In this document: piece by piece, positions 1 through 64,000 of the stretch
Position numbering within the stretch: position 1 is the stretch's first letter
Layout of the letters: each line of letters starts with the position of its first letter
Translations under genes and position numbers: made by a program
Notes under the pieces: model-generated
Told to the model about the DNA's origin: nothing
Database searches by the model: none
What the model saw: only the letters and a program-made list of their open reading frames with translations
DNA from: Thermotoga sp. SG1
GTDB taxonomy: Bacteria > Thermotogota > Thermotogae > Thermotogales > Thermotogaceae
Assembly (NCBI RefSeq): GCF_002865985.1
Contig: NZ_LNDD01000005.1
Span: forward strand, 248,001 to 312,000
DNA: 64,000 bases
Direction: 5' to 3'

Positions 1-1228
1 AAAGAGCTGTGCATATGTGTTTCAAGTATTCATAGTTCACTTGCAAATCATTTGTTTCAAGAAGTCTTAATTCCATGCCCTTTCTTGATGCCAATTCCAT
101 CGTTTCATTAGCCATTTTTCTCCTCGTTTCTTCGAGGAGTTTTTCAAACTCTTCTAAATCTTTGACATTTTTGCTCCTTTCGGAAAACTCCTCAAAAAAA
201 GTCTGTAACTTTCCTTCCGATTCCAACAGCTGCTGAATCTTCTTTACATTGGTCTCGCCGAATTCCTTTGCTATTTTGATTTCATTTAGAGCGAGCGAAT
301 AAAGGAACCACAGATCGTCAGCTATTTTTCTTTCTTTTAGAATCTCACTAAACATTTTACCAAATAAGTATTTAAAAAATTGCTCGCCAAGGAGGATTTT
401 AAAACTAATAGTAAAATCATCTCGCCACAATTCCACTGGTTCAAGATTCTCAAGCTTGTGCTTCATACTTTTCTTGAGATTTCTACTTTCAATGTTCGCT
501 GAATATCCAACTTCGTTGATAAGATTTTCTACTCTTTTCAGCAGATGATCGTTACTTATTATGTAGTCCAGTAGGGATGTTAAGCGTCCTTTAGAATAAT
601 TCTCATAATCTGGATTTATCAACTCTTTTTTCTCATTGAACAGTATAGCTATTATAAGCTCTATTTTCTTAAATCCTTTTTTCAAACACCCACAACGAAT
701 TTTGGTTTCACTATCAAATATTTGATCAAACTTATCGAGTAAGGAAGACTGAGCTGTTTTCCCGCCTGTATGTTCACTGGTTCTCAATTCTACAAAATAC
801 AAAGTAGTATCTTTTTTCGCAACAAAATCTATTTTTCTTTTAGATTCGAGATCTATACCGAGCGTTTTTGATAGAATCTCACCAAGTGATTCATTTCTGT
901 AAATGGGATTATATCCTGCATCCTTAAAGAATTTTTCTATTATATATTCCACAAAATTCCCAATTCTAGAACCAAGCGATTGATGAATTGTCTTCGTAAA
1001 TGCGTACCATTGAAATGAAACTTTCGCAAGAATATCCTTCCCATGCACACTCTCTGTGTTCTTTAATCCAGAAAATATCTTATCGAATTCATGAATAGTA
1101 AAGTTACTTTTACCCTCTTCCAGCGCCTTTATAAAATCACCTATCAGTGTTTTTATACTTTTCCACTGAAAATTCAATAGAAAGTCCTTTTCAAAAAGCC
1201 TTTTCGGCGTGGCCGACAAAAGTGTCAT
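1..1228 (-). CDS. Type II restriction endonuclease (partial, 3' end outside window)
   Basis: An open frame begins with ATG at 1228 and runs leftward off the window; 409 residues are visible. Its ribosome binding site (GAGGAGG) lies inside the last codons of the methyltransferase, so the two are translationally coupled. A candidate PD-(D/E)xK nuclease core is seen at residues 134-149: Asp134 in a strand, then Glu147-Leu-Arg149, where Arg replaces the usual Lys, followed by SEHTGGKT. Glu94 lies in the preceding helix. The C-terminal visible part is helical and charged. Coupling to a cognate methyltransferase is the main argument for a restriction enzyme; I do not recognise the subfamily or the target site. 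Confidence 0.72.
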   Translation of the reverse strand, partial: MTLLSATPKRLFEKDFLLNFQWKSIKTLIGDFIKALEEGKSNFTIHEFDKIFSGLKNTESVHGKDILAKVSFQWYAFTKTIHQSLGSRIGNFVEYIIEKFFKDAGYNPIYRNESLGEILSKTLGIDLESKRKIDFVAKKDTTLYFVELRTSEHTGGKTAQSSLLDKFDQIFDSETKIRCGCLKKGFKKIELIIAILFNEKKELINPDYENYSKGRLTSLLDYIISNDHLLKRVENLINEVGYSANIESRNLKKSMKHKLENLEPVELWRDDFTISFKILLGEQFFKYLFGKMFSEILKERKIADDLWFLYSLALNEIKIAKEFGETNVKKIQQLLESEGKLQTFFEEFSERSKNVKDLEEFEKLLEETRRKMANETMELASRKGMELRLLETNDLQVNYEYLKHICTAL

Positions 1229-1237
1229 ATCTGCTTC

Positions 1238-2497
1238 TTACCTCCTCATAATAAGGAGATGTTCTGTGGGTGTTCGCTCGTCTTCTAGGCCGGTTGCAGG
1301 ATTGAATTTTGTACTGAACATTCTTCTTGCCACAATTGTGTCGACCAGTGTCTTCTCATGGCTGAAACCGAGGCTTTCAAGATGCTCTTTTAAGATCTCA
1401 TCAATGGGAATCCTCAAGTGACGAATCTTTGCAGGTCCAACGAAGATAGCTATGATCTCAATTTTCGAGTGGTTCGTATTGAAAAATTGTACTAGCGACC
1501 GGAAGTATGTATCGTAGAGATGTAGAAGTTTTGGATGCCTCAAGTTGACAACTTTTTCTCTGAGGGCGTAGAAGGTGTCGCTGTTAATCTTTACTGGTTT
1601 TATCTTGTTGTAAGGGATCTCATGCCTGGTGAGTGTTCGGATGTCCTGGCCAGAATAACCAAGCCATGCAAGCTCGAGCTTAAAGCTTCTTATGTACTCC
1701 TGAGATTGAAGGTACGGAGGGGACGTGATGAGAAGCTTCACTTCCCTATGAAGAGATTGATTCAAAGAATCACAAACAACCAGTTTGTTCCCTCTCTTCT
1801 CGCTTGTGAAGATTTCAAGTTCAACATCTTTGGGTCCATACTCCCTATACTCACGAAGTTTTTTCAGGACCGTGTAAACATTCCTCCAGTACATTTCTTC
1901 CATTTTCTGAAACCAATTGTTTTTCATTAATTGTTCTACCTTTTGAATGGCATACTTTGACTTATACAGCTTAGATATTTTTTCATCAGAAAAGCTGAAG
2001 TATCTTGTGACCTTCAAAAGCGGAATCGCAATAATATATGCTATGACTTTTTCTGATTCGCTGGCGTTCTGAAAGATTTCATAATGCCAGTATCCCCAGG
2101 CTTTGCTTAGCACCTTGTAAAACTCCTCTGGATACCAATAGTCAATTCTTTCCCAATTGGGATGAAATGGCTTTTTGTAATCCCAGTCCAGCTCAAAATC
2201 AGCAGGGTCTATGTTTCCTTTGTAAGTCGATGCGAGAGCAAGCACCTTGGTGATTGGATTCAGATCCCACAGGATGGCGTTTCTTCCTGTGAGAGTTGCC
2301 TCTATGCCAACGGTTCCGTGGCCAGAGAACGGATCGAATATCCAGTCGCCTTCCTGCGTGTAGTTTTCGATTGCGTATCTGACCACATGAGGGATGAATT
2401 TGGCCGGATACCCATAGAGTCCATGGGTCACATACGTAGTCGATTCGAGGTCGACGATATCTCGGAACAAAACCTCTTCTCTGTTTTCGCTGTGCAT
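1238..2497 (-). CDS. Site-specific DNA methyltransferase, probably N4-cytosine type
   Basis: 419 residues. It transfers a methyl group from S-adenosylmethionine to an exocyclic amine of DNA. The SAM-binding motif I is DPFSGHGT at residues 55-62 and the catalytic motif IV is TSPPY at 258-262. The SPPY form is commonest in N4-cytosine enzymes, though N6-adenine cannot be excluded. The roughly 195 residues between the motifs would hold the target recognition region (alpha-like order). The start ATG follows GAGGTGA, which overlaps the stop of the upstream 42-residue peptide gene. It sits directly before the endonuclease, with 9 bp between them, and is transcribed with the S24 repressor operon. 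Confidence 0.85.
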   Translation of the reverse strand: MHSENREEVLFRDIVDLESTTYVTHGLYGYPAKFIPHVVRYAIENYTQEGDWIFDPFSGHGTVGIEATLTGRNAILWDLNPITKVLALASTYKGNIDPADFELDWDYKKPFHPNWERIDYWYPEEFYKVLSKAWGYWHYEIFQNASESEKVIAYIIAIPLLKVTRYFSFSDEKISKLYKSKYAIQKVEQLMKNNWFQKMEEMYWRNVYTVLKKLREYREYGPKDVELEIFTSEKRGNKLVVCDSLNQSLHREVKLLITSPPYLQSQEYIRSFKLELAWLGYSGQDIRTLTRHEIPYNKIKPVKINSDTFYALREKVVNLRHPKLLHLYDTYFRSLVQFFNTNHSKIEIIAIFVGPAKIRHLRIPIDEILKEHLESLGFSHEKTLVDTIVARRMFSTKFNPATGLEDERTPTEHLLIMRR

Positions 2498-2506
2498 CCT
2501 AAAGAA

Positions 2507-2635
2507 TCACCTCGCTTTGATGTATGAGATAAAAACCCTTGTAGTGAAGATTTCCATCAAAAGGATGGCTATGCTGATGCCTATAACTATAAAGCATGTG
2601 ATACGCACTATTTTCTTCAGCTTTTCATCGGACAA
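2507..2635 (-). CDS. 42-residue single-span membrane peptide between repressor and methyltransferase
   Basis: A short frame with TTG start at 2635 preceded by a good ribosome binding site (GAGGTGG). The product begins with a charged stretch MSDEKLKKIVR, followed by one hydrophobic segment (about residues 9-29, rich in Ile, Val, Leu) and a basic tail ending YIKAR, consistent with a single-pass inner-membrane peptide. Its stop TGA forms part of the methyltransferase ribosome binding site, and it starts 13 bp after the repressor stop, so it is in the repressor-methyltransferase-endonuclease operon. Function unknown; superinfection exclusion or a small toxin are possibilities, neither shown by sequence. 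Confidence 0.55.
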   Translation of the reverse strand: MSDEKLKKIVRITCFIVIGISIAILLMEIFTTRVFISYIKAR

Positions 2636-2648
2636 TATTCCACCTCAC

Positions 2649-3272
2649 CTAATACTGTCTGTGAAGCCCCACCACTTTTCCAACGATGTACATCTTGAGC
2701 TTGCGGGCTGGTACTGTGATCGGAGGGTATTTAGGATTTAGGCTTTGCAGAACAACCATCCCATCCCGAAAGAATATCTTCTTCACAAAGGCTTCGTCTT
2801 CGAGTATTACCAGAACAAGATTTCCGTTATCAATGACAATATCAGGATCAACAACAACAATGTCTCCATTTTTAATCTCAGGTTCCATTGAATCTCCATA
2901 AACTATCACACCGAACTTCCCCGGCTTGTTGTCTGGTATCATGATCCATTCTACTGGTTGTGTTCCATCGGGAAAGTTTCCTTTTAATCCTGCACAGACT
3001 CCATTGTAGACGGGAATGGGGCGGAGTTTGACACGAGAAGGAAAAGAACTTTTTGGTGGAGTGGGATCTTCTGTAAGACCAAGTAAGTAATCAACGGAAA
3101 CATCAAAATAATCGGCTATTTTCTTCAATGTATCAGAATCTGGCTCAGCCTTTCCCTGTTCCCAGTTTGCATAAGTAGTCCTGGGAACTCCCAAGTCTCT
3201 GGCTATCTGATATTGAGATATATGCCTTTCTTCTCTCAGTTTTTTTAGACGTTCAGCTAGTCCACTCATCAT
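2649..3272 (-). CDS. S24-family (LexA/CI-like) self-cleaving transcriptional repressor
   Basis: 207 residues. The N-terminal XRE helix-turn-helix covers about residues 5-66 with PRTTYANWEQG in the recognition-helix region. A linker follows and then a LexA/CI-type peptidase domain: Ala94-Gly95 is the likely autocleavage bond, Ser128 (GDSME) the nucleophile and Lys165 (FVKK) the general base; the Ser-Lys spacing of 37 equals that of E. coli LexA (Ser119/Lys156). Such proteins repress until activated RecA filaments trigger self-cleavage. It is divergent from a Cro-like gene sharing the same recognition-helix residues, and it heads an operon that continues into a methyltransferase and endonuclease. 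Two adjacent ATG codons are possible starts. Confidence 0.88.
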   Translation of the reverse strand: MMSGLAERLKKLREERHISQYQIARDLGVPRTTYANWEQGKAEPDSDTLKKIADYFDVSVDYLLGLTEDPTPPKSSFPSRVKLRPIPVYNGVCAGLKGNFPDGTQPVEWIMIPDNKPGKFGVIVYGDSMEPEIKNGDIVVVDPDIVIDNGNLVLVILEDEAFVKKIFFRDGMVVLQSLNPKYPPITVPARKLKMYIVGKVVGLHRQY

Positions 3273-3309
3273 AAATATATTACCACCCCTCTCAATTCTG
3301 AAACGATAT

Positions 3310-3324
3310 GACTATTAATTAGTC
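3310..3324. promoter_or_regulatory. Operator O1, perfect GACTA-N5-TAGTC palindrome
   Basis: A perfect inverted repeat, GACTATTAATTAGTC, about 38 bp before the repressor gene start. Spacing of half-sites is identical to the site at 3351-3365. The position suggests it controls the leftward repressor promoter. Binding by the S24 and Cro-like proteins is inferred from location and repetition. Confidence 0.7.
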
Positions 3325-3341
3325 CGTTACTTATTCTTTAC

Positions 3342-3371
3342 TTGACTTGGGACTAATTTATAGTCTATAAT
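3342..3371 (+). promoter_or_regulatory. Rightward early promoter of the Cro-like/RecT operon
   Basis: A sigma-70-type promoter with -35 TTGACT at 3342-3347 and a consensus -10 TATAAT at 3366-3371, separated by 18 bp. The spacer is almost entirely occupied by an operator palindrome, so a bound repressor would block RNA polymerase. It would drive the Cro-like gene at 3402 and the genes beyond. Confidence 0.8.
3351..3365. promoter_or_regulatory. Operator O2, perfect GACTA-N5-TAGTC palindrome between -35 and -10
   Basis: GACTAATTTATAGTC, the same half-sites and spacing as the site at 3310-3324 but a different 5-bp centre, which is the expected behaviour of a protein-binding site. It fills the spacer of the rightward promoter. 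Confidence 0.75.
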
Positions 3372-3378
3372 GTAATTG

Positions 3379-3393
3379 GACTAAAAGATAGGA
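3379..3393. promoter_or_regulatory. Operator O3, degenerate half-conserved copy
   Basis: GACTAAAAGATAGGA keeps the full left half-site and three of five bases (TAG) of the right half at the same spacing. It overlaps the ribosome binding site of the Cro-like gene. A three-operator layout with one weak site would resemble lambda-type switches; the third site is less certain than the other two. Confidence 0.4.
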
Positions 3394-3401
3394 GTGAGAA
3401 C

Positions 3402-3605
3402 ATGAAACAAACCAACATAAGACGACAAAATAAGCTACAGGAACTCAGAATAAAAATGGGTCTTTCACAGTACAAAATAGCCGAGATTCTGAAAATACCA
3501 CGAACAACATATGCTAACTGGGAACAAGGAATATGCACTCCAAGACTTAATATGGCTCTGAAACTTGCGAAACTGTTTGATGTGAAAGTCGAAGATCTGT
3601 TCTAA
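3402..3605 (+). CDS. Cro-like XRE-family repressor
   Basis: 67 residues, essentially one helix-turn-helix domain (residues 12-67) with no peptidase domain. The recognition region IPRTTYANWEQG is nearly identical to that of the divergent S24 repressor (VPRTTYANWEQG), implying that both read the same operators. It is the first gene of the rightward operon and would act like phage Cro, shutting off the repressor promoter. Start ATG follows a GGAG site that overlaps the weak operator O3. Confidence 0.85.
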   Translation: MKQTNIRRQNKLQELRIKMGLSQYKIAEILKIPRTTYANWEQGICTPRLNMALKLAKLFDVKVEDLF

Positions 3606-3667
3606 GATGGTTCTTTGACAACAAAATAGTATCACAAACCATAACGAGGTAGAAAGGAGGGATTTTC

Positions 3668-3808
3668 ATGGAAGTTTCGAAAGAGTTCTATCAGCGTCTT
3701 GCAAGGCTTCTTTTGGAACCTGGTATCAAAGAGATATTGGAAAGGGGGAAGGATGATAATGACGCCGAGCCTGAAGAACTTCCTTCGACAGCTGGACAGG
3801 GAGATTGA
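3668..3808 (+). CDS. Small protein of 46 residues, unknown function
   Basis: A short frame with ATG at 3668 after a very strong ribosome binding site (AGAAAGGAGGG, 6 bp spacing). The product starts MEVSKEFYQRLARLLLEPG and ends in an acidic, proline-containing tail. Its 3' third overlaps the next gene in another frame, a compact arrangement typical of phage early regions. No family recognised. The ribosome binding site is the main support. Confidence 0.5.
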   Translation: MEVSKEFYQRLARLLLEPGIKEILERGKDDNDAEPEELPSTAGQGD

Positions 3809-4007
3809 AAAGGAAAAAGCCCCCCAGAAGGGGGAAGGTGTGAAGCTGTTCTTTCTTGAGGTATTGAGGCATACGCATTCTCATGTGAATCCAACCACTG
3901 CTGATTTTATCATGAATTTCAACAAGCTTGCAGATCTTTTGAATCTTGAGATGAAGCATGAAGCCCAGAGATTGATTCTAAAGGCTTTCGAGGAAGTGAA
4001 AGTATGA
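3753..4007 (+). CDS. Small hypothetical protein (84 residues) of phage-like early operon
   Basis: Start placed at ATG 3753 (ATG 3759 is an alternative) because AAGGGGGAAGG lies just before it; the frame is open further upstream but only across the neighbouring small gene. The product is mostly helical with a basic N-terminal half and a hydrophobic C-terminal half (NKLADLLNLEM). It overlaps the next gene by 4 bp, so they are cotranscribed. No family recognised. Confidence 0.6.
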   Translation: MIMTPSLKNFLRQLDREIEKEKAPQKGEGVKLFFLEVLRHTHSHVNPTTADFIMNFNKLADLLNLEMKHEAQRLILKAFEEVKV

Positions 4008-4201
4008 CAGCGCGGATTGATATCACCGCTTACCATCCAAACGGCTTTACCGATTGGGTGCAAGAAGTAGAGTTAGATGCTGAAGATATCCTGTATCTAA
4101 TAAGCCAGTTATCTGAAAAAGAGCGTCTGATGATAGTTCGTGTTGTGTTGAAGCAGTTCTCTGTTAAAGAAATTCAAAGGTTTTTCAGAGAATTCTTTTG
4201 A
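4004..4201 (+). CDS. Small hypothetical protein (65 residues)
   Basis: Starts inside the stop of the preceding gene (ATGA-type overlap) with GAGGAAGTG upstream. The N-terminal part looks like beta strands (ARIDITAYHPNGFTDWVQEVELD) and the C-terminal part like helices ending in the aromatic motif FFREFF. Acidic in the centre. Position in the early operon suggests an accessory role in replication, recombination or host takeover; no family recognised. Confidence 0.6.
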   Translation: MTARIDITAYHPNGFTDWVQEVELDAEDILYLISQLSEKERLMIVRVVLKQFSVKEIQRFFREFF

Positions 4202-4213
4202 GGAGGCGAGAAT

Positions 4214-4405
4214 ATGTTTGTTCAGATAGGAAGCAGAGTGTGGAATCTCAATAAATTTATATATTTCACCTACTCTAAGCACTACGACGAATGGGAAGTT
4301 AACGGGAAAACAGAGACCAATTCGTACATCATAGCACGATTCAGTACGGAAGAAGAGGCAAAAGAGCTTTTGAAGATGATCGAAGAAGTAACAACAACAA
4401 TCTAA
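4214..4405 (+). CDS. Small hypothetical protein (63 residues)
   Basis: ATG follows GAGGAGGCG by 6 bp. The product is short, aromatic-rich and strand-like (VWNLNKFIYFTYSKHYDEW) followed by an acidic helix (EEEAKELLKMIEEV), a pattern common among small phage-encoded proteins that bind host factors. It ends 34 bp before recT; a weak interrupted hairpin (AAGGC...GCCTT, 4404-4426) lies between them. Function unknown. Confidence 0.6.
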   Translation: MFVQIGSRVWNLNKFIYFTYSKHYDEWEVNGKTETNSYIIARFSTEEEAKELLKMIEEVTTTI

Positions 4406-4439
4406 GGCGGGGATCTGCCCTGCCTTTGGAGGGATTGGG

Positions 4440-5264
4440 ATGGGTGAAGTGATGATGAGAAATTTTTCAGATACAGAGCTTTCCCTTCTGAAATCCACTA
4501 TAGTTCCACCAAATGCCACTGAGGATGAAATAAGACTCTTCATCATGATATGTAAGAAGTACAATCTTGACCCTTTTTCAAGAGAGATTGTCATGACAAA
4601 GTACCAGACAAAAGACGGATACAGAACAAACTTCATCACAACACGCGACGGTTACCTGAAAATAGCCATGCAGGATCCTGGATTTGATGGAATAATTTCC
4701 TTCGTAGTGAAAGAAGGAGACGAATTCGAAATAGACGCTGGTTCTCTACAGGTAAAACACAAATTTGGCGGTAAAAGAGGAGAAATCATCGGGGCATGGG
4801 CTATGGCAAGACACAAGAATAGACCTCCTGTCATCGTTTTCGTGGATTACAAAGAATACATGCAGAACACACCAGTTTGGAGACAGTATCCTTCTGCGAT
4901 GATTCAGAAGGTTGCCGAGGTAAGTGCACTTAGAAGACAGTTCAACATCTCGGGGCTTGTGGCAAGAGAGGAAATAGGAGAAGTAGAGATAGAACGTAAA
5001 GCTGTAGAAGAGAACAAAGAGAAAAACCATTTAGAAGAACCATCAGAGAAAATAGCGATGGCATCCGAAAAACAATTAAAATTGCTGTATGCACTCATCG
5101 ATGAGTTTGCCAGAGTAACAGATTCGCCAAGAGACGAAATAGTACAGGAGATAAAGGAAAGATACGGTATAAACAGTTCAAAAGAGCTCACCAAAGACGA
5201 AGCATCTGAAATTATCGATGAACTTCAGGCAAGGATATACGAAATAAACAGTGGGCGGGTATGA
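4440..5264 (+). CDS. bet: RecT/Bet-family single-strand annealing protein
   Basis: 274 residues. RecT/Bet proteins coat single-stranded DNA and anneal it to complementary strands during phage replication and recombination. The conserved core spans about residues 7-180: an N-terminal helix pair ending NLDPFSREIV, the segment TRDGYLKIA, a basic stretch with hydrophobic strands, and the FVDYKEY...QYPSAMIQKVAE...LRRQF block typical of the Bet branch. Residues 185-274 form an acidic, charged tail of unknown role. No lambda Exo/RecE partner and no SSB gene are visible nearby, so it either works with host nucleases or the partner is lost. A strong hairpin overlaps its stop codon. Confidence 0.88.
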   Translation: MGEVMMRNFSDTELSLLKSTIVPPNATEDEIRLFIMICKKYNLDPFSREIVMTKYQTKDGYRTNFITTRDGYLKIAMQDPGFDGIISFVVKEGDEFEIDAGSLQVKHKFGGKRGEIIGAWAMARHKNRPPVIVFVDYKEYMQNTPVWRQYPSAMIQKVAEVSALRRQFNISGLVAREEIGEVEIERKAVEENKEKNHLEEPSEKIAMASEKQLKLLYALIDEFARVTDSPRDEIVQEIKERYGINSSKELTKDEASEIIDELQARIYEINSGRV

Positions 5265-5277
5265 TCCCGCCCTTTTC
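5253..5277 (+). terminator. Hairpin terminator/attenuator overlapping recT stop
   Basis: Stem GGGCGGG/CCCGCCC with a 6-nt loop followed by TTTTC. The recT stop codon lies in the loop, so translation of the end of recT would compete with hairpin formation. The next ribosome binding site starts about 4 bp after the T run, suggesting partial termination. Confidence 0.6.
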
Positions 5278-5291
5278 TGGAGGTGACCGCT

Positions 5292-6182
5292 GTGAAGTAT
5301 AGAAAAATAGAAGTTTGTTTCTGGCAGGACACAGATATGCTTGAACTCACACCGGAGGGTAAGTACTTTTACCTGTATCTTCTTACCAACCCACATACAA
5401 ATTTAGCAGGTATTTACGAAGCAAGCAAGAAGGTAATGGCTTTTGAAACAGGATTTAATGTTGACACAGTGGATAAACTCATAAGGACGTTTGAGGGCAA
5501 GGGGAAAATAGCTTACGATCCAGAAACTTCCGAAATACTTGTTATCAACTGGTTGAAATACAACTGGACGAGTTCTCCAAAGGTTATAAAATGCATAATA
5601 CAGGATCTTGAACGTGTGAAATCAAAAAAGCTTCTATCCATTTTCTGGAACAAAACATCCGAAGATATCAAAAGGGTATTGATAGAGTATGGATACTCTA
5701 TAGATACCCTATCCATACCATATCCCTACCTAGACCTATACCTAGACCAAGACCTAACACAAAACCAATACCAAAATATAGAGTATGGATACTCTATGGA
5801 TACTGTATCCATACCATATCACTCCAAGGATCAAGATCAAGCCCAAACACAAACACAAATTGAAACTTTGCAATTTTCACAATTTTCCCAATTTGAAAAA
5901 AGCATTTTAAAGAGAGCAAATGAAATAAAAGAAAATCTCAGTAAAGGTTTTAATACTGAAGTTTTTGAATTCCTAGAAGAACCAGCGCTGGACGTACTTG
6001 AGGCTGTAAATACACTACTGGAAGAACTGGGGCAACAACCCGTAGAAAAACTGACAAACGGGGAACTCCTCGAACTAGCAGAAGCAATAAAGATAAACAG
6101 AACAAATCCAACATATTTTGTGAAAATTCTCAACACAAATCAGGGACTGACATTTAAAAAATGCGTGAGGGGCTCCAGTTGA
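5292..6182 (+). CDS. Replication initiator / replisome organizer-like protein (DnaD-type N-terminus)
   Basis: 296 residues from GTG 5292, chosen because GGAGGTG lies 6 bp before it; a longer frame begins at 5283. Residues 1-110 resemble the winged-helix N-terminal domain of phage replisome organizers (opening with KIEVCFWQDTD and containing GKYFYLYLLTNPHTNLAGIY). The centre (about 130-200) is low complexity, rich in Asp, Gln, Tyr and Pro, and is encoded by two copies of a 43-bp repeat. The C-terminal part is helical. Such proteins bind an origin inside their own gene and recruit helicase loader and helicase. No helicase or loader gene lies nearby, so host DnaB would be used. Family assignment is by pattern and moderate. 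Confidence 0.65.
   Translation: MKYRKIEVCFWQDTDMLELTPEGKYFYLYLLTNPHTNLAGIYEASKKVMAFETGFNVDTVDKLIRTFEGKGKIAYDPETSEILVINWLKYNWTSSPKVIKCIIQDLERVKSKKLLSIFWNKTSEDIKRVLIEYGYSIDTLSIPYPYLDLYLDQDLTQNQYQNIEYGYSMDTVSIPYHSKDQDQAQTQTQIETLQFSQFSQFEKSILKRANEIKENLSKGFNTEVFEFLEEPALDVLEAVNTLLEELGQQPVEKLTNGELLELAEAIKINRTNPTYFVKILNTNQGLTFKKCVRGSS
5682..5820. repeat. Two 43-bp iteron-like repeats inside the initiator gene (candidate origin)
   Basis: Copies at 5682-5724 and 5778-5820 match at 40 of 43 positions, 96 bp apart start to start (a multiple of 3, so both read in the same protein frame). Each copy contains the palindrome GAGTATGGATACTC and, further on, an inverted copy of the same core (TATCCATACC), giving four related binding-type sites. 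Between the copies lies a pyrimidine-skewed stretch with CCTAGACC twice. Origins embedded in the initiator gene are known for lambda O-type systems. Confidence 0.6.
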
Positions 6183-6196
6183 GCCCCTTTTCTTTT
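6169..6196 (+). terminator. Rho-independent terminator of the rightward early operon
   Basis: Stem GGGGCTC/GAGCCCC, 5-nt loop, then TTTTCTTTT. It overlaps the stop codon of the initiator gene, in the same style as the hairpin at the end of recT. Confidence 0.8.
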
Positions 6197-6328
6197 CACC
6201 GACCCCTTATGAGCTTTCCACGGTGGTACTGTTGGACCCTGCTATGTATGAGAAACGGTAGGGCGGGACGGTGACTGAGGCACAGGGGGTGGTGGGGAAC
6301 ACCCCGCGATTATCTCAAGCTGATATTT
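6197..6328. other. GC-rich segment without a credible gene
   Basis: About 130 bp with G-rich runs (for example CAGGGGGTGGTGGGGAACACCCC) between the early-operon terminator and a recombinase-like fragment. No frame with a ribosome binding site is visible on either strand. The composition stands out from the AT-richer genes to its left. It could be part of a structured RNA, an attachment region or a gene remnant; nothing in the sequence decides this. Confidence 0.3.
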
Positions 6329-6511
6329 TCAAAGCTTTTGTTTTTGAATCAATCCCTTTTCTGCGCAAAACTCCCTCCATCTACTCGTGGCCGCTTTGAA
6401 CCTGTCTGTGTTCAATTTTTTCCCTTCCAGGTACTTCTTTACTTCCCTTACGTATTCACTTGCCGTTGAGTATGTTTTCCCTTCCTTTACAAGATACCTG
6501 AAAAACTCCAC
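6329..6511 (-). pseudogene. Fragment resembling the N-terminal core-binding domain of a tyrosine recombinase
   Basis: The 60 residues after a possible GTG at 6511 (VEFFRYLVKEGKTYSTASEY, then VREVKKYLEGKK) resemble the SAM-like core-binding domain of XerC/XerD-type integrases. The catalytic domain with the Arg-His-Arg-Tyr residues is absent. There is no ribosome binding site before the GTG, and the open frame upstream runs through the GC-rich hairpins, where the translation looks non-natural. It is therefore more likely a truncated relic than a functional gene. Confidence 0.35.
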
Positions 6512-6530
6512 AAAAACAGACGAGCGAGGT

Positions 6531-6638
6531 CGCCCGCCGATGAGCAGTTTCGAAGAATCTGCGAAATGGCGGGCGGGCGAGCAGACAGCGTGCCGAGGCG
6601 ATGGAGAACGTTTGAAAAATGTTCGGAAATGCCTCGGC
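6531..6638. ncRNA. Candidate structured RNA: two tandem covarying hairpins
   Basis: Hairpin A spans 6531-6575 and hairpin B 6592-6638, offset by 61 bp. Both have an 8-bp outer stem (CGCCCGCC/GGCGGGCG versus GCCGAGGC/GCCTCGGC), a purine-rich internal loop (GATGA/GAAAT versus GATGGA/GGAAAT), a 4-bp inner stem (GCAG/CTGC versus GAAC/GTTC) and an 11-nt apical part with GAA at its tip that can close by three further pairs. Stems differ in sequence but keep pairing, while loops are conserved: the signature of RNA structure selection. The strand of expression is unknown. It lies just past the stop of the DUF457 gene. Confidence 0.5.
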
Positions 6639-6650
6639 GTGCTGGTACCA

Positions 6651-7985
6651 CTACTTTTCCCTAATGACAACCCTTTTTCCATCAACACGGATCACCTCCC
6701 CATCTCCCATAGCCGTGACGTCTTCAAGTGATAAAAGCTCATTGTACAGTTCCTCAAGCTGTCTGGATAATTCCTTTCTATCTCCGCTGTACTTTTCAAC
6801 ATCTACGGTTTTCAAGTCTGGATAGGTGAATTTCATCTCCTTTTCGACCTTCTCTATTTTCATCTTTGTTATCTCTCTCTGCCTCTTCTTTGATATGATC
6901 ACTTCTCCCCTCTTCACTTGGTCACCCACCTTGACAAGAGGCATTCCCCCACCTGTTTCGTACACCCTCACGCAAGAGAACTTTTCAGGTTGGAAAGGTT
7001 CTGTCGTTCTCACTGCAACCTTCCCGTGTAAGAACACTACATCATCAGGAAAGTCCTCCGGCTTTGCCCACAATATCTGAATGTTCTCTGATCCCTTTAT
7101 CGTGTCGTAGAAGACAAGAGGATCTTTCTCCGTGTACGGATCAAGAAGCTCACCAGTTCCAACAAGACGCCCAGGGAGTGTGAGAATGTCTTTTTTTGTG
7201 TACCCTGTGAGGTCTACCACCACGCTGTGCCATCTCACGGGTTCATATCTTGAAACGTACACCTTCACAGGATATATCTTTTCCGATTTTCTTCCAACAG
7301 AGTAAAGGTTTCCTTCCTCGTCTTGTACAAGAAGGGTGTTTTCGTCGAGCCTTGCCACCACCTCGTACTCTCCCAGCACCTTTCCCTGTGTGTGCTGGAA
7401 GTATCCTTCTATGTGCAGGAAGACCCTGTTATTTCCTGCCAGTTTGTTGTAGTCTGCAACAGCGGAGCTCATGTTTTTGAATGTCTTATGTAATGTTCTT
7501 TCTATCGATACCGCATTCAAACGAAGAGCAGGAAGAAACAAAGAAGCAAGAACGCCAAGAAGTACAAACTCCTTCCACGAGCCTGTTCTTACCCTGTAGT
7601 CGTCGTTTCCTGGCATAACACAGATGTAGTTGGCCGGATAGAAAAGGGGAACACCACTTATCGTTATCATGTCTGCAAGAAGGTGCCCCACATACCCAAT
7701 CCACAAGGCAAGTGCCATCCTGAAAGAAAACGGAAGAAGAGCAAAAAAGAAGATTGAGGAAAAAAGAAGAGAGTGCGTAACTCCCCTGTGCCCTATCTTT
7801 TTTTCAAGAACGGTGCTTATTGGGAAAAGAACCCTTCCAATAAAACTCTTTGTTGTGTCTATGTCAGGAAGAAGAGAGCCAAGGGAACACAGAGAAAGCT
7901 CAACAGGGGAAACCTTAGCCCCTGCAAGTGTCATGGTCGAAAGATAAAGAACGTTTGAGAAAACAACGTGTGTCGCCACTGTCAC
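6651..7985 (-). CDS. DUF457/YdjM-like membrane metal-dependent hydrolase with C-terminal extension
   Basis: 444 residues; GTG start overlaps the stop of the upstream ATPase gene (GTGA). Residues 1-150 match the YdjM/DUF457 family of membrane-bound putative metal hydrolases: LPDIDTTKS, GHRGVTHSL, and GHLLADMITISG supply the Asp and His residues, within several hydrophobic segments. The remaining 290 residues are unusual for the family: a strand-rich region with short beta motifs (GYFQHTQGKVLGEY, VKVGDQVKRGEVI) reminiscent of biotinyl-lipoyl/HlyD-type barrel-sandwich folds, then a helical charged stretch and a final strand GDGEVIRVDGKRVVI. It is the last gene of a seven-gene operon. A role in envelope assembly is inferred from neighbours only. 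Confidence 0.7.
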   Translation of the reverse strand: MTVATHVVFSNVLYLSTMTLAGAKVSPVELSLCSLGSLLPDIDTTKSFIGRVLFPISTVLEKKIGHRGVTHSLLFSSIFFFALLPFSFRMALALWIGYVGHLLADMITISGVPLFYPANYICVMPGNDDYRVRTGSWKEFVLLGVLASLFLPALRLNAVSIERTLHKTFKNMSSAVADYNKLAGNNRVFLHIEGYFQHTQGKVLGEYEVVARLDENTLLVQDEEGNLYSVGRKSEKIYPVKVYVSRYEPVRWHSVVVDLTGYTKKDILTLPGRLVGTGELLDPYTEKDPLVFYDTIKGSENIQILWAKPEDFPDDVVFLHGKVAVRTTEPFQPEKFSCVRVYETGGGMPLVKVGDQVKRGEVIISKKRQREITKMKIEKVEKEMKFTYPDLKTVDVEKYSGDRKELSRQLEELYNELLSLEDVTAMGDGEVIRVDGKRVVIREK

Positions 7986-8779
7986 TGTCTCATCCCTCTG
8001 TAGATGAAAAACCTCAGAAAACTCATAAGGCCATAGCCTATCCCCGCAAGGACGTAAACGTCTGTGTCGTTTGTCCCAAGTGCGATGAACCTTGCTATCA
8101 CAACAACGGAGACAAGGGCAAGAAGAATGAAAGTCATGTTGAGCTTCCGTGCAGGAGGGGAGTCTTTGAGGGCTTCTGGATTTTTCGCAAGGGACACGGC
8201 AACACCGGGAAGACCTCCACTTTTTGCTATGATTTGCCTTTCAACCGAGTCAGGAAGGTTGTACTCACGAAGAAGGGCACGTATTTCGTAATGTGGAACG
8301 GGTTCAAGCCTTATTGTTGTGCTTCTGTAGAGGAATTTCAAAACTTGCTTGGGCTTGGTGAAGGAAAAGCACACAGGGAAAGATTCCATGAGGCTTTCCA
8401 AGACTGCCTTTCCTCTTTGGCTTTCAAGATCTACATCATCAACGAAAAGGGGGATATCCCATTCCTCTTCGATTAACATGGAAAGAAGGATCTCAACTGG
8501 AACACTTCTGAATCTCTTTTCTATTTCTGAGTCATCGAGGTATCTTGCCTCTCTGAAATCAAGTCCATCGATAGAAGCAAGTCCTTTTCGGATAAGTTCT
8601 GCTGTGATCCTGACCAGAGATCTCTTTATGGGAGTAATCCTCTCTATGTAAATCCCACCTGTCTGGTGTGCAAGCTCCTTCAGAAAGTGTGTTTTCCCTG
8701 AAAGCTTCTCTCCCCTTACTGCGATGTGCTTTCTTCCACTGAGAAGTTCAAGAGCTCTTCTTTTCTGATCTTCTCGCAT
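7982..8779 (-). CDS. P-loop ATPase with two C-terminal membrane spans
   Basis: 265 residues. Walker A is GEKLSGKT at 23-30 and a Walker B-like strand LFVDDVD is at 111-117, so nucleotide binding is likely. Sequence after the ATPase core (GGLPGVAVSL) resembles AAA+/STAND-type sensor regions. Two hydrophobic helices at about 214-233 and 240-259 anchor the protein in the membrane with the ATPase in the cytoplasm. The start ATG follows GGGAGGG. It overlaps the TolC-like gene by 64 bp and the DUF457 gene by 4 bp. Partner and substrate unknown. Confidence 0.65.
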   Translation of the reverse strand: MREDQKRRALELLSGRKHIAVRGEKLSGKTHFLKELAHQTGGIYIERITPIKRSLVRITAELIRKGLASIDGLDFREARYLDDSEIEKRFRSVPVEILLSMLIEEEWDIPLFVDDVDLESQRGKAVLESLMESFPVCFSFTKPKQVLKFLYRSTTIRLEPVPHYEIRALLREYNLPDSVERQIIAKSGGLPGVAVSLAKNPEALKDSPPARKLNMTFILLALVSVVVIARFIALGTNDTDVYVLAGIGYGLMSFLRFFIYRGMRQ

Positions 8780-9339
8780 TCTGCCTCCCTCCCCATCTTG
8801 AGAAGTATTTCGTACCGTTTCTGTATCTCGTTCAACTGCACTGCCTTTAGGTTGATCTTTGCCGTGGAGTAGGAAGAGTAAGCGTTAATGAGGGATTCTG
8901 GGGAAATGAGTCCTGCTTCGTACTTGGCTTTTGAAATACTGAGGATATCTTCTGCTACGTCCATGGCTTGTTTTCTCTGCTCGATAGCCTGTACAAGAGA
9001 GAGCCACTCTGTGTAGTCGTTTATTGCTTCTATTTCTATCTCCTTTTTTCTTTCTTCGAGTTTCTTTTTCAGTATGTCTACGTCTGAAACACCTGAAATC
9101 TGCTGTGTTATGTATTTTCCGATGGAGAAGGAAATTCCGAAATCGTTCTTGATAGGATTGTATGATAGTGAGATATCGAAATCGCTCTGGGCGAGTTTGA
9201 GTTGTGAGGTGAGCTCTGCCAGTGTGTAATCGTTATTTTCGTACTCTCTTATCATCTCATCCAGGGTGAACGGTAGAACATCTTCAGCCAACACCAGTAC
9301 AGCCGTGAAACATAGGAGAAAAAAGCTAACAAGCCTCAT
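8716..9339 (-). CDS. Short TolC-like exported coiled-coil protein
   Basis: 207 residues from ATG 9339 after GGAGGTG (TTG 9342 is less likely). A signal peptide (MRLVSFFLLCFTAVLVLAE) is followed by helical segments resembling one half of an outer membrane efflux (TolC/OEP) repeat: LAELTSQLKLAQSDFDISLS early and AKYEAGLISPESLINAYSSY in the second helix pair, a typical OEP motif. A full TolC protomer has two such repeats in roughly 430 residues, so this is about half-length and may oligomerise as a periplasmic tunnel or adaptor. It overlaps genes on both sides, indicating strict cotranslation. Confidence 0.6.
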   Translation of the reverse strand: MRLVSFFLLCFTAVLVLAEDVLPFTLDEMIREYENNDYTLAELTSQLKLAQSDFDISLSYNPIKNDFGISFSIGKYITQQISGVSDVDILKKKLEERKKEIEIEAINDYTEWLSLVQAIEQRKQAMDVAEDILSISKAKYEAGLISPESLINAYSSYSTAKINLKAVQLNEIQKRYEILLKMGREAECEKIRKEELLNFSVEESTSQ

Positions 9340-10378
9340 CAACCCACCTCCTTACCTTCAAAATCCTGAAATCTTCCTCAACATCGTCTATAAACACCGC
9401 ATCGCCTGGATCTCTGAGCTTTCTCATGTACACTCCCATGTCTCCTTTCATGAACGTTGGCGTGAGCGACCTGAGGGCTTTTATATCTTCAACGAGCGTT
9501 AATTTATGCGCTATTAAAAAATCAACCTGGGATAGAACACCGCTTGATATGGCAGAAGGTTGCTGGCTTGCAAGTATGGCACCGATCCCAGGAAGCCTTC
9601 CTTCTTTTGCGAGCCTGACAAGGGAGTTCTTCTCTGATGCTCTTGATGGAGCATAATCCTGAGCCTCGTCTATAACCATGTAGATGTGTTTTTCCCTTCT
9701 TTCTTTCATTCTGTCCACCAAAAGAACATCACAGAGCGTCCACACAACAAGTTGACGCAGTTCGTACCGAAGAAGGGAAAGGTCAAGAACCTTGTACCCT
9801 TCAAAAAGAAACGAGATCTCGGAGGGATACTCTTGGAATATCCCCCAATCTTGTGCCGACAGAAGCCTGTTTATTAACGCCCTCTTCGTCGTGTCTGAAG
9901 AAGTCTCGTCGATTTCAACACGCTCTATGAGGTCTCTTATTGTGTAAAAGCTACGCTTGAGATCGTTTATCGCCCTTGTGAGAAGAATCCCTTGGGGAGA
10001 ATTCGAAGACAGGTCGAACACGAAAAGAAGAGACTCGCCGACGAGTGTGAGGGGAAGTTTCAAGTCCTCTGGTGCCTTTATCGCTTCTCCTTCTGTGTAT
10101 ATCTTCATCACTCCCATTGTGTCTATTACAAGAACATCAGAGAACCTTGAAAGCTGATCAGATATCACGCCAAGGGTGAAACTCTTTCCCATGCCACGTT
10201 TCCCACATACAAAGCCGATTCTGGGAGATTTGAATTTCAGAAAAACTTTTTCTTCGTTCACAACATCGACGCCAAGACGCACCTTTAATGTTTCATCCCC
10301 GAAAGTTTTCCCTTCTTTTCTCGAAAGGTTCCCGCTTGAAAGAAAAGAGGGGGAGGCCCCCTCTGTTTTTCTGATCAA
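9326..10378 (-). CDS. HerA/VirB4-like hexameric P-loop ATPase (DUF87 type)
   Basis: 350 residues from TTG 10378, selected because the upstream stop forms GCGAGGTGA six bases before it. Walker A GKRGMGKS lies at about 59-66 and Walker B with adjoining residues MVIDEAQDY at 234-242; QQP (sensor-like) follows at about 270. This is the organisation of HerA/FtsK-superfamily pumps, but no HAS-barrel is visible at the N-terminus beyond a short strand region. HerA-like enzymes translocate DNA or, in secretion systems (VirB4), power substrate transfer. Its neighbours are envelope proteins rather than NurA or Mre11, which points to an export-type rather than a repair role; this is inference. Confidence 0.7.
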   Translation of the reverse strand: MIRKTEGASPSFLSSGNLSRKEGKTFGDETLKVRLGVDVVNEEKVFLKFKSPRIGFVCGKRGMGKSFTLGVISDQLSRFSDVLVIDTMGVMKIYTEGEAIKAPEDLKLPLTLVGESLLFVFDLSSNSPQGILLTRAINDLKRSFYTIRDLIERVEIDETSSDTTKRALINRLLSAQDWGIFQEYPSEISFLFEGYKVLDLSLLRYELRQLVVWTLCDVLLVDRMKERREKHIYMVIDEAQDYAPSRASEKNSLVRLAKEGRLPGIGAILASQQPSAISSGVLSQVDFLIAHKLTLVEDIKALRSLTPTFMKGDMGVYMRKLRDPGDAVFIDDVEEDFRILKVRRWVDEAC

Positions 10379-10383
10379 ACGGA

Positions 10384-11370
10384 TCACCTCGCCTGTAAGA
10401 CGAAGTCGAAGGTGTAAGTATTGTTCTCCACGCCGTCGAAGTTGAGGCTGGATGTTATGTATCCCTGTGCTGATGCCCTTATGGTGAGGTCTCCTGCCGG
10501 AAGGCCAGACAGAGTATAATTTCCGTTTGCGTCCGTTGTGGTGCTTCCCATCATGTATCTCCCCGCGTAAACAGCGACGATTGCCCCTTCTATGGGGTTA
10601 CCCTGTGCGTCCTTCACGGTTCCCTGTAAAGCAACATTCTGGTCAATCCAAGGTGTTCTTATGTCCTCAACGATCGTGCTGAGTAGATCGTTTTTGTAAT
10701 ATATCCCGTCTGTCGGATTACCACTGGCACCATACAAAGCCATGAGTTCGTATGGAACAAAACCGGGTTCTTTCACGATGAGCCTGTAGCGGTAGCTCAA
10801 AGACCCCGCCATCCATACATCGGCGTTTTCGAACAGGTTGTAATCTCCTCTGACAAGCCTTATCGAATCGTAGGGGAATGTGCCAACGAAAACAGAGCTC
10901 ATGCTTTTCTTTGGAAGGCCGTCTTCACGTGTGGAAAAGCGGGGAACATAGAAGTATACATCAACCATCGTGCCAGGTGTTATGGAAAAGTTTGCGTAGT
11001 CTGAAAGGGAAATGGTCTCGTATGTTCCGGCGGGGATCGTTATCGTGACTGTTTTGGACCTGTTTACCTGTATGTCTCTTTCCCACACGAGGGTTTGAAC
11101 GTCTCCTTCGTACACTTTGACATTGATTGTGGTATTTTCAGGGATACAGGTGAGTGTGAACCTTCCATCTTTTGTGAATGTGTAGGTATTACTTCCTATG
11201 ACTATCGTGTATGTAGAAGGATCACCGAGTGGGAACACCTGAAGCTTTAACGTGAGAGTTTTTCCTGGAGAGCTCGTGTAATTGTCCGTGACAGGGTAGC
11301 TGAAAGCAAGTGCCATCACAACACCCAACACCACAAGAGCCACCACGAGAACCTTCCTCAACCTTTCCAT
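10384..11370 (-). CDS. Exported protein with C-terminal CarboxypepD_reg-like domain
   Basis: 328 residues. N-terminal signal anchor (KVLVVALVVLGVVMALAF), then a strand-rich middle. Residues from about 248 on form a carboxypeptidase regulatory-like domain: GTVKDAQGNPIEGAIVAVYA followed by TTDANGNYTLSGLPAGDLTI and SAQGY, a beta-sandwich frequent in surface and TonB-linked proteins. The start ATG follows GAGGAGGTGG. It lies 12 bp after the barrel gene and ends inside the ribosome binding site of the HerA-like gene. Likely periplasmic or surface structural component. Confidence 0.65.
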   Translation of the reverse strand: MERLRKVLVVALVVLGVVMALAFSYPVTDNYTSSPGKTLTLKLQVFPLGDPSTYTIVIGSNTYTFTKDGRFTLTCIPENTTINVKVYEGDVQTLVWERDIQVNRSKTVTITIPAGTYETISLSDYANFSITPGTMVDVYFYVPRFSTREDGLPKKSMSSVFVGTFPYDSIRLVRGDYNLFENADVWMAGSLSYRYRLIVKEPGFVPYELMALYGASGNPTDGIYYKNDLLSTIVEDIRTPWIDQNVALQGTVKDAQGNPIEGAIVAVYAGRYMMGSTTTDANGNYTLSGLPAGDLTIRASAQGYITSSLNFDGVENNTYTFDFVLQAR

Positions 11371-11382
11371 CTGTCCACCTCC

Positions 11383-12381
11383 TCAAAATTCGATGGTCGC
11401 ACCGAAGGACATGAAAGCCGTTTTGTCCTTCAGCCCACCTGTGATAGTGAAACTGCCGTACGGGAGAGAAAACTCCTTACTGATTAGAGCCTTGTCGAAT
11501 TCGAAGTCTCCGTTGTAGGATGCTCCGACTTCAAAGCCAAACCCGAAAATTTCACCATTATAGGACGTTTTCACCTCCTTCTGAGTGATAGAAACACTGG
11601 CGCCGTACCCGCTGAGCCGTACTGTGTAGTCTTCTTCCTTGAAATCACAAGAAAATCTCACGCCTTTCAGATTGCCCGAAAACCCACCTGAAAATCCCAG
11701 GGATATCTCAGAACCCACTGAGAAGGAAAAACCCCCCTTAACGCTCAACCAGTCAAGCAATTTCCATTCGACCTGAATACTGTTGAACGTGAGGGAAAGC
11801 CCAAGCCCCATGTCGTAGAAAGCAAGTTGCATCTGTGAGAAGGTATCAGTTGTTCTGAGCTTTACTCCGAAATCTCCCTGATCTATCCCGATGTAGATCG
11901 AGCGGGAAAATTCAACACCTTCATCTGTTTCACGAATCCCAAGGGAAGCGGATGTATTCAGGAGGGTAGATTGAGGGGGAGCTTCTTCTTCCTCTTCCAT
12001 TGGAAAAAACACACTTGGTTCTTCTGTTATGTCCATGCTTGCACCAAGTTGAAAGCCAAACGCATATCCCTGCTGTGAATCGAAGTAACCGCCGAACTGG
12101 AAAGAGCCTGTGTTGATGACAAAGCCTGTTATATCCGTTTCGAAGTCGTAAGCCTTCATTAAAGAGACGGTCCCTACCCTCGCCAGTATTCCTGTGCCAC
12201 CTGCCGAGACTGTCCCCACGTTCAAATTAACGTCTCCCACTGAGACATAGAACCTGTCTATCATGAAGTCAACGGTTCCTGTAACGTTTTGCCCGTCCCA
12301 GTCAAGCCAGATGCTCATTAAATCCACAGAGAAAACGCACGTGGAGATGATAAGAAGGAAGGGAATGAGTTTATTCACCAC
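11383..12381 (-). CDS. Predicted outer-membrane beta-barrel protein
   Basis: 332 residues with a signal peptide (NKLIPFLLIISTCVFS). The rest is alternating polar and hydrophobic strands with many Gly and aromatic residues (FGGYFDSQQGYAFGFQLGAS, GLSLTFNSIQVEW, SFTITGGLK) and a terminal Phe, as in outer-membrane barrels. An acidic, proline-containing linker (EEEEEAPP) divides it at about residue 130. Two adjacent GTG codons are possible starts; both overlap the end of the lipoprotein gene. No specific porin family recognised. Confidence 0.6.
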   Translation of the reverse strand: MVNKLIPFLLIISTCVFSVDLMSIWLDWDGQNVTGTVDFMIDRFYVSVGDVNLNVGTVSAGGTGILARVGTVSLMKAYDFETDITGFVINTGSFQFGGYFDSQQGYAFGFQLGASMDITEEPSVFFPMEEEEEAPPQSTLLNTSASLGIRETDEGVEFSRSIYIGIDQGDFGVKLRTTDTFSQMQLAFYDMGLGLSLTFNSIQVEWKLLDWLSVKGGFSFSVGSEISLGFSGGFSGNLKGVRFSCDFKEEDYTVRLSGYGASVSITQKEVKTSYNGEIFGFGFEVGASYNGDFEFDKALISKEFSLPYGSFTITGGLKDKTAFMSFGATIEF

Positions 12382-12727
12382 GTATCACAACGCTTTTTGT
12401 CTTTTTTGTTCCTGCAACCGTGCATGTTACGACTATGTAGACCTCTTTTCCTGCAACTATCTCTCCCTTTCCGAGTTTTCCAGAGAAAGAAAGGGGAGTT
12501 ATCTGCCCATCAGAAGCTATGTAGCCTTCTGGGGAAGAAACGCCTTCTTCTGTGTCTATCAGGACAAAAAAGGTGACAGTTGAAGAAGGAGTGAAAGACT
12601 CTGGACGAACAACAAGGGAGAAATCAGACAGGGTTCCAGGAAGCTTGTAAGAGCAGGCAGAAAGAAGGATGGTACCCACAACGGCAAGAGTTATAACCCC
12701 ATACCAGTAGCCCTGTATGATACACAC
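12371..12727 (-). CDS. Small lipoprotein, first gene of envelope operon
   Basis: 118 residues from GTG 12727. A hydrophobic segment ends in the lipobox LLSAC, so Cys25 is the likely lipidated residue. The mature part is a short beta-rich domain (VTFFVLIDTEEGVSS, EVYIVVTCTVAG). No classic ribosome binding site is evident beyond a G-rich run next to the start, so the start is the weakest point. It follows a promoter at 12755-12784 and overlaps the next gene by 11 bp. Confidence 0.55.
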   Translation of the reverse strand: MCIIQGYWYGVITLAVVGTILLSACSYKLPGTLSDFSLVVRPESFTPSSTVTFFVLIDTEEGVSSPEGYIASDGQITPLSFSGKLGKGEIVAGKEVYIVVTCTVAGTKKTKSVVIRGE

Positions 12728-12754
12728 CCCCTATATATAGTATCTACAGATGTA

Positions 12755-12784
12755 AAGATACCATATATTGTGCCGGAATGTCAA
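12755..12784 (-). promoter_or_regulatory. Promoter of the seven-gene envelope operon
   Basis: On the minus strand, a consensus -35 TTGACA (12779-12784) and -10 TATCTT (12755-12760) are separated by 18 bp, leaving a leader of about 20 nt before the lipoprotein start. No other good promoter is seen in the tightly packed genes downstream. Confidence 0.6.
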
Positions 12785-12826
12785 ATATGAAATGAAATAT
12801 AATAGAGGCGAGAAGGAGGGATTAAT

Positions 12827-13027
12827 TTGAGGAGAAGGGAAGACGTTATTAAGATCATTTTCGATACTGATTTGGAAAAACTGATTAGAGAAAAAATGGG
12901 GATAGAAAATCCCAAAGATTCCGAATATAAATGTAGTGTATGCAATCGAAGAATTACTTTTGCAGAGATAGGAGGGATCAAATTTCATGGAGGAAAACTT
13001 AAAATAATCTGTGAGAGGTGTTTGTAA
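12827..13027 (+). CDS. Small zinc-ribbon protein (66 residues)
   Basis: TTG start at 12827 follows AAGGAGGG by 6 bp; a -10 box TATAAT lies at 12798-12803. Residues 1-30 are charged and helical. Cys36-x2-Cys39 and Cys62-x2-Cys65 would bind one zinc in a short ribbon. It ends immediately before the next gene, which starts at the adjacent base, so the pair is cotranslated. No family recognised. Codon use and the AT-rich composition differ from the flanking envelope operon, consistent with acquired DNA. Confidence 0.6.
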   Translation: MRRREDVIKIIFDTDLEKLIREKMGIENPKDSEYKCSVCNRRITFAEIGGIKFHGGKLKIICERCL

Positions 13028-14005
13028 ATGATATGGTATATATTATTTTCTGTTTTGGTTAGCTTGGCATCTGGCCTAATATCAAGAAATTTGGAGGAGA
13101 TTCTTTTTTTTATTTCGAACTTGCTCATCAAACTTTTCCCAACCTCCCAAGGTACAAACAAGTTCTTTTTTGAAAAATCTCTTCAAAAAGCAATGAAAGA
13201 AATTAGGAAAGAAGCTTTTGTTGGAACTTACAATAAGGTCAAGATTGAGGTTATAAATGGTGCCGAACCAGATTTGGATGTTATAAACGACACTTTGATT
13301 CTACGTATTCCTCAGCAAAACAAACCTTCTGAAAATGTCAAAAAAATTCTAAAAACATACTGTAAAGATCTTCTTTTGGGAAGAGTTCAAGATTATTTGG
13401 AAGAAGTTCAGAAAGACAGTGTCATCGATTTTTCTTCAAGGGAGCTGAGCAAAACGGTGAAGATACAAAAAGTGGTGGATGATTTGGAAAATGAAATAGT
13501 ACGTAAAGAAAACAAAAATCCAACGTACAGGGAATATATCAATAAGTATTATCAGATCAGAAAAAGTGGTTTATTTTTCACTATATTTTTACCTGAGATT
13601 AGATCTTTGGGAAACATCATTACTTATGAGACCGTGAACCACGTTTCAGACGAATATGAAAATTTACTGAAATTCCTCTACGAAATAGCAACCAAAGAAC
13701 GTGGAGAAGAAGTTCGTCTACAGTTTTTAGGAAAAATATCTAGAGTAGCTGTGATACTAGTAGCTCGTGAGACAACATGGGAAATGTATGGAACACATGC
13801 TTATTTGAAACGAGCAAAAGAATTAATAGAAAAAAAAGGTTTCGAAACGATTTACATAATTGCAGCAGGAGACAAGGTAAATCTAGCTAGCAAGGTAACA
13901 AGAGAACTAAAACGCATTCTACCGCTCAAAAGTCATCCAAAGAAGGATATCAAAATAGGAGCAAATAAACTGATAAGGATTTATAAATTGGATGTTGACT
14001 TATAA
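13028..14005 (+). CDS. Membrane-anchored protein of unknown function
   Basis: 325 residues. The N-terminus has one or two hydrophobic helices (residues 3-22 and about 27-38), then a soluble, Lys/Glu-rich cytoplasmic part. The C-terminal region alternates strands and helices (RVAVILVARETTW, FETIYIIAAGDKVNLASKV), hinting at an alpha/beta fold, but I recognise no catalytic motif. The gene abuts the zinc-ribbon gene without a gap and shows the AT-rich composition of that pair. A two-gene defence or envelope-sensing unit is possible but unproven. Confidence 0.55.
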   Translation: MIWYILFSVLVSLASGLISRNLEEILFFISNLLIKLFPTSQGTNKFFFEKSLQKAMKEIRKEAFVGTYNKVKIEVINGAEPDLDVINDTLILRIPQQNKPSENVKKILKTYCKDLLLGRVQDYLEEVQKDSVIDFSSRELSKTVKIQKVVDDLENEIVRKENKNPTYREYINKYYQIRKSGLFFTIFLPEIRSLGNIITYETVNHVSDEYENLLKFLYEIATKERGEEVRLQFLGKISRVAVILVARETTWEMYGTHAYLKRAKELIEKKGFETIYIIAAGDKVNLASKVTRELKRILPLKSHPKKDIKIGANKLIRIYKLDVDL

Positions 14006-14140
14006 CCGACAGTACTATAGCCAGTTTTAAAACAGTCCAACGTCCTGATTCGTCAGGTTTATCGTGAATACTACTATGTTCCGCAGTAATGGGATATAAA
14101 AATTATGACATCACTCACTTTGAAAATAAGGTTGCTTCTG

Positions 14141-14165
14141 GAAAAAGCCGGGCATGTGCCCGGCT
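14141..14165 (-). terminator. Terminator of the 100-residue protein gene
   Basis: On the minus strand the stem AGCCGGGC/GCCCGGCT with a 4-nt loop is followed by TTTTTCC. It begins right at the stop codon of the gene ending at 14166. Confidence 0.8.
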
Positions 14166-14468
14166 TCATTCAACGTACAGCAATATAGAACGGTCAGTTC
14201 TTTTCTGTTTGACAAGAGGCAAGAAGAGACGAACAAGTTCTTCTTCCGTTTCTCTGTCAATGGTAACACCGTTTGCAACACGAAACACCATAAACCACGT
14301 TCTGAGGCCTTCTTCTCCACCTTCCAAAACGTTGTAGAAAGGTGAATCCGTTCCCGGGATGTGTCCTCTGATGGTTGTGTTGAGCTTTGAGAGTTCCTCA
14401 AACGTTCCTTCCTTTGCTACAAAAGAGTACTCCCTGCCGTCTGTTCCTTTCACAGTTTTTTTGATCAC
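14166..14468 (-). CDS. Hypothetical protein of 100 residues
   Basis: GTG 14468 is the chosen start: AGGAGG lies 8 bp before it, and the ATG at 14486 would place that site within the coding region. The product is a single small alpha/beta domain (KGTDGREYSFVAKEGTFEEL, RTWFMVFRVANGVTID, SILLYVE) without transmembrane segments or recognised motifs. It is monocistronic, with its own terminator and a repeat-rich upstream region (14512-14543) that may bind a regulator. Confidence 0.6.
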   Translation of the reverse strand: MIKKTVKGTDGREYSFVAKEGTFEELSKLNTTIRGHIPGTDSPFYNVLEGGEEGLRTWFMVFRVANGVTIDRETEEELVRLFLPLVKQKRTDRSILLYVE

Positions 14469-14511
14469 CAAAATCACCTCCTCCATATATTAAAGTCCGT
14501 TCGAGGAGATA

Positions 14512-14543
14512 ACGATTATGAAACGATTATGAGAAAATTTCTC
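14512..14543. promoter_or_regulatory. Tandem 10-bp repeats and palindrome upstream of the 100-residue gene
   Basis: ACGATTATGA occurs at 14512-14521 and again at 14523-14532, an 11-bp period that places both on one face of DNA. The palindrome GAGAAAATTTCTC (14531-14543) overlaps the end. On the minus strand TTGACT lies just upstream, but the best -10 (CATAAT) is 20 bp away, so the exact promoter is uncertain. Likely an operator region. Confidence 0.35.
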
Positions 14544-14560
14544 CTGTATATAGTCAAAAC

Positions 14561-14585
14561 AAAATAAAAAGGGGCATTACGCCCC
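14561..14585 (-). terminator. Terminator of the KAP NTPase gene (possibly bidirectional)
   Basis: Minus strand stem GGGGC/GCCCC with a 5-nt loop followed by TTTTTATTTT, 30 bp after the NTPase stop. The plus strand also has TTTTA after the stem. Confidence 0.65.
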
Positions 14586-14615
14586 TTTTATGCCTTGATG
14601 CTCTGTTAAAAGAAT

Positions 14616-16919
14616 TTATCTGAAGAATTCTTTCAGCTTTTCATACAAGTTCTTAAGACTCGATTCAAGTTGTTTTGGAGAAGCCGTTATGATCCTGTGC
14701 GAGCCTTCAATTTCTTCTTCGTTGTTGTCTTTCTCAACCACAGTGATCACTCTATGAGTTAGGCTATTTTTCTCCAAAGTTTCTTTCAATTCCTTTAGTT
14801 TATCCTCATTGTTAGAGATGAACAGGATTTGCCGAGAATAATCAGATTTGCGAATCACAATAGATGATCGATATTCAGGTAGTTCCTGTTTGATCTTCAT
14901 TGCAGAACCAGCGAACAAATTCGGATCCGCACTTGGACTGGAATTTGGTACCAAATTTAGGTGAGAAAATAGGTCCAAAACAGCCTTTGAAACAATATTT
15001 ATGATTATTTTCGACGAAGGATTTTTCAATCCATTTATGTTATTTGTAATCTGAAGCGTGTATTGTTCTATATTTTCCCTTTCGATGTTGATAATATTTT
15101 CCTTTATTTTTAGAAGAGCTTCGAAACCCTGGACAGCACTGTATCCCCATTTTTTCAAGAGCATACTAACCTCATCAAGATTTTCGAAAAACTCCTCTAT
15201 TGTTATTTTCTTTTCTCCATTAACGACTCTGAAAGCATTCACCAAAGCGAGCAGGTAGTTTACCCATTGTTCAAGAGATTCTATAAACCTCTTTTCGTAT
15301 TCTGTATAGTCTTCGAATTTGTCAGGTGGATCTTTAGAGATTTGTCCAACGTACTTGTATTTTCTTATTGTCACCTCTTGCCCTTTTATTTTAAGCTTTT
15401 TAGTACCTTGTGGGAGAACTGTCAAAGCTTCATATCTGTAGAGGAAATGGTGAAAATCTCTTATTAAACTATCTGTCAATTGTTCTCCTTCTGGATCTTC
15501 AAATTCTGCATCACTGAACGAGTTAATAATCTTATGAGCTTCCTGAAAGATTGACCTCATTAATTCCTCGTTTTCGTTCCAATTTGAGTACTTTGTAGAC
15601 ATGTATCTACCTTCAAACAATACAGTGATATACTTGTGTAGTCTTGCTTTTTGAAGATATTCACCTGATAATTCTGATTCACTTATTTCTATTACTGGTT
15701 TTCCATCCTCCTGAAATGAAGAGATTCTATTTCTTATCTCTCGCTTGAGATCGAAGAAATCATTTTGAGCGTCAAAACACACCGCTCTCTTGAAGATCTC
15801 TATATCATCTTTCTCTAAATTTTCAGTTCTTTCTATTATCTCATCAATGAAGCTGCTCAAGTCATTGTATAAAGGTCTGGACAGATAGTATTTGGTTGTA
15901 AAGTATGTATATTCTTTTGATCTGAAGCTTTGATTAGTATTAGTCCCCAAATTGTATAACTCTTCCCCACCAATAAATATGAACAGGGCATCTGATTGAG
16001 TAAATAGGTGTTTGAAGTATTTCAAAGACTCCGAAACTTGTCCTGTTTCGAGCTTGTCCAGTTCATCTATCACATAGATCAATTTCCATTTCTTTTCTGA
16101 AAAAATTTGGTGGATTTTTTCAAGATCAAATTCCAAGTTGCTTATCTTATCATCATATTGGTACAACTCTTTGGTCTCGATAGATCTTTCTTTTGCTTGC
16201 TTTCTTTTTCGGTGCTTTCTCCAAACAAGAGATATATAGAAAGGAATGGGAAAAGTAGAAAGTGCACCGAAAAGTCTCCCGACTGTAGAATCACTTAGTA
16301 GAATTAGAAGAAGTCCAATAGTCCAGAAAGTGAGAAAGATCATATACCTGTCATCGAATAGAAATTCTTTTCCCTCTTCCTCTTCTTCCTCCTCGAGTTT
16401 TCTATATCCATCGGTTAAAGCCTCCGTAAGTTTAAATTCCTTAGCAACTGCTTTTTTATAGAGTTTTTCTATTTCTTCTTTAATTTCTTCTAGGTTTTTG
16501 CCATCCTCATTATCTCCATTGCTCTTTTTGTTCTTGTTTTCTATTAAAGTACTTACAGCTGCATAAAGCCTTCGAATCAAATTCTCAATAATGTTCCTGG
16601 GATTTATAGTATCTTTATCACTTTCTGCTTCCAACTGAGCAGCGTTCATTATAACAGGTATTATCATCATATCATTGTTTTTCTTCCTTGCTCTCTTCAT
16701 TGCCTCTGATAAAGCCTTATAAACAAGCGCTGTTTTCCCCACACCTCTGTGACCGCAGATGAGAATTGCTCCACTGTTTTTATGGAGAATATCGTTAATC
16801 AAAAACTTAAGTTCTTTTTCCCTTCCTACGACGTATCCTCTTAGTTCTAATTCATCCCCATTCCTAAATAAACTTGGTAGTATATCCCAATTCTCTTTGA
16901 GGATTATCCTTTTACCCAT
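14616..16919 (-). CDS. KAP-family P-loop NTPase with membrane insert
   Basis: 767 residues from ATG 16919, preceded by GAGGTTG; an upstream in-frame GTG (16973) has no ribosome binding site. Walker A is GHRGVGKT at about 56-63 and Walker B VIDELD at 283-288. Between them are an acidic coiled region and two adjacent transmembrane helices (about 192-233). Membrane helices inserted between Walker A and B are the defining feature of KAP NTPases. The long C-terminal half is helical, ending in a small alpha/beta domain (SRQILFISNNEDKLKELKET). Family members include plasmid PifA, which causes phage exclusion, so a defence role is plausible here next to a recombinase, but it is inference. Confidence 0.75.
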   Translation of the reverse strand: MGKRIILKENWDILPSLFRNGDELELRGYVVGREKELKFLINDILHKNSGAILICGHRGVGKTALVYKALSEAMKRARKKNNDMMIIPVIMNAAQLEAESDKDTINPRNIIENLIRRLYAAVSTLIENKNKKSNGDNEDGKNLEEIKEEIEKLYKKAVAKEFKLTEALTDGYRKLEEEEEEEGKEFLFDDRYMIFLTFWTIGLLLILLSDSTVGRLFGALSTFPIPFYISLVWRKHRKRKQAKERSIETKELYQYDDKISNLEFDLEKIHQIFSEKKWKLIYVIDELDKLETGQVSESLKYFKHLFTQSDALFIFIGGEELYNLGTNTNQSFRSKEYTYFTTKYYLSRPLYNDLSSFIDEIIERTENLEKDDIEIFKRAVCFDAQNDFFDLKREIRNRISSFQEDGKPVIEISESELSGEYLQKARLHKYITVLFEGRYMSTKYSNWNENEELMRSIFQEAHKIINSFSDAEFEDPEGEQLTDSLIRDFHHFLYRYEALTVLPQGTKKLKIKGQEVTIRKYKYVGQISKDPPDKFEDYTEYEKRFIESLEQWVNYLLALVNAFRVVNGEKKITIEEFFENLDEVSMLLKKWGYSAVQGFEALLKIKENIINIERENIEQYTLQITNNINGLKNPSSKIIINIVSKAVLDLFSHLNLVPNSSPSADPNLFAGSAMKIKQELPEYRSSIVIRKSDYSRQILFISNNEDKLKELKETLEKNSLTHRVITVVEKDNNEEEIEGSHRIITASPKQLESSLKNLYEKLKEFFR

Positions 16920-17126
16920 CGTTCTCAACCTCTTTATGACTGTAAGAAGATTTCTTTTTGAATATTGTATCACTTTAGAGTGACTTTATGAATTTCTAAC
17001 TTCTCACATAATCTATTGTTTTGATGGAATACAAATCAAGAGTTCACTTGATGAGAATCACCTCATTAAGTTTGTACTCTGCGAATTCATTTTGATGGTT
17101 TGCTATAGTCAATAAGGGGTGATACT

Positions 17127-18536
17127 GTGAAAAAAGTCGCCATTTACGCGAGGGTATCAACGGAGCATCAGACGAGTTCGTCACTGGAGACACAGATCAA
17201 AGCATGTAAAGAGTACTGTGCACGTCATGGGTGGATTGTTGCAGACGTATATCAAGAAAGGGATTCTGGAGGTAAGGTGGAACGGCAGGAGTTTCAGAAG
17301 ATGATCGCAAAAGCACTAAACGGAGCATACGACGTGATAGTTGTAGAAAAGTTCGACAGGTTCTTTCGAGACGACATTGAGGACAGAAGATACACGAGGA
17401 TGCTCGAAGAAAAAGGCGTTCTCGTTGTCTCTGCCCTCGAGGGAATAGACACCACATCCGCTTCAGGAAAGCTATTACGCTGGATTCTCTCTGATATTAA
17501 TTGGTTTCAACGCGAATATATGAAAGAAGAACAAATGAGAAAGACAAAGGAAGCAGCAAGGCAGGGGTATTGGCTTGGTGGAATACCGCCCCTAGGGTAC
17601 AAAGTGGTTGAGGTGAGAGATGGCGAAAGAAAAAGGAAGAAACTGGAGATCGATCCAGAAACGGTTCCTGTGGTGCAACGTATCTTCGAGCTGTTTGCTG
17701 ACGGGTATTCCTACAGAAGCATTGTGAAGATCATGAACAAGGAGTTTCCCTTTCGACAATGGAAAGAGTCGACAATCTACGACATCGTTCACAATCCCAA
17801 GTACCTAGGCATCTATACATGGAACGTACCCCGGCGAAAACTTGTAAAAACAGAAGCGGGAGTCGTGGCAGAAGGAGTTATTCCACCGATTATCACAGGA
17901 CAACTTGCCGAAAAAGTAAAAGAGCGACTTTCAAGGAAAAAAGCATCTATATACGTGAAGAAACACACGTGGCTTCTGAGTGGTGTCATCTATTGTGGTT
18001 TGTGCGGAAATCGCATGGAGGGTTGTTCTCATCCACGAGTGCCCACGTACAGATGCAGACATGGAGAGCACGAAGAGAGCGTTCAAATCTCAAAACAATA
18101 TGTAGAAACCTATGTGATCACGTACATCAAACGCTTTCTTGACGGACTCGATATAGAAGAGGTCTATCGGCATTTTGTTGAGTATTACAGCATCCAATTG
18201 CTTGCAAACGAAGAAGCACAGAGACATTTCAGGGAACAACTTGAGGAGATAGAACGGAAGGAAAAAAGACTGGTAGAGGCTATTATGGCGGGAATAGATC
18301 TTGAAACGTTGAGGGAAGAGGCAGAAAGGTTGAAGAAGGAAAAGGAAGAAATACAAAAAAAGATACAAGAAGCAAGCAAGCCGCCTTCGTTTGAAGAAGT
18401 AAAAAGGCTGTACGAATCACTGAAAGTAAAACTTAACAACACAGCAGACGAGGAACTCTTGCGAAATGTTATCAAGCAACTGGTGAAAGAAGTAAAAGTG
18501 TTTCCAGGTCGTGTTGTTTTCGTGGATTTGCGATGA
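17127..18536 (+). CDS. Large serine recombinase (integrase)
   Basis: 469 residues, GTG start after AAGGGGTGAT. Order of domains: resolvase catalytic domain 1-150 with the nucleophile Ser in YARVSTEHQ and conserved Arg residues (KFDRFFRD); recombinase domain about 160-270 (GGIPPLGYK, NPKYLGIYTWN); zinc beta-ribbon about 285-325 (CGLCGNRMEGC plus RCRHGEH); then a long Glu/Lys coiled coil about 350-425. This is the layout of phage and ICE integrases that join attP and attB without host factors. It is at the right edge of the accessory region, transcribed toward the core genes, the usual position next to an attachment site. No director gene is evident. Confidence 0.92.
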   Translation: MKKVAIYARVSTEHQTSSSLETQIKACKEYCARHGWIVADVYQERDSGGKVERQEFQKMIAKALNGAYDVIVVEKFDRFFRDDIEDRRYTRMLEEKGVLVVSALEGIDTTSASGKLLRWILSDINWFQREYMKEEQMRKTKEAARQGYWLGGIPPLGYKVVEVRDGERKRKKLEIDPETVPVVQRIFELFADGYSYRSIVKIMNKEFPFRQWKESTIYDIVHNPKYLGIYTWNVPRRKLVKTEAGVVAEGVIPPIITGQLAEKVKERLSRKKASIYVKKHTWLLSGVIYCGLCGNRMEGCSHPRVPTYRCRHGEHEESVQISKQYVETYVITYIKRFLDGLDIEEVYRHFVEYYSIQLLANEEAQRHFREQLEEIERKEKRLVEAIMAGIDLETLREEAERLKKEKEEIQKKIQEASKPPSFEEVKRLYESLKVKLNNTADEELLRNVIKQLVKEVKVFPGRVVFVDLR

Positions 18537-18605
18537 TACCAAAAACCGTACATCAGTGGCGTCCCCGTGGGGCTACCAGGACTACAACAGACCTCTGACA
18601 TGCTT

Positions 18606-18635
18606 GAGGGCTACCAACATGGTAGCCCTTTTTTG
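18606..18635 (+). terminator. Rho-independent terminator after the serine recombinase
   Basis: Stem GGGCTACC/GGTAGCCC with a 5-nt loop followed by TTTTTTGTTTTT, about 70 bp after the recombinase stop. The intervening stretch is GC-rich and could contain the attachment site. Confidence 0.8.
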
Positions 18636-19071
18636 TTTTTCATACACCATCCAATAAATAGAGGAAAGTGCGCTCGATATTTTAAACTTTTGAAGAAAAA
18701 TCGGCGCTCCTTAAACAGTGAGTGTTGTTGTTTTCTTTGCCTCACTACTGGAGATCACTTAGAGCTTTCTTTTCATCACTTCGTTGAGAACGTCTTTTTC
18801 TGCATGAGCCTTTATTCATACTAGAAAGAGTGTAGTGTGTTTCTCGAGCTCGAATTCTTCTCTATATTCTATATAAAGTTGACAAATTTCGAAAATTTGT
18901 AGTATAGGCTAAAAGCACTCGTGCCTGATTACGATCACCCTCCTTGTATGAAAACCACTCCTTCCTGAGAAGTTCAAAAGTTCGCCCTCAGATTAACATT
19001 CTGCTCCCTCAAGAAGCTTTTTATTCTCTGAATTTAAAAATTTTACTTTATAAAGTATGGGAGGGATGATT
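18636..19071. other. Intergenic region at the accessory/core boundary
   Basis: About 435 bp with no credible gene on either strand. It is AT-rich and contains one promoter-like element (separate entry) and several short inverted sequences such as AAATTTCGAAAATTT. I see no tRNA, no insertion sequence ends and no direct repeat matching the left side of the region. Confidence 0.5.
18879..18908 (+). promoter_or_regulatory. Promoter candidate upstream of the lipoprotein gene
   Basis: TTGACA at 18879-18884 and TATAGG at 18903-18908 with 18 bp between. The transcript would have a leader of about 155 nt before the lipoprotein at 19072. A second, weaker -10 (TATAAA) lies near 19046. Confidence 0.4.
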
Positions 19072-19674
19072 ATGGGAAAGAAAATGTGTCTTCTGGTTTG
19101 TCTGGTTTTTTTGTCAGCGCTCTTGCTTGTAAGCTGTGCTGCTGGGATCTTTCAAGGAACCACTGACACTCTTACAGAAAAAGCAAACGGTCTCATAGAA
19201 AAACTTAAAGCAGCTATAGGAAGCATAACTTCACTTGATATACCAACTCCTGAGAGCTCCCCGGTTGAATACAAAGAATGGACGCAAGGCTTTCTGGAAG
19301 GTGCTTCTTCCATGATCTATATTCCACCGGATGATTTTAATCAGATCGTGGGAGATGAAAAATTACGATATATTTTCTGTGCCTTTGTACTCAGCTTTTT
19401 TAAACCGGCAACGGTCACATCGATAGAGATTAAGGATGTAACAGAATATCCAGACACGAAATACGTTCCCTTCATTCTCAGTGACAAACCCAACTTTGTC
19501 GAAAATACGTACTTCTTATCTTTGAAATGTACAACCCAGGATGGAACAGAAACAGCTGTTCAGTGGCCGATGATTTCTGTTGGAGGAGATTTTTATTTCT
19601 TCTCGATCGACATAAAAGAGACAGGCCAGGGAACAGAAGTCAGGATATATCCAGAACCCTTCCTACCATTGTGA
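19072..19674 (+). CDS. Lipoprotein of unknown function
   Basis: 200 residues. ATG 19072 is preferred over the in-frame ATG at 19057 because GGGAGGG sits between them. Signal sequence MGKKMCLLVCLVFLSALLLV ends in the lipobox LLVSC, so Cys22 would carry the lipid. The mature part has a helical start (LIEKLKAAIGSITSLD) and strands after residue 120 (YFLSLKCTTQDGTE, YFFSIDIKET). No family recognised. It precedes the cellulase genes but has its own upstream region; a strong promoter separates it from them. Confidence 0.6.
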   Translation: MGKKMCLLVCLVFLSALLLVSCAAGIFQGTTDTLTEKANGLIEKLKAAIGSITSLDIPTPESSPVEYKEWTQGFLEGASSMIYIPPDDFNQIVGDEKLRYIFCAFVLSFFKPATVTSIEIKDVTEYPDTKYVPFILSDKPNFVENTYFLSLKCTTQDGTETAVQWPMISVGGDFYFFSIDIKETGQGTEVRIYPEPFLPL

Positions 19675-19740
19675 TCAATGCACCGTTCATGCCATATCTG
19701 CCATAGTTTGTTGAAAAAGGCATATTTTTTGTAATATTTC

Positions 19741-19768
19741 TGGACATTCTGTGTTCTTCTCGTATAAT
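19741..19768 (+). promoter_or_regulatory. Promoter of cel12A-cel12B
   Basis: -35 TGGACA at 19741-19746 and consensus -10 TATAAT at 19763-19768, with a 16-bp spacer. The leader of about 55-60 nt contains a short palindrome (19788-19799) and a strong GGAGGTGA ribosome binding site. Confidence 0.7.
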
Positions 19769-19787
19769 CTTTGTTTTTTACCTTTTG

Positions 19788-19799
19788 AATGTAAACATT
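19788..19799. promoter_or_regulatory. Possible operator in the cel12 leader
   Basis: AATGTAAACATT is a palindrome except for its central two bases and lies about 20 bp downstream of the -10 box, a position where a repressor would block transcription. A LacI-family sugar-responsive regulator is a reasonable candidate in Thermotoga but none is encoded here. Confidence 0.3.
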
Positions 19800-19832
19800 T
19801 TCATAATACACTGTTTCCTGGAGGTGATAAAC

Positions 19833-20606
19833 GTGGTGGAACTCACCGGGCCAGGAACAGTGGATTTTTTCTGGAACAATACACCGTTGTCCATGGAGTT
19901 GAATCTTTGGAACGTAGAAAGGTACAGGGGAACAGTATCGTTGAAGTTCGACGGAGAAAAGCTCACCTTCAATGGTGATATTGAGAATCTTTCTGCCAGA
20001 GAACCGGAAAGATACGTTCTCGGTTATCCTGAGTTTTACTACGGATACAAACCCTGGGAAAAACACATGGCAGAGGGAACAAAACTCCCGGTACCTGTGT
20101 TTTCTATTAAATCGTTTTCTGTAGGCCTTTCCTTTGAGATAGATCATAAATCTCATCTTCCATTGAACTTTGCCATGGAGACTTGGCTCACAAGAAAGAA
20201 ATACCAGACGGAAGCTTCTATCGGAGATGTAGAGATCATGGTGTGGTTCTATTTTAACGAACTCACACCAGGTGGAAAGAAAGTAGGAGAATACACCATT
20301 TCGTTCGAGTTGAACGGTGAGAAAACCCGCTGCAGCTGGGAGCTCTGGCATGCAGAATGGAACTGGGATTATCTTGCTTTTCGGCTTAAAGATCCTGTGA
20401 GAAAAGGAAGAGTAAGATTCGACGTGAGAGATTTCCTCGACATTGCATGGGAGTATCTTTCAAGGTTCACCCGCGTGAAAAATTTTGATGAGCTGTATTT
20501 CACCGTCTGGGAGGTCGGTACCGAGTTTGGAAGTCCAGAAACAGAGAGTGCCAGGTTCGAATGGGTGTTCAAAGACTTTTCAATCGATATGGAGGTGAGA
20601 GAATGA
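19833..20606 (+). CDS. cel12A: Endo-beta-1,4-glucanase, glycoside hydrolase family 12, no signal peptide
   Basis: 257 residues from GTG 19833, set by GGAGGTG six bases upstream; this equals the length of T. maritima Cel12A (TM1524) as I remember it. It hydrolyses internal beta-1,4 bonds in soluble glucans. GH12 residues visible include the two catalytic Glu in EIMVWFY (nucleophile) and in VWEVGTEFGSPE (acid/base), plus aromatic substrate-groove residues in YPEFYYGYKPW. No signal peptide, so it is presumably cytoplasmic or exported unconventionally. The stop overlaps the start of cel12B (ATGA), so the pair is cotranslated. Confidence 0.93.
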   Translation: MVELTGPGTVDFFWNNTPLSMELNLWNVERYRGTVSLKFDGEKLTFNGDIENLSAREPERYVLGYPEFYYGYKPWEKHMAEGTKLPVPVFSIKSFSVGLSFEIDHKSHLPLNFAMETWLTRKKYQTEASIGDVEIMVWFYFNELTPGGKKVGEYTISFELNGEKTRCSWELWHAEWNWDYLAFRLKDPVRKGRVRFDVRDFLDIAWEYLSRFTRVKNFDELYFTVWEVGTEFGSPETESARFEWVFKDFSIDMEVRE

Positions 20607-21427
20607 GGTGGATTGTCTCTCTTTTAGTGATGGTTTCTGCTCTTTTCTTCTCATCTGAAGTTGTCCTCACAGACGTTGGTGCGACAGACATCACGTTCAA
20701 CGGTTTTCCGGTGACCATGGAACTCAACTTCTGGAACGTCAAATCCTACGAAGGAGAGACATGGCTCAAGTTCGATGGAGAAAAAGTTCAGTTCTACGCA
20801 GACATCTACAACGTTGTTCTTCAAAACCCAGACAGCTGGGTTCACGGCTATCCAGAAATATACTACGGCTACAAACCATGGGCGGCGCACAACAGCGGAA
20901 CAGAAGTTCTTCCTGTAAAGGTAAAAAATCTCCCTGACTTTTACGTAACCCTTGATTATTCAATCTGGTATGAAAACAACCTTCCGATCAACCTCGCAAT
21001 GGAAACGTGGATCACAAGAAAGCCAGATCAGACATCAGTTTCCTCTGGAAACGTCGAGATCATGGTATGGTTCTACAACAACATCTTGATGCCAGGTGGG
21101 CAGAAAGTAGACGAATTCACAACAACGATCGAGATAAACGGCTCTCCAGTGGAGACAAAGTGGGACGTCTACTTTGCACCGTGGAGCTGGGATTATCTTG
21201 CCTTCAGGCTCACAACTCCTATGAAAGATGGAAAGGTGAAGATCAATGTGAAAGATTTTGTAGAAAAAGCAGCAGAAATCATAGAGAAACACTCAACAAG
21301 AGTGGAAAACTTCGAAGAGATGTACTTCTGTGTCTGGGAGATAGGGACAGAGTTCGGTGATCCGAACACAACGAAAGCAAAATTTGGATGGACCTTCAGG
21401 GATTTCTCCGTTGAAACTGCAGAATGA
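20603..21427 (+). CDS. cel12B: Secreted endo-beta-1,4-glucanase, glycoside hydrolase family 12
   Basis: 274 residues from ATG 20603 after GGAGGTGAGAG. A signal peptide (RWIVSLLVMVSALFFSSEV) directs export, unlike its upstream paralogue. The GH12 jelly-roll follows with the same landmarks: YPEIYYGYKPW, the nucleophile in EIMVWFYNN and the acid/base in VWEIGTEFGDPN. The two enzymes share long blocks and arose by tandem duplication. Together they would cut glucans outside the cell and imported oligosaccharides inside. A strong terminator follows. Confidence 0.93.
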   Translation: MRWIVSLLVMVSALFFSSEVVLTDVGATDITFNGFPVTMELNFWNVKSYEGETWLKFDGEKVQFYADIYNVVLQNPDSWVHGYPEIYYGYKPWAAHNSGTEVLPVKVKNLPDFYVTLDYSIWYENNLPINLAMETWITRKPDQTSVSSGNVEIMVWFYNNILMPGGQKVDEFTTTIEINGSPVETKWDVYFAPWSWDYLAFRLTTPMKDGKVKINVKDFVEKAAEIIEKHSTRVENFEEMYFCVWEIGTEFGDPNTTKAKFGWTFRDFSVETAE

Positions 21428-21445
21428 CGCAGAAAACCACCTTGT

Positions 21446-21479
21446 GAAGAAGGCGGGGTCGTCCCGCCTTCTTCTTTTT
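21446..21479 (+). terminator. Terminator of the cel12 operon
   Basis: Long stem GAAGAAGGCGGG/CCCGCCTTCTTC with a short loop followed by TTTTT. It sits 18 bp after the cel12B stop. Confidence 0.9.
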
Positions 21480-21505
21480 GTAAATTTGTACTCAAGTAGT
21501 ATAAT
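21478..21505 (+). promoter_or_regulatory. Promoter of the rubrerythrin-like gene
   Basis: -35 TTGTAA at 21478-21483, immediately after the preceding terminator, and consensus -10 TATAAT at 21500-21505 with a 16-bp spacer. Confidence 0.6.
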
Positions 21506-21547
21506 ATTCTATGCAGTCTGTGAAAATCAGAACAATGAGGTGATTCC

Positions 21548-21985
21548 ATGAAGGTAAAAGACGTTTTGACGATGGCCATCAGACTGGAAGAAGAAGGTGA
21601 AAGGTTTTACAGGGAGCTTTCGGAACATTTCGATGGAGAGATAAAGAGAACTTTTCTTGAACTTGCAGATCAGGAAAGGGTTCACGCGGAGATCTTCAGA
21701 AATATGTCTGATCAGGATTTATGGGATGAAGTGGATTCTTACCTTTCAGGATACGCCTTCTACGAGATTTTTCCAAGCATTGATGAAATCCTGAAAAGAA
21801 AAGATCTTACCCTGAAAGAGATTCTGGAGATCGCCATATCTGTTGAAAAAGACAGCATAATCCTCTACTACGAACTCAAAGATGGTCTTATGGACTCCGA
21901 CGAACAGAAAACAGTGAAGAAGATCATCGAGCAAGAAAAGGAGCATTTAAGGAAGCTTCTCGCACTGAAACGCGAAGGATCCTGA
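21548..21985 (+). CDS. Rubrerythrin-like ferritin-fold diiron protein
   Basis: 145 residues forming a four-helix bundle with two ExxH-type metal-binding repeats: early Glu in RLEEEGERFY with DQERVHAEIF, then SVEKDSIILYYELK with EQEKEHLRKLL. Rubrerythrins reduce peroxide in anaerobes. The C-terminal rubredoxin domain of classic rubrerythrin is absent, so this is the short erythrin form and needs an external electron donor. Its 3' end overlaps the convergent Rrf2 gene by 39 bp. The Rrf2 neighbour suggests oxidative or iron-sulfur stress control. Confidence 0.8.
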   Translation: MKVKDVLTMAIRLEEEGERFYRELSEHFDGEIKRTFLELADQERVHAEIFRNMSDQDLWDEVDSYLSGYAFYEIFPSIDEILKRKDLTLKEILEIAISVEKDSIILYYELKDGLMDSDEQKTVKKIIEQEKEHLRKLLALKREGS

Positions 21986-22369
21986 AGCGATATCTCTCAA
22001 CGTGATACTTGAAAACAGTTCCTTCAAATTATCTGACAGCCAGCTCCAGAAGTACTTTGCCCTGCAGTACTTATAATTCTCACATCGATCACTGCAGTCC
22101 ACAATAACAAGGTCTTTTTCAAAAGCCTTGATGATATCTAGAAACGAAATCTCATCCGCAGACCTTGCAAGCACAAAACCACCGTTTTTCCCTTTGATGG
22201 AAGAGACAAGGCCGGATCTTTTGAGATAGTGAAGGACTTTCAGGGTGAAACTTCTGGTGATGTGCTCTTTTTCGGCGAGCTCTGAAGAAGACATTGGCCT
22301 GTTTTCCAGAGACAGTCTCATAAGGAGCCTGAGAGCGTATCGAATATGTTTCTGACACTTTCCAAACAC
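21947..22369 (-). CDS. Rrf2-family transcriptional regulator, probably Fe-S containing
   Basis: 140 residues from GTG 22369; GGAGGTG lies 6 bp upstream and contains the alternative GTG at 22378. The winged helix-turn-helix covers residues 1-80 (IRYALRLLMRLSLENRPMSS, LKRSGLVSSIKGKNGGFVL). Three Cys in CSDRCENYKYC match the cluster-binding motif of IscR/NsrR-type members, so it likely senses iron-sulfur status, oxygen or nitric oxide. It is divergent from menA with only 24 bp between starts, and a perfect inverted repeat overlaps its start codon. Confidence 0.85.
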   Translation of the reverse strand: MFGKCQKHIRYALRLLMRLSLENRPMSSSELAEKEHITRSFTLKVLHYLKRSGLVSSIKGKNGGFVLARSADEISFLDIIKAFEKDLVIVDCSDRCENYKYCRAKYFWSWLSDNLKELFSSITLRDIASGSFAFQCEKLP

Positions 22370-22375
22370 TGGAAA
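22359..22375. promoter_or_regulatory. Candidate Rrf2 operator, TTTCCA-N5-TGGAAA
   Basis: A perfect 6-bp inverted repeat with 5-bp spacer straddles the GTG start of the Rrf2 gene and lies 18 bp before the menA start. Position and symmetry fit autoregulation plus control of menA; binding is inferred. Confidence 0.45.
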
Positions 22376-22393
22376 CACCTCCGGGAGGGATTA

Positions 22394-23266
22394 GTGTTGA
22401 AGTACCTTATAGCTATGAGGCCTTTTTCCTTCGTTGCAAGTACCTTTCCTGTCACCACTGGAGCCATGTTGGCAGAAGATTTCTCCCTGACCAGATACAT
22501 TCTATCACTGATTGCTGCTGTTTTGCTTCATGCTGGTGTCAACACCACGAATGACTATTTTGATTACAAAAAAGGTGTTGATACAAAAGATTCTCTTGGC
22601 TCGAGTGGACTTCTTGTATCGGGAAAGATCACCCTGAAAGAAGAACTTCTTCTGAGTGTTCTGTGTTACGTTGCGAGTGTGATTCTGGGAATTTTTCTCA
22701 TAAAGATGTCTGGACCTGCTCTTTTGTGGATCGGACTTGTCGGGCTGGTTCTTGGTTATGCTTACACGGGCCATCCCTTCTATTTGAAATACAGAGCTCT
22801 TGGTATGTTCCTTGTGTTCATCCTCATGGGACCTCTGATGGTTCTTGGGGCGTACTACGTTCAAACTGGAAGGTTCTCAGTTGAAGCGTTTCTGATCTCC
22901 ATTCCGGTGGGGATTGCCACCGATCTGATACTTCTTGCAAACGAAATCAGAGATTCCGAATATGACAGAAGAAGCGGTATCAAAACGCTTCCCATTCTTA
23001 TCAGTGATCTTGCATCTTCTTATCTTTATGCTGTTCTGGTCGGAATCATATACGTTTTCATCTTTATCCTGGTCATCACGAACGTTCTAAAACCCATTGC
23101 TCTTGTCAGTCTGGTGGCTCTTTCCCTGTACATCGGTGTAATAAGACAGTTGTTTCAGAAATCCACCGGAAAAAAGAGTGCCAGAAAAATCGCCGGTGTC
23201 GACAAAATGAGTGCACTGGCAGAGATGATACTCTTTGTTTCCATGATTCTGGGACTCGTGGGGTGA
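22394..23266 (+). CDS. menA: UbiA-family prenyltransferase (MenA, DHNA polyprenyltransferase)
   Basis: About 290 residues from GTG 22394 (TTG 22397 also possible) after GGGAGGG. Attaches a polyprenyl chain to 1,4-dihydroxy-2-naphthoate, a late step of menaquinone synthesis. The first Asp-rich motif NTTNDYFDYKKGVDT and the second ANEIRDSEYDRRSGIKTLP bind the prenyl diphosphate through Mg2+; eight or nine hydrophobic segments surround them. The other men genes are not in the window, so the quinone head group is inferred. It lies close to the Etf/Fix genes, whose membrane subunit reduces a quinone. Confidence 0.85.
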   Translation: MLKYLIAMRPFSFVASTFPVTTGAMLAEDFSLTRYILSLIAAVLLHAGVNTTNDYFDYKKGVDTKDSLGSSGLLVSGKITLKEELLLSVLCYVASVILGIFLIKMSGPALLWIGLVGLVLGYAYTGHPFYLKYRALGMFLVFILMGPLMVLGAYYVQTGRFSVEAFLISIPVGIATDLILLANEIRDSEYDRRSGIKTLPILISDLASSYLYAVLVGIIYVFIFILVITNVLKPIALVSLVALSLYIGVIRQLFQKSTGKKSARKIAGVDKMSALAEMILFVSMILGLVG

Positions 23267-23271
23267 GAGAA

Positions 23272-23886
23272 ATGAGAAGAATACCGCTTCCTGGTTTCTT
23301 TCTTGTTTTGACAGGGCTTTTTGCAGGATGGTACGTTGTTTTCCAGACGGATGTTCTAGATTTCTGGTGGAGGATGTTTTTGACAACGTTGGTTTTCTCC
23401 CTTGTTGTGATTCTTCTTGGCGGAAAGAGAAACGTGGTGCCCAACCGGTACGAGCCACCATTGATAATCTACTCTGCCCTGATCGCATACCTTGTCTTCG
23501 TGATTGGTTATTTGATCTCACTTTTGATTCCGGCTTTTCACAACGATGTTGTCAGCGTCTACGAACTCTCGACAGGACAGAGTGTTGTGAAAGTGACGAT
23601 CCTTCTTCTGTTCATTGCCTTCTTTGAGGAGATCATATGGCGAGGTTTCATAGCGGAGTTTCTCCTTCAAAAGATGGACGTTTTGCCTGCTGTTTTGATT
23701 TCTTCAATTCTATACAGTATAGTTCACGTTTTCACCGGAAATATTGCTCTTATAGTTGGAGCGTTTGTTCTTGGATTGATTCTTTCGTTTCTATACGTGG
23801 TCACTGGAAAAGTGAGTACACCCGCTTTTTCTCACGCTCTGTGGAGTCTTCTCATATTCGTTCTTCTTCCTCTGAGAGGAGGATGA
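23272..23886 (+). CDS. CPBP-family intramembrane metalloprotease
   Basis: 204 residues from ATG 23272 (an upstream GTG at 23263 is less likely). The CPBP/Abi family motifs are present: EEIIWRGF (EExxxR) around residue 125, SIVHVFTG with the second metal-binding His, and SHALWS near the C-terminus, within seven or so hydrophobic segments. Members include eukaryotic Rce1 CAAX prenyl proteases and bacterial bacteriocin-immunity proteins; substrate unknown. It is 5 bp after menA and 4 bp before a membrane peptide, so part of the same operon. Confidence 0.8.
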   Translation: MRRIPLPGFFLVLTGLFAGWYVVFQTDVLDFWWRMFLTTLVFSLVVILLGGKRNVVPNRYEPPLIIYSALIAYLVFVIGYLISLLIPAFHNDVVSVYELSTGQSVVKVTILLLFIAFFEEIIWRGFIAEFLLQKMDVLPAVLISSILYSIVHVFTGNIALIVGAFVLGLILSFLYVVTGKVSTPAFSHALWSLLIFVLLPLRGG

Positions 23887-23890
23887 TACC

Positions 23891-23995
23891 GTGAAAACTC
23901 TGAGACTCGTTGTTGAGTTTCCTTTAGCATTTTTGATCCTTCTTTATGTTGGTTTTGATGTCTGGAGAAGGTACCTGAGGAGGCGGGAAAGATGA
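23891..23995 (+). CDS. 34-residue membrane peptide leading the Etf operon
   Basis: GTG start after GAGAGGAGGATG, 9 bp spacing. The product has one hydrophobic segment (FPLAFLILLYVGFDVW) and a very basic tail (RRYLRRRER), which by the positive-inside rule would lie in the cytoplasm. Its stop overlaps the etfB start (ATGA), and the sequence encoding its tail supplies the etfB ribosome binding site GAGGAGGCGG. Could be a small subunit or anchor for the membrane-associated Etf complex, or a translational leader. Confidence 0.55.
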   Translation: MKTLRLVVEFPLAFLILLYVGFDVWRRYLRRRER

Positions 23996-24849
23996 ACGTA
24001 GTTGTCTGTATCAAACAGGTTCCCGACACAACGAACGTCAGGATCGACAGAAAGACGAACAACCTCGTGAGGGAAGGAGTGCCCTCCATAATTAACCCGG
24101 ACGACGAAAGGGCTCTTGAATTTGCTTCGCAATTGAAAGAAAGATTTGGAGCAACGGTCTACGTGATAACGATGGGGCCACCGCAGGCAAAGGAAGCTCT
24201 GAAAGATGCCATTGCCTTTGGTCTGGATGAGGCGGTTCATTTGAGTGACAGAGCGTTCGCAGGAGCAGACACGCTCGCTACAACCTACACCCTCTACTGG
24301 GGAATAAAGAAGATAGAGGAAAAGATAGGAAAGATAGATCTCATTTTGACGGGAAAACAGGCGGTGGATGGTGATACTGGGCAAGTTGGCCCTGGTCTTG
24401 CCACGAGGTTTGGATACACCCTTGGTGCCTACGTTGTTCGAATAGAAGAACTCGATCCAGAGAAAAGAGAGATGGTGATTGTCAGAAGACTGGACCGCGG
24501 TTTTGAAAAGATTCGCTTGAAAATGCCAGCAGTTCTCACAATAACGGACGAGCTGAACAAACCAAGGTACGCGGATCTTCCGAATCTCATCAGAGCGATC
24601 AGGTACGAACCCATCGTTTGGACCCACAAAGATCTGGGACTCGATCCCAAAAAATGTGGTTTTTTCGGATCTCCCACAAGAGTTGTGAGTACGAACATCC
24701 CTCCTGCAAGAAAGGGTGGGGATATCATATCGAAGAACGAAGATCCTGAGGTGGCAGCGGAAAAACTCATAGAGGCTCTGAAGAAGTTCGGGGCTGTTCG
24801 TCTTGTGGAGGCTTTGAGACCCATTCTGGAAGGTGAGAAAAATGAGTGA
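23992..24849 (+). CDS. etfB: Electron transfer flavoprotein beta subunit, bifurcating (FixA/EtfB)
   Basis: 285 residues. Binds the bifurcating flavin contacted by NADH in the EtfABCX complex. Typical EtfB features: CIKQVPDT at the N-terminus, EGVPSIINPDDE, the ADP/FAD loop TGKQAVDGDTGQVGP, and the signature RRLDRGFEKIRLKMPAVLTI. The complex splits NADH electrons, reducing ferredoxin and quinone at once. I recall that the T. maritima homologue complex has been studied structurally. Translation is coupled to the 34-residue peptide upstream and to etfA downstream (8-bp overlap). Confidence 0.95.
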   Translation: MNVVVCIKQVPDTTNVRIDRKTNNLVREGVPSIINPDDERALEFASQLKERFGATVYVITMGPPQAKEALKDAIAFGLDEAVHLSDRAFAGADTLATTYTLYWGIKKIEEKIGKIDLILTGKQAVDGDTGQVGPGLATRFGYTLGAYVVRIEELDPEKREMVIVRRLDRGFEKIRLKMPAVLTITDELNKPRYADLPNLIRAIRYEPIVWTHKDLGLDPKKCGFFGSPTRVVSTNIPPARKGGDIISKNEDPEVAAEKLIEALKKFGAVRLVEALRPILEGEKNE

Positions 24850-25858
24850 GAAGAAGCTGATTTTCGTTCTGATCGAACACCACGACGGTAGAGCTCATCC
24901 TGTCTCCTGGGAGCTCATTGGAAAGGCAAGAGAGCTTGCCTCAAAACTGGAGAACTCGGAAGTGTGGGGAGTTCTACTTGGAGAGGGACTGGAAAATGTA
25001 GCAAAAGAGACAATACATCGGGGAGCAGACAAAGTTCTCTACGTGAAGAACAGAGAGTTCAACACGTACGTGAACTATCTCTACAAGAGAGCCCTCGTGG
25101 ACATGGTGAGAAAGTACAAGCCCGAGATATTCCTGATAGGTGCAACTCTTGAGGGAAGAGAACTTGCCGGAATGGTGGCAACCGAGCTGGAGACCGGACT
25201 GACTGCCGACTGTACAGGACTCGATATAATACCCGATAAAAAGCTCCTCGCCATGACGAGACCCACCTTCGGTGGGAACCTCATGGCGACCATCATGTGT
25301 CCAGATCACCGGCCCCAGATGGCAACGGTGAGGCCCGGAGTGATGAGGGAGCTTCCTCCAGATCCCGAAAGAACAGGAGAGATCATCGAGGAAGAATACG
25401 ACCTTGGAACCTATGAAAAGTTGATCGAGATCCTGGAGACGATACCGCTTCAAACTCAGGTGAATCTCGAGTACGCTCCCGTCGTGGTTGCCGGTGGAAA
25501 GGGAGTGGGAGGGCCGGAAGGCTTCAAGAAATTGAAGGAACTTGCAGATCTTCTTGGAGGGGAGGTAGGGGCATCCAGGGCTGCTGTGAAGGCTGGCTGG
25601 ATCTCTCCAGAGTACCAAGTTGGTCAGACCGGAAAAACCGTAAGACCAGTCATCTACTTTGCGTGCGGTATCTCTGGTGCGATCCAGCACGTTGTGGGAA
25701 TAAAGGAGTCTGAAATCATCGTTGCCATCAACATCGATGAAAACGCACCGATATTCGACATAGCCGACATAGGTATAGTTGGAGATCTTCACAAGGTAGT
25801 TCCTGCGATCACATCGAAGCTCAGAGACCTTTTGAACAGAAGCGGGGTGAGAAGATGA
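24842..25858 (+). CDS. etfA: Electron transfer flavoprotein alpha subunit (FixB/EtfA)
   Basis: 338 residues from ATG 24842, preceded by AGGTGAG. The N-terminal half pairs with EtfB; the C-terminal domain holds the shuttling FAD: GGKGVGGPEGF, VGASRAAVKAGW, QVGQTGKTVRP, GISGAIQHV and NIDENAPIFDIADIGIVGD, all conserved EtfA motifs. It carries electrons from the bifurcating site to FixC. The 3' end overlaps fixC by 4 bp. Confidence 0.95.
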   Translation: MSEKKLIFVLIEHHDGRAHPVSWELIGKARELASKLENSEVWGVLLGEGLENVAKETIHRGADKVLYVKNREFNTYVNYLYKRALVDMVRKYKPEIFLIGATLEGRELAGMVATELETGLTADCTGLDIIPDKKLLAMTRPTFGGNLMATIMCPDHRPQMATVRPGVMRELPPDPERTGEIIEEEYDLGTYEKLIEILETIPLQTQVNLEYAPVVVAGGKGVGGPEGFKKLKELADLLGGEVGASRAAVKAGWISPEYQVGQTGKTVRPVIYFACGISGAIQHVVGIKESEIIVAINIDENAPIFDIADIGIVGDLHKVVPAITSKLRDLLNRSGVRR

Positions 25859-27171
25859 AGATAGAATTCGACGTGGTCGTAATCGGGGCAGGACCGTCTG
25901 GCCTTTCCTGTGCGTACGTTCTTGCAAGAAACGGGCTCAAGGTTGCCGTGGTGGAAAAGGGAGAATATCCCGGCTCCAAGAACGTGATGGGAGGAGTCCT
26001 TTACGTTCATCCATTGAAAGAGTTAATGCCCGATTTCTTAGAGAGAGTCTCCAGTTCGAAGGCCCTGGAGAGAAACGTCATAGAACAGAATCTATGGGTC
26101 CTCGGAAAAGATGGTGTTGTGAAAATCGGTCACAGAAACGCTGAGTGGAAAGAAAAGCCAAACGCCTTCACCGTCTTGAGGGCAAATTTCGATAGATGGT
26201 TCGCTCAGGAAGTGGAGAAAGCGGGGGCTCTGATCATACCGAAAACCAAGGTAGAGGATTTCCTCAGGAACGAAAAAGGAGAGATAGTGGGTGTTGTGAC
26301 TTCAAGACCTAAAGGAGAGATACACAGCAAGGCGGTTGTGATCGCTGAAGGTGTGAACCCCATTCTCACGATGAAGGCAGGTCTCAGAAAAGAAGACCTG
26401 AAACCTCACATGGTGGCCGTTGCCGTGAAAGAAGTGATCAGTGTTCCTGAAGACGTCGTGAACAGGATGTTCGGTGTTGAAGGAAACGATGGAGCAACGA
26501 TAGAACTTCTTGGAAGCTGGTCTGAGGGAATGTTCGGAATGGGATTTCTCTACGCCAACAGGTCTTCTGTATCTCTGGGGTGTGGTGTCCTTCTCGAAGA
26601 CCTCAGAAAGAAGAAGATAAAGCCGTATCAACTCCTGGAAAATCTGAAGAACCATCCCGTCATCTCCGACATGCTTGGAGAGTACAAAAACAACACCATG
26701 GAGTACCTGGCACATCTGATCCCTGAAGGTGGATACTACGCCATGCCGAAGGTGTATGGAGACAGGGTACTCGTGTGTGGAGACGCAGCGATGCTTGTGA
26801 ACTCGATACACCGTGAAGGGTCGAACCACGCGATCACATCGGGAAGACTCGCTGCCGAAACACTCCTTGAGGCCTTTGAAAAGGGTGATCTCTCCGAGAA
26901 GACCCTGAAGAATTACTACCTCAGGTTGAAGGAATCTTTCATACTGAAGGATCTGGAAAAGTACAAGGACCTCATGCCCACAATGGAGAAAAATCACCAG
27001 TTCGTTGAAGTCTATCCTGATCTTGCAAACGATGCTTTGAAGAGATTCCTACAGGTCGATGGAACGCCGAAATGGGATGTTCAGAAGCAGATCGCTGATA
27101 TGGTTCTCTCCAGGAGGAGCCTGCTTGGGATCTCCCTGGACCTTCTCAGATTCTGGAAGGCTGTGAGGTGA
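25855..27171 (+). CDS. fixC: Electron transfer flavoprotein-quinone oxidoreductase subunit (FixC/EtfC)
   Basis: 438 residues. A Rossmann FAD site VVIGAGPSGLSCAYVLARNG opens the protein; a second FAD motif GDRVLVCGDAAMLVNSIHREG lies at about 300-320. It is a membrane-associated quinone reductase (no transmembrane span, amphipathic insertion expected as in ETF-QO). With the ferredoxin subunit FixX it takes the high-potential electrons from EtfAB to quinone. menA upstream and a polyprenyl synthase downstream fit this acceptor. Confidence 0.94.
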   Translation: MKIEFDVVVIGAGPSGLSCAYVLARNGLKVAVVEKGEYPGSKNVMGGVLYVHPLKELMPDFLERVSSSKALERNVIEQNLWVLGKDGVVKIGHRNAEWKEKPNAFTVLRANFDRWFAQEVEKAGALIIPKTKVEDFLRNEKGEIVGVVTSRPKGEIHSKAVVIAEGVNPILTMKAGLRKEDLKPHMVAVAVKEVISVPEDVVNRMFGVEGNDGATIELLGSWSEGMFGMGFLYANRSSVSLGCGVLLEDLRKKKIKPYQLLENLKNHPVISDMLGEYKNNTMEYLAHLIPEGGYYAMPKVYGDRVLVCGDAAMLVNSIHREGSNHAITSGRLAAETLLEAFEKGDLSEKTLKNYYLRLKESFILKDLEKYKDLMPTMEKNHQFVEVYPDLANDALKRFLQVDGTPKWDVQKQIADMVLSRRSLLGISLDLLRFWKAVR

Positions 27172-27177
27172 TGTGTC

Positions 27178-27456
27178 GTGAGGATCGAGGATAAACTCTA
27201 CCTGAACAGATACAGAACGGACGAGGAAAATCCCCATTTGAAGATAAAAGACGAAAGCGTCTGCGCAAAAAAGTGTGCTGATCGGCCGTGTATAAGTTGC
27301 TGCCCTGCGGACGTGTACGAGTGGACGGAAAAAGGAATGGAAGTGAAGTTCGAGGGGTGTCTTGAGTGCGGTACCTGCAGGGTGGTCTGCCCATTTGGGA
27401 ATATAGAATGGGAGTATCCGAGGGGGAACTACGGGATACTATACAAATTCGGGTGA
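27178..27456 (+). CDS. fixX: Ferredoxin-like FixX/EtfX
   Basis: 92 residues, GTG start 6 bp after fixC. Cys-rich C-terminal part: CISCCPADVYEW and CLECGTCRVVCPFGNIEW, with the CxxCxxC...CP pattern of iron-sulfur ferredoxins of the FixX type. It passes electrons between the Etf flavins and the FixC quinone site. Confidence 0.92.
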   Translation: MRIEDKLYLNRYRTDEENPHLKIKDESVCAKKCADRPCISCCPADVYEWTEKGMEVKFEGCLECGTCRVVCPFGNIEWEYPRGNYGILYKFG

Positions 27457-27465
27457 GGTGGTTTT

Positions 27466-27807
27466 ATGTATGTGAGGATAGACAGGAAGAAACTTCCCTG
27501 CGTGGAAACTGAAGGAACTGTTCTCTGCACCACCTGCGGAAACAGTTATCAGATAGAGCCAAGGCAGAAACTGCATTCCATAATCGTCACGACGTGTCCA
27601 CACTGTGGCCATCAGAACATAAACGTTGTGACCAACAGCATAAGGTTCATAGAAGAGGTCATCTCAAAGATAGAAAGACTCAGGCAGGATCTTCTCGAAC
27701 TCAAGAGATCCCTCGAGATAGAGATGCAGCAGAACGGTTTTGTGGACAACTACCCGGAGGTGTTCAAAGCGGATGATGGAAAACAGCCTGAACCAAAACT
27801 CCTGTGA
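27466..27807 (+). CDS. Zinc-ribbon protein of unknown function
   Basis: 113 residues. Two CxxC pairs (CTTCGNSY and CPHCGHQ) form a zinc ribbon at about residues 21-50; the rest is a coiled-coil-like helix (ISKIERLRQDLLELKRSLEI) with a polar tail. It follows fixX by 9 bp and overlaps the polyprenyl synthase gene by 35 bp, so it is in the Etf operon. Function unknown; nucleic-acid or protein binding is likely. Confidence 0.7.
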   Translation: MYVRIDRKKLPCVETEGTVLCTTCGNSYQIEPRQKLHSIIVTTCPHCGHQNINVVTNSIRFIEEVISKIERLRQDLLELKRSLEIEMQQNGFVDNYPEVFKADDGKQPEPKLL

Positions 27808-28672
27808 ACTAGAAAGGGTCAGAGAACGCATTGTACAGATTCTTTCTGAGTTTTTTCCAGAGCAAATAATGAGGGACCTTCCGCTCTTTGGAAAGATGCT
27901 GAGGGTGAGACTTTCGATACTTTCTTTCAAAAACAGTGGAGTGGAGATCGACGAAGATGCGATATCGTCCCTTGCCGCACTGGAACTTGTTCACCTGGCA
28001 TCACTCCTTCACGACGATGTGATCGATGGTGCTCGCTTTAGGAGGGGAAAAGAGACGATAAACTCCCTGTACGGTGACAGGGCGGCGGTGGCGGCGGGGG
28101 ATCTGGTCCTCGTCAGTGCGTTCCAGACGGTTGAAGAACTGGAAAACGACACACTGAGAAGGTCGTTTTTGAACGTGATCAGAAAGATGTCGGAAGGGGA
28201 ATTGCTCGAGCAACTGAAGAGACACACACCGATCACAAAAGAAGAGTACTTCCGCATAGTCGAGGGAAAAAGCGGTGCACTTTTTGGCCTTGCACTCCAG
28301 CTTCCTGCGTTGCTGAAAGGAGAATCAGGAGAAGAACTCTACAAACTCGGTGTTACCATCGGGACCATCTATCAGATGTTCGACGACATCATGGATTTTG
28401 CGGAAACAGAAAAGATCGGAAAAGACGGCCTCCTCGATCTCAAAAACGGTGTTGCTTCCTTTCCGCTGGTGACGGCGATGGAGAAGTTTCCAAAAGCCAG
28501 GGAGATGTTTGAAAACCGTGACTGGAACGGATTGATGTCGTTCATGAAAGAAAAGGAGATTCTGAAAGAGTGTGAAGAAAATCTGAGATCCCTTGTGAAG
28601 AAAGTGATGAAGGAAAATCCCTGGTTGAAGGACTTTGTGGAGGGAATCTTCAGTGTCAAAATCTTTTCATGA
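27773..28672 (+). CDS. Long-chain polyprenyl diphosphate synthase (octaprenyl type)
   Basis: 299 residues from ATG 27773, matching my memory of the T. maritima octaprenyl diphosphate synthase length and N-terminus. Condenses isopentenyl diphosphate onto an allylic primer. First Asp-rich motif DDVID in LASLLHDDVIDGARFRRGK, second DDIMD in QMFDDIMDF, both Mg2+-diphosphate sites of trans-prenyltransferases. Product chain would serve quinone side chains (with MenA). GGAGGTG is 10 bp before the start. Confidence 0.9.
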   Translation: MMENSLNQNSCELERVRERIVQILSEFFPEQIMRDLPLFGKMLRVRLSILSFKNSGVEIDEDAISSLAALELVHLASLLHDDVIDGARFRRGKETINSLYGDRAAVAAGDLVLVSAFQTVEELENDTLRRSFLNVIRKMSEGELLEQLKRHTPITKEEYFRIVEGKSGALFGLALQLPALLKGESGEELYKLGVTIGTIYQMFDDIMDFAETEKIGKDGLLDLKNGVASFPLVTAMEKFPKAREMFENRDWNGLMSFMKEKEILKECEENLRSLVKKVMKENPWLKDFVEGIFSVKIFS

Positions 28673-28684
28673 GGAGGTGTGGGT

Positions 28685-29269
28685 ATGTTCGTTGATTACC
28701 TGACCGTGTTCATGGCAGACGTGGTTGCCGGGCTCGGTGTTCTCATCGCGTTTGTTCTCAAGGGTTTGAACGATTCCGAGAAGGCGAAACCCTTTGCTCC
28801 GGCTTTTGCAGCGGTTGGTCTTCTGGCGATCGCTACAGGGCTTCACATGGTTCTGACTTGGCCACTTCCCGGAAGTCACAACATTGCCTTCGGTGAACCG
28901 TTCCTTCTGTACGGATTTGTCTTTCTGGCGGCAGCCATAGCCGTTGCAAAGGGATGGGACCTCATGCCCACGACGATCTTTGCTTTGTTTGCGGGAATAT
29001 ACGCTATCATAGTCGGTGGCTCCATAATAGGATACGGAATGACAAGACATCCTGCCACCTCTGGACTCGGATTCATCGCGGCAGGTCTTGTCGGTGTTCT
29101 GAGTCCTGTAGTCTGGAAACTCAGGGAAAACAAAGTTATAAGATTCCTTGGTATCGTTCTTCTTGCTCTGACGCTTCTTCTGTGGTTCATCACCATGTAC
29201 GGTTCTCTTACGGGACATATAAACCCGCAGGGAAGCTTTGGAAAGTGGACTCCGATTCCCATGAGATGA
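28685..29269 (+). CDS. DUF981-like multi-span membrane protein
   Basis: 194 residues from ATG 28685 after GGAGGTGTGG. Six or so hydrophobic segments with conserved-looking polar elements (FADxF-like start MFVDYLTVFMADVVAG; GLHMVLTWPLPGSHNIAFGE; GYGMTRHPATSGLGF). It resembles archaeal/bacterial DUF981 membrane proteins of unknown function. It closes the Etf operon, followed by a strong terminator, so a role near quinone or redox chemistry is possible but unsupported. Confidence 0.65.
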   Translation: MFVDYLTVFMADVVAGLGVLIAFVLKGLNDSEKAKPFAPAFAAVGLLAIATGLHMVLTWPLPGSHNIAFGEPFLLYGFVFLAAAIAVAKGWDLMPTTIFALFAGIYAIIVGGSIIGYGMTRHPATSGLGFIAAGLVGVLSPVVWKLRENKVIRFLGIVLLALTLLLWFITMYGSLTGHINPQGSFGKWTPIPMR

Positions 29270-29286
29270 TAGAGGGGAAAAACCAG

Positions 29287-29314
29287 AAGGAGGGGCTGAA
29301 GCCCCTCCTTTTTT
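29287..29314 (+). terminator. Terminator of the Etf/polyprenyl operon
   Basis: Stem AAGGAGGGGC/GCCCCTCCTT with a 4-nt loop and TTTTTT. Confidence 0.9.
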
Positions 29315-29342
29315 GTAATAGAATAGCCCTGGGGGTGGTTGT

Positions 29343-30668
29343 ATGAGAATTTTGCTCATAAACCCTTACAGTGGAGGGTACTATTACAGACTCGGAGCTG
29401 TTTACCCTCCCCTTGGCCTCATGTACATCTGCTCTTCTCTCAGGGAAAAGGAATACAGTGTGAACTTTGTGGACATGAACGTGGAGAGATTCGACTGGAA
29501 GAATTTCGATTTTGGTGAGTACGATGTGGTGGGAATATCCGTTGACACAGTGCGATTTCCTGTAGCAGAAAAGATCGCAAAGAAGGCAAAAGCCTGTGGT
29601 ACTACGGTGGTGATGGGAGGGCCTCATGCAACGGCTTTTTACGAAACGATCCTTCGGCAAGGCCTGTGCGATTATGTTGTACTCGGAGAGGGAGAGAGGG
29701 CTTTTTCAGATCTTGTAGAAAGTATCGCAAACAAAGAAAAACACCCTCAAATACCCGGTGTCGCTTACGTGAGAGATGGAGATATCTTTGTGTTTCCTTC
29801 TCAGTTCATAGAGAATCTGGATGACTTACCCTTCCCTGACAGAGAAAAAGTGTATCTTTACAGGACGAAATTCGCAGGTGAGAGGGCAACGAGCCTGATC
29901 ACCTCAAGAGGTTGTCCTTTCAACTGTGAGTTCTGCAGCGCCTCTCAGTTCATGGGAAGAAGAATCAGATGGAGAAGCGTTGAAAACGTGATCGATGAGC
30001 TGAAGATTTTGAAGAAGATGGGATATGGTTCTGTGATCTTCTTCGATGACAATTTCACGATAAATCCAAAGAGGGTTGTGAATCTATGCGAAGAGATGCT
30101 GAGAAAAGACCTTCGTTTCAGATGGTGGGCGTTTTCGAGAGCAGATGAACTCCTTGGACATGAAGATATGGTGGAGGCGATGTCGAAAGCAGGCTGTAAA
30201 ATGCTGTTCATAGGCTTTGAGAGTGCAGACGACGAGGTGCTGGAGGAGTATGGGAAGAATCTGAAATCCGGTATAGCCTTCGATGTGGTGAAACTCTTGA
30301 AGAAATACAGGATAGACGTGTTTGCAAGTTTTGTGATTGGAGCGTTGAAAGACACGAAAAAGACCATAGAGAAAACGGTGAAATTTGCCAGGAAACTGAA
30401 AGCGTCCATCGTACAGTTCTCAATTCTCACGCCATATCCTGGAACAGCACTCTTTGAAAAACTGAAACATCTGATCGTGGAAAAAGACTGGAGAAAATTC
30501 GATGGGACCCATCTGGTGTTCAAGCACCCAAATTTCTCATCGAAGGAGTTGAAAAGACTTTTTATAAAAGCCTATTATGCTGCGTACACGTCTCCGAGGT
30601 TGATATTCAGACGGGGTATACCATTTTTGATTCGATTGCTTACACGTAGAGAGGCCTATTCTCTTTGA
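29343..30668 (+). CDS. B12-binding-type radical SAM protein
   Basis: 441 residues. N-terminal cobalamin-binding-like Rossmann domain (MRILLINPYSGGYYYRLGAVYPPLGLMY... split over 1-140; VVMGGPHAT, VVLGEGE) and a radical SAM domain with CPFNCEFC at about 200 binding the [4Fe-4S] cluster. The DxHxxG B12 base-off motif is not obvious, so cobalamin use is uncertain. Homologues modify lipids, tetrapyrroles or natural products; the substrate is not predictable. It overlaps the convergent flgJ-like gene by 13 bp. Confidence 0.8.
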   Translation: MRILLINPYSGGYYYRLGAVYPPLGLMYICSSLREKEYSVNFVDMNVERFDWKNFDFGEYDVVGISVDTVRFPVAEKIAKKAKACGTTVVMGGPHATAFYETILRQGLCDYVVLGEGERAFSDLVESIANKEKHPQIPGVAYVRDGDIFVFPSQFIENLDDLPFPDREKVYLYRTKFAGERATSLITSRGCPFNCEFCSASQFMGRRIRWRSVENVIDELKILKKMGYGSVIFFDDNFTINPKRVVNLCEEMLRKDLRFRWWAFSRADELLGHEDMVEAMSKAGCKMLFIGFESADDEVLEEYGKNLKSGIAFDVVKLLKKYRIDVFASFVIGALKDTKKTIEKTVKFARKLKASIVQFSILTPYPGTALFEKLKHLIVEKDWRKFDGTHLVFKHPNFSSKELKRLFIKAYYAAYTSPRLIFRRGIPFLIRLLTRREAYSL

Positions 30669-30925
30669 GGAAGACTGGAGAATGTTTTTCCACCAAGACT
30701 CTTCATCACCATTTCCGTAAGCGGGCTCTGTTTTGCGGCCTGCTCTGCGTATTCGTGTAGGAGCATCTCTTTGAACCACTTCTCTGCGCTTGTTTCAGGG
30801 ATCAGATCGTACTTTGGAATGGAGTCGTACATTTCTTTGAACAGTTTATAAAACAACTCACTCACAAATTCCACACTGGCATCCCTCAGATTCTTTATAC
30901 TGGTAGAAACTCCAAGAACGTACAT
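30656..30925 (-). CDS. flgJ: Flagellar rod-binding protein, single-domain FlgJ
   Basis: 89 residues after GAGGTGAAAG. Resembles the N-terminal rod-binding domain of FlgJ (LRDASVEFVSELFYKLFKEM; EKWFKEMLLHEYAEQAAKQS), the cap for rod assembly. The C-terminal muramidase domain of proteobacterial FlgJ is missing, as in many non-proteobacteria. Last gene of the flagellar operon, 9 bp after flgI. Confidence 0.75.
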   Translation of the reverse strand: MYVLGVSTSIKNLRDASVEFVSELFYKLFKEMYDSIPKYDLIPETSAEKWFKEMLLHEYAEQAAKQSPLTEMVMKSLGGKTFSSLPQRE

Positions 30926-30934
30926 TCTTTCACC

Positions 30935-31927
30935 TCACATGATGATGAGTTCACCGAGTATGTAGCCAGATCTGTGGAGCACCTGAAGAATGGCGATGAT
31001 GTCCTGAGGGGTGGCACCCGCCGCTTTCAGTGCGTTGACCAGGTTGGCCACGGTTGCATCTTTGTCACCTATCTTTCCGGCTGACACACTTACCGTGAAG
31101 TTTCCGTACGTGATCACAAAGTCTGAGAGTTTCACGCCCCCTCCGAAGAGGACGGTGCCGGTCCTTTCGTTGACCACTATCTTTGCGGGAAGATCTGGCT
31201 GCACCTCTATCTCTTCAACGAGTGAGAGAAAGGTGATGAGATCATCCTGGAAGGCAACTGGAACGGTGAGTTTGATCGCCGAAGGATCCACGGCTTTTGC
31301 AAGATCCATCTCGAACTTTTCGTTTATCGCTCTTGCCACTCTTGCCGCCGTGGTGATATCCGGATTTCTCAGAAGTATTGTCACGCTGTCTCCTTCGAGC
31401 ATGTCTGAAGGGATATCTCTTTCCACTATGGCACCTTCTGGGAGATAACCAACGACCTTGTATCTCTTCTGAAGACTTGCTGAAAGTTTCACATCCTCAC
31501 CACCGAGAGTAACAGAGCCTTGAGCCACGGCGTAGACCTTTCCATCTGCTCCATAAAGCGGTGTCTGTATGAGGTATCCCCCGGCGAGAGATTTTGCATC
31601 GGCTATGGAGGCGACCACACAGTCTATCCTCATACCTTCCTTTGCGAAGGGAGGAATGTCTGCAAGAACCATCACAAGGGCGGTGTTTTTCGATCTCAGA
31701 TCTTCTTCTGGAACCTGGACACCGAACTTTTTCATCATCTCAAGAAGGAGCGGAGAATTCACGTTTCCGGAATCTCCCGTTCCGTTGAGTCCAACGACAA
31801 GGCCGATTCCAAAGAGTTGGTTGTCACGCGCTCCCCTGAAAAACGCAATGTCCTTTATTCTCGTGGTGATCGAAAAGAGAGAACTGAGAATCACTAAAAG
31901 AAGAATGAGAAAAAGGGTTTTTCTCAC
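30935..31927 (-). CDS. flgI: Flagellar P-ring protein FlgI
   Basis: 330 residues with a signal peptide (MRKTLFLILLLVILSSLFS). Forms the bushing ring in the peptidoglycan layer around the rod. Hallmarks: RIKDIAFFRGARDNQLFGIG, VVGLNGTGDS, NTALVMVLADIPPFAKEG, VASIADAKSLAGGYLIQTPL and a C-terminal GATPQDIIAILQ. GTG start after GAGGTGATG overlapping the flgH stop region. Confidence 0.95.
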   Translation of the reverse strand: MRKTLFLILLLVILSSLFSITTRIKDIAFFRGARDNQLFGIGLVVGLNGTGDSGNVNSPLLLEMMKKFGVQVPEEDLRSKNTALVMVLADIPPFAKEGMRIDCVVASIADAKSLAGGYLIQTPLYGADGKVYAVAQGSVTLGGEDVKLSASLQKRYKVVGYLPEGAIVERDIPSDMLEGDSVTILLRNPDITTAARVARAINEKFEMDLAKAVDPSAIKLTVPVAFQDDLITFLSLVEEIEVQPDLPAKIVVNERTGTVLFGGGVKLSDFVITYGNFTVSVSAGKIGDKDATVANLVNALKAAGATPQDIIAILQVLHRSGYILGELIIM

Positions 31928-31938
31928 TTTTCATCACC

Positions 31939-32541
31939 TCACGTGAACAGTTCTGCAAGGAATGAAAGTACTTTGTCGAAGAAGCTTTCCTTGCCGGGTT
32001 CCTCACTGAAAACCAGCTTTCCGTTCACCCATATTTCCGAGTCTGCCAGTTTGGAAGAATCCACCTCGTTTCCTATTTCTATGTCGTCCGGCCTCACCTT
32101 TCCCTTTATGATGATCTCCTGGTAGTCTTTGTCCACCTTTATCGTCTTTCTTCCTTCCACCACCAGATTTCCATAGGGATCGACATTGACGACCACGGCT
32201 GAAACCTTTGCCACCACCGAAGATTTCATCTCTCCTCCCCGTGTTGTCTGTGGTGAAGGGTTGTTGTTTATTGGTATGAAGTTGCTGAGGTTGAAGTTGG
32301 CGGCTGCACTCACCACGTTTCCAAGGATGCCCAGGAGGGTCTTCTGTATTTCAAGGCTTTCCCTTTCTGAGGACAGACTGTTGTTTTCCCGAATCACTAT
32401 GGTGACTATGTCTCCAACTTTCGAAGCCTTTCGGATGGAAAGGAGATTTTTGTATTCCGACTCTCCCGAGGAGTTCCACATGGAGAAGGGAAAGATCGCT
32501 GCCGCTAGAAAGAGTAACAGCAGACACCACGCCTTCTTCAT
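31939..32541 (-). CDS. flgH: Flagellar L-ring protein FlgH
   Basis: 200 residues. Signal peptide (WCLLLLFLAAAIFPFS), then FlgH core: KVGDIVTIVIRENNSLSSE, NLVVEGRKTIKVDKDYQEI, GKVRPDDIEIGNEVDSSKLADSEI and a hydrophobic C-terminus. FlgH is normally a lipoprotein, but no Cys follows the signal peptide here (the only Cys precedes the hydrophobic core), so the ring is probably not lipid-anchored, perhaps reflecting the Thermotoga sheath. Overlaps flgA by 4 bp. Confidence 0.9.
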   Translation of the reverse strand: MKKAWCLLLLFLAAAIFPFSMWNSSGESEYKNLLSIRKASKVGDIVTIVIRENNSLSSERESLEIQKTLLGILGNVVSAAANFNLSNFIPINNNPSPQTTRGGEMKSSVVAKVSAVVVNVDPYGNLVVEGRKTIKVDKDYQEIIIKGKVRPDDIEIGNEVDSSKLADSEIWVNGKLVFSEEPGKESFFDKVLSFLAELFT

Positions 32542-33404
32542 TCCGTCACCCCCAGTATTCTCAAAACGGGTCCTTTCTCAACTCTTCCGAAAACGTATTT
32601 TCTACTTTCGATGTTCATGGCCTTCACCGTCTCTCCAAGGTGTCCGTTTTCCAGTACCTCCACGAAGGTGGAGACCTTTATGCTACCAAGATCCACGTAC
32701 GCCGGAACGATCTGCCCTTTTACCACATCGGGGGGATCTTCCAGCATATCCTTAGTGAGAACAGTACCGGATCTCAGGTATCTTTTTGACACCATGCCCA
32801 CAACTTCTAAGAGGCTGTAGAACGGTTCGCCGTTGATTTCAAAGATGTCTCTTTCTTCCATGGTCACGAAGTCTTCCTTTATCACATCTCCCACGTTTAT
32901 ATTTCTTTTCAAGACCACCACATTCCTTTCCTTTTTGAGTACAACGTTCAGGGTCACGTAGGAACCGTCGGTGAATTTCAGAAAAACGTTGATCAGGTTC
33001 TTCGATATTCTGGTGACTCTAACAGAGGAAAGACCTAGGTCCTGTGGGAACTTTCCGAAGGTTTTCACAACAAACGCTTCGAAGTCTTTTACTCCTATTT
33101 TCTTTTCGATTTCTTCGTACACCACTTTTCTGATTTCGTCGGGACCCTTTACCGTTATCTTTATCTGGTCCGCTCCTGTGAATTCGTGCTCTGGAAATCT
33201 GATCTTCAGGAAACTTTTGGAGACGAAGTATTCAAAACCCGGAAGCAGGACCATCAGGTCTTTGTCTGTATCGACCTTTTCAAAGGTGAGGTCGTTCAGA
33301 GAAAGAACTCCTGGCGTGGCCAGGAGTGTTTCTTTCAGAGTGAAGGTTTCAGAGAAGAGGAAGGAGGAGAAAAGCACCATCAGTATTAGAAAACAAACTT
33401 TCAT
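32538..33404 (-). CDS. flgA: Flagellar P-ring chaperone FlgA (SAF domain)
   Basis: 288 residues with a signal peptide (MKVCFLILMVLFSSFLFS). The C-terminal SAF-type domain is clear: VLKRNINVGDVIKEDFVTMEE, KRYLRSGTVLTKDMLEDPP, VKGQIVPAYVDLGSIKVSTF. FlgA aids P-ring assembly in the periplasm. The N-terminal half is longer and more divergent than usual. Start ATG has only a weak site (AAGAGATGATGAG) overlapping the flgG stop. Confidence 0.88.
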   Translation of the reverse strand: MKVCFLILMVLFSSFLFSETFTLKETLLATPGVLSLNDLTFEKVDTDKDLMVLLPGFEYFVSKSFLKIRFPEHEFTGADQIKITVKGPDEIRKVVYEEIEKKIGVKDFEAFVVKTFGKFPQDLGLSSVRVTRISKNLINVFLKFTDGSYVTLNVVLKKERNVVVLKRNINVGDVIKEDFVTMEERDIFEINGEPFYSLLEVVGMVSKRYLRSGTVLTKDMLEDPPDVVKGQIVPAYVDLGSIKVSTFVEVLENGHLGETVKAMNIESRKYVFGRVEKGPVLRILGVTE

Positions 33405-33410
33405 AACTCA

Positions 33411-34196
33411 TCATCTCTTCACATTGGTGGCTGTTCTCAACATCTCATCGGCTGTCTGTATGACCCTCGAGTTGAACTCGTACGCTCTCTGTGCGGTGAT
33501 CATGTCCACCATTTCCCTGACGACATCGACGTTGGATTTTTCCAGAAATCCCTGTTTAATGGCTCCAAAGCCGTCCTGACCCGGGACACCCTCTATCGGA
33601 TCTCCGGATGCGGGTGTTGCGATGTAGAGGTTGTCTCCTATCGATTTCAGACCGGATGGGTTCACAAACCTCACGAGCGTGATCGTTCCGAGTTGCTGTA
33701 TGGTACCATCCTGAAGTTCAGCCGAAACGATGCCGTCTGGAGAGACGTTTATCGAAACGGCGTTTTCTGGAATGGTTATCTCGGGTACCAGAAGGAGACC
33801 GTTCGAGGTGACTATTCTTCCTTCACTGTCCACTTTGAAGCTTCCGTCTCTTGTGTAGGCAATTCTGCCATCCTGAAGTTGAATCTGGAAGAAGCCGTCT
33901 CCGGCTATCGCCAGGTCGAGGGCGTTGCCAGTCTGCTCGAAGTTTCCAAGGGTGAATATCCGTGTTGTTGCCGCCGTTCTCACACCGTGTCCAACGTACA
34001 GCCCCGTTGGAAGGGTGGAAGTGGCGGCCGTTGGAGTTCCAGCGTTCTTCACGTACTGATAGAGGAGATCCTGGAATTCTGCCCTCACCTTTTTGTACCC
34101 TGTGGTGTCCACGTTGGCGAGGTTGTTCGCTATGGTATCGAGTTTGAATTGCTGTGCGGACATTCCTGTTGCGGCAGAGTAAAGTGATATCATCAT
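33411..34196 (-). CDS. flgG: Flagellar distal rod protein FlgG
   Basis: 261 residues from ATG 34196, preceded by CTGGAGGTG. N-terminal rod signature SLYSAATGMSAQQFKLDTIANNLAN(V) and the D0 C-terminus (EKSNVDVVREMVDMITAQ, AYEFNSRVIQTADEML) form the coiled coil; the central GDGFFQIQLQDGRIAYTRDG is typical of FlgG. Builds the distal rod that passes through the P and L rings encoded next to it. Confidence 0.93.
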   Translation of the reverse strand: MMISLYSAATGMSAQQFKLDTIANNLANVDTTGYKKVRAEFQDLLYQYVKNAGTPTAATSTLPTGLYVGHGVRTAATTRIFTLGNFEQTGNALDLAIAGDGFFQIQLQDGRIAYTRDGSFKVDSEGRIVTSNGLLLVPEITIPENAVSINVSPDGIVSAELQDGTIQQLGTITLVRFVNPSGLKSIGDNLYIATPASGDPIEGVPGQDGFGAIKQGFLEKSNVDVVREMVDMITAQRAYEFNSRVIQTADEMLRTATNVKR

Positions 34197-34213
34197 ACTC
34201 AGACACCTCCAGA

Positions 34214-34963
34214 TCACTTCAGAGTAGCCAGGGAGTTGATGAGTTTTCCGTTCAGTTCATCGTTGACAAGGACCGCTCTTTGAGAGAGTTCGTAGTGTCT
34301 CATTGCAGAGATCATGTCCACCATCGCCTTCAGGGCGTTCACATTTGATTTTTCTACATAGCCCTGAAGAATCCTAAAATTTTCTGCAAAGGATGGATTT
34401 TCTCCGGTGAAGAGGGTGTTTCCGAACTTCTGAAGGTTCTCCACGGTGTACACACCGATTCTTGTTATCACGTTTCCGTTCTCGTCTCTCACATAACCTT
34501 CTCCGTCCACCGTGAAGCCATCGAAGTACTCTATTCTTTCACCGTTTTCATCCAGGAGGTATCCTCCGTAGTTTGTAACGATGTATCCATCGCGTCCCAC
34601 CTCGAACTCTCCATTTCTGGTGAAGTACTCCTGGCCGTTGAATTCTATCCTGAAAAACCCCTCACCGTCTATGGCGAGGTGATACGGGACCTTTGTTTCT
34701 TCGAGAGGTCCCTGAGAGAGATCACTTCTCACCTCGTCCAGCACAACGGAGTACTCGAGGGGACCTATCGGAACCTTTTCTACCCTCTTTTCTATAGGAT
34801 CTGGCTCCTGTCTGAAGATTTCTCTTCTCAGGTAGGCCCTGAAGGCTTCTCTGTCTTGTTTGTAGCCAGCCGTGTCGACGTTTGCTAGATCGTTGGCTAT
34901 TCTGTCCAGTTTTGCCATATCGATCAGCATGCCCATGGATGCGTTGTAGATGCCCCTCGTCAC
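34214..34963 (-). CDS. flgF: Flagellar proximal rod protein, FlgF-like
   Basis: 249 residues from GTG 34963, six bases after GAGGTG. Same family as FlgG (IYNASMGMLIDMAKLDRIAN, GEGFFRIEFNGQEYFTRNG, VEKSNVNALKAMVDMISAM) but with the YNASMGM-type N-terminus of FlgF/FlhO proteins. Overlap with the mreB end region shows it is transcribed with it. FlgF versus another rod paralogue cannot be fixed from sequence alone. Confidence 0.85.
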   Translation of the reverse strand: MTRGIYNASMGMLIDMAKLDRIANDLANVDTAGYKQDREAFRAYLRREIFRQEPDPIEKRVEKVPIGPLEYSVVLDEVRSDLSQGPLEETKVPYHLAIDGEGFFRIEFNGQEYFTRNGEFEVGRDGYIVTNYGGYLLDENGERIEYFDGFTVDGEGYVRDENGNVITRIGVYTVENLQKFGNTLFTGENPSFAENFRILQGYVEKSNVNALKAMVDMISAMRHYELSQRAVLVNDELNGKLINSLATLK

Positions 34964-34968
34964 GAAGA

Positions 34969-35979
34969 TCACCTCGCAAACGTTTCACAGACCGTTTTCA
35001 ACAACTTTTCATCCTCCAGGAGAATACCTGTTCCCCTCGCAACACACGTGATCGGATCTTCGGCCACGATTGTCTTGACGTGGATTTCATCGTAGATGGT
35101 TCTGTCGAAACCTCTGAGGAGGGCTCCGCCTCCGGTGAGGTGTATACCGTTGTTTATGATGTCGGCAGAAAGTTCTGGTGGTGTTCTTTCGAGGACATTC
35201 TTGATTTTTGTGAGAAGGGCCATGACGATGGGTTCGATGGCTTCTCTTACGTCCTCTGAGTTCACTCGATCTGTTCTTGGAAGCCCCGTTACCACATCAC
35301 GTCCTTTTATCTCGACTTCGTAGTTCTCAAAGGCAGGATGTGTCTTTCCGATTCTCTTCTTTATATCTTCGGCGGTGGACTCCCCTATGACGAGGCCGTA
35401 TTTTTTTCGAACGAACTTTACTATCGCTTCATCCATTGCATCCCCTGCCATTCTCACCGATTCTCCAACCACCGTGCCGCCAAGGCTGATCACGGCTATA
35501 TCCGTGGTTCCACCACCTATATCCACCACCATGTTTCCTTCGGATGCCATGACATCTATTCCTGCACCTATTGCGGCTGCTATCGGTTCGGAAACGATGT
35601 GCACCCTTCGAGCCCCGGCGTTGAGACCCGCCTCAAAGACCGCCCTTTTTTCGACCTCGGTGATCTTTGTGGGAACCCCTATGATGAGAGAAGGCTTCAT
35701 GAAACTGAACCTTCCGACTATGCGCTTTAGAAAACTTCGAATGATCGCTTCTATGGTTTTATAGTCTGCTATCACACCGTCTTTCATCGGCCGGATGGCC
35801 TTCAACCCCTCGGGGGTCTTTCCGAGCATCTTCTTCGCTTCCTCACCGATGGCGACGATCTCCCCTGTCTTCTCCGATATCGCCACAACGGAGGGTTCGT
35901 GCAAAACGATTCCTTCACCTCTTTTGTAAACGATGATGGATGCTGTTCCCAGGTCTATGCCGATGTCTCCCTTTGGCAT
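34969..35979 (-). CDS. mreB: MreB-like bacterial actin
   Basis: 336 residues. Actin-fold phosphate loops: IGIDLGTASIIVY (phosphate 1), MVVDIGGGTTDIAVISLGG (phosphate 2) and HLTGGGALLRGFD (adenosine). MreB polymers guide cell-wall growth in rods. Thermotoga carries more than one MreB as I recall; placement just upstream of the flagellar rod genes, as with Mbl/MreBH-flhO-flhP in Bacillus, suggests this is a second paralogue. Start ATG follows GAGGAGG. Confidence 0.93.
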   Translation of the reverse strand: MPKGDIGIDLGTASIIVYKRGEGIVLHEPSVVAISEKTGEIVAIGEEAKKMLGKTPEGLKAIRPMKDGVIADYKTIEAIIRSFLKRIVGRFSFMKPSLIIGVPTKITEVEKRAVFEAGLNAGARRVHIVSEPIAAAIGAGIDVMASEGNMVVDIGGGTTDIAVISLGGTVVGESVRMAGDAMDEAIVKFVRKKYGLVIGESTAEDIKKRIGKTHPAFENYEVEIKGRDVVTGLPRTDRVNSEDVREAIEPIVMALLTKIKNVLERTPPELSADIINNGIHLTGGGALLRGFDRTIYDEIHVKTIVAEDPITCVARGTGILLEDEKLLKTVCETFAR

Positions 35980-36039
35980 ATCGAAAACCTCCTCGTTTTG
36001 ATTGTTCTTTCTTCAGGTGGGATGTTCCTAAAAAAAATC

Positions 36040-36115
36040 TGGTGTGCCTGGCGGGACTCGAACCCGCAACCTCTGGATCCGGAGTCCAGCGCTCTATCCG
36101 TTGAGCTACAGGCAC
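36040..36115 (-). tRNA. tRNA-Arg, anticodon CCG
   Basis: A full 76-nt cloverleaf on the minus strand: acceptor GTGCCTG/CAGGCAC, D stem GCTC/GAGC, anticodon stem CTGGA/TCCAG with loop CTCCGGA (anticodon CCG, reads CGG), 5-nt variable loop, T arm GCGGG-TTCGAGT-CCCGC, discriminator A and encoded CCA. A run of eight T follows. Its 5' end overlaps the stop codon region of the yqgF-like gene by 10 nt, so both are probably on one transcript that needs RNase P processing. Confidence 0.97.
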
Positions 36116-36729
36116 ACCAGTTTTCCTTTTTCCGATAAATATTTTTTCAGCTCTTCACACTCTTTTCCTGAGACGATCAGATCGTACTTTTTCTCGGGAA
36201 CGTTTCTTTCAACGAAGTATCCTTTCTTGTAGAAAAAATAGGCAAGAACAGGGTCCTTCGTTACCACATCGGTTTCTTTCGAATCCAATTTCAAAGAAGG
36301 GTCAGGAAACTCGTACAGAAGAACCTTTTTGTCTGAAACGCTCTCCAGTGAAAGATTGACTTTCTTTCTTCTGTCTTCGACCTTCGTACATCCTGCTGGA
36401 TTTTCAACAAAAGACTGAAATATAAGAGCTGCACTCACCACATCGTCTCTTTTCGATAACCTGCTTGCAATTCTCGTTGTGAGTCTTTCATCACACAGAT
36501 AGGTCTCGTACTTTTTCGAAAAAGACAGGGCAGTTTCGACTGTTTTGAACGTTTGCTGTGAGTATCGACCACTCATCGAAAGAGGCATTCCGAAAACTAT
36601 TTTATCAGGATTCAGCCTCTCCACGAACTTTTTGAGTTCCTTAGTGGGTACGACCACGCTGTCTTGTGGGAGAATTTTTCCAAAGGCCACACCGCATTTT
36701 CTCTCGCCGTAATCTATCGCAACGATCAC
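36106..36729 (-). CDS. YqgF/RuvX-like RNase H-fold protein
   Basis: 207 residues. N-terminal 130 residues match the YqgF/RuvX family (putative Holliday junction resolvase or rRNA 5'-end processing): IVAIDYGERKCGVAFGK with the catalytic-type Asp, VFGMPLSMSG and YLCDERLTTRIA. The C-terminal 75 residues are an extension not in typical 140-residue members. The stop codon lies inside the tRNA-Arg acceptor/D region. The gene overlaps recJ by 4 bp. Confidence 0.82.
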   Translation of the reverse strand: MIVAIDYGERKCGVAFGKILPQDSVVVPTKELKKFVERLNPDKIVFGMPLSMSGRYSQQTFKTVETALSFSKKYETYLCDERLTTRIASRLSKRDDVVSAALIFQSFVENPAGCTKVEDRRKKVNLSLESVSDKKVLLYEFPDPSLKLDSKETDVVTKDPVLAYFFYKKGYFVERNVPEKKYDLIVSGKECEELKKYLSEKGKLVCL

Positions 36730-39563
36730 CTTATCACCCTGTCCCTGAAGAAGGAGTACAGATTTTTCAGGTCTTCTGTGAGGACGAAGGCTGTATCTTC
36801 GAAAACACTCTTTTCAAGATCGCCCTCAAGAACTCTCCATGGGGTTTTCCCGGAACGCAACTCCTCTATCAGGTCCACGTACAAATCCTTCAAGACATTT
36901 CCTTTTATTCCGTAGTCATTTTCGAGGATCTCTTCCAGTTCTGTCCTGTCTTTCGTTCTTTCAGTTGCACGGGCTATCTCTTCCAGTTTATCTGGACTGG
37001 GGAACAACCTTTCCAGTTCAGCCCGGCGCTTTTCCATGTCCTGAGATGAATAGCACAGATTGATGACGGTTCTTCTTCTCAGAAGGTCCACGATCTCGTA
37101 GATGCTGAATGGAAAATCGTAGAAAATGATATCAGCCTTGATATGGGTGGGCAGACCATCAGTGTTACTCGTGAAAATTGCCCTCCGGGCAGATCCGCTT
37201 TCTATCAATCCCACCACTTTCAATTTTTTCTCCAGATCCATGCCTGCGTAGTAAACGACCGCTTTCTTACCGAGTTTTTTGTAGATGTCTGGAATCAACC
37301 TTTTTTCGGAAACCACTATCGAAAAACCGCTGGAACCTGTGAGCGTTTCAAGGTCAAATCGTCCTCTCTGGTCTGAAAACAGAAACTCTTCAAGTTCATT
37401 TGTTTTGAGATCCACAACTTCGTATTCACCGTTTCTCAAAAAGTCTTCCAAGGCTGGATTTTTCATCGAGGAGACGAAGAGAAATTTTCCGGGGTGTCTT
37501 TCCAGAAGGTTCAGAAATTCCTGAACCTGACTGTTGCTGTTGTGGGATACAAAATCCTGAAATTCGTTCACGATGAACACATCAAAGTCGTTCAAAGGAA
37601 GATGTTTCAGAAAACCCACAAGAGTGAAAACAACGATGTCGTTTTCCAGCCCCCTGGTGAAAACAGAGTTCACATATCCTGATGCATTTGATGAACTGTA
37701 TCTTGCCAGACAACCTGAGACGTTCTGTGCTGAAGCGTTCGTCAGGGAAATGATGCCGAGTCTTCCCCCGGTTTCTTCCTTCACCGAAAGCAGAAACTTC
37801 GTCTTGGAAGGGTACGGGATTCTGATCAGAATTTTTTCCTCTTTTGCTTTTCTCAGAAGAGAACTCACTTCTTTGCTCTTCACGCGAAAGACCGGTTTCA
37901 CATCCAGAGAAACAAGGTAATAAGACAGGCTGTCTCCCATGGGTCTCAGGTTGACGACGACGCTACCCCTTGTTGGAGCAACAGGAAGGGCGGAAAACGA
38001 GTTCGACAGATTCTTGAAGTTGTACCCGATCACTTCCAGTTTCCTTTCTCCATCCTTCAGGTGGAGAAAGACGTTGCTGTTGTCTTCTCCGAAGAAGTGT
38101 ATCTTCTCTATGAGCAGGTCGCTGAACAGGAGTACAGGCTCGGGGTTTCCCTGACCAAACGGCATGAGAAGCTGAATGTCCTCGATGAACCTTTCATCGA
38201 TGTCGTTGAGGCTCACTTCGGCATCCACCAGCACTTTCTCGTCTTTCATCTCAAGGGCGATATTCTTTATGTACTCTTTGAAAGATTCCAGATGCTCTTT
38301 TCGGAGGGAGAATCCCGCAGCAGAGGAATGTCCTCCTATTTCATCGAATATCTCCAGAACGTCACCGGAGAAGGCGTTCATTATGTCGTAGCCGTTGTAA
38401 CTTCTTATGGAGCCCTTGGCGTACCCGTCGTTGAGAGAGACAACCGCCACAGGCTTTTCGTATCTGTTGGCAAGTTTTGCTGCCACGATACCTATAACTC
38501 CCACATGCCAGTTTTCTCCGGCAACCACTATAATGGGATCTTTCCACAGATCGTTCGCCTCGATTTTCTCGACTGCCTCTTTGTATATCTGCCTTTCGAT
38601 TCTCCGGCGTTCGTTGTTCAACTCCATCAATCTCTCCACAACGCTTTCGGCTCTGGTAGGATCTTTCATCGTCAGCAACATAAAAGCATCCGTTGCACTT
38701 CCCATACGGCCCGCTGCGTTGAGGCGGGGAGCTATTTTGTAGCTGATATCGTGTGAGGTGAGCCTTTTCAGTCCAAGTTTCTCCAGGAGTTTTTTCAATC
38801 CCAGACGTTCTGTTTTCATGAGGAGTTCTATACCCTTTTTCACGAAATACCTGTTCTCATCTAGAAGGGACACCATATCGGCGACTGTTCCGAGGGCTAC
38901 CAGTTCCAGGTACTTTTCGACATCGGGATATTTCAACACCTGGGCGAGAGCCTGTACAAGTTTGTAGGTTACCCCAACACCCGCAAGGTCCCTGAAGGGA
39001 TAGTCTTCTTCTGGCACCTTTGGGTTCACAACGGCATCGGCGGGTGGAATGTCTCCATTCACTTCATGGTGATCGGTCACGATCACTTTCATACCGAGTC
39101 TTTTTGCCAGATCTATGGACTCAACGGCCGTGATTCCACAATCGACCGTCACAAGACAGGAGACTCCCATCTCCTTGAAGGAAAGAACGTTTTCCTTCTG
39201 AACGCCGTAGCCTTCTTCGATTCGATGGGGGATGTAGACGTCCACCTTCCAGCCGTTCTCTTCGAGAAACTCCTTCAGCACGACAGCCGATGTTATTCCG
39301 TCCACATCGTAATCACCATGGATCAGAACGAGTTGACCTTCAGAGCGAACTTGAAGGAGGGTTTCAACGGCTTTCCCCATGTCCTTGAAGAGGAAAGGGT
39401 CATGCTGGCAGGCTTCATCTGTGAACAGAAAAGATCTTGCAGCCTCTTCTGTGTCAATGCCACGGTTCACCAGAACCCTTGCGGCTATTTCACTGAGACC
39501 AAAATGCTGTGAAATTCTTTTCACAGCGTGTTCATCAGGGTGTGAAAGTTCCCACTTTTTCAT
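36726..39563 (-). CDS. recJ: RecJ single-strand-specific 5'-3' exonuclease with helicase-like C-terminal extension
   Basis: 945 residues from ATG 39563 (upstream in-frame starts lack a ribosome binding site). DHH domain: LIHGDYDVDGITSAVVL, LVTVDCGITAVE, IVTDHHEVNGDIPPADAVVNP. DHHA1: GENWHVGVIGIVAAKLA, GGHSSAAGFSL. OB-type region near 480-560. Residues from about 590 form an extension resembling a degenerate SF2 helicase pair: DVFIVNEFQDF where DEAD would be, FLFVSSM as motif III, and AIFTSNTDGLPTHIKADIIF plus YDFPFSIYEIVDLLRRR like RecQ motifs V-VI; a normal Walker A is lost. Function in repair and recombination. Confidence 0.93.
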   Translation of the reverse strand: MKKWELSHPDEHAVKRISQHFGLSEIAARVLVNRGIDTEEAARSFLFTDEACQHDPFLFKDMGKAVETLLQVRSEGQLVLIHGDYDVDGITSAVVLKEFLEENGWKVDVYIPHRIEEGYGVQKENVLSFKEMGVSCLVTVDCGITAVESIDLAKRLGMKVIVTDHHEVNGDIPPADAVVNPKVPEEDYPFRDLAGVGVTYKLVQALAQVLKYPDVEKYLELVALGTVADMVSLLDENRYFVKKGIELLMKTERLGLKKLLEKLGLKRLTSHDISYKIAPRLNAAGRMGSATDAFMLLTMKDPTRAESVVERLMELNNERRRIERQIYKEAVEKIEANDLWKDPIIVVAGENWHVGVIGIVAAKLANRYEKPVAVVSLNDGYAKGSIRSYNGYDIMNAFSGDVLEIFDEIGGHSSAAGFSLRKEHLESFKEYIKNIALEMKDEKVLVDAEVSLNDIDERFIEDIQLLMPFGQGNPEPVLLFSDLLIEKIHFFGEDNSNVFLHLKDGERKLEVIGYNFKNLSNSFSALPVAPTRGSVVVNLRPMGDSLSYYLVSLDVKPVFRVKSKEVSSLLRKAKEEKILIRIPYPSKTKFLLSVKEETGGRLGIISLTNASAQNVSGCLARYSSSNASGYVNSVFTRGLENDIVVFTLVGFLKHLPLNDFDVFIVNEFQDFVSHNSNSQVQEFLNLLERHPGKFLFVSSMKNPALEDFLRNGEYEVVDLKTNELEEFLFSDQRGRFDLETLTGSSGFSIVVSEKRLIPDIYKKLGKKAVVYYAGMDLEKKLKVVGLIESGSARRAIFTSNTDGLPTHIKADIIFYDFPFSIYEIVDLLRRRTVINLCYSSQDMEKRRAELERLFPSPDKLEEIARATERTKDRTELEEILENDYGIKGNVLKDLYVDLIEELRSGKTPWRVLEGDLEKSVFEDTAFVLTEDLKNLYSFFRDRVIR

Positions 39564-39638
39564 CCTCCGTAGTCTCCTTTTCTTTTTTAATAATTTTACC
39601 ACATCTTCGAGTGATACAATTTTAGTTGAAAGGTGGTG

Positions 39639-41057
39639 GTGAAGGTGTTCAAGAAAGTTTCAAGGGATCCTGTACATTCGGAGATATATCTGTATCCTCT
39701 GGAAATACTTGTAGCCGATACGAAGGTTGTTCAGAGGTTGAGATTCCTGTCTCAGCTTGCAGGGGCAACGATGGTGTACCCTGGAGCAACGCACACCAGG
39801 TTTGCCCACTCTCTTGGAACGATGCACATAGCGGGTATGTACGCCAGGAACCTGTTCGACGATCACAGTCGGATCAGGTTGATACGTCTCGCAGCACTTT
39901 TACACGATGTGGGACACGGTCCTTTCAGTCATCAATTCGATGATGTGGTCTTCAAAAGATACGGTTACGAAGATGGTCACGATGAATTCAGAGATAGACT
40001 GGTTCTTGAGAAACTTCCAGAGGAAATGAAGAGGGTCTTCAGCAGTTACAACTCGAGGTTGAAGCGTGCGGTGGAAGAAGATGTGATAAAGACCGTGGGG
40101 GATCTTCCCATCGAGGAAGCGTTCCAGGAGATTGCGAAAAGGGTTGTGGAGGTCTTCAGAGGAGAAGAGATGGGAAGCGTTGATTTCAACGTGATACAGG
40201 GGCCACTGGGGGCAGACAGACTCGATTTCCTTCTGAGAGACTCGTACCACAGCGGTGTTGGACATTTTGCACCGATGAACGTGGACAGGGTGCTCAGAAA
40301 CTCTCTTGTCAGAGTGAAGGACGGAAAGGAAATCCTGTGCTATCATGTGAAAGTGGTGGACAACATCTACTCCATCCTCTTCAGCAGGTTCATGATGTAC
40401 AAGAACGTCTATTTCCACAAGACATCGCGTGCGGCAGACCTCATGATTCAGGAAATGCTCTCGCACGCCTGTGAAATTCTCAACCTGGAAGAGCGACTGA
40501 AAAACCTGGATGAATTTCTTGAACTCACGGATTACTCCATTCTCAAAGAGCTGGAGATGAAGGGTGACGAGAGGGTCAAAAAACTCATAAACAGGTTCAA
40601 GAATCGTGACCTGTGGAAGATGGTGGTGGAGCGTCCGTTCTCCACTGAAGGTTTCGACCCGTCCGAACTGAGTCTTTCGGCGGCAAAGAATCTGATAGAC
40701 AGAATCGTTGAGAACATCCGTGATGTTTTAGAAAATGGTGATGTGGCGGACGAAGACAGAAAGATCCTCGCTGACATCTGTGAGAGGAAAGACGATTACT
40801 TCAGAATCGACACTCCTTACAAGCTCACCATCTTTCATCCAGATGAATTCTTGCAGAACAACGTGTTCCTTTATGATCCAGGTTCTGATGAAGTGCTCAC
40901 CGTGGACGAATACGTGAGAAAGTATCCTGCCTACAAGTTGATGGTGAGTAACATGATACAGATCGTCAGGATATATGTAACGGAAGATGTGCGAGAGATC
41001 CTGTACAGGTACAGAGTCGTGCCGGAGGATGGAAGAAGGGCGGTCACGAGATGGTGA
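39639..41057 (+). CDS. HD-domain phosphohydrolase (COG1078, dNTPase-like)
   Basis: About 472 residues; start uncertain among GTG 39633/39636/39639/39645 in a GTG-rich leader after GAAAGGTGG. Metal-binding HD motif: HTRFAHSLGTMHIAG (His) and LAALLHDVGHGPFSHQFD (HD), then DRLDFLLRDSYHSG (Asp), the pattern of SAMHD1/dGTPase-like proteins. Probably hydrolyses dNTPs or related phosphates. A -10 box TACAAT lies at about 39614. Overlaps the following gene by 7 bp. Confidence 0.82.
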   Translation: MKVFKKVSRDPVHSEIYLYPLEILVADTKVVQRLRFLSQLAGATMVYPGATHTRFAHSLGTMHIAGMYARNLFDDHSRIRLIRLAALLHDVGHGPFSHQFDDVVFKRYGYEDGHDEFRDRLVLEKLPEEMKRVFSSYNSRLKRAVEEDVIKTVGDLPIEEAFQEIAKRVVEVFRGEEMGSVDFNVIQGPLGADRLDFLLRDSYHSGVGHFAPMNVDRVLRNSLVRVKDGKEILCYHVKVVDNIYSILFSRFMMYKNVYFHKTSRAADLMIQEMLSHACEILNLEERLKNLDEFLELTDYSILKELEMKGDERVKKLINRFKNRDLWKMVVERPFSTEGFDPSELSLSAAKNLIDRIVENIRDVLENGDVADEDRKILADICERKDDYFRIDTPYKLTIFHPDEFLQNNVFLYDPGSDEVLTVDEYVRKYPAYKLMVSNMIQIVRIYVTEDVREILYRYRVVPEDGRRAVTRW

Positions 41058-42871
41058 ACATGAGGAAACTGTCGCTGTTTCTTCTGGATACAGGTCTGAC
41101 CCTCTTTTCCGGTGTGGTGGCGCTCTTTGCGAGGTTCGGATTCGACTTTCAAGAGATGATGCGATACGATGAGTCGATCTTCATATACACTATCATCTCG
41201 ATGGTTGTTTATGTTCTAAATGGGAACTACTCCGTTGTGTGGGAGTATGCCAACGCAAGAGACTTTCTTCTGCTGATAAGGGGAAGTGTCATATCCTACA
41301 TCTCCGCACTCGCTTTTTTCTACTTCTACCGCGATGTTGTTCTTCCTCGCTCCGTTGGTTTTGCCACCTTCCTTGGTTCCATGATTCTCATCGTTCTTAG
41401 CAGAATCACCTGGCAGTGGTTGACGTTGAATCGAAAAGGAAGCCCCACGGAGAAGAGGATCATGATCATCGGGGCTGGTGACGCGGGCGTCTCCATCCTA
41501 GAGGAGTTCGAAAAGCATCCTCACCTCGGAAAAGTGGTTGCCTTCATGGATGACTCACCACGGAAGATAGGAAGAAGAATCAGGGGAATTCCCGTTTTTG
41601 GTCCCATCGACAGAACGATGGAGTACGTCGAAAGGATGGGTGTGGATGAAATCATCGTGGCCATCCCGTCTGCCACAAAACAGCAGATGGAGCGCATCCT
41701 TGAAAGTATAGATCTGAAAAAGGTCAGGGTGAAAACCCTTCCGAGTATCAGAGAGTTGATGGAGGGCCAAGTGAGACTTTCTCACCTGAAGGACATATCG
41801 ATAGAAGATCTTCTTGGAAGAGAAGAGGTGAAGATCGATGTGCATGGAATAGAGAATCTTCTGAAGGGAAAGAGAATCCTCGTGACGGGAGCCGGGGGAA
41901 GTATAGGATCTGAACTCTGCAAGCAGATAGCGAAGATGAATCCTGAAGAACTCATCCTCCTAGGACACGGTGAGAACAGCATCTACCTGATAGATGAATT
42001 CCTCAGCGAGAATTTCCCGAATTTGAAGAAGAAAAGGGTGATAGCAGACGTTGCCTGTGAGAATCTTATGGAACTCTGGATGTCAAGTCTGAGGCCGGAT
42101 ATCGTCTTTCATGTTGCTGCCCACAAGCACGTGCCGTTGATGGAGGAGAACCCGCTGGAGGCCTTCCGGGTGAACACCCTCGGAACGATCAACCTGGTGG
42201 AACTCTCCAGAAAGATGAAGGTGGAACACTTCGTTTTCATCTCCACCGACAAAGCGGTGAATCCTACCTCCGTGATGGGGCTCACAAAAAGGATCTCAGA
42301 GCTTTACATTATGACACAGGATACAGACGATACGAAATTTTCCATCGTGAGATTCGGAAACGTCCTGGGAAGCCGGGGCAGTGTGGTGGAAAAATTCAAA
42401 CGGCAGATAGAAAAGGGTGGACCGGTGACCGTGACAGACCCACGAATGAGGAGGTACTTCATGTCCATACCGGAGGCGGTATCCCTCATCCTTCAGTCTC
42501 TTTTGTACTCGTCCGGCAAAGACCTCTTCATCCTCGATATGGGAGAGCAAATACCCATCGTGAAACTCGCAGAAACAATGATCATGCTCTCGGGATTTGT
42601 GCCTCACCAGGACATAAAGATCGTCTACACCGGTGTCAGACCAGGAGAAAAGATGTACGAAGAACTCACCTATCCTTATGAAAGGAAAGAATTCACACCT
42701 CATCCGAAGATATTCAGAGTGAAGCCCGATTCTCTACCCTCCAGGGAAACAATCCTTGAAGCGATTCTTTCCATGAAAAGTGCTCTTGAAAGAAAAGACG
42801 TGAATGCCCTCCTTTCTGAGATGATGAGACTCGTTCCGGAGGCAAAGTTGAATGACGGAGTTTTTGACTAG
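41051..42871 (+). CDS. Membrane nucleotide-sugar 4,6-dehydratase, FlaA1/PglF/WbpM type
   Basis: 606 residues (ATG 41060 is an alternative start). Four N-terminal membrane helices, a CoA-binding-like Rossmann domain (IMIIGAGDAGVSILEEF), then the SDR catalytic domain with ILVTGAGGSIGSELCKQI, HVAAHKHVPLMEENP and STDKAVNPTSVMGLTKR. In the active site the classical Tyr of YxxxK is Met (MGLTK), as in PglF/WbpM 4,6-dehydratases, so UDP-GlcNAc-type 4,6-dehydration is likely. Works with the next gene in surface glycan or lipid-linked sugar synthesis. Confidence 0.88.
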   Translation: MVNMRKLSLFLLDTGLTLFSGVVALFARFGFDFQEMMRYDESIFIYTIISMVVYVLNGNYSVVWEYANARDFLLLIRGSVISYISALAFFYFYRDVVLPRSVGFATFLGSMILIVLSRITWQWLTLNRKGSPTEKRIMIIGAGDAGVSILEEFEKHPHLGKVVAFMDDSPRKIGRRIRGIPVFGPIDRTMEYVERMGVDEIIVAIPSATKQQMERILESIDLKKVRVKTLPSIRELMEGQVRLSHLKDISIEDLLGREEVKIDVHGIENLLKGKRILVTGAGGSIGSELCKQIAKMNPEELILLGHGENSIYLIDEFLSENFPNLKKKRVIADVACENLMELWMSSLRPDIVFHVAAHKHVPLMEENPLEAFRVNTLGTINLVELSRKMKVEHFVFISTDKAVNPTSVMGLTKRISELYIMTQDTDDTKFSIVRFGNVLGSRGSVVEKFKRQIEKGGPVTVTDPRMRRYFMSIPEAVSLILQSLLYSSGKDLFILDMGEQIPIVKLAETMIMLSGFVPHQDIKIVYTGVRPGEKMYEELTYPYERKEFTPHPKIFRVKPDSLPSRETILEAILSMKSALERKDVNALLSEMMRLVPEAKLNDGVFD

Positions 42872-43727
42872 TTTTCTTTTGACCTGCGTGCTTGCTTATT
42901 TTGGAAAAAAGACCGGTTTTCTCGATCACCCTTCTTCCAGAAAAACCCACAGAAAGGCGGTTCCTCCGGTTGGAGGGATTGCTCTCTTTTTGACGCTTCT
43001 GATGTTCGAAAGGGACAATCCAATCTTTCTCTACTCAACGCCCATGTTCGTCCTTGGGCTTTTTGATGACCTGTTCGATCTGTCGTACAGGCTGAAACTC
43101 ATAGTCACGGGTCTTGTTTCGCTGTGGTTTGTGGTTTCGGCTTCAACCGACACTTTCATCTTTGGGCTGGAAGTTCACCCCGTTTTTCTTCTTGTCTGGC
43201 TTGCCGGTATGATGAACGCCTTCAACGTGATAGATGGACTGGACGGATTGCTGGGCGGGATTTCCATTGTTTCTTCTTTTTTGATAGGTGAGAAGAGCCT
43301 GGCTTTCTCTCTTCTTGGTTTTCTTCCCATGAACCTTCCACCAGCGAGGGTCTTTCTTGGGAACAACGGTGCTTTCTTTGTCGGTGCTTTTCTTTCCATG
43401 TCGACTGTGAGGTTCTTTCATGGAGACGTGGGATTTGCTACCCTCTTTCTTGGCCTTCCCTTCTACGAAATAGTCTTCAGTTTTTTGAGAAGGGTGGTTT
43501 CCGGAAGGAATCCTTTTTCCGCTGATGAACTTCACATTCACCATGTATTCAGCAGAAAACTGGGAAAATGGCGTGCGCTCATCTTGCTGGTGGCGTTTTC
43601 TTTTCTTTTCAACCTTCTGGGTTTAACCGAGAAGTTCCACGTCCTCTTCCTTTTTCTGCTCCTCTGTGGCGTTCTTTTCCTCTCCTACAGCATGTTTCAG
43701 AGCAGCGATTGCAACCTCGATCTGTGA
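42852..43727 (+). CDS. Polyprenyl-phosphate glycosyl-1-phosphate transferase (MraY/WecA family)
   Basis: 291 residues, about ten hydrophobic segments. Transfers sugar-1-phosphate from UDP-sugar to undecaprenyl phosphate. Conserved elements: HRKAVPPVGG, GLFDDLFDLSYRLKL (Asp-rich), NAFNVIDGLDGL and the His motif DELHIHHVFSRK. The family motif FLGDxG appears as FLGNNGAFFVGA, so the conserved Asp is Asn, an unusual change. Starts inside the previous gene and overlaps the convergent DUF1385 gene by 105 bp at its 3' end. Confidence 0.82.
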   Translation: MTEFLTSFLLTCVLAYFGKKTGFLDHPSSRKTHRKAVPPVGGIALFLTLLMFERDNPIFLYSTPMFVLGLFDDLFDLSYRLKLIVTGLVSLWFVVSASTDTFIFGLEVHPVFLLVWLAGMMNAFNVIDGLDGLLGGISIVSSFLIGEKSLAFSLLGFLPMNLPPARVFLGNNGAFFVGAFLSMSTVRFFHGDVGFATLFLGLPFYEIVFSFLRRVVSGRNPFSADELHIHHVFSRKLGKWRALILLVAFSFLFNLLGLTEKFHVLFLFLLLCGVLFLSYSMFQSSDCNLDL

Positions 43728-44513
43728 GTCGTCCGGTCTTGCCGTGGTCAGGTATTGAAGGAGATACCCCGGAAGATAGAGGATCTTCACCCATCCCTTT
43801 CCGTTGAAAAACGCAACGACTTTCAAAAGTTCGTAGGAGATTCCAGCGACAACGGGAAGCAGAATCAACCTCGAAAGTATCCTCGTCCAGGTGGAAAGAT
43901 TCACCACACTCCCGAAGACGCTGAGAAGAACGATGGCCACGATCAGAAATATCATGAGAAAGTTGGTCCCGCACCTTGGATGTATGGTGGAATACTTCCT
44001 CACGTTTTCCACGCGCAGGTCTTCACCACGTTCGAACGCATGGATCGTCATGTGTTCGGCACCGTGGAACTGAAATACCTGTTTCACGTCCCGAAACAGG
44101 GAGATGATCCACACGTAGAGGAGAAAGAGTCCAAGCCTGATGAAACCCTCCACGATCGAGTAAAGAAATTCTCCCCTTTTCTCCACAAGGAAGTTGGTCA
44201 GAAAGATCGGAACGACGATGAAAAGCCCAACAGCAAGTCCAATCGCAAGAAGCAGTGAAAGAACTTTTTCGCTGTTTTTCATCTGTTCACCGGAGGAGAG
44301 CTCCGAGGAGAGGTTGAGGGCTTTTATTCCGAAGTAAAGAGATACGAACAGCGAATAAAAACCCCTTATGAAGGGAACCTTTGCCCATTTTGGAAAGTTC
44401 ACCTTTCCCAGATCTCTGACGACGATCTCTCCGTTTGATTTTCTGACGGCCAGAGACACCTTTTTTGCTATCATCAAGACACCCTCGATGACCGCCTGAC
44501 CTCCAACTTTCAC
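43623..44513 (-). CDS. DUF1385 membrane protein
   Basis: 296 residues from GTG 44513: AAGGAG lies 8 bp before it and homologues begin [12 protein letters not shown]. Conserved blocks: [63 protein letters not shown]. Five or so membrane segments. The family has poly-His/Glu residues suggestive of metal binding but no known reaction. The C-terminal tail overlaps the convergent transferase gene by 105 bp. Confidence 0.85.
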
Positions 44514-44601
44514 CCTATCCACTCCTTCTGTGGTCTTCATCTTCAATGATACACCAGAATTTTTGTTGCTCCATAGTATAATTGTTTTGGTGGTGGGAAT
44601 C

Positions 44602-45126
44602 ATGATAGGTGAACATCCCTACGTAAAGTGGGCAATAAAGGTGATAGAGAATTATGTGAAATATGGAAAGATCTTAGAACCCGATGAATCTGTTCCAAAA
44701 GAGCTTTTCGAAAGAAGGGCTGGTGCTTTTGTCACCCTTCACAAAGTGGATGGATCTTTGAGGGGCTGTATTGGGACGTACCTTCCCACCAAGCCGAATC
44801 TTGCCCTCGAAATAAGAGACAACGCCATTGCAGCAGCCACGCAGGATCCCCGTTTTCCACCGGTCACCTCCGACGAGCTGGACGAAATTGTGGTTCATGT
44901 GGACATCTTGAGTCCTCCCGAGCCCGTCAGAGAGATTTCGGATCTGGACCCGAAGAAATACGGTGTGATCGTTGTTAAGGACTGGAGGAGGGGGTTGCTC
45001 CTTCCAGACATAGAGGGTGTCGACACCGTGGAGGAGCAACTTCGAATTGCAAAGTTGAAGGCTGGTATCCCGGAATGGGACGACGATGTGGAGATATACA
45101 GGTTCACCGTTGAGCGCTACAAGTGA
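44602..45126 (+). CDS. amrA: AMMECR1-domain protein (AmmeMemoRadiSam system protein A)
   Basis: 174 residues from ATG 44602 after GGTGGTGGG; TATAAT at about 44576-44581 is a likely -10 box. AMMECR1 signature: [20 protein letters not shown], with [13 protein letters not shown] and [12 protein letters not shown]. In prokaryotes AMMECR1 occurs with Memo and a radical SAM protein (the next gene); Memo is not in this window. Probably RNA or tetrapyrrole-like substrate modification, not established. Confidence 0.88.
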
Positions 45127-45138
45127 GGAGGTTGGGAC

Positions 45139-46134
45139 ATGGAGCGGATGGCCATACACTTTGAACCCCTTGAGGGAAAAAAGGTAAAATGTCTTCTGTG
45201 CCCACACGAGTGCGTTCTCAGTGAGGGACAGACGGGTTTGTGCGGTGCGAGGAAAAACAAAGATGGTTTCCTTGTGAGTCTGAACTACGGAGAAGTGACT
45301 GCCATTGCCATGGACCCAATAGAGAAGAAACCTCTCTTTCATTTCAATCCCGGTGAACAGATCTTCTCTGTCGGGACGTTCGGATGCAATTTCAAGTGTG
45401 GGTTCTGTCAGAACTGGGAAATCTCTCAGGCAAAACCTGAGACCAAGAGGGTGACTCCCGAACAACTTGTGAAGATAGCCCTGATGAATCGAGAGTCAAA
45501 AGGTATTGCCTTCACGTACAACGAGCCGCTCATCTGGTTCGAATTCGTACTGGATACCTCCCGGGTGGCTGTGAAAGAGGGAATGTACTGTGTACTTGTG
45601 ACGAACGGTTTTGTGAACGAAGAGCCACTGGAACTTCTGTTCCAGTCTGTCCACGCTATGAACATAGATCTGAAGGGATTCAACAAAGAGTTTTACAGAG
45701 AAATAGGCGGCGATCTTGACGTGGTTCTCAGAAACATTGAGAAGGTGTACAACGCAGGAATTCATGTGGAATTGACGACCCTCATAATCCCCGGGAAAAA
45801 CGATGACAGAGAAGATCTGAAGAGAGAATTCGAGTGGATCGCCAGTTTGGACAAAGACATTCCCCTTCACATAAGTCGCTACTTTCCAAACTACAAGTAC
45901 ACCATTTCTCCTACACCCCTCGAAGAGCTCGTGGAGATATACGAGATGGCGAAGGAATATCTCAACTTCGTTTACCTCGGTAATGTGTGGGACGAAAGGT
46001 ACGAAAGTACCTTCTGCCCGGACTGCGGCAGTCTTGTGATCAGAAGACAGGGATACGAAGTGGAGAAGGTGGGACTGGACGAGGAAGGGAAGTGCAAAAA
46101 ATGTGGCCGTCAGATAGCAACGATCATCGGGTAA
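45139..46134 (+). CDS. amrS: AmmeMemoRadiSam system radical SAM enzyme
   Basis: 331 residues, 12 bp after the AMMECR1 gene. Order: N-terminal Cys-rich part (CLLCPHECVL, GLCGARKN), radical SAM motif CNFKCGFCQNWE at about 78-89, AdoMet-binding strands, and a C-terminal zinc finger (CPDCGSLVIRRQG, CKKCG). This three-part layout is specific to the AmrS/PflA-like family linked to AMMECR1. Substrate unknown. The 3' end overlaps the ApbE gene by 34 bp. Confidence 0.92.
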   Translation: MERMAIHFEPLEGKKVKCLLCPHECVLSEGQTGLCGARKNKDGFLVSLNYGEVTAIAMDPIEKKPLFHFNPGEQIFSVGTFGCNFKCGFCQNWEISQAKPETKRVTPEQLVKIALMNRESKGIAFTYNEPLIWFEFVLDTSRVAVKEGMYCVLVTNGFVNEEPLELLFQSVHAMNIDLKGFNKEFYREIGGDLDVVLRNIEKVYNAGIHVELTTLIIPGKNDDREDLKREFEWIASLDKDIPLHISRYFPNYKYTISPTPLEELVEIYEMAKEYLNFVYLGNVWDERYESTFCPDCGSLVIRRQGYEVEKVGLDEEGKCKKCGRQIATIIG

Positions 46135-47150
46135 CCAGAAGAAATGTTGTGATTTTTGCCATTCTCCTTTTTGGAACCCTCGGAACTTTTCTTTCCTTCC
46201 TTCTTCTTCGTGGAAACGAGCAGTATTATGAACTCAGGGGATTCGCACTCGGAACGAGTGTGCGCATCGTGGTCTCTTCCAAAAAGATAGACCCAAAAAC
46301 CATCGCCGAAGCCATCTTAGAAGATATGAAGAGAATCACGTACAAATTCTCCACAACCGACGAAAGAAGCGTGGTGAAAAAGATCAACGATCACGCTGGA
46401 GAGTGGGTGGAAGTTGACGAGGAAACTTACAGTTTGATAAAGGCAGCCTATGCGTTCGCTGAACTCACAGAAGGAGCGTTCGATCCCACGGTGGGAAAGC
46501 TTCTGGAGGTGTGGGGATTCACTGGAAACTATGAAAACCTCAGGGTTCCCTCGGATGACGAGATAAAAAAAGCTCTGAGCTTTGTTGGGTATCGTAATGT
46601 TCTCTTCGATGACAAGAATATGCAGGTGATGGTGAAGAACGGCTCAAAGATAGACCTTGGCGGAATAGCGAAGGGTTATGCACTGGATCGCGCAAGACAG
46701 ATAGCCCTCTCTTTCGACGAGAATGCGACGGGATTCGTTGAGGCGGGAGGAGACATCAGAATCATTGGGCCAAAGTTCGGGAAATATCCCTGGGTCATAG
46801 GTGTGAAGGATCCAAGGGGTGATGACGTTATAGACTACATATACCTGAAATCGGGTGCGGCGGCGACCTCCGGTGATTACGAAAGATACTTCATAGAGGA
46901 TGGCATCAGGTACCATCACATCATAGATCCATCTACGGGATATCCGGCACGGGGTATCTGGAGTGTAACGATCGTTGCGGAGGATGCTACAACGGCGGAT
47001 GCCCTCTCCACGGCTGGGTTTGTGATGGCCGGGAGGGACTGGAGAAAGGTGGTCCTGGATTTTCCACGGATGGGAGCGCATCCTCTGATAGTTCTGGAGG
47101 GCGGAAAGATCGAAAAGTCCGAGACTTTCAAATTGTTCGAGAGAGAGTGA
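46101..47150 (+). CDS. apbE: FAD:protein FMN transferase ApbE
   Basis: 349 residues from ATG 46101, preceded by GAGGAAGGGAAG. A membrane anchor (NVVIFAILLFGTLGTFLSFLLL) exposes the enzyme outside the cytoplasm. ApbE motifs: FALGTSVRIVV, GAFDPTVGKLLEVWGF, DLGGIAKGYALDRARQIA, EAGGDIRIIG, SGAAATSGDYERYF and HHIIDPSTGYPA. It links FMN covalently to Thr/Ser of target proteins such as RNF/NQR subunits. The genes after it (NusG-II and Gx transporter) are common ApbE partners. Confidence 0.93.
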   Translation: MWPSDSNDHRVTRRNVVIFAILLFGTLGTFLSFLLLRGNEQYYELRGFALGTSVRIVVSSKKIDPKTIAEAILEDMKRITYKFSTTDERSVVKKINDHAGEWVEVDEETYSLIKAAYAFAELTEGAFDPTVGKLLEVWGFTGNYENLRVPSDDEIKKALSFVGYRNVLFDDKNMQVMVKNGSKIDLGGIAKGYALDRARQIALSFDENATGFVEAGGDIRIIGPKFGKYPWVIGVKDPRGDDVIDYIYLKSGAAATSGDYERYFIEDGIRYHHIIDPSTGYPARGIWSVTIVAEDATTADALSTAGFVMAGRDWRKVVLDFPRMGAHPLIVLEGGKIEKSETFKLFERE

Positions 47151-47154
47151 AAGA

Positions 47155-47505
47155 ATGAGGAAGTTCTTTGAAAAAAGAGATCTTCTCATCTTTCTGATCG
47201 TACTGTTTTCTATCGGGTTTTCTTTCGTTGTTCCAAGGGGAAATGGAGAGAAAGTTATTGTCGAGGGGAAGGATTTCAGGAAGGTTCTGGAAAAGCCGGG
47301 ACTCTACGACATCACAGAAAACGGGAGATTCCTCATGAGGGTGGAGTTCGATGGGAAGAAGGCCAGGGTGATTGAATCCACGTGTCCTTTGAAGATCTGT
47401 GTGAAAACAGGCTGGGTTGGTCCCGGTGGAACCATAGTGTGTGTGCCGAACGAGGTGATAATATACTTCGAAGGAAAAACGGATTACGATACAAAAACGT
47501 GGTGA
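47155..47505 (+). CDS. NusG domain II-containing membrane-anchored protein
   Basis: 116 residues. One N-terminal membrane span (DLLIFLIVLFSIGFSFVV) followed by the NusG_II-type beta domain: VEFDGKKARVIESTCPLKICV and GPGGTIVCVPNEVIIYFEG. The conserved Cys pair CPLKIC is characteristic. Frequently next to ApbE and Gx transporter genes in anaerobes; role in flavoprotein or quinone export systems is unknown. Confidence 0.82.
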   Translation: MRKFFEKRDLLIFLIVLFSIGFSFVVPRGNGEKVIVEGKDFRKVLEKPGLYDITENGRFLMRVEFDGKKARVIESTCPLKICVKTGWVGPGGTIVCVPNEVIIYFEGKTDYDTKTW

Positions 47506-48041
47506 GAAGAACTGCGTTTCTTTCCATTCTTACTGCCCTTTCTTCCGTTATGTACACGGTGGAGAACTTTCTACCGTTTCCAGTACCCTTTGGAAGGTGG
47601 GGATTTTCGAACTCCGTTGTTCTTCTGGTGGCATCGGAAGTGGGGTTTCTGGACGCCCTGATCGTTTCTTCGGCCAAGAGTATCATGGGTTCGCTCTTCG
47701 GTGGACAGTTTCTTTCTCCCTCCTTTTTGACGGGTCTTTCCGGAGCGGTCTCTGCTGCCGTCGTTGAATCGTTGCTTGCAAGATTTGGATTTGGCTTTCT
47801 TGGTTTGAGTCTTGCTGGATCGTTTGCAAGCAACCTTGCACAGCTGATGGTGATATCGCTTCTGTTGAAAAGTACAAAGACCTTTTTGCTGTTCAACGTC
47901 ATGGTGGGGCTTGGTATGATCTCTGCCAGTGTCAACGCTTTCATCGCCAGCAAAATGGGAGGGATCGTGTTTGAGAATTATTCTGGCTTCTTCTTCACCA
48001 AGGAGAAAGGAGTTGATGAAACTTTTGGGAATAGAGTTTGA
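47499..48041 (+). CDS. Gx transporter family / heptaprenyl diphosphate synthase component I-like
   Basis: 180 residues from GTG 47499 (GTG 47502 also possible; no clear ribosome binding site, translation probably coupled to the overlapping upstream stop). Five to six hydrophobic segments with [40 protein letters not shown] and [10 protein letters not shown], typical of Hpre_diP_synt_I/Gx transporters (ECF S-component-like fold). Likely imports or binds a hydrophobic or vitamin-like substrate. Overlaps maf. Confidence 0.78.
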
Positions 48042-48570
48042 GATCAAACCACCTGAGATCGATGAAAACGTTTCTGGAGAGCCAGCTGAGGTGGTAAAGG
48101 AACTTTCCCTGAAAAAGGCAGCACACGTTTTCCAGAGGGAAGGATCTGAAAACGTTCTGGTCATAGGTTCTGACACGGTGGTCGTTCTGGATGGGAAGAT
48201 ACTGGGAAAACCCAAAACAGAAGAGGAAGCAAAAGAGTTCCTCAAGAGGTTGTCTGGAAGATGGCACACGGTGTACACCGGGGTTGCCTTTGTCTCCAAT
48301 TCTGAAAAAGACGTCTTTGTCTCCTCAACGAGGGTGAAATTCAGAGATATCCCGGATGAAGTGATAGATTATTACGTTGAAAACTACCATCCTTTTGACA
48401 AAGCAGGAGGGTACGGCATTCAGGATTTTGCCGCTGTCTTCGTCGAAAAGATGGAGGGAGATTTTTTCACGGTCATGGGCTTTCCGGTGGGACTCGTGTG
48501 GCAGTACCTTTACGAGAAAGGCTGGTGGAAGGTTGCTTCCAAGAGAGAGGTTGATAAAGGCAGGACCTGA
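47971..48570 (+). CDS. maf: Maf-like nucleotide pyrophosphatase
   Basis: 199 residues from TTG 47971, seven bases after GGGAGGG; this gives the standard N-terminus [19 protein letters not shown]. Other motifs: [44 protein letters not shown]. Hydrolyses non-canonical or m7GTP/dTTP-type nucleotides and affects division in Bacillus. Overlaps the preceding and following genes (71 and 38 bp). Confidence 0.92.
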
Positions 48571-49180
48571 TGCTCTTTCGAACGAAGAACTCCTCGCCGT
48601 TCTTTTGAGAACAGGAAAGAAAGGAAAACACGTTCTTGAACTTTCAAAGGAGCTCTTCAGAAGGTTCGATAACTCACTGGTTAAATTGATGAATGCGAGT
48701 GTGGAAGAAATTGCGGCCATCGAAGGGGTGGGAATCGTAAAGGCGGTCACGTTGAAAGCCGCTCTTGAACTTGGAAAGAGACTCCACAGAGAACTGGAAC
48801 GGGTTCCGGAAAAACTAGACTCTGCGGGCAAGGTTTACAGGTACTGTCAGGACATGATCTATCTCGAAAAAGAGGTTGTGAAAGTGGTGTGCCTGGACAG
48901 AAGACTGAACGTTCTATCCGAATCTGTCATCACGGTGGGAACCTCCGACAGAAGTCTGGTCCATCCAAGGGATGTCTTCAGAGTGGCGATCAGATCGAAC
49001 GCTTCTGGTGTTATCGTGGTTCACAACCATCCCAGCGGTGATCCCACGCCCAGCAAAGAAGACAGAGCGATCACAAAGAATTTGAAAAGAGTCGGCGAGA
49101 TCCTCGGGATAGAACTTGTCGATCATGTGATAATCTCAAAGAGGGGATACTACAGCTTCAGGGAGGAGGGAGAGATTTGA
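48533..49180 (+). CDS. radC: RadC family JAB-domain protein
   Basis: 215 residues from TTG 48533 after GGTGGA, giving the family start [16 protein letters not shown]-terminal helix-hairpin-helix ([20 protein letters not shown]), C-terminal JAB/MPN metal site [14 protein letters not shown] (HxHPSGxxxxSxxD). Despite the name its biochemical role is uncertain. Overlaps maf by 38 bp and the HD gene by 4 bp. Confidence 0.92.
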
Positions 49181-49725
49181 TAAGCAGAGAAAACGCTCTT
49201 GCTCTGTTGAAAAAACACGTCAGAACGAAAAATCTGATAAAACACTGTCTGGCGACGGAAGCGGTGATGAGAGCCCTCGCAAGGGAATTCAACGAAGACA
49301 AGGAAAAATGGGGAATAGCGGGCCTGCTTCACGACCTGGATTACGACTACACCAAAGACAATCCGGACGAACATGGACTGAAAACCCTGGAGATTTTGAA
49401 GGAAGAGGACGTTCCTGAAGACGTTCTCAACGCGATCCTTGCACACTGTGGAAAGAAAGACCCCGAAACTCTTATGGAAAAAGCGCTCTACGCGGTGGAT
49501 CCAGTGACGGGTTTTATCGTGGCGGCAGCCCTCATCAGACCAGAGAAAAAACTGGAAGTGCTCGATGTCGACTTTTTGATGAGAAGATTCAAAGAGAAAG
49601 CATTTGCGAGGGGAGCTAGCAGAGAACAGATCAGATCCTGCGAATCGTTCGGACTGTCGCTGGAGAGGTTTCTGGGGATATCCCTTGAGGCGATGAAGTC
49701 CATTGCCTCTGATCTTGGTCTGTGA
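49177..49725 (+). CDS. HD-domain (HDIG) phosphohydrolase
   Basis: 182 residues, TTG start overlapping the radC stop after GGGAGGAGGG. Metal site: [16 protein letters not shown] (His), [10 protein letters not shown] (HD), EHGLKT and AHCGKKDP (His), an HDIG-type pattern. A soluble small-molecule or nucleotide phosphohydrolase; substrate unknown. Precedes deoC by 10 bp. Confidence 0.82.
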
Positions 49726-49735
49726 GGTGGTCTCG

Positions 49736-50482
49736 ATGCTGGAGTACGAAATCGAAAAGGAAATAGTGAGGTACAGAGAGTCCTACGAGTTCAAACCGTT
49801 CAGAGAGAGTGTTTCCCTCGAGGATGTGAGAAGAGCGATAGAGCACACAAATCTGAAGCCCTTTGCCACACCAGATGACATAATAAAGCTCTGCCAGGAG
49901 GCAAAGGATAACAGGCTCTACGGTGTGTGCGTAAACCCCTGTTATATTCCGATTGCAAAGAGAGAGCTTTCAGAGACCGATGTTAGGGTTGTCACCGTTG
50001 TTGGATTTCCTCTGGGTGCGAACGAAAGCAGAACGAAAGCTCAGGAAACTGTCTTTGCCATCGAAAGCGGAGCTGACGAAATCGACATGGTTCTGAACAT
50101 CGGTATGTTGAAAGCCAAAGAGTGGGAGTTTGTCTACGAAGATATCAGAAGCGTTGTGGAGGCTGCGCGCGGGAAAACGGTCAAGGTGATACTGGAGACG
50201 TGTTATCTCGATCTGGAAGAAAAGATAGCAGCATGCGTCATTTCCAAACTTGCAGGTGCTCACTACGTGAAGACCTCGACCGGATTTGGTCCAAAAGGTG
50301 CGACTGTAGAAGACGTCCACCTTTTGAAATGGATCGTTGGAAAAGAGATGAAAGTGAAGGCGGCAGGTGGCATCAGAACCTTCGAAGACGCCGCCAAGAT
50401 GATGATGTACGGTGCGGACAAGATAGGCACGAGTTCTGGGCACAGAATTGTGATGGAGGGGGAGGAAAAGCATGGAGGTTGA
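49736..50482 (+). CDS. deoC: Deoxyribose-phosphate aldolase
   Basis: 248 residues from ATG 49736 after GTGAGGTGG, the same length as I recall for T. maritima DeoC. Cleaves 2-deoxyribose-5-phosphate to acetaldehyde and glyceraldehyde-3-phosphate. Schiff-base Lys in GAHYVKTSTGFGP, second Lys in VKAAGGIRT and Asp in ADEIDMVLNIG. Nucleoside salvage. Overlaps the cyclodeaminase by 11 bp. Confidence 0.95.
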   Translation: MLEYEIEKEIVRYRESYEFKPFRESVSLEDVRRAIEHTNLKPFATPDDIIKLCQEAKDNRLYGVCVNPCYIPIAKRELSETDVRVVTVVGFPLGANESRTKAQETVFAIESGADEIDMVLNIGMLKAKEWEFVYEDIRSVVEAARGKTVKVILETCYLDLEEKIAACVISKLAGAHYVKTSTGFGPKGATVEDVHLLKWIVGKEMKVKAAGGIRTFEDAAKMMMYGADKIGTSSGHRIVMEGEEKHGG

Positions 50483-51080
50483 AAATCTTTCACTGAAAGA
50501 GTTCTGTGAAAAGGTTGCGGAGAGAAAACCCACCCCCGGTGGGGGAGCTGTCGGTTCAGTTGTCGGTGCTCTGGCCTGTGCCCTCGCCGAGATGGTAGCA
50601 AACTTCACGAGGAAGAAAAAGGGATACGAGGACGTTGAACCGGAGATGGAAAGAATCGTTGAGGCAATGGAGGAAGCAAGAGAAAAGCTCTTTTCCCTCG
50701 CAGAAAAGGACATGAAAGCCTTCGAAAAAGTGATGAAGGCCTACAAGGGATCTAGAGAAGAGCTTCAGACTGCGCTCAAGGAAGCTGCATCTGTTCCCTT
50801 GGATGTCATAAGGGTCATGAGAGATCTGGGGCACGATCTTGAAAAGCTTGCAGAATTTGGAAACAAAAATCTAGCTTCTGACACGCTGAACGCCATGGAC
50901 CTCTGTCGTGCGGTGTTTCTGGTTGAAAAAGTGAACGTTCTGGTCAATCTGAAGAATATAGAGGATGAGAAATTCAAAAACGAGATGCTGGAAGAACTCG
51001 AAGGGCAGGAAAAGCAAATAGAGGGAAGTTACAGAAGAGTGAGAGAGTATCTGGAGGGAGTCGTGTGGAATTCGAAGTGA
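50472..51080 (+). CDS. fchA: Formiminotetrahydrofolate cyclodeaminase-like protein
   Basis: 202 residues, all-helical FTCD-C fold. Signature PTPGGGAVGSVVGALACALAEMV at 20-42 (split: PTPGGGAVGSVVG then ALACALAEMV). Converts 5-formimino-THF to methenyl-THF in one-carbon metabolism if the activity is conserved. No FTCD transferase partner is present. GGAGG precedes the start within deoC. Confidence 0.9.
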   Translation: MEVENLSLKEFCEKVAERKPTPGGGAVGSVVGALACALAEMVANFTRKKKGYEDVEPEMERIVEAMEEAREKLFSLAEKDMKAFEKVMKAYKGSREELQTALKEAASVPLDVIRVMRDLGHDLEKLAEFGNKNLASDTLNAMDLCRAVFLVEKVNVLVNLKNIEDEKFKNEMLEELEGQEKQIEGSYRRVREYLEGVVWNSK

Positions 51081-52174
51081 AAAAGACCTCTGGAAGGGCA
51101 AGAGTCGGTGTTCTGAAACTACCACACGGTGTTGTGAAGACACCCGTTTTCATGCCGGTTGGAACGAACGCGAACGTAAAACTCCTCACTCCACGCGACC
51201 TGGAAGAAGCAGGAGCAGAGATCGTGCTGTCGAACACGTTCCATCTCATGCTCAAACCGGGAGTCGAGATCATAAGACTCCACGGTGGACTTCACAAATT
51301 CATGGGATGGAAAAAGCCCATACTCACCGACAGTGGAGGGTTTCAGGTCTTCAGTCTCCCAAAACTCAAGATAGACGATGAGGGTGTGACCTTCAAGTCG
51401 CCGATAGATGGATCGAAGGTCTTCCTCAGCCCGGAGATTTCGATGGAGGTTCAGAGCGCTCTCGGTTCTGACATCTGCATGGCCTTTGATCACTGCCCCC
51501 CGCCCGATGCGGACTACGAGGTGGTGAAGGAGGCAACTGAACGCACTTACAGATGGGCCCTGAGATCCAAAGAGGCGTTCAAAACGGAAAATCAGGTGCT
51601 CTTTGGCATCGTTCAGGGGGGTGTGTATCCCGATTTGAGGAAGGAAAGCGCTCTTCAGATAACGTCGATAGGATTCGATGGGTACGCAATAGGAGGGCTC
51701 AGCATAGGAGAGGAAAGAAGTCTCACGCTCGAGATGACAGAAATCAGCGTGGAGTATCTGCCGGAGGACAGGCCCCGGTACTTCATGGGAGGAGGATCTC
51801 CCGAACTCATCCTGGAACTCGTCGATCGTGGTGTTGATATGTTCGACAGTGTCTTTCCAACAAGGATCGCCCGTCACGGAACCGCCCTCACCTGGAAAGG
51901 AAGGTTGAATCTGAAGGCATCCTACAACAAGAGATCTCTCGATCCTGTGGACGAGCAGTGCGGGTGTTATACTTGTAAAAACTTCACCCGTTCTTACATA
52001 CACCATCTGATAGATCGTGGTGAAGTTCTGGGACAGATCCTGCTCACTCTTCACAATGTGAGCTTCATGATTTCCTTTATGCGTGAAATGAGACGCTCCA
52101 TAGAGGAAGGAACTTTCAGGGAGTTCAAAAGCAAAATGATCGATGTTTATTCATCAGGGGGTGTTAACGTATGA
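51065..52174 (+). CDS. tgt: tRNA-guanine transglycosylase
   Basis: 369 residues, GTG-type start inside the preceding gene. Exchanges guanine-34 for preQ1 in tRNAs with GUN anticodons. LTDSGGFQVFSL with the general base-type Asp, FDHCPPPDADYE, GGLSIGE, nucleophile Asp in MFDSVFPTRIARHGTA and the zinc site CGCYTCKNFTRSYIHHL. TIM-barrel length is standard. The overlap with the next gene is 4 bp. Confidence 0.95.
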   Translation: MEFEVKKTSGRARVGVLKLPHGVVKTPVFMPVGTNANVKLLTPRDLEEAGAEIVLSNTFHLMLKPGVEIIRLHGGLHKFMGWKKPILTDSGGFQVFSLPKLKIDDEGVTFKSPIDGSKVFLSPEISMEVQSALGSDICMAFDHCPPPDADYEVVKEATERTYRWALRSKEAFKTENQVLFGIVQGGVYPDLRKESALQITSIGFDGYAIGGLSIGEERSLTLEMTEISVEYLPEDRPRYFMGGGSPELILELVDRGVDMFDSVFPTRIARHGTALTWKGRLNLKASYNKRSLDPVDEQCGCYTCKNFTRSYIHHLIDRGEVLGQILLTLHNVSFMISFMREMRRSIEEGTFREFKSKMIDVYSSGGVNV

Positions 52175-52971
52175 AGAAGGTACTCCTTTTCTTTTTGATA
52201 GCGTCAGGTGTACTTTTAGCCTCTCAGCTAGAGATTTTCTCTTCTTCAGGTGAATGGGCTTTTTTTGAAAATCCCGCGAGGGTGTACTTTCTCAGCAAAC
52301 AGGGACTCATAGGGTCCTACGATGTTCTGTCTAGCGATGGAGGATCTCTGGGTACGTTTTTGATCGGTCTGTTTCAACCACCCGAGGCGAATATAGCAGG
52401 AGTTCTGTTCCTGAAAAGGAGTACATTGAAGAGCGCCGAGTACACCACTTCGATTGAGTACGATGTGGCGATTTCTCCAGAGGAAAACGTGATGATCGGA
52501 GCCGGTGCTTCTCTTGCAATGGATCAGGATGGAAGAAAGAAGCTTGATCTTCACGGCGGCGTTTTCGGATATCTTCTGAAGGACGTCGGATACTCTGTGA
52601 GTGTGAGAGATTTCACGCTTTGGAGCCAGGAAGGAACCTACATGGGAGGAGTTTACACATTGAAGCTCTTCTATGACTCGTCCAGAAAGAACAGATTTTC
52701 CTACTGTCTTCAGTTCGATCAGGAGGTGCTGGAAAACAGAATAGATTTCGTGATAGGAAAAGAACAGAAGGCTGGCCTTGGTATCTCCATGGTGACCAAC
52801 ACTGACACAGGGCAGAACGCTTTCAAGATATCTCTTGGATTCTATGCAAGCGTGAACAACGTTTCAATAGGATTCGACACGTTCGTTCTCAGTTCTTCTG
52901 TCAGTTCGAATTCCTTCTCCGAATACCATTACACGAGAGGAACTGGTATTAGATTCGCCGTGAGGTGGTGA
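52171..52971 (+). CDS. Exported, probably beta-barrel outer-membrane protein
   Basis: 266 residues with a signal peptide (KKVLLFFLIASGVLLASQ). The mature part has alternating strands (SIEYDVAISPEENVMIGAGA, SVSVRDFTLWSQEGTYMGG, FKISLGFYASVNNVSIGFD) and ends in W, like outer-membrane barrels of the PorV/UPF0164 style. The motif WAFFENPARVYFL near the start resembles the NPA motif of such proteins. Function unknown. Confidence 0.65.
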   Translation: MKKVLLFFLIASGVLLASQLEIFSSSGEWAFFENPARVYFLSKQGLIGSYDVLSSDGGSLGTFLIGLFQPPEANIAGVLFLKRSTLKSAEYTTSIEYDVAISPEENVMIGAGASLAMDQDGRKKLDLHGGVFGYLLKDVGYSVSVRDFTLWSQEGTYMGGVYTLKLFYDSSRKNRFSYCLQFDQEVLENRIDFVIGKEQKAGLGISMVTNTDTGQNAFKISLGFYASVNNVSIGFDTFVLSSSVSSNSFSEYHYTRGTGIRFAVRW

Positions 52972-52973
52972 AA

Positions 52974-53783
52974 ATGTTGCTAACGAGACTTATTCTCACA
53001 GCGATCACCGTCGCCGTATCGTATTTGATTTTCAAGTGGCTCTTCAAACTCATCGAAAAAAGCGTCGAAAAACTGGGAAAAGAGCTCCAGATGAGAAACA
53101 CCATCAGGTTCTTTCTTGGTCTCATCATAGCCGTGATGGCCATCATGGTTGTTCTTGACATCTGGGATCTCAACCTTGCCCCCATGCTGGCGGGTGTGGG
53201 AATAGGAGGACTCGTTGTTGGTCTGGCACTTCAGGAGCCGCTTTCCAATTTCTTCTCCGGGATTTTCCTGCTCGTTTCCCGGGCGGTGAAGGAAGGAGAG
53301 GCACTGGAAGTGGGAGGGGTTTCTGGAACCGTCGAGGTGGTGAACCTGAACCACACGGTAATCAGAACGTGGGACGGAAAAAGGGTGATGATTCCAAACA
53401 GATCCGTCTGGAACGACAAGATCATTCATTTTTGGCCTTCCAGTGTGAGAAGACAGGAGATCACAGTGGGAGTTCCGTACTCTGCGGATCTCAGAAAGGT
53501 TGTGGAAATTTTTCAGAAGGCTCTTGAGGACGAAGAGACGGTGGAAAAGGATCCTGCACCTGCGATCGTTTTCTCTGGATTCAACAACTCTTCCATAGAT
53601 TTCATAATCAGGTTCTGGGTGAATCGTGATAACTTCTTCGAGGGTGTAAAGAGGCTTGCTTTCAGGATAAAGGATTATTTGGAAAAAGAAGGAATCTACA
53701 TACCCTTCCCGCAACTCGATGTACATTTCGACGAAGAGTTCCTGAGGGCGTGGAAATATGAAAGCACTGAAAATAAGAATTGA
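52974..53783 (+). CDS. mscS: MscS-family mechanosensitive channel
   Basis: 269 residues from ATG 52974 after GAGGTGGTG. Three membrane spans; the pore-lining third helix GVGIGGLVVGLALQEPLSNFFSGIF is characteristic. Then the beta domain (VSGTVEVVNLNHTVIRTWDG, MIPNRSVWNDKI) and the alpha/beta C-terminal domain. Opens under membrane tension to release solutes. Overlaps the acylphosphatase gene by 26 bp. Confidence 0.9.
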   Translation: MLLTRLILTAITVAVSYLIFKWLFKLIEKSVEKLGKELQMRNTIRFFLGLIIAVMAIMVVLDIWDLNLAPMLAGVGIGGLVVGLALQEPLSNFFSGIFLLVSRAVKEGEALEVGGVSGTVEVVNLNHTVIRTWDGKRVMIPNRSVWNDKIIHFWPSSVRRQEITVGVPYSADLRKVVEIFQKALEDEETVEKDPAPAIVFSGFNNSSIDFIIRFWVNRDNFFEGVKRLAFRIKDYLEKEGIYIPFPQLDVHFDEEFLRAWKYESTENKN

Positions 53784-54030
53784 AGGGATCGTACAGGGAG
53801 TTGGATTCCGGTACTTTACCAGAAGGATCGCCAGAACCCTTGGTATAAAGGGCTATGTGATGAACATGGACGATGGATCCGTCTTCATCCATGCCGAAGG
53901 TGAGGAAGAAAAACTTCGCCGGTTCCTGGATGAGGTATCAAAAGGACCTCCGGCGGCCGTTGTAACGAATGTGAGTGTTGAAGAAACCTCTCCAGAGGGA
54001 TACGAGGACTTCACGATCAGATATTATTAA
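53758..54030 (+). CDS. acyP: Acylphosphatase
   Basis: 90 residues. Hydrolyses acyl phosphates. Substrate-binding Arg in IVQGVGFRYFTRRIA and catalytic Asn in KGYVMNMDDGSVFIHAEG are both present; alpha/beta sandwich of normal length. Starts within the end of mscS. Confidence 0.93.
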   Translation: MKALKIRIEGIVQGVGFRYFTRRIARTLGIKGYVMNMDDGSVFIHAEGEEEKLRRFLDEVSKGPPAAVVTNVSVEETSPEGYEDFTIRYY

Positions 54031-54181
54031 TGTTATGTGACATTGGTTGGGTGTATTAAGTTAAACCACCGAGTCTTTGAAATCGTTTTGTAACAATGAT
54101 TAAGTCACTCTTTAGACAATCGGAAAACTGTCATTAATGAGAAGCGTCTAATATCAGAGAAGGCGCTCTGGAGGTGTTTGG

Positions 54182-55483
54182 ATGTTCGAAAATCTTCAGG
54201 AAAAACTCTCTCGAGTTTTCAAAAATCTTTCCGGACGCGGAAAGATAACAGAGAAAAACGTGAAAGATGCCGTCAGGGAAGTGAAACTTTCCCTGCTGGA
54301 GGCCGATGTCAACTACAAGGTTGTGAAGGAGTTCGTCGATCATGTTTTACAGAAGGCACTCGGTGAAGAGGTTCTCAAGAGCCTGACACCGGATCAGCAA
54401 TTCATAAAGATCGTAAGGGACGAACTGATCAAGATAATGGGCGAAAAGAACGAACCTCTGAGATTGATTCACAGACCCGCTCCCATAATGATGGTAGGAC
54501 TTCAGGGTAGCGGAAAAACCACAACATGTGCAAAACTCGCAAAACTTCTCAAGAAAGAAGGGAGAAACCCTTTGCTCGTTGCGGCCGACCTTTACAGGCC
54601 TGCGGCAGTGGATCAGCTCGTGAAACTCGGAAACCAGATAGGGGTGAACGTGGTCCACGATTACAACAAGTCACCCGTTGAGATAGTAAAAGAAGGCATT
54701 CAGGAGGCAGAAAGAACGGGAAAAGACGTTCTCATAGTCGATACAGCGGGGCGTCTTCACATAGATGAGGATATGATGAGAGAACTTGAGGAGATAAAGG
54801 CCATTCTCAACCCCGATGAGATTCTGCTCGTTGTGGATGCGATGATGGGGCAGGATGCGGTCAACACTGCGAAAGTCTTCGATGAAAAACTCGACCTTAC
54901 AGGGTTTGTTGTGACGAAGATGGACGGGGACGCAAGGGGCGGAGTGATTCTATCCATAAAGTACGTAACAGGAAAGCCTGTCAAATTCATAGGAACGAGC
55001 GAAAAACTCGACGGGCTGGAACCCTTCCACCCAGACAGGATCGCAAACAGAATTCTCGGCATGGGAGACGTTCTTTCCCTGATCGAGAAGGTAGAAAAAG
55101 AGCTCGACCAGGAAAAGATGAAAAAGAGTGCCGAAAAGTTTTTAAGGGCAGAATTCACTCTAGAAGACTTCAAAGAACAGCTTCAGGAGATGAAAAAATT
55201 GGGACCACTCTCTTCCATCCTTGAGATGCTCCCGGGTGCTCCTAAGGTGGATGTCGAAATGAGCGAAAAAGAACTGAAAAAGATAGAAGCCATCATAAAT
55301 TCTATGACCATAGAAGAGAGGAGAAACCCCCGGATAATAGATGCAAGCAGAAAAAGAAGGATCGCCCGCGGAAGCGGCACCACCGTTCAAGATGTAAACA
55401 AACTTCTCAAGAGCTATGAGCAGATGAAGGTCCTCATGAAGAGAATGAAGAAAGGGAAATTCAAAATACCATTTGGGTTCTGA
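54182..55483 (+). CDS. ffh: Signal recognition particle GTPase Ffh (SRP54)
   Basis: 433 residues after CTGGAGGTG. N domain (helical), GTPase G1 MVGLQGSGKTTTCAKLA, G2/insertion DLYRPAAVDQL, G3 DTAGR, G4 TKMDGDARGG, closing loop GMGD; M domain 300-433 with GPLSSILEMLPG and the SRP RNA-binding motif RRIARGSGTTVQDVNKLLK. Targets membrane proteins to the translocon. The 150-bp region before it (54031-54181) is AT-rich and probably holds the promoter of the translation operon. Confidence 0.96.
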   Translation: MFENLQEKLSRVFKNLSGRGKITEKNVKDAVREVKLSLLEADVNYKVVKEFVDHVLQKALGEEVLKSLTPDQQFIKIVRDELIKIMGEKNEPLRLIHRPAPIMMVGLQGSGKTTTCAKLAKLLKKEGRNPLLVAADLYRPAAVDQLVKLGNQIGVNVVHDYNKSPVEIVKEGIQEAERTGKDVLIVDTAGRLHIDEDMMRELEEIKAILNPDEILLVVDAMMGQDAVNTAKVFDEKLDLTGFVVTKMDGDARGGVILSIKYVTGKPVKFIGTSEKLDGLEPFHPDRIANRILGMGDVLSLIEKVEKELDQEKMKKSAEKFLRAEFTLEDFKEQLQEMKKLGPLSSILEMLPGAPKVDVEMSEKELKKIEAIINSMTIEERRNPRIIDASRKRRIARGSGTTVQDVNKLLKSYEQMKVLMKRMKKGKFKIPFGF

Positions 55484-55496
55484 GGAGGTGTAGGTT

Positions 55497-55784
55497 GTGG
55501 TCAGGATAAGACTCACGAGAATGGGAAAGAGGAAGCAGCCCTTTTACAGAATAGTGGTTGTGGACAGCAGAAAGAGAAGAGACGGTGCCTACATTGAATC
55601 GCTCGGTTACTACAATCCTCTGAAAGAGGGAGAGATAAAGCTCGATGTCGAGAAGGCTGTGGACTGGATATTGAAGGGAGCCCAGCCAAGTGACACCGTG
55701 AGGGATATCTTCAGAAAGTTCGGCGTTATGAAGAGGGTACATGAAATAAAGTACGGAAAGAAGGAGGAGGCAACCTCTGAATGA
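55497..55784 (+). CDS. rpsP: Ribosomal protein bS16
   Basis: 95 residues, GTG start after GAGGAGGTG. Small-subunit protein with the conserved [28 protein letters not shown] and ESLGYYNP. The C-terminus is slightly longer than average. Cotranscribed with ffh and khpA. Confidence 0.95.
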
Positions 55785-56008
55785 AAGAACTCGTTGAGAA
55801 GATCCTTCGGGGGATAGTGAAACATCCCGAGGAAGTGGTGGTTGTTGAGTTCGACGAAGAAGGGAAAAAGGTGTACGAGATAGTGGTGAACGAAGAAGAC
55901 GTTGGACAGGTCATAGGAAAAGATGGAAGGACCATAAAGTCTTTGAAGATTCTGCTGAGTGCTCTCCTGGGTGACTCCAAGGAGATCACCATCAGGGTGG
56001 TCAGGTGA
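55781..56008 (+). CDS. khpA: KH-domain RNA-binding protein KhpA
   Basis: 75 residues with one KH domain; the RNA-contacting GxxG is in [17 protein letters not shown]. Usually located between rpsP and rimM, as here. Small RNA-binding protein. 4-bp overlap with rpsP. Confidence 0.9.
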
Positions 56009-56012
56009 AAGC

Positions 56013-56542
56013 ATGATAAAGACCGTTCAGGACCTGATCAACGAAAGAATTGCCGTTGGAAAGGTTGTCAACACACATGGATTGAAGGGAGAGGTTAAGT
56101 TCTTCCCTTACACGAACTCGGAAGAGATTGTGAAGAACCTCTCCAGCGTCGTGCTTTACAACAGAGAAAAGAAGGTCTTCTACAACCTTTCCGTTGAGTC
56201 CGTGAGGAGGATGAACAAGCTTTTCCTGATCAAATTCGAAACGATCGACACAGTGGAGGCAGCAGAGAAGATAAAAGGGTGTGAAGTCTTCATAAAGTAC
56301 GAGGAACTACCTCCCCTTCAAAACGATGAATACTACTTCTACGAAATACTGGGATGCGAGGTTTACTACGAATCCGGAGAGTGTGTTGGAAAGGTCGTCG
56401 ACATAATCGAAACAGGATCGAACGATGTCCTCGTGGTCAAGAAGAAGAACAGGGAAACACTGATTCCCATGATAAAAGACTGTGTCGTTGAAATCAAAAA
56501 GCCTGAGAAAAAGATCGTGGTTAAGGAACTGGAGTGGATTTG

Positions 56543-56543
<1 letters not shown>
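56013..56543 (+). CDS. rimM: Ribosome maturation factor RimM
   Basis: 176 residues from ATG 56013 after AGGTG. N-terminal RimM domain (IAVGKVVNTHGLKGEVKFF) and C-terminal PRC-barrel (YYFYEILGCEVYYESGECVG; VLVVKKKNRETLIPMI). Assists 30S head assembly with S19. Ends in the trmD start (1-bp overlap). Confidence 0.93.
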
Positions 56544-57852
<1,309 letters not shown>

Positions 57853-57855
57853 AAG

Positions 57856-58209
57856 ATGAGTATGGATAATCTTGTAAGAATCATCGAAAAAAAGTATGAA
57901 AAGAAGGAAATCCCGGATTTTAGGCCGGGTGACACGGTAAGAGTACATGTGAAAGTGATCGAAGGTGATAGAGAGAGAACACAGGTTTTCGAAGGAATCG
58001 TTATTGCCAAGAGGGGATCTGGAATAAACAAAACGTTCACCGTGAGAAGAATAGGAAGCCACGGTGTTGGAGTGGAAAGGATATTCCCGATTCACTCACC
58101 CGTTGTAGAAAAGATAGAGGTCGTGAGAAAGGGTAAGGTGAGAAGAGCCAAACTTTACTACCTCAGAGACGTCAAGGGTAAGATCAGGATCAAGGAGCGC
58201 AGGGATTGA
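57856..58209 (+). CDS. rplS: Ribosomal protein bL19
   Basis: 117 residues. Conserved [42 protein letters not shown] and [20 protein letters not shown]. Large-subunit protein at the subunit interface. 3 bp after the preceding gene. Confidence 0.96.
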
Positions 58210-59129
58210 TGAACTTCAAAAAAGAATCCGTAGAATGGATCAAAGCGTTGCTCTATGCACTTGTTGCTGCAACGATCGTGAGACTCTACATATTCGAGAC
58301 CATGCTGGTACCAACGGGCTCGATGATCCCAACGATCCAGATTGGGGATCGTCTCTTCGTGGAGAAGATCACCTACACCGTTCGAGAACCTCAAATAGGA
58401 GAAATCGTTGTGTTCTGGTCACCCTTTGTTGACGAGCGTGCAAGTCACATGCTTCGTCTCTTTGACAAATTCATGGATCTCTTTTCTCCGGCGAAGTTCA
58501 GAGGCCACGTCAAGTACGTGAAGCGCCTGGTCGGAAAAGGTGGAGATGTTCTGGAGATAAAGGACGGAAAACTCTACGTAAACGGAAAAATTCCTGAAGC
58601 CCTGAAAGACAGATACTACGAGCCAGAAGGGATTTTCAAGTACGAGGATTTCTATGAGTGGCTCTACACCGCAAGCAAATTGAGAAAGGACAAAGAAGCA
58701 TACAGGAATTTCATATACGAACTTGCAAGAGAACACGGAAGGACAGCGGCTGTGCTGGTGTTTTCCCTCATCGGGGAGGAAGGCTTGAAGTACGATGAAC
58801 CGTTCCTCCCCGGTTTGCTGAACTACTTCGATCCTTCGATGGTTTACTACGACGAGAAAACCCAGACCTACTACATTCCAGGAATGATCTACCATGAGTT
58901 CTACGAGGAGTACTATTCCAAGCTGGACCTCAAGAAATACATCGAGAAAACAGAAGACGGTACGGTGAGGATAAGAGTCCCGGAAGGTTTCTACTTTTTG
59001 ATGGGTGACAACACGAAAGAGAGTCTGGACTGCAGATACTTCGGTTTTGTTCCAAAAGATCACATCATTGGCTGGCCCATCTTGAGAATCTGGCCGTTTG
59101 AGAGGTTTGGGCCCATTCAAAAGTACTGA
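58206..59129 (+). CDS. lepB: Signal peptidase I
   Basis: 307 residues with one N-terminal membrane span. Catalytic Ser in [17 protein letters not shown], Lys in [14 protein letters not shown], and the third box [20 protein letters not shown]. It is longer than the roughly 180-residue short form: about 120 residues (aromatic and acidic) are inserted between box D and box E. Cleaves signal peptides of exported proteins. End of the ffh-lepB operon. Confidence 0.93.
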
Positions 59130-60941
59130 TCACGGGTGAACCGAGTCGAAAAAGCAATAGACGGTCCCATCCCGTGTGGCAACGATCACACGTTCTTCTC
59201 CAACGGCTGGCTCAGAGATGGTTTCCCCCACTTTTCTTTCCCATCTTTTCTGACCATCGATCGTGTAGGAAAAGAGAGTTCCGTTTGAGACAAAGAACAG
59301 TACCCCTTCCTTTGAAACGGCAACAGGGGATGGAGACTCTGCGAAGACAATATTCTTCACATTGCCCTGAAGGTCAACAAGGTATATCCCGTCGCTGCCG
59401 TTTATGATCAGAAGATCTTTATAAACGGAAAGAGCAGAGTTGAGGGTCAGGGGAAGTTCCTTCTTCCAGATCACACTTCCGCTTGATCTGTCAAAGCAGA
59501 ACAGCCATCCGGAGCTGCTTGCGGCAAATACGTATTTTCCAACAACAACGGGTTTTGTCGTCAGAAGGTATCCAGTCTTCGTTTTCCATTTTAAGGAACC
59601 GTTCGGGTAGAGAGAGTAGAGATTTTTCAATGTCCCAAAATAGACGGCGCCTTTTTCGTCAACGGTGACCCCCGTGGACACCCATTCGTCATCCTTGAAC
59701 TGCCAGAGTGTTTCAGAGTTGTGATCGATCAGATACACCCTTCCTCCATCGATTGCAAGATAGACTCCATACGGATTCACCTCGAACGGCTTTGAGACGT
59801 CCGATTCCAGTTCTACTTTCCAGACCAGATTCCCATTCTCTGAGATTGCGTACAGGAAGTTGTCCCAGCTCGTCACGTAGACTCTATCCAGATAAACCTT
59901 CGGAGGTGCTGTTACCACAAAGCCCGTCCTGTATTCCCACAATCTTGCTCCGTTCAGTGACATGGCGTGCACAACTCCTTCGACATCCGCCACAAGAACG
60001 AGTGTGTCGGTGACGGCAGGAGATGCTCTCACCTCGGAATCCAGATTCCTCTTCCAGAGAAGTTCACCCGCCGTGATCACCCTTTTCTCGGGTGAAAGGA
60101 CCAGAAACACCCGCTGAGCCACACCCAGTCTTTTCATCGAAAGCGTTGAATCCATTCTGTAGAGGATATTTCCCGAGGTGAAAAAGATCGATCCATCTGC
60201 CTTCACAAACGAAGAGACTCCGACGTTGTATTCTTTGACCACTTCTGGGGCGTTCATCTTTCCGGCGTTCATGATGATTATTCTGTTCCCAGAAGAAACA
60301 AAAAGGAAGTTTTCCAGCCACTCCACATTTTTTGCATTTTCAACTCTGGTGAAGAACACTATCTTCGGTGCAAGGGTGTTTTCCAGGTCGGCGAGAAATA
60401 GAGTTCCATCTTTCGTGATTCCAGCGAGTGCCTTCCTTTTTACGTTCACGGAGATATCGACAACAGCAGAAGGTGCTTCTATCTTCCAGATTTCCTCTCT
60501 GTTTTTCACAAGGGAGACGTACTTTCCGTAACTCACGATCAGTTCGCCTTCAAATGTCTCAACATCCACCGGATCTTCAGACAGATCTATGGCAGTGTAG
60601 TTGAACGTGATGGGATCCAGCAGAAAGATCTTCCTTTTGGAGAGAATCAAAAGATTGTTTTCACTCCATCTCAGATCCTCCACCCACATCTGGGCCTTTC
60701 TGACGATCTCTTCTCTTTCCAGATCGTACTCCATCAGTTCTTTTCCACTCACAAAGTAGGCCTTGTTCGAGATCACGATACCCTTTGATGGTGAAAAAGG
60801 GAGTGTGAAACTGGAGATATCTTTCATCTCTTCTTCCTCGACCGTCATCAAAGATGCCACGTTATCATGGATCAACATCAACTGGATGGAGAAAGAAAGT
60901 GTTGCCAGTACAGCAGAGAAAAGGACAAAAATCTTCCACAT
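59130..60941 (-). CDS. Exported PQQ-like beta-propeller protein
   Basis: 603 residues from ATG 60941, preceded by CGGAG. Signal peptide (KIFVLFSAVLATLSFSIQ). At least six repeats with the outer-strand motif of PQQ enzymes (NGSLKWKTKTGYLLTTKPVV, RSSGSVIWKKELPLT, NGNLVWKVELESDVSKPF, DGQKRWERKVGETISEPAVG). No PQQ catalytic residues are evident, so a structural or binding role in the envelope (BamB-like) is more likely than dehydrogenase. Convergent with lepB. Confidence 0.72.
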   Translation of the reverse strand: MWKIFVLFSAVLATLSFSIQLMLIHDNVASLMTVEEEEMKDISSFTLPFSPSKGIVISNKAYFVSGKELMEYDLEREEIVRKAQMWVEDLRWSENNLLILSKRKIFLLDPITFNYTAIDLSEDPVDVETFEGELIVSYGKYVSLVKNREEIWKIEAPSAVVDISVNVKRKALAGITKDGTLFLADLENTLAPKIVFFTRVENAKNVEWLENFLFVSSGNRIIIMNAGKMNAPEVVKEYNVGVSSFVKADGSIFFTSGNILYRMDSTLSMKRLGVAQRVFLVLSPEKRVITAGELLWKRNLDSEVRASPAVTDTLVLVADVEGVVHAMSLNGARLWEYRTGFVVTAPPKVYLDRVYVTSWDNFLYAISENGNLVWKVELESDVSKPFEVNPYGVYLAIDGGRVYLIDHNSETLWQFKDDEWVSTGVTVDEKGAVYFGTLKNLYSLYPNGSLKWKTKTGYLLTTKPVVVGKYVFAASSSGWLFCFDRSSGSVIWKKELPLTLNSALSVYKDLLIINGSDGIYLVDLQGNVKNIVFAESPSPVAVSKEGVLFFVSNGTLFSYTIDGQKRWERKVGETISEPAVGEERVIVATRDGTVYCFFDSVHP

Positions 60942-61015
60942 CGTTCTCAACTCCGGCTGTTAAAATATCATGGGTGGCCCGAATAAGAATATAGCACAGA
61001 TCGAGGTGATAAGCG

Positions 61016-61753
61016 TTGAGAAGGGTAGCGGCAATCGTCGAGTACGACGGGAGCAATTTCTTCGGTTATCAGGGACAACCAGACGTGCGAACCGTTCAGG
61101 GAGTTATAGAGGACGCTCTGGAAAGGATTTTCAAGCAAAGGATTTACACTCAGGCAGCGGGGAGAACGGATGCGGGTGTCCACGCAAACGGACAACTGAT
61201 AGCTTTCAACTGCCCGAACGACAGGATGACCACGGAGGACATCAAAAATGCCATGAACGCAAACTTGCCGGATGATGTGTACGTGAAGAAAGTGTTCGAG
61301 GTACCAGAGAATTTCCATCCAAGGTTCGACGTAAAAAAAAGGATCTATCACTATTTCATACACACCTCCAGAGAGAAGAACGTCTTCCTCAGGAAGTATG
61401 TATGGTGGTTCCCATACGAACTGGATCTTGGGGCGATGAGAAAAGCTGCAAGATATCTGGAAGGGACGCATGACTTCACATCCTTCAAAACGGGAAGCGA
61501 CGAGAGAGATCCGGTGAGAACGATCTACAGGATCAGGATATTGAGCCTTGGAAAAGACATGATCCTCATCAGGGTTGAGGGGAGATCCTTCCTCAGAAGA
61601 ATGGTGAGAAACATCGTTGCAGCTTTGGTGAAGGTCGGGTTGAAACAGTGGGAACCGGAAAAGTTGAAGGAGGTGCTTGAGGCACGGGACAGAAGCGCGG
61701 CGGCTGGTACCGCACCTGCACATGGATTGTATTTCTACAAAGTGCTCTTTTGA
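61016..61753 (+). CDS. truA: tRNA pseudouridine(38-40) synthase TruA
   Basis: 245 residues, TTG start after GAGGTGATAAGCG. Catalytic Asp in [15 protein letters not shown]; also [29 protein letters not shown] and [16 protein letters not shown]. Modifies the anticodon arm of tRNAs. Confidence 0.95.
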
Positions 61754-63069
61754 TGTTTGCATTCGACTACAGGATAGAAGAAAACGGTGTTCTCTACTTT
61801 CTTGGGGATGCCACTCCCACCGAAGTTGAACTGGAGATCGTCCAGGAGTGGAAAGATCTCCCGGTGGTGACACTCGTGTACGACGGACCGGGTGAGTACG
61901 AAGGTCTTGTGGAAAACCTCCTGACACAGGATGGTGTTCTTACAGGTGTGGGGACGCCTTTGATAGTGAAACTGAGAGTTAAAGAAGATCTTGTTGCCTT
62001 TCAGATCGTCTTCGAGGACAAAAAACTTGACAACTTCGAAAATCCGGTAACTTCAAATCTGTTCCCCGAGCAGTTCAGAGAGGTCGTGAGGAAGATCTTT
62101 TCCCAACTGGAGGTTCCGTCGAGGTTTTTCCTCATCGAGTACAGAGATGGAAAGTTCGAAAAGAAGATCGCTCAAACCCATGATTTTCCAGGGAAAAAAG
62201 CCCCTGTGGTGATAGTTCCTGTGTGGAAACAGAAGCACGTTCTGGAGATAGGAAACTACAGAGAAGTTGTGGACGAAGGATTCTACCAAATAGGCGGAAA
62301 GACGATATACGTGGGAAGGGACATATCGTTGAAGAGTGTACCGGGACTGTACGAAGGGGTCGATATGGTCTTTCTGGATGGAGAAAAGGAGTACATCTAC
62401 AAAGATGGATTCCTCAGAATGGGAGAGAAAGTTTTGAAGATTCAAGAACCCGTGGATGTCGTCGATGAAAAGGTGATCACAGGATACAGGATAGGAGAGC
62501 AAGAAGTGGATGACACGATACTCTTCAGATGGAACGATTTCGTTCTGACGGCATCCGGTGTTTTGATTGGTATCAACGGCAACTGGACATGGCAGGTCTC
62601 CAGAGCACCGGTGGAGTTTTCTTTCCGGGACGGTAGAATGTACATACTGGATGTTTGCGGATTTCTGAGAAGTTACGATTTGAAGACAAGACGCCTCCTC
62701 TGGGAGAGAAGGATCGAAGGTGCGTGGGGCCTTGATACATCCAGAGACAGGGTGTTCGTTGGTGTAGGGAGCAACGTGGTGGTTTTGAACGCAGAAGACG
62801 GAGAGACGATCGAAATACTGGAGGCAGAGGATTTTGCGGTGTGGGAGGATGAACTTCTGATCTACAAAGAGGGCAAGATAAGCGGAGAAAACGTTGGAGA
62901 TGGCTTTTTCATCAGAAACTTTGGAACTCCTCTTTTTATTTCAGAAGGCAAAGTTCTGTTTTTTGGATCGGAGAAAAAGATTTACAGGAATGTTGAGAAA
63001 ATCCGGGTGTTTCAGTGGGGAACTGTCATAAAGGAAGGTAATGAACTATGGCTGATAAGAAGAGACTAG
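61753..63069 (+). CDS. Cytoplasmic beta-propeller-like protein of unknown function
   Basis: 438 residues from ATG 61753, overlapping the truA stop by 1 bp (translational coupling; only a weak ribosome binding site). No signal peptide. Strand-rich throughout; the C-terminal third has PQQ-like repeats (LRSYDLKTRRLLWERRIEGA, VVVLNAEDGETIEILEA). It overlaps tlyA by 22 bp. Similar in style to the exported propeller at 59130-60941 but soluble. No family recognised. Confidence 0.65.
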   Translation: MFAFDYRIEENGVLYFLGDATPTEVELEIVQEWKDLPVVTLVYDGPGEYEGLVENLLTQDGVLTGVGTPLIVKLRVKEDLVAFQIVFEDKKLDNFENPVTSNLFPEQFREVVRKIFSQLEVPSRFFLIEYRDGKFEKKIAQTHDFPGKKAPVVIVPVWKQKHVLEIGNYREVVDEGFYQIGGKTIYVGRDISLKSVPGLYEGVDMVFLDGEKEYIYKDGFLRMGEKVLKIQEPVDVVDEKVITGYRIGEQEVDDTILFRWNDFVLTASGVLIGINGNWTWQVSRAPVEFSFRDGRMYILDVCGFLRSYDLKTRRLLWERRIEGAWGLDTSRDRVFVGVGSNVVVLNAEDGETIEILEAEDFAVWEDELLIYKEGKISGENVGDGFFIRNFGTPLFISEGKVLFFGSEKKIYRNVEKIRVFQWGTVIKEGNELWLIRRD

Positions 63070-63851
63070 ATCTACTCGTTCTGGAAAAAGGTCTTGTGGA
63101 AAGTCGTGAAAAGGCAAAGGCTCTGATTCTGGCAGGAAAGATACTGGTGAACGGCGAGAGAGTAACAAAAGCAAGCAAACTCGTTCCGGTGGACTCGCAC
63201 CTGGAAGTTCTGGAAGAGCCAAGGTACGTGAGCAGAGGAGGATACAAACTCGAATCTGCGTTCGAACGATTCAAAATAAACGTCGCGGGAAAGGTCGCAT
63301 GTGACATAGGTGCTTCCACCGGTGGCTTCACTGACTTTCTCCTGAAAAACGGCGCCCGGAAGGTCTTTGCGGTTGACGTGGGATACGGCCAGCTCCATTG
63401 GAAGTTGAGAAACGATCCGAGAGTGGTAGTGATGGAGAGGGTGAACGCCAGATATTTGAAATGGCAGGATCTGGGAGAAAAGGTTGACATCGTCACCTGT
63501 GATGTTTCGTTCATATCGGTGAAGAAGATCCTCCCTGCTATCTACGATATCTTGAAGGACCAGGGTGATGCGGTCGTACTGGTGAAGCCCCAGTTTGAAG
63601 CGCCAAGAGAGTTCGTGAAAAAGGGAATCGTGAAGGATCCTGAGGTCCATGTGAAAGTGTTGATGGATGTACAGAAAAGCCTGACAGAGAACGGGTTTGT
63701 GGTGAAGGACTGCTGTTTTTCCAAAATAAAGGGAGTGGAGGGTAACATAGAGTTTTTCTTCTGGGTGGGAAAAGAGGGGAAGAATCAAAACGTGGATTTC
63801 CAGAGAGTGGTGGAAGAGGCCTGGAAGTTCTTCGGGGAGATGAAATCGTGA
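63048..63851 (+). CDS. tlyA: TlyA-family rRNA (cytidine-2'-O)-methyltransferase / hemolysin A-like
   Basis: 267 residues. N-terminal S4 RNA-binding domain (KRLDLLVLEKGLVESREKAK, ILAGKILVNGERV), then an FtsJ-type SAM domain with VACDIGASTGGFTDFLLKNG, AVDVGYGQLHW and DVSFISVKKILP. Probably methylates rRNA; the hemolysin name is historical. 4-bp overlap with the following gene. Confidence 0.9.
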   Translation: MADKKRLDLLVLEKGLVESREKAKALILAGKILVNGERVTKASKLVPVDSHLEVLEEPRYVSRGGYKLESAFERFKINVAGKVACDIGASTGGFTDFLLKNGARKVFAVDVGYGQLHWKLRNDPRVVVMERVNARYLKWQDLGEKVDIVTCDVSFISVKKILPAIYDILKDQGDAVVLVKPQFEAPREFVKKGIVKDPEVHVKVLMDVQKSLTENGFVVKDCCFSKIKGVEGNIEFFFWVGKEGKNQNVDFQRVVEEAWKFFGEMKS

Positions 63852-64000
63852 GGACACTTCTTTTTCTGGTGATGATCACAACGGTGGCCTTTTCTGTACC
63901 CGTTTTTCAGGATTACGATTACTTCATATGGTTTAGAAACACGGGTGAGTTTTACTCGATAATAAAGCAACTTCCTCTCTTTGAATTTCTGCTTTCAGAA
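63848..64000 (+). CDS. Exported protein, 5' part only (runs off window)
   Basis: GTG start at 63848 overlaps the tlyA stop. The 51 visible residues begin with a signal peptide (RTLLFLVMITTVAFSVPV) followed by FQDYDYFIWFRNTGEFYSII. No family can be assigned from the fragment. Confidence 0.6.
   Translation, partial: MRTLLFLVMITTVAFSVPVFQDYDYFIWFRNTGEFYSIIKQLPLFEFLLSE

Follow-up and report, generated by a model that had tools for sequence, protein, structure and literature searches.

Two adjacent hairpins with kept loops and changed stems in a tRNA-sited island of Thermotoga sp. SG1

In a 64,000-nucleotide stretch of the genome of Thermotoga sp. SG1 (the window), we found that two adjacent hairpins have kept their loops while their stems have changed, and that the fold is preferred on the + strand. 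Selection on a single-strand fold is thus well supported. We tentatively favour the reading that the hairpins are a duplicated, strand-specific fold-back element of a mobile island, which would act in cis as a recognition site when the + strand is single.

Results

The preliminary description of this DNA had placed two hairpins at this site, and both folds were found there. The extent of hairpin 2 had to be enlarged, as its outer stem really spans 6586-6644 (+) and contains 14 bp including two G-U pairs, while hairpin 1 (6530-6576, +) gained one U-G pair (6530/6576), which brings its outer stem to 9 bp. The linker between them covers 6577-6585 (+). Both are built alike: a GC-rich outer stem leads through a symmetric, purine-rich internal loop to a short inner stem, which is capped by a GAA apical loop. 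Inside hairpin 1 these are the internal loop GATGA/GAAAT, the inner stem GCAG/CTGC and the apical TTC-GAA-GAA; inside hairpin 2 they are GATGGA/GGAAAT, with one extra G per side, GAAC/GTTC and TTT-GAA-AAA. The stem ends read TCGCCC/GGGCGG and CAGC/GCTG. The high GC content of the stems had been taken to fit an RNA of a hyperthermophile, but it is not specific evidence for RNA.

We compared loops and stems after removing the extra G on each side of the hairpin 2 loop. With these set aside, 14 of the 15 unpaired positions were identical between the hairpins, as were 14 of the 30 paired positions. Eight of the 15 stem pairs (five outer, three inner or apical) had changed on both sides yet still paired. 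Thus, each of the three stem segments does differ while pairing is kept, as first claimed, but seven pairs are unchanged. A covariance model built from hairpin 1 alone recovered hairpin 2 in the 64 kb window (E 8e-4), and a model built from hairpin 2 alone recovered hairpin 1 (E 6e-5). Adjacent hairpins with like internal loops were also sought in 1.88 Mb of strand-bases, made up of the window, viral contigs, nearby regions of the same genome and regions of three congeneric genomes; the scan detected only this pair, which shows on either strand, and a single plain tandem-repeat array. A hairpin pair with shared loops is more than chance. Two copies at one place cannot show independent or repeated compensatory events. 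The original argument from covariation to a function as RNA or single-strand-folded DNA holds as far as a selected single-strand fold is concerned.

The + strand gave the stronger fold, both as RNA (-64.4 versus -49.4 kcal/mol) and as DNA (-36.6 versus -29.2), with z-scores of -6.4 for the + strand and -5.8 for the - strand. Where the stems are imperfect, the + strand has G-U and the - strand has A-C, and every wobble pair favours +. Because the loops are kept while the stems change, the two models find each other's hairpin and the + strand folds better, we consider the feature to be real and strand-specific.

The - strand also folds well, and the hairpins begin about 7 nt beyond the stop codon (6651) of an operon encoded on that strand. 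They could therefore form the 3' end of the operon mRNA, as a terminator or as a barrier to exonucleases, with the shared loops incidental to duplication. An alternative, terminator-like stem with TGTTTTTG at 6538-6519 is consistent with this. However, neither hairpin is directly followed by a T-run on the minus strand, the terminator stem must break the stronger hairpin 1, the wobble pairs all favour the opposite strand, and a terminator would not require the loops to be kept. We regard a role at the mRNA 3' end as unlikely. As intrinsic terminators the hairpins were rejected, this alternative minus-strand stem, which competes with hairpin 1, being the only one reported.

Model searches of the own genome returned the two hairpins and nothing further, and those of 102 other genomes of the phylum, including a permissive run over 39, gave no credible further copy. 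A weak match in genome G005 (L294) was rejected, as it was an AT-rich palindrome that lacked the GATGA loop; a 19-mer in it resembles the hairpin 2 inner stem, but no more than chance would roughly predict for that search space. Phage and plasmid collections held no credible DNA similarity to the hairpins. Loop patterns filtered for stems, in viral and genome contigs, gave chance matches only among the matches listed. In Rfam, at gathering and relaxed thresholds, only a tRNA elsewhere was found, and sub-threshold matches at the hairpins were at chance level. The covariance-model search of phylum genomes, which had been suggested as a check of a new structured RNA, thus yielded no copies outside the hairpins' own island. 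Since no further copy was found, a new RNA family would have to be based on the two copies at this one site. It had been held that a lack of other copies in any genome would speak against the proposal; such a lack is what we see within the searches made, but relatives would be expected to be without the hairpins, which are confined to a mobile island.

Several known classes were considered. The hammerhead ribozyme is a three-way junction with a CUGANGA...GAAA core and an NUH cleavage site. The GATGA...GAAA of the hairpins resembles part of this core. The outer stem closes directly, however, which leaves no third stem, and there was no Rfam match; we rejected this candidate. Integron attC, REP and IS200/IS605-like sites are typically hairpins with kept mismatches and variable stems, as seen here, and REP and IS200/IS605 hairpins occur in many copies or as paired ends together with a TnpA/RAYT gene. 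A 64-aa open stretch that resembles the N-terminal (SAM-like) part of a tyrosine recombinase adjoins hairpin 1 (6332-6523, -). It could thus be asked whether the hairpins are ends for single-strand recombination or transposition, left as a remnant near a truncated tyrosine recombinase. The stem ends are without the AAC/GTT-type R boxes of attC sites, however, the genome holds just two copies, both direct and adjacent, and no TnpA/RAYT gene was recognised by Pfam among the neighbouring genes tested. The recombinase assignment is itself weak. We rejected membership in the attC and REP or IS200/IS605 classes, and recombination ends of any such kind seem improbable.

An island of about 18.9 kb, inserted in tRNA-Glu, harbours the hairpins; the tRNA-Glu gene is just left of the window. 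An 18-bp repeat of the tRNA-Glu 3' end marks the right border (18562-18579, +), its left copy lies just outside the window (about -302 to -285), and a large serine recombinase (17127-18536, +) adjoins the right attachment repeat. This tRNA-Glu is an integration hot spot (window -285 to 18579), and the relative G002 carries a different island of about 9 kb there. To the left of the hairpins are a restriction-modification pair, a phage-type repressor, RecT and a replisome organizer. The gene for the last of these contains, at 5682-5859, two 82-nt repeats of palindromic TATGGATACTCTAT-type units, which are likely the origin iterons of a phage-type replicon. The gene is followed by an intrinsic-terminator-like site (6167-6189, +), upstream of the hairpins on the same strand. 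A non-coding block of about 100 nt (6222-6325) is conserved, with 76% identity over the core, in L002 of one genus genome (about 1465-1564, -); the copy in L002 is directly behind an RNase H/RnlA-like gene and its small partner gene.

This arrangement bears on the possibility that the hairpins belong to a + strand noncoding RNA, either a small RNA or a regulatory leader or trailer, in which both hairpins would bind protein. One model for such an RNA would be the put-type antitermination RNAs of phages; those of phage HK022 consist of two adjacent hairpins with an internal purine-rich bulge. The tandem arrangement, the conserved loops, the G-U pairs, the strong + strand fold and the possible sheared G-A type loops all point in this direction. 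Conversely, a crude scan of 6100-6740 showed no + strand promoter, the terminator-like site lies upstream, there was no Rfam match and no other copy, and the next long + strand gene begins only at 13028. The put sites of HK022 lead early operons, whereas no long + strand gene follows the window hairpins for over 6 kb. We therefore hold a noncoding RNA to be doubtful. Of the 'candidate new structured RNA' first described, the selected single-strand fold is retained, but the lack of a + strand promoter and of an Rfam match, together with the upstream terminator-like site, argues against the RNA part. Folded single-stranded DNA is in our view just as likely as RNA.

On the right, a convergent operon (6651-10387, -) runs toward the hairpins. 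It begins with a HerA/DUF87-like ATPase (9326-10387, -), the best NCBIfam relatives of which are HerA and the Ced DNA-transport ATPases, all far below the cut-off. This is followed by a TolC-family (OEP) outer membrane protein (8716-9342, -), an AAA_16-like ATPase with C-terminal hydrophobic segments (7982-8779, -) and, as the last gene, a YdjM-type membrane protein (6651-7985, -) with its stop codon about 7 nt from hairpin 2. In the Thermus homologues of the YdjM-type protein, the C-terminal part is HlyD-like. Among the island genes tested, none was recognised as coding for a relaxase or HUH protein, and no relatives of the YdjM protein were found in viral contigs.

Ten Thermus plasmids of 19-25 kb carry one operon homologous to that of the window, TolC included. 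Identity to the Thermus plasmid proteins is about 30% for the YdjM protein and about 25% for the AAA ATPase. The homologue of 7982-8779 is annotated on the plasmids as 'ATP-binding protein'; Pfam assigns it to AAA_16, which rules out that it is a HerA, and HerA is therefore extra in the window. The Thermus YdjM protein has a terminal part with weak HlyD/membrane-fusion matches, and in one plasmid this part is a separate gene. Together with TolC, the HlyD-like part suggests an envelope-spanning exporter. Judging by these gene assignments, the operon at 6651-10387 is a candidate envelope-spanning export system, perhaps for DNA, which the window and the Thermus plasmids share. The ATP-binding protein and YdjM are also paired on cyanobacterial and gammaproteobacterial plasmids.

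All ten of the Thermus plasmids with the AAA/TolC/YdjM operon, including pL4C, pAA1-1c and pTCCB09, have a 136-nt rod hairpin, which was in no other of 72,556 plasmid records at the sensitivity used. In L277 it lies at 19931-20074 (-), shortly upstream of a small, oppositely oriented gene, and it has the same place in L276, L278, L281, L282, L283 and L288-L291. The stems of the rod covary, with six pairs changed on both sides (a value reached by three of 500 shuffles), and its internal GGA/GGA loops are almost invariant. For six rods both strands were folded, and each time the one opposite to the operon was the more stable. Rfam gave no match at the rod in the three plasmids scanned. The rod is an undescribed conserved covarying element of ten plasmids, absent from Rfam. 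The rods sit at least 0.8 kb from the operon with other genes between, and five other YdjM plasmids showed no comparable rod within about 8 kb of the gene. The Thermus plasmids also carry ACTTACAGACT-type repeat arrays with large palindromes (L277 14363-14533, L278 12581-12734 and L282 17543-17688) between the ParA-side HTH gene and the AAA/TolC/YdjM operon. These arrays are probably centromere or operator sites.

Discussion

We propose a model in which the hairpins are a signal of the element that is read on single-stranded DNA or on a short transcript. Three sets of observations support a signal site: the kept loops (14/15) and changed pairs (8/15) with models that find each other and a stronger + fold; the recombinase and tRNA repeat of the island, with an operon homologous to that of Thermus plasmids; and the rod, in the same strand relation, on 10/10 operon-bearing Thermus plasmids. 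Conversely, the reading is weakened because the hairpins do not match the rods, the rods lie farther from the operon, five other YdjM plasmids are without a comparable rod within about 8 kb, none of the island genes tested was recognised as a relaxase or HUH protein gene and the hairpins are a single instance in the phylum.

Tandem sheared G-A and GNA-loop motifs are very stable in single-stranded DNA and RNA alike. On the + strand, tandem sheared G-A pairs are possible in both internal loops, with a G inserted on either side in the case of hairpin 2, and the apical loops could be of the GNA type. We propose that these purine-rich loops, with their tandem G-A pairs and GAA apical loops, are the putative contact points of a protein of the element. 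The + strand may act as DNA that has been displaced or transferred, or else in the form of a short transcript. The site would come into use when excision, replication or export of the element leaves the + strand single, and it may mark the DNA of the element itself to be processed, replicated or exported.

Tandem or rod-like hairpins with kept mismatches serve as single-stranded DNA signals in the packaging signal and minus-strand origins of filamentous phages and in the single-strand origins of rolling-circle plasmids. These systems differ from the island, where no rolling-circle initiator, coat gene or single-stranded DNA genome was recognised. The Thermus rod is closer. Like the window hairpins it has short GC-rich stems and symmetric purine-rich internal loops, with loops kept while stems covary. 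Both fold more strongly opposite the strand of an AAA/TolC/YdjM-HlyD operon and share a mobile-element context, the window hairpins also being linked to such an operon of their element. The rod, however, is one 136-nt structure and the window has two hairpins, and the distance to the operon differs (at least 0.8 kb versus 7 nt). Models of the window hairpins run on the Thermus plasmids gave no sequence or covariance-model match. Because there is no sequence homology between the hairpin types, we can only infer the link, and we consider the parallel to be suggestive. To go further and unite both as forms of a single kind of signal in single-stranded DNA, recognised by its G-A internal loops and routing element DNA to an AAA/HerA-HlyD-TolC exporter, would be a long shot.

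The signal-site reading is also supported because tRNA-sited, DNA-exporting elements with a translocase of the FtsK/HerA family exist in Thermus, according to the portions available of PMC5365140 and PMC7767461. In Thermus thermophilus, these portions describe ICETh1/TdtA, in which DNA is exported by a tRNA-sited element with an FtsK/HerA-family ATPase and a restriction enzyme. ICETh1 and the window island are alike in their tRNA gene location, restriction enzyme and FtsK/HerA-family ATPase, whereas ICETh1 has NurA and a type IIG enzyme, unlike the island. Neither TolC nor a hairpin is mentioned in the portion of PMC7767461, nor TolC in that of PMC5365140.

In thermophiles, some mobile elements spread although they lack the customary genes for a relaxase and type IV secretion, and for the most part little is known of the sites on which their machines act. 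A concrete candidate for a site of this kind, open to experiment, is the strand-specific hairpin that two distant lineages carry in linkage with an AAA/TolC/HlyD-like operon. If the long-shot reading of both hairpin types as one kind of signal is true, this would be a DNA secretion system without a relaxase or type IV secretion parts, together with its transfer origin. Whatever the window hairpins prove to be, the Thermus rod stands as a conserved, covarying, non-Rfam element.
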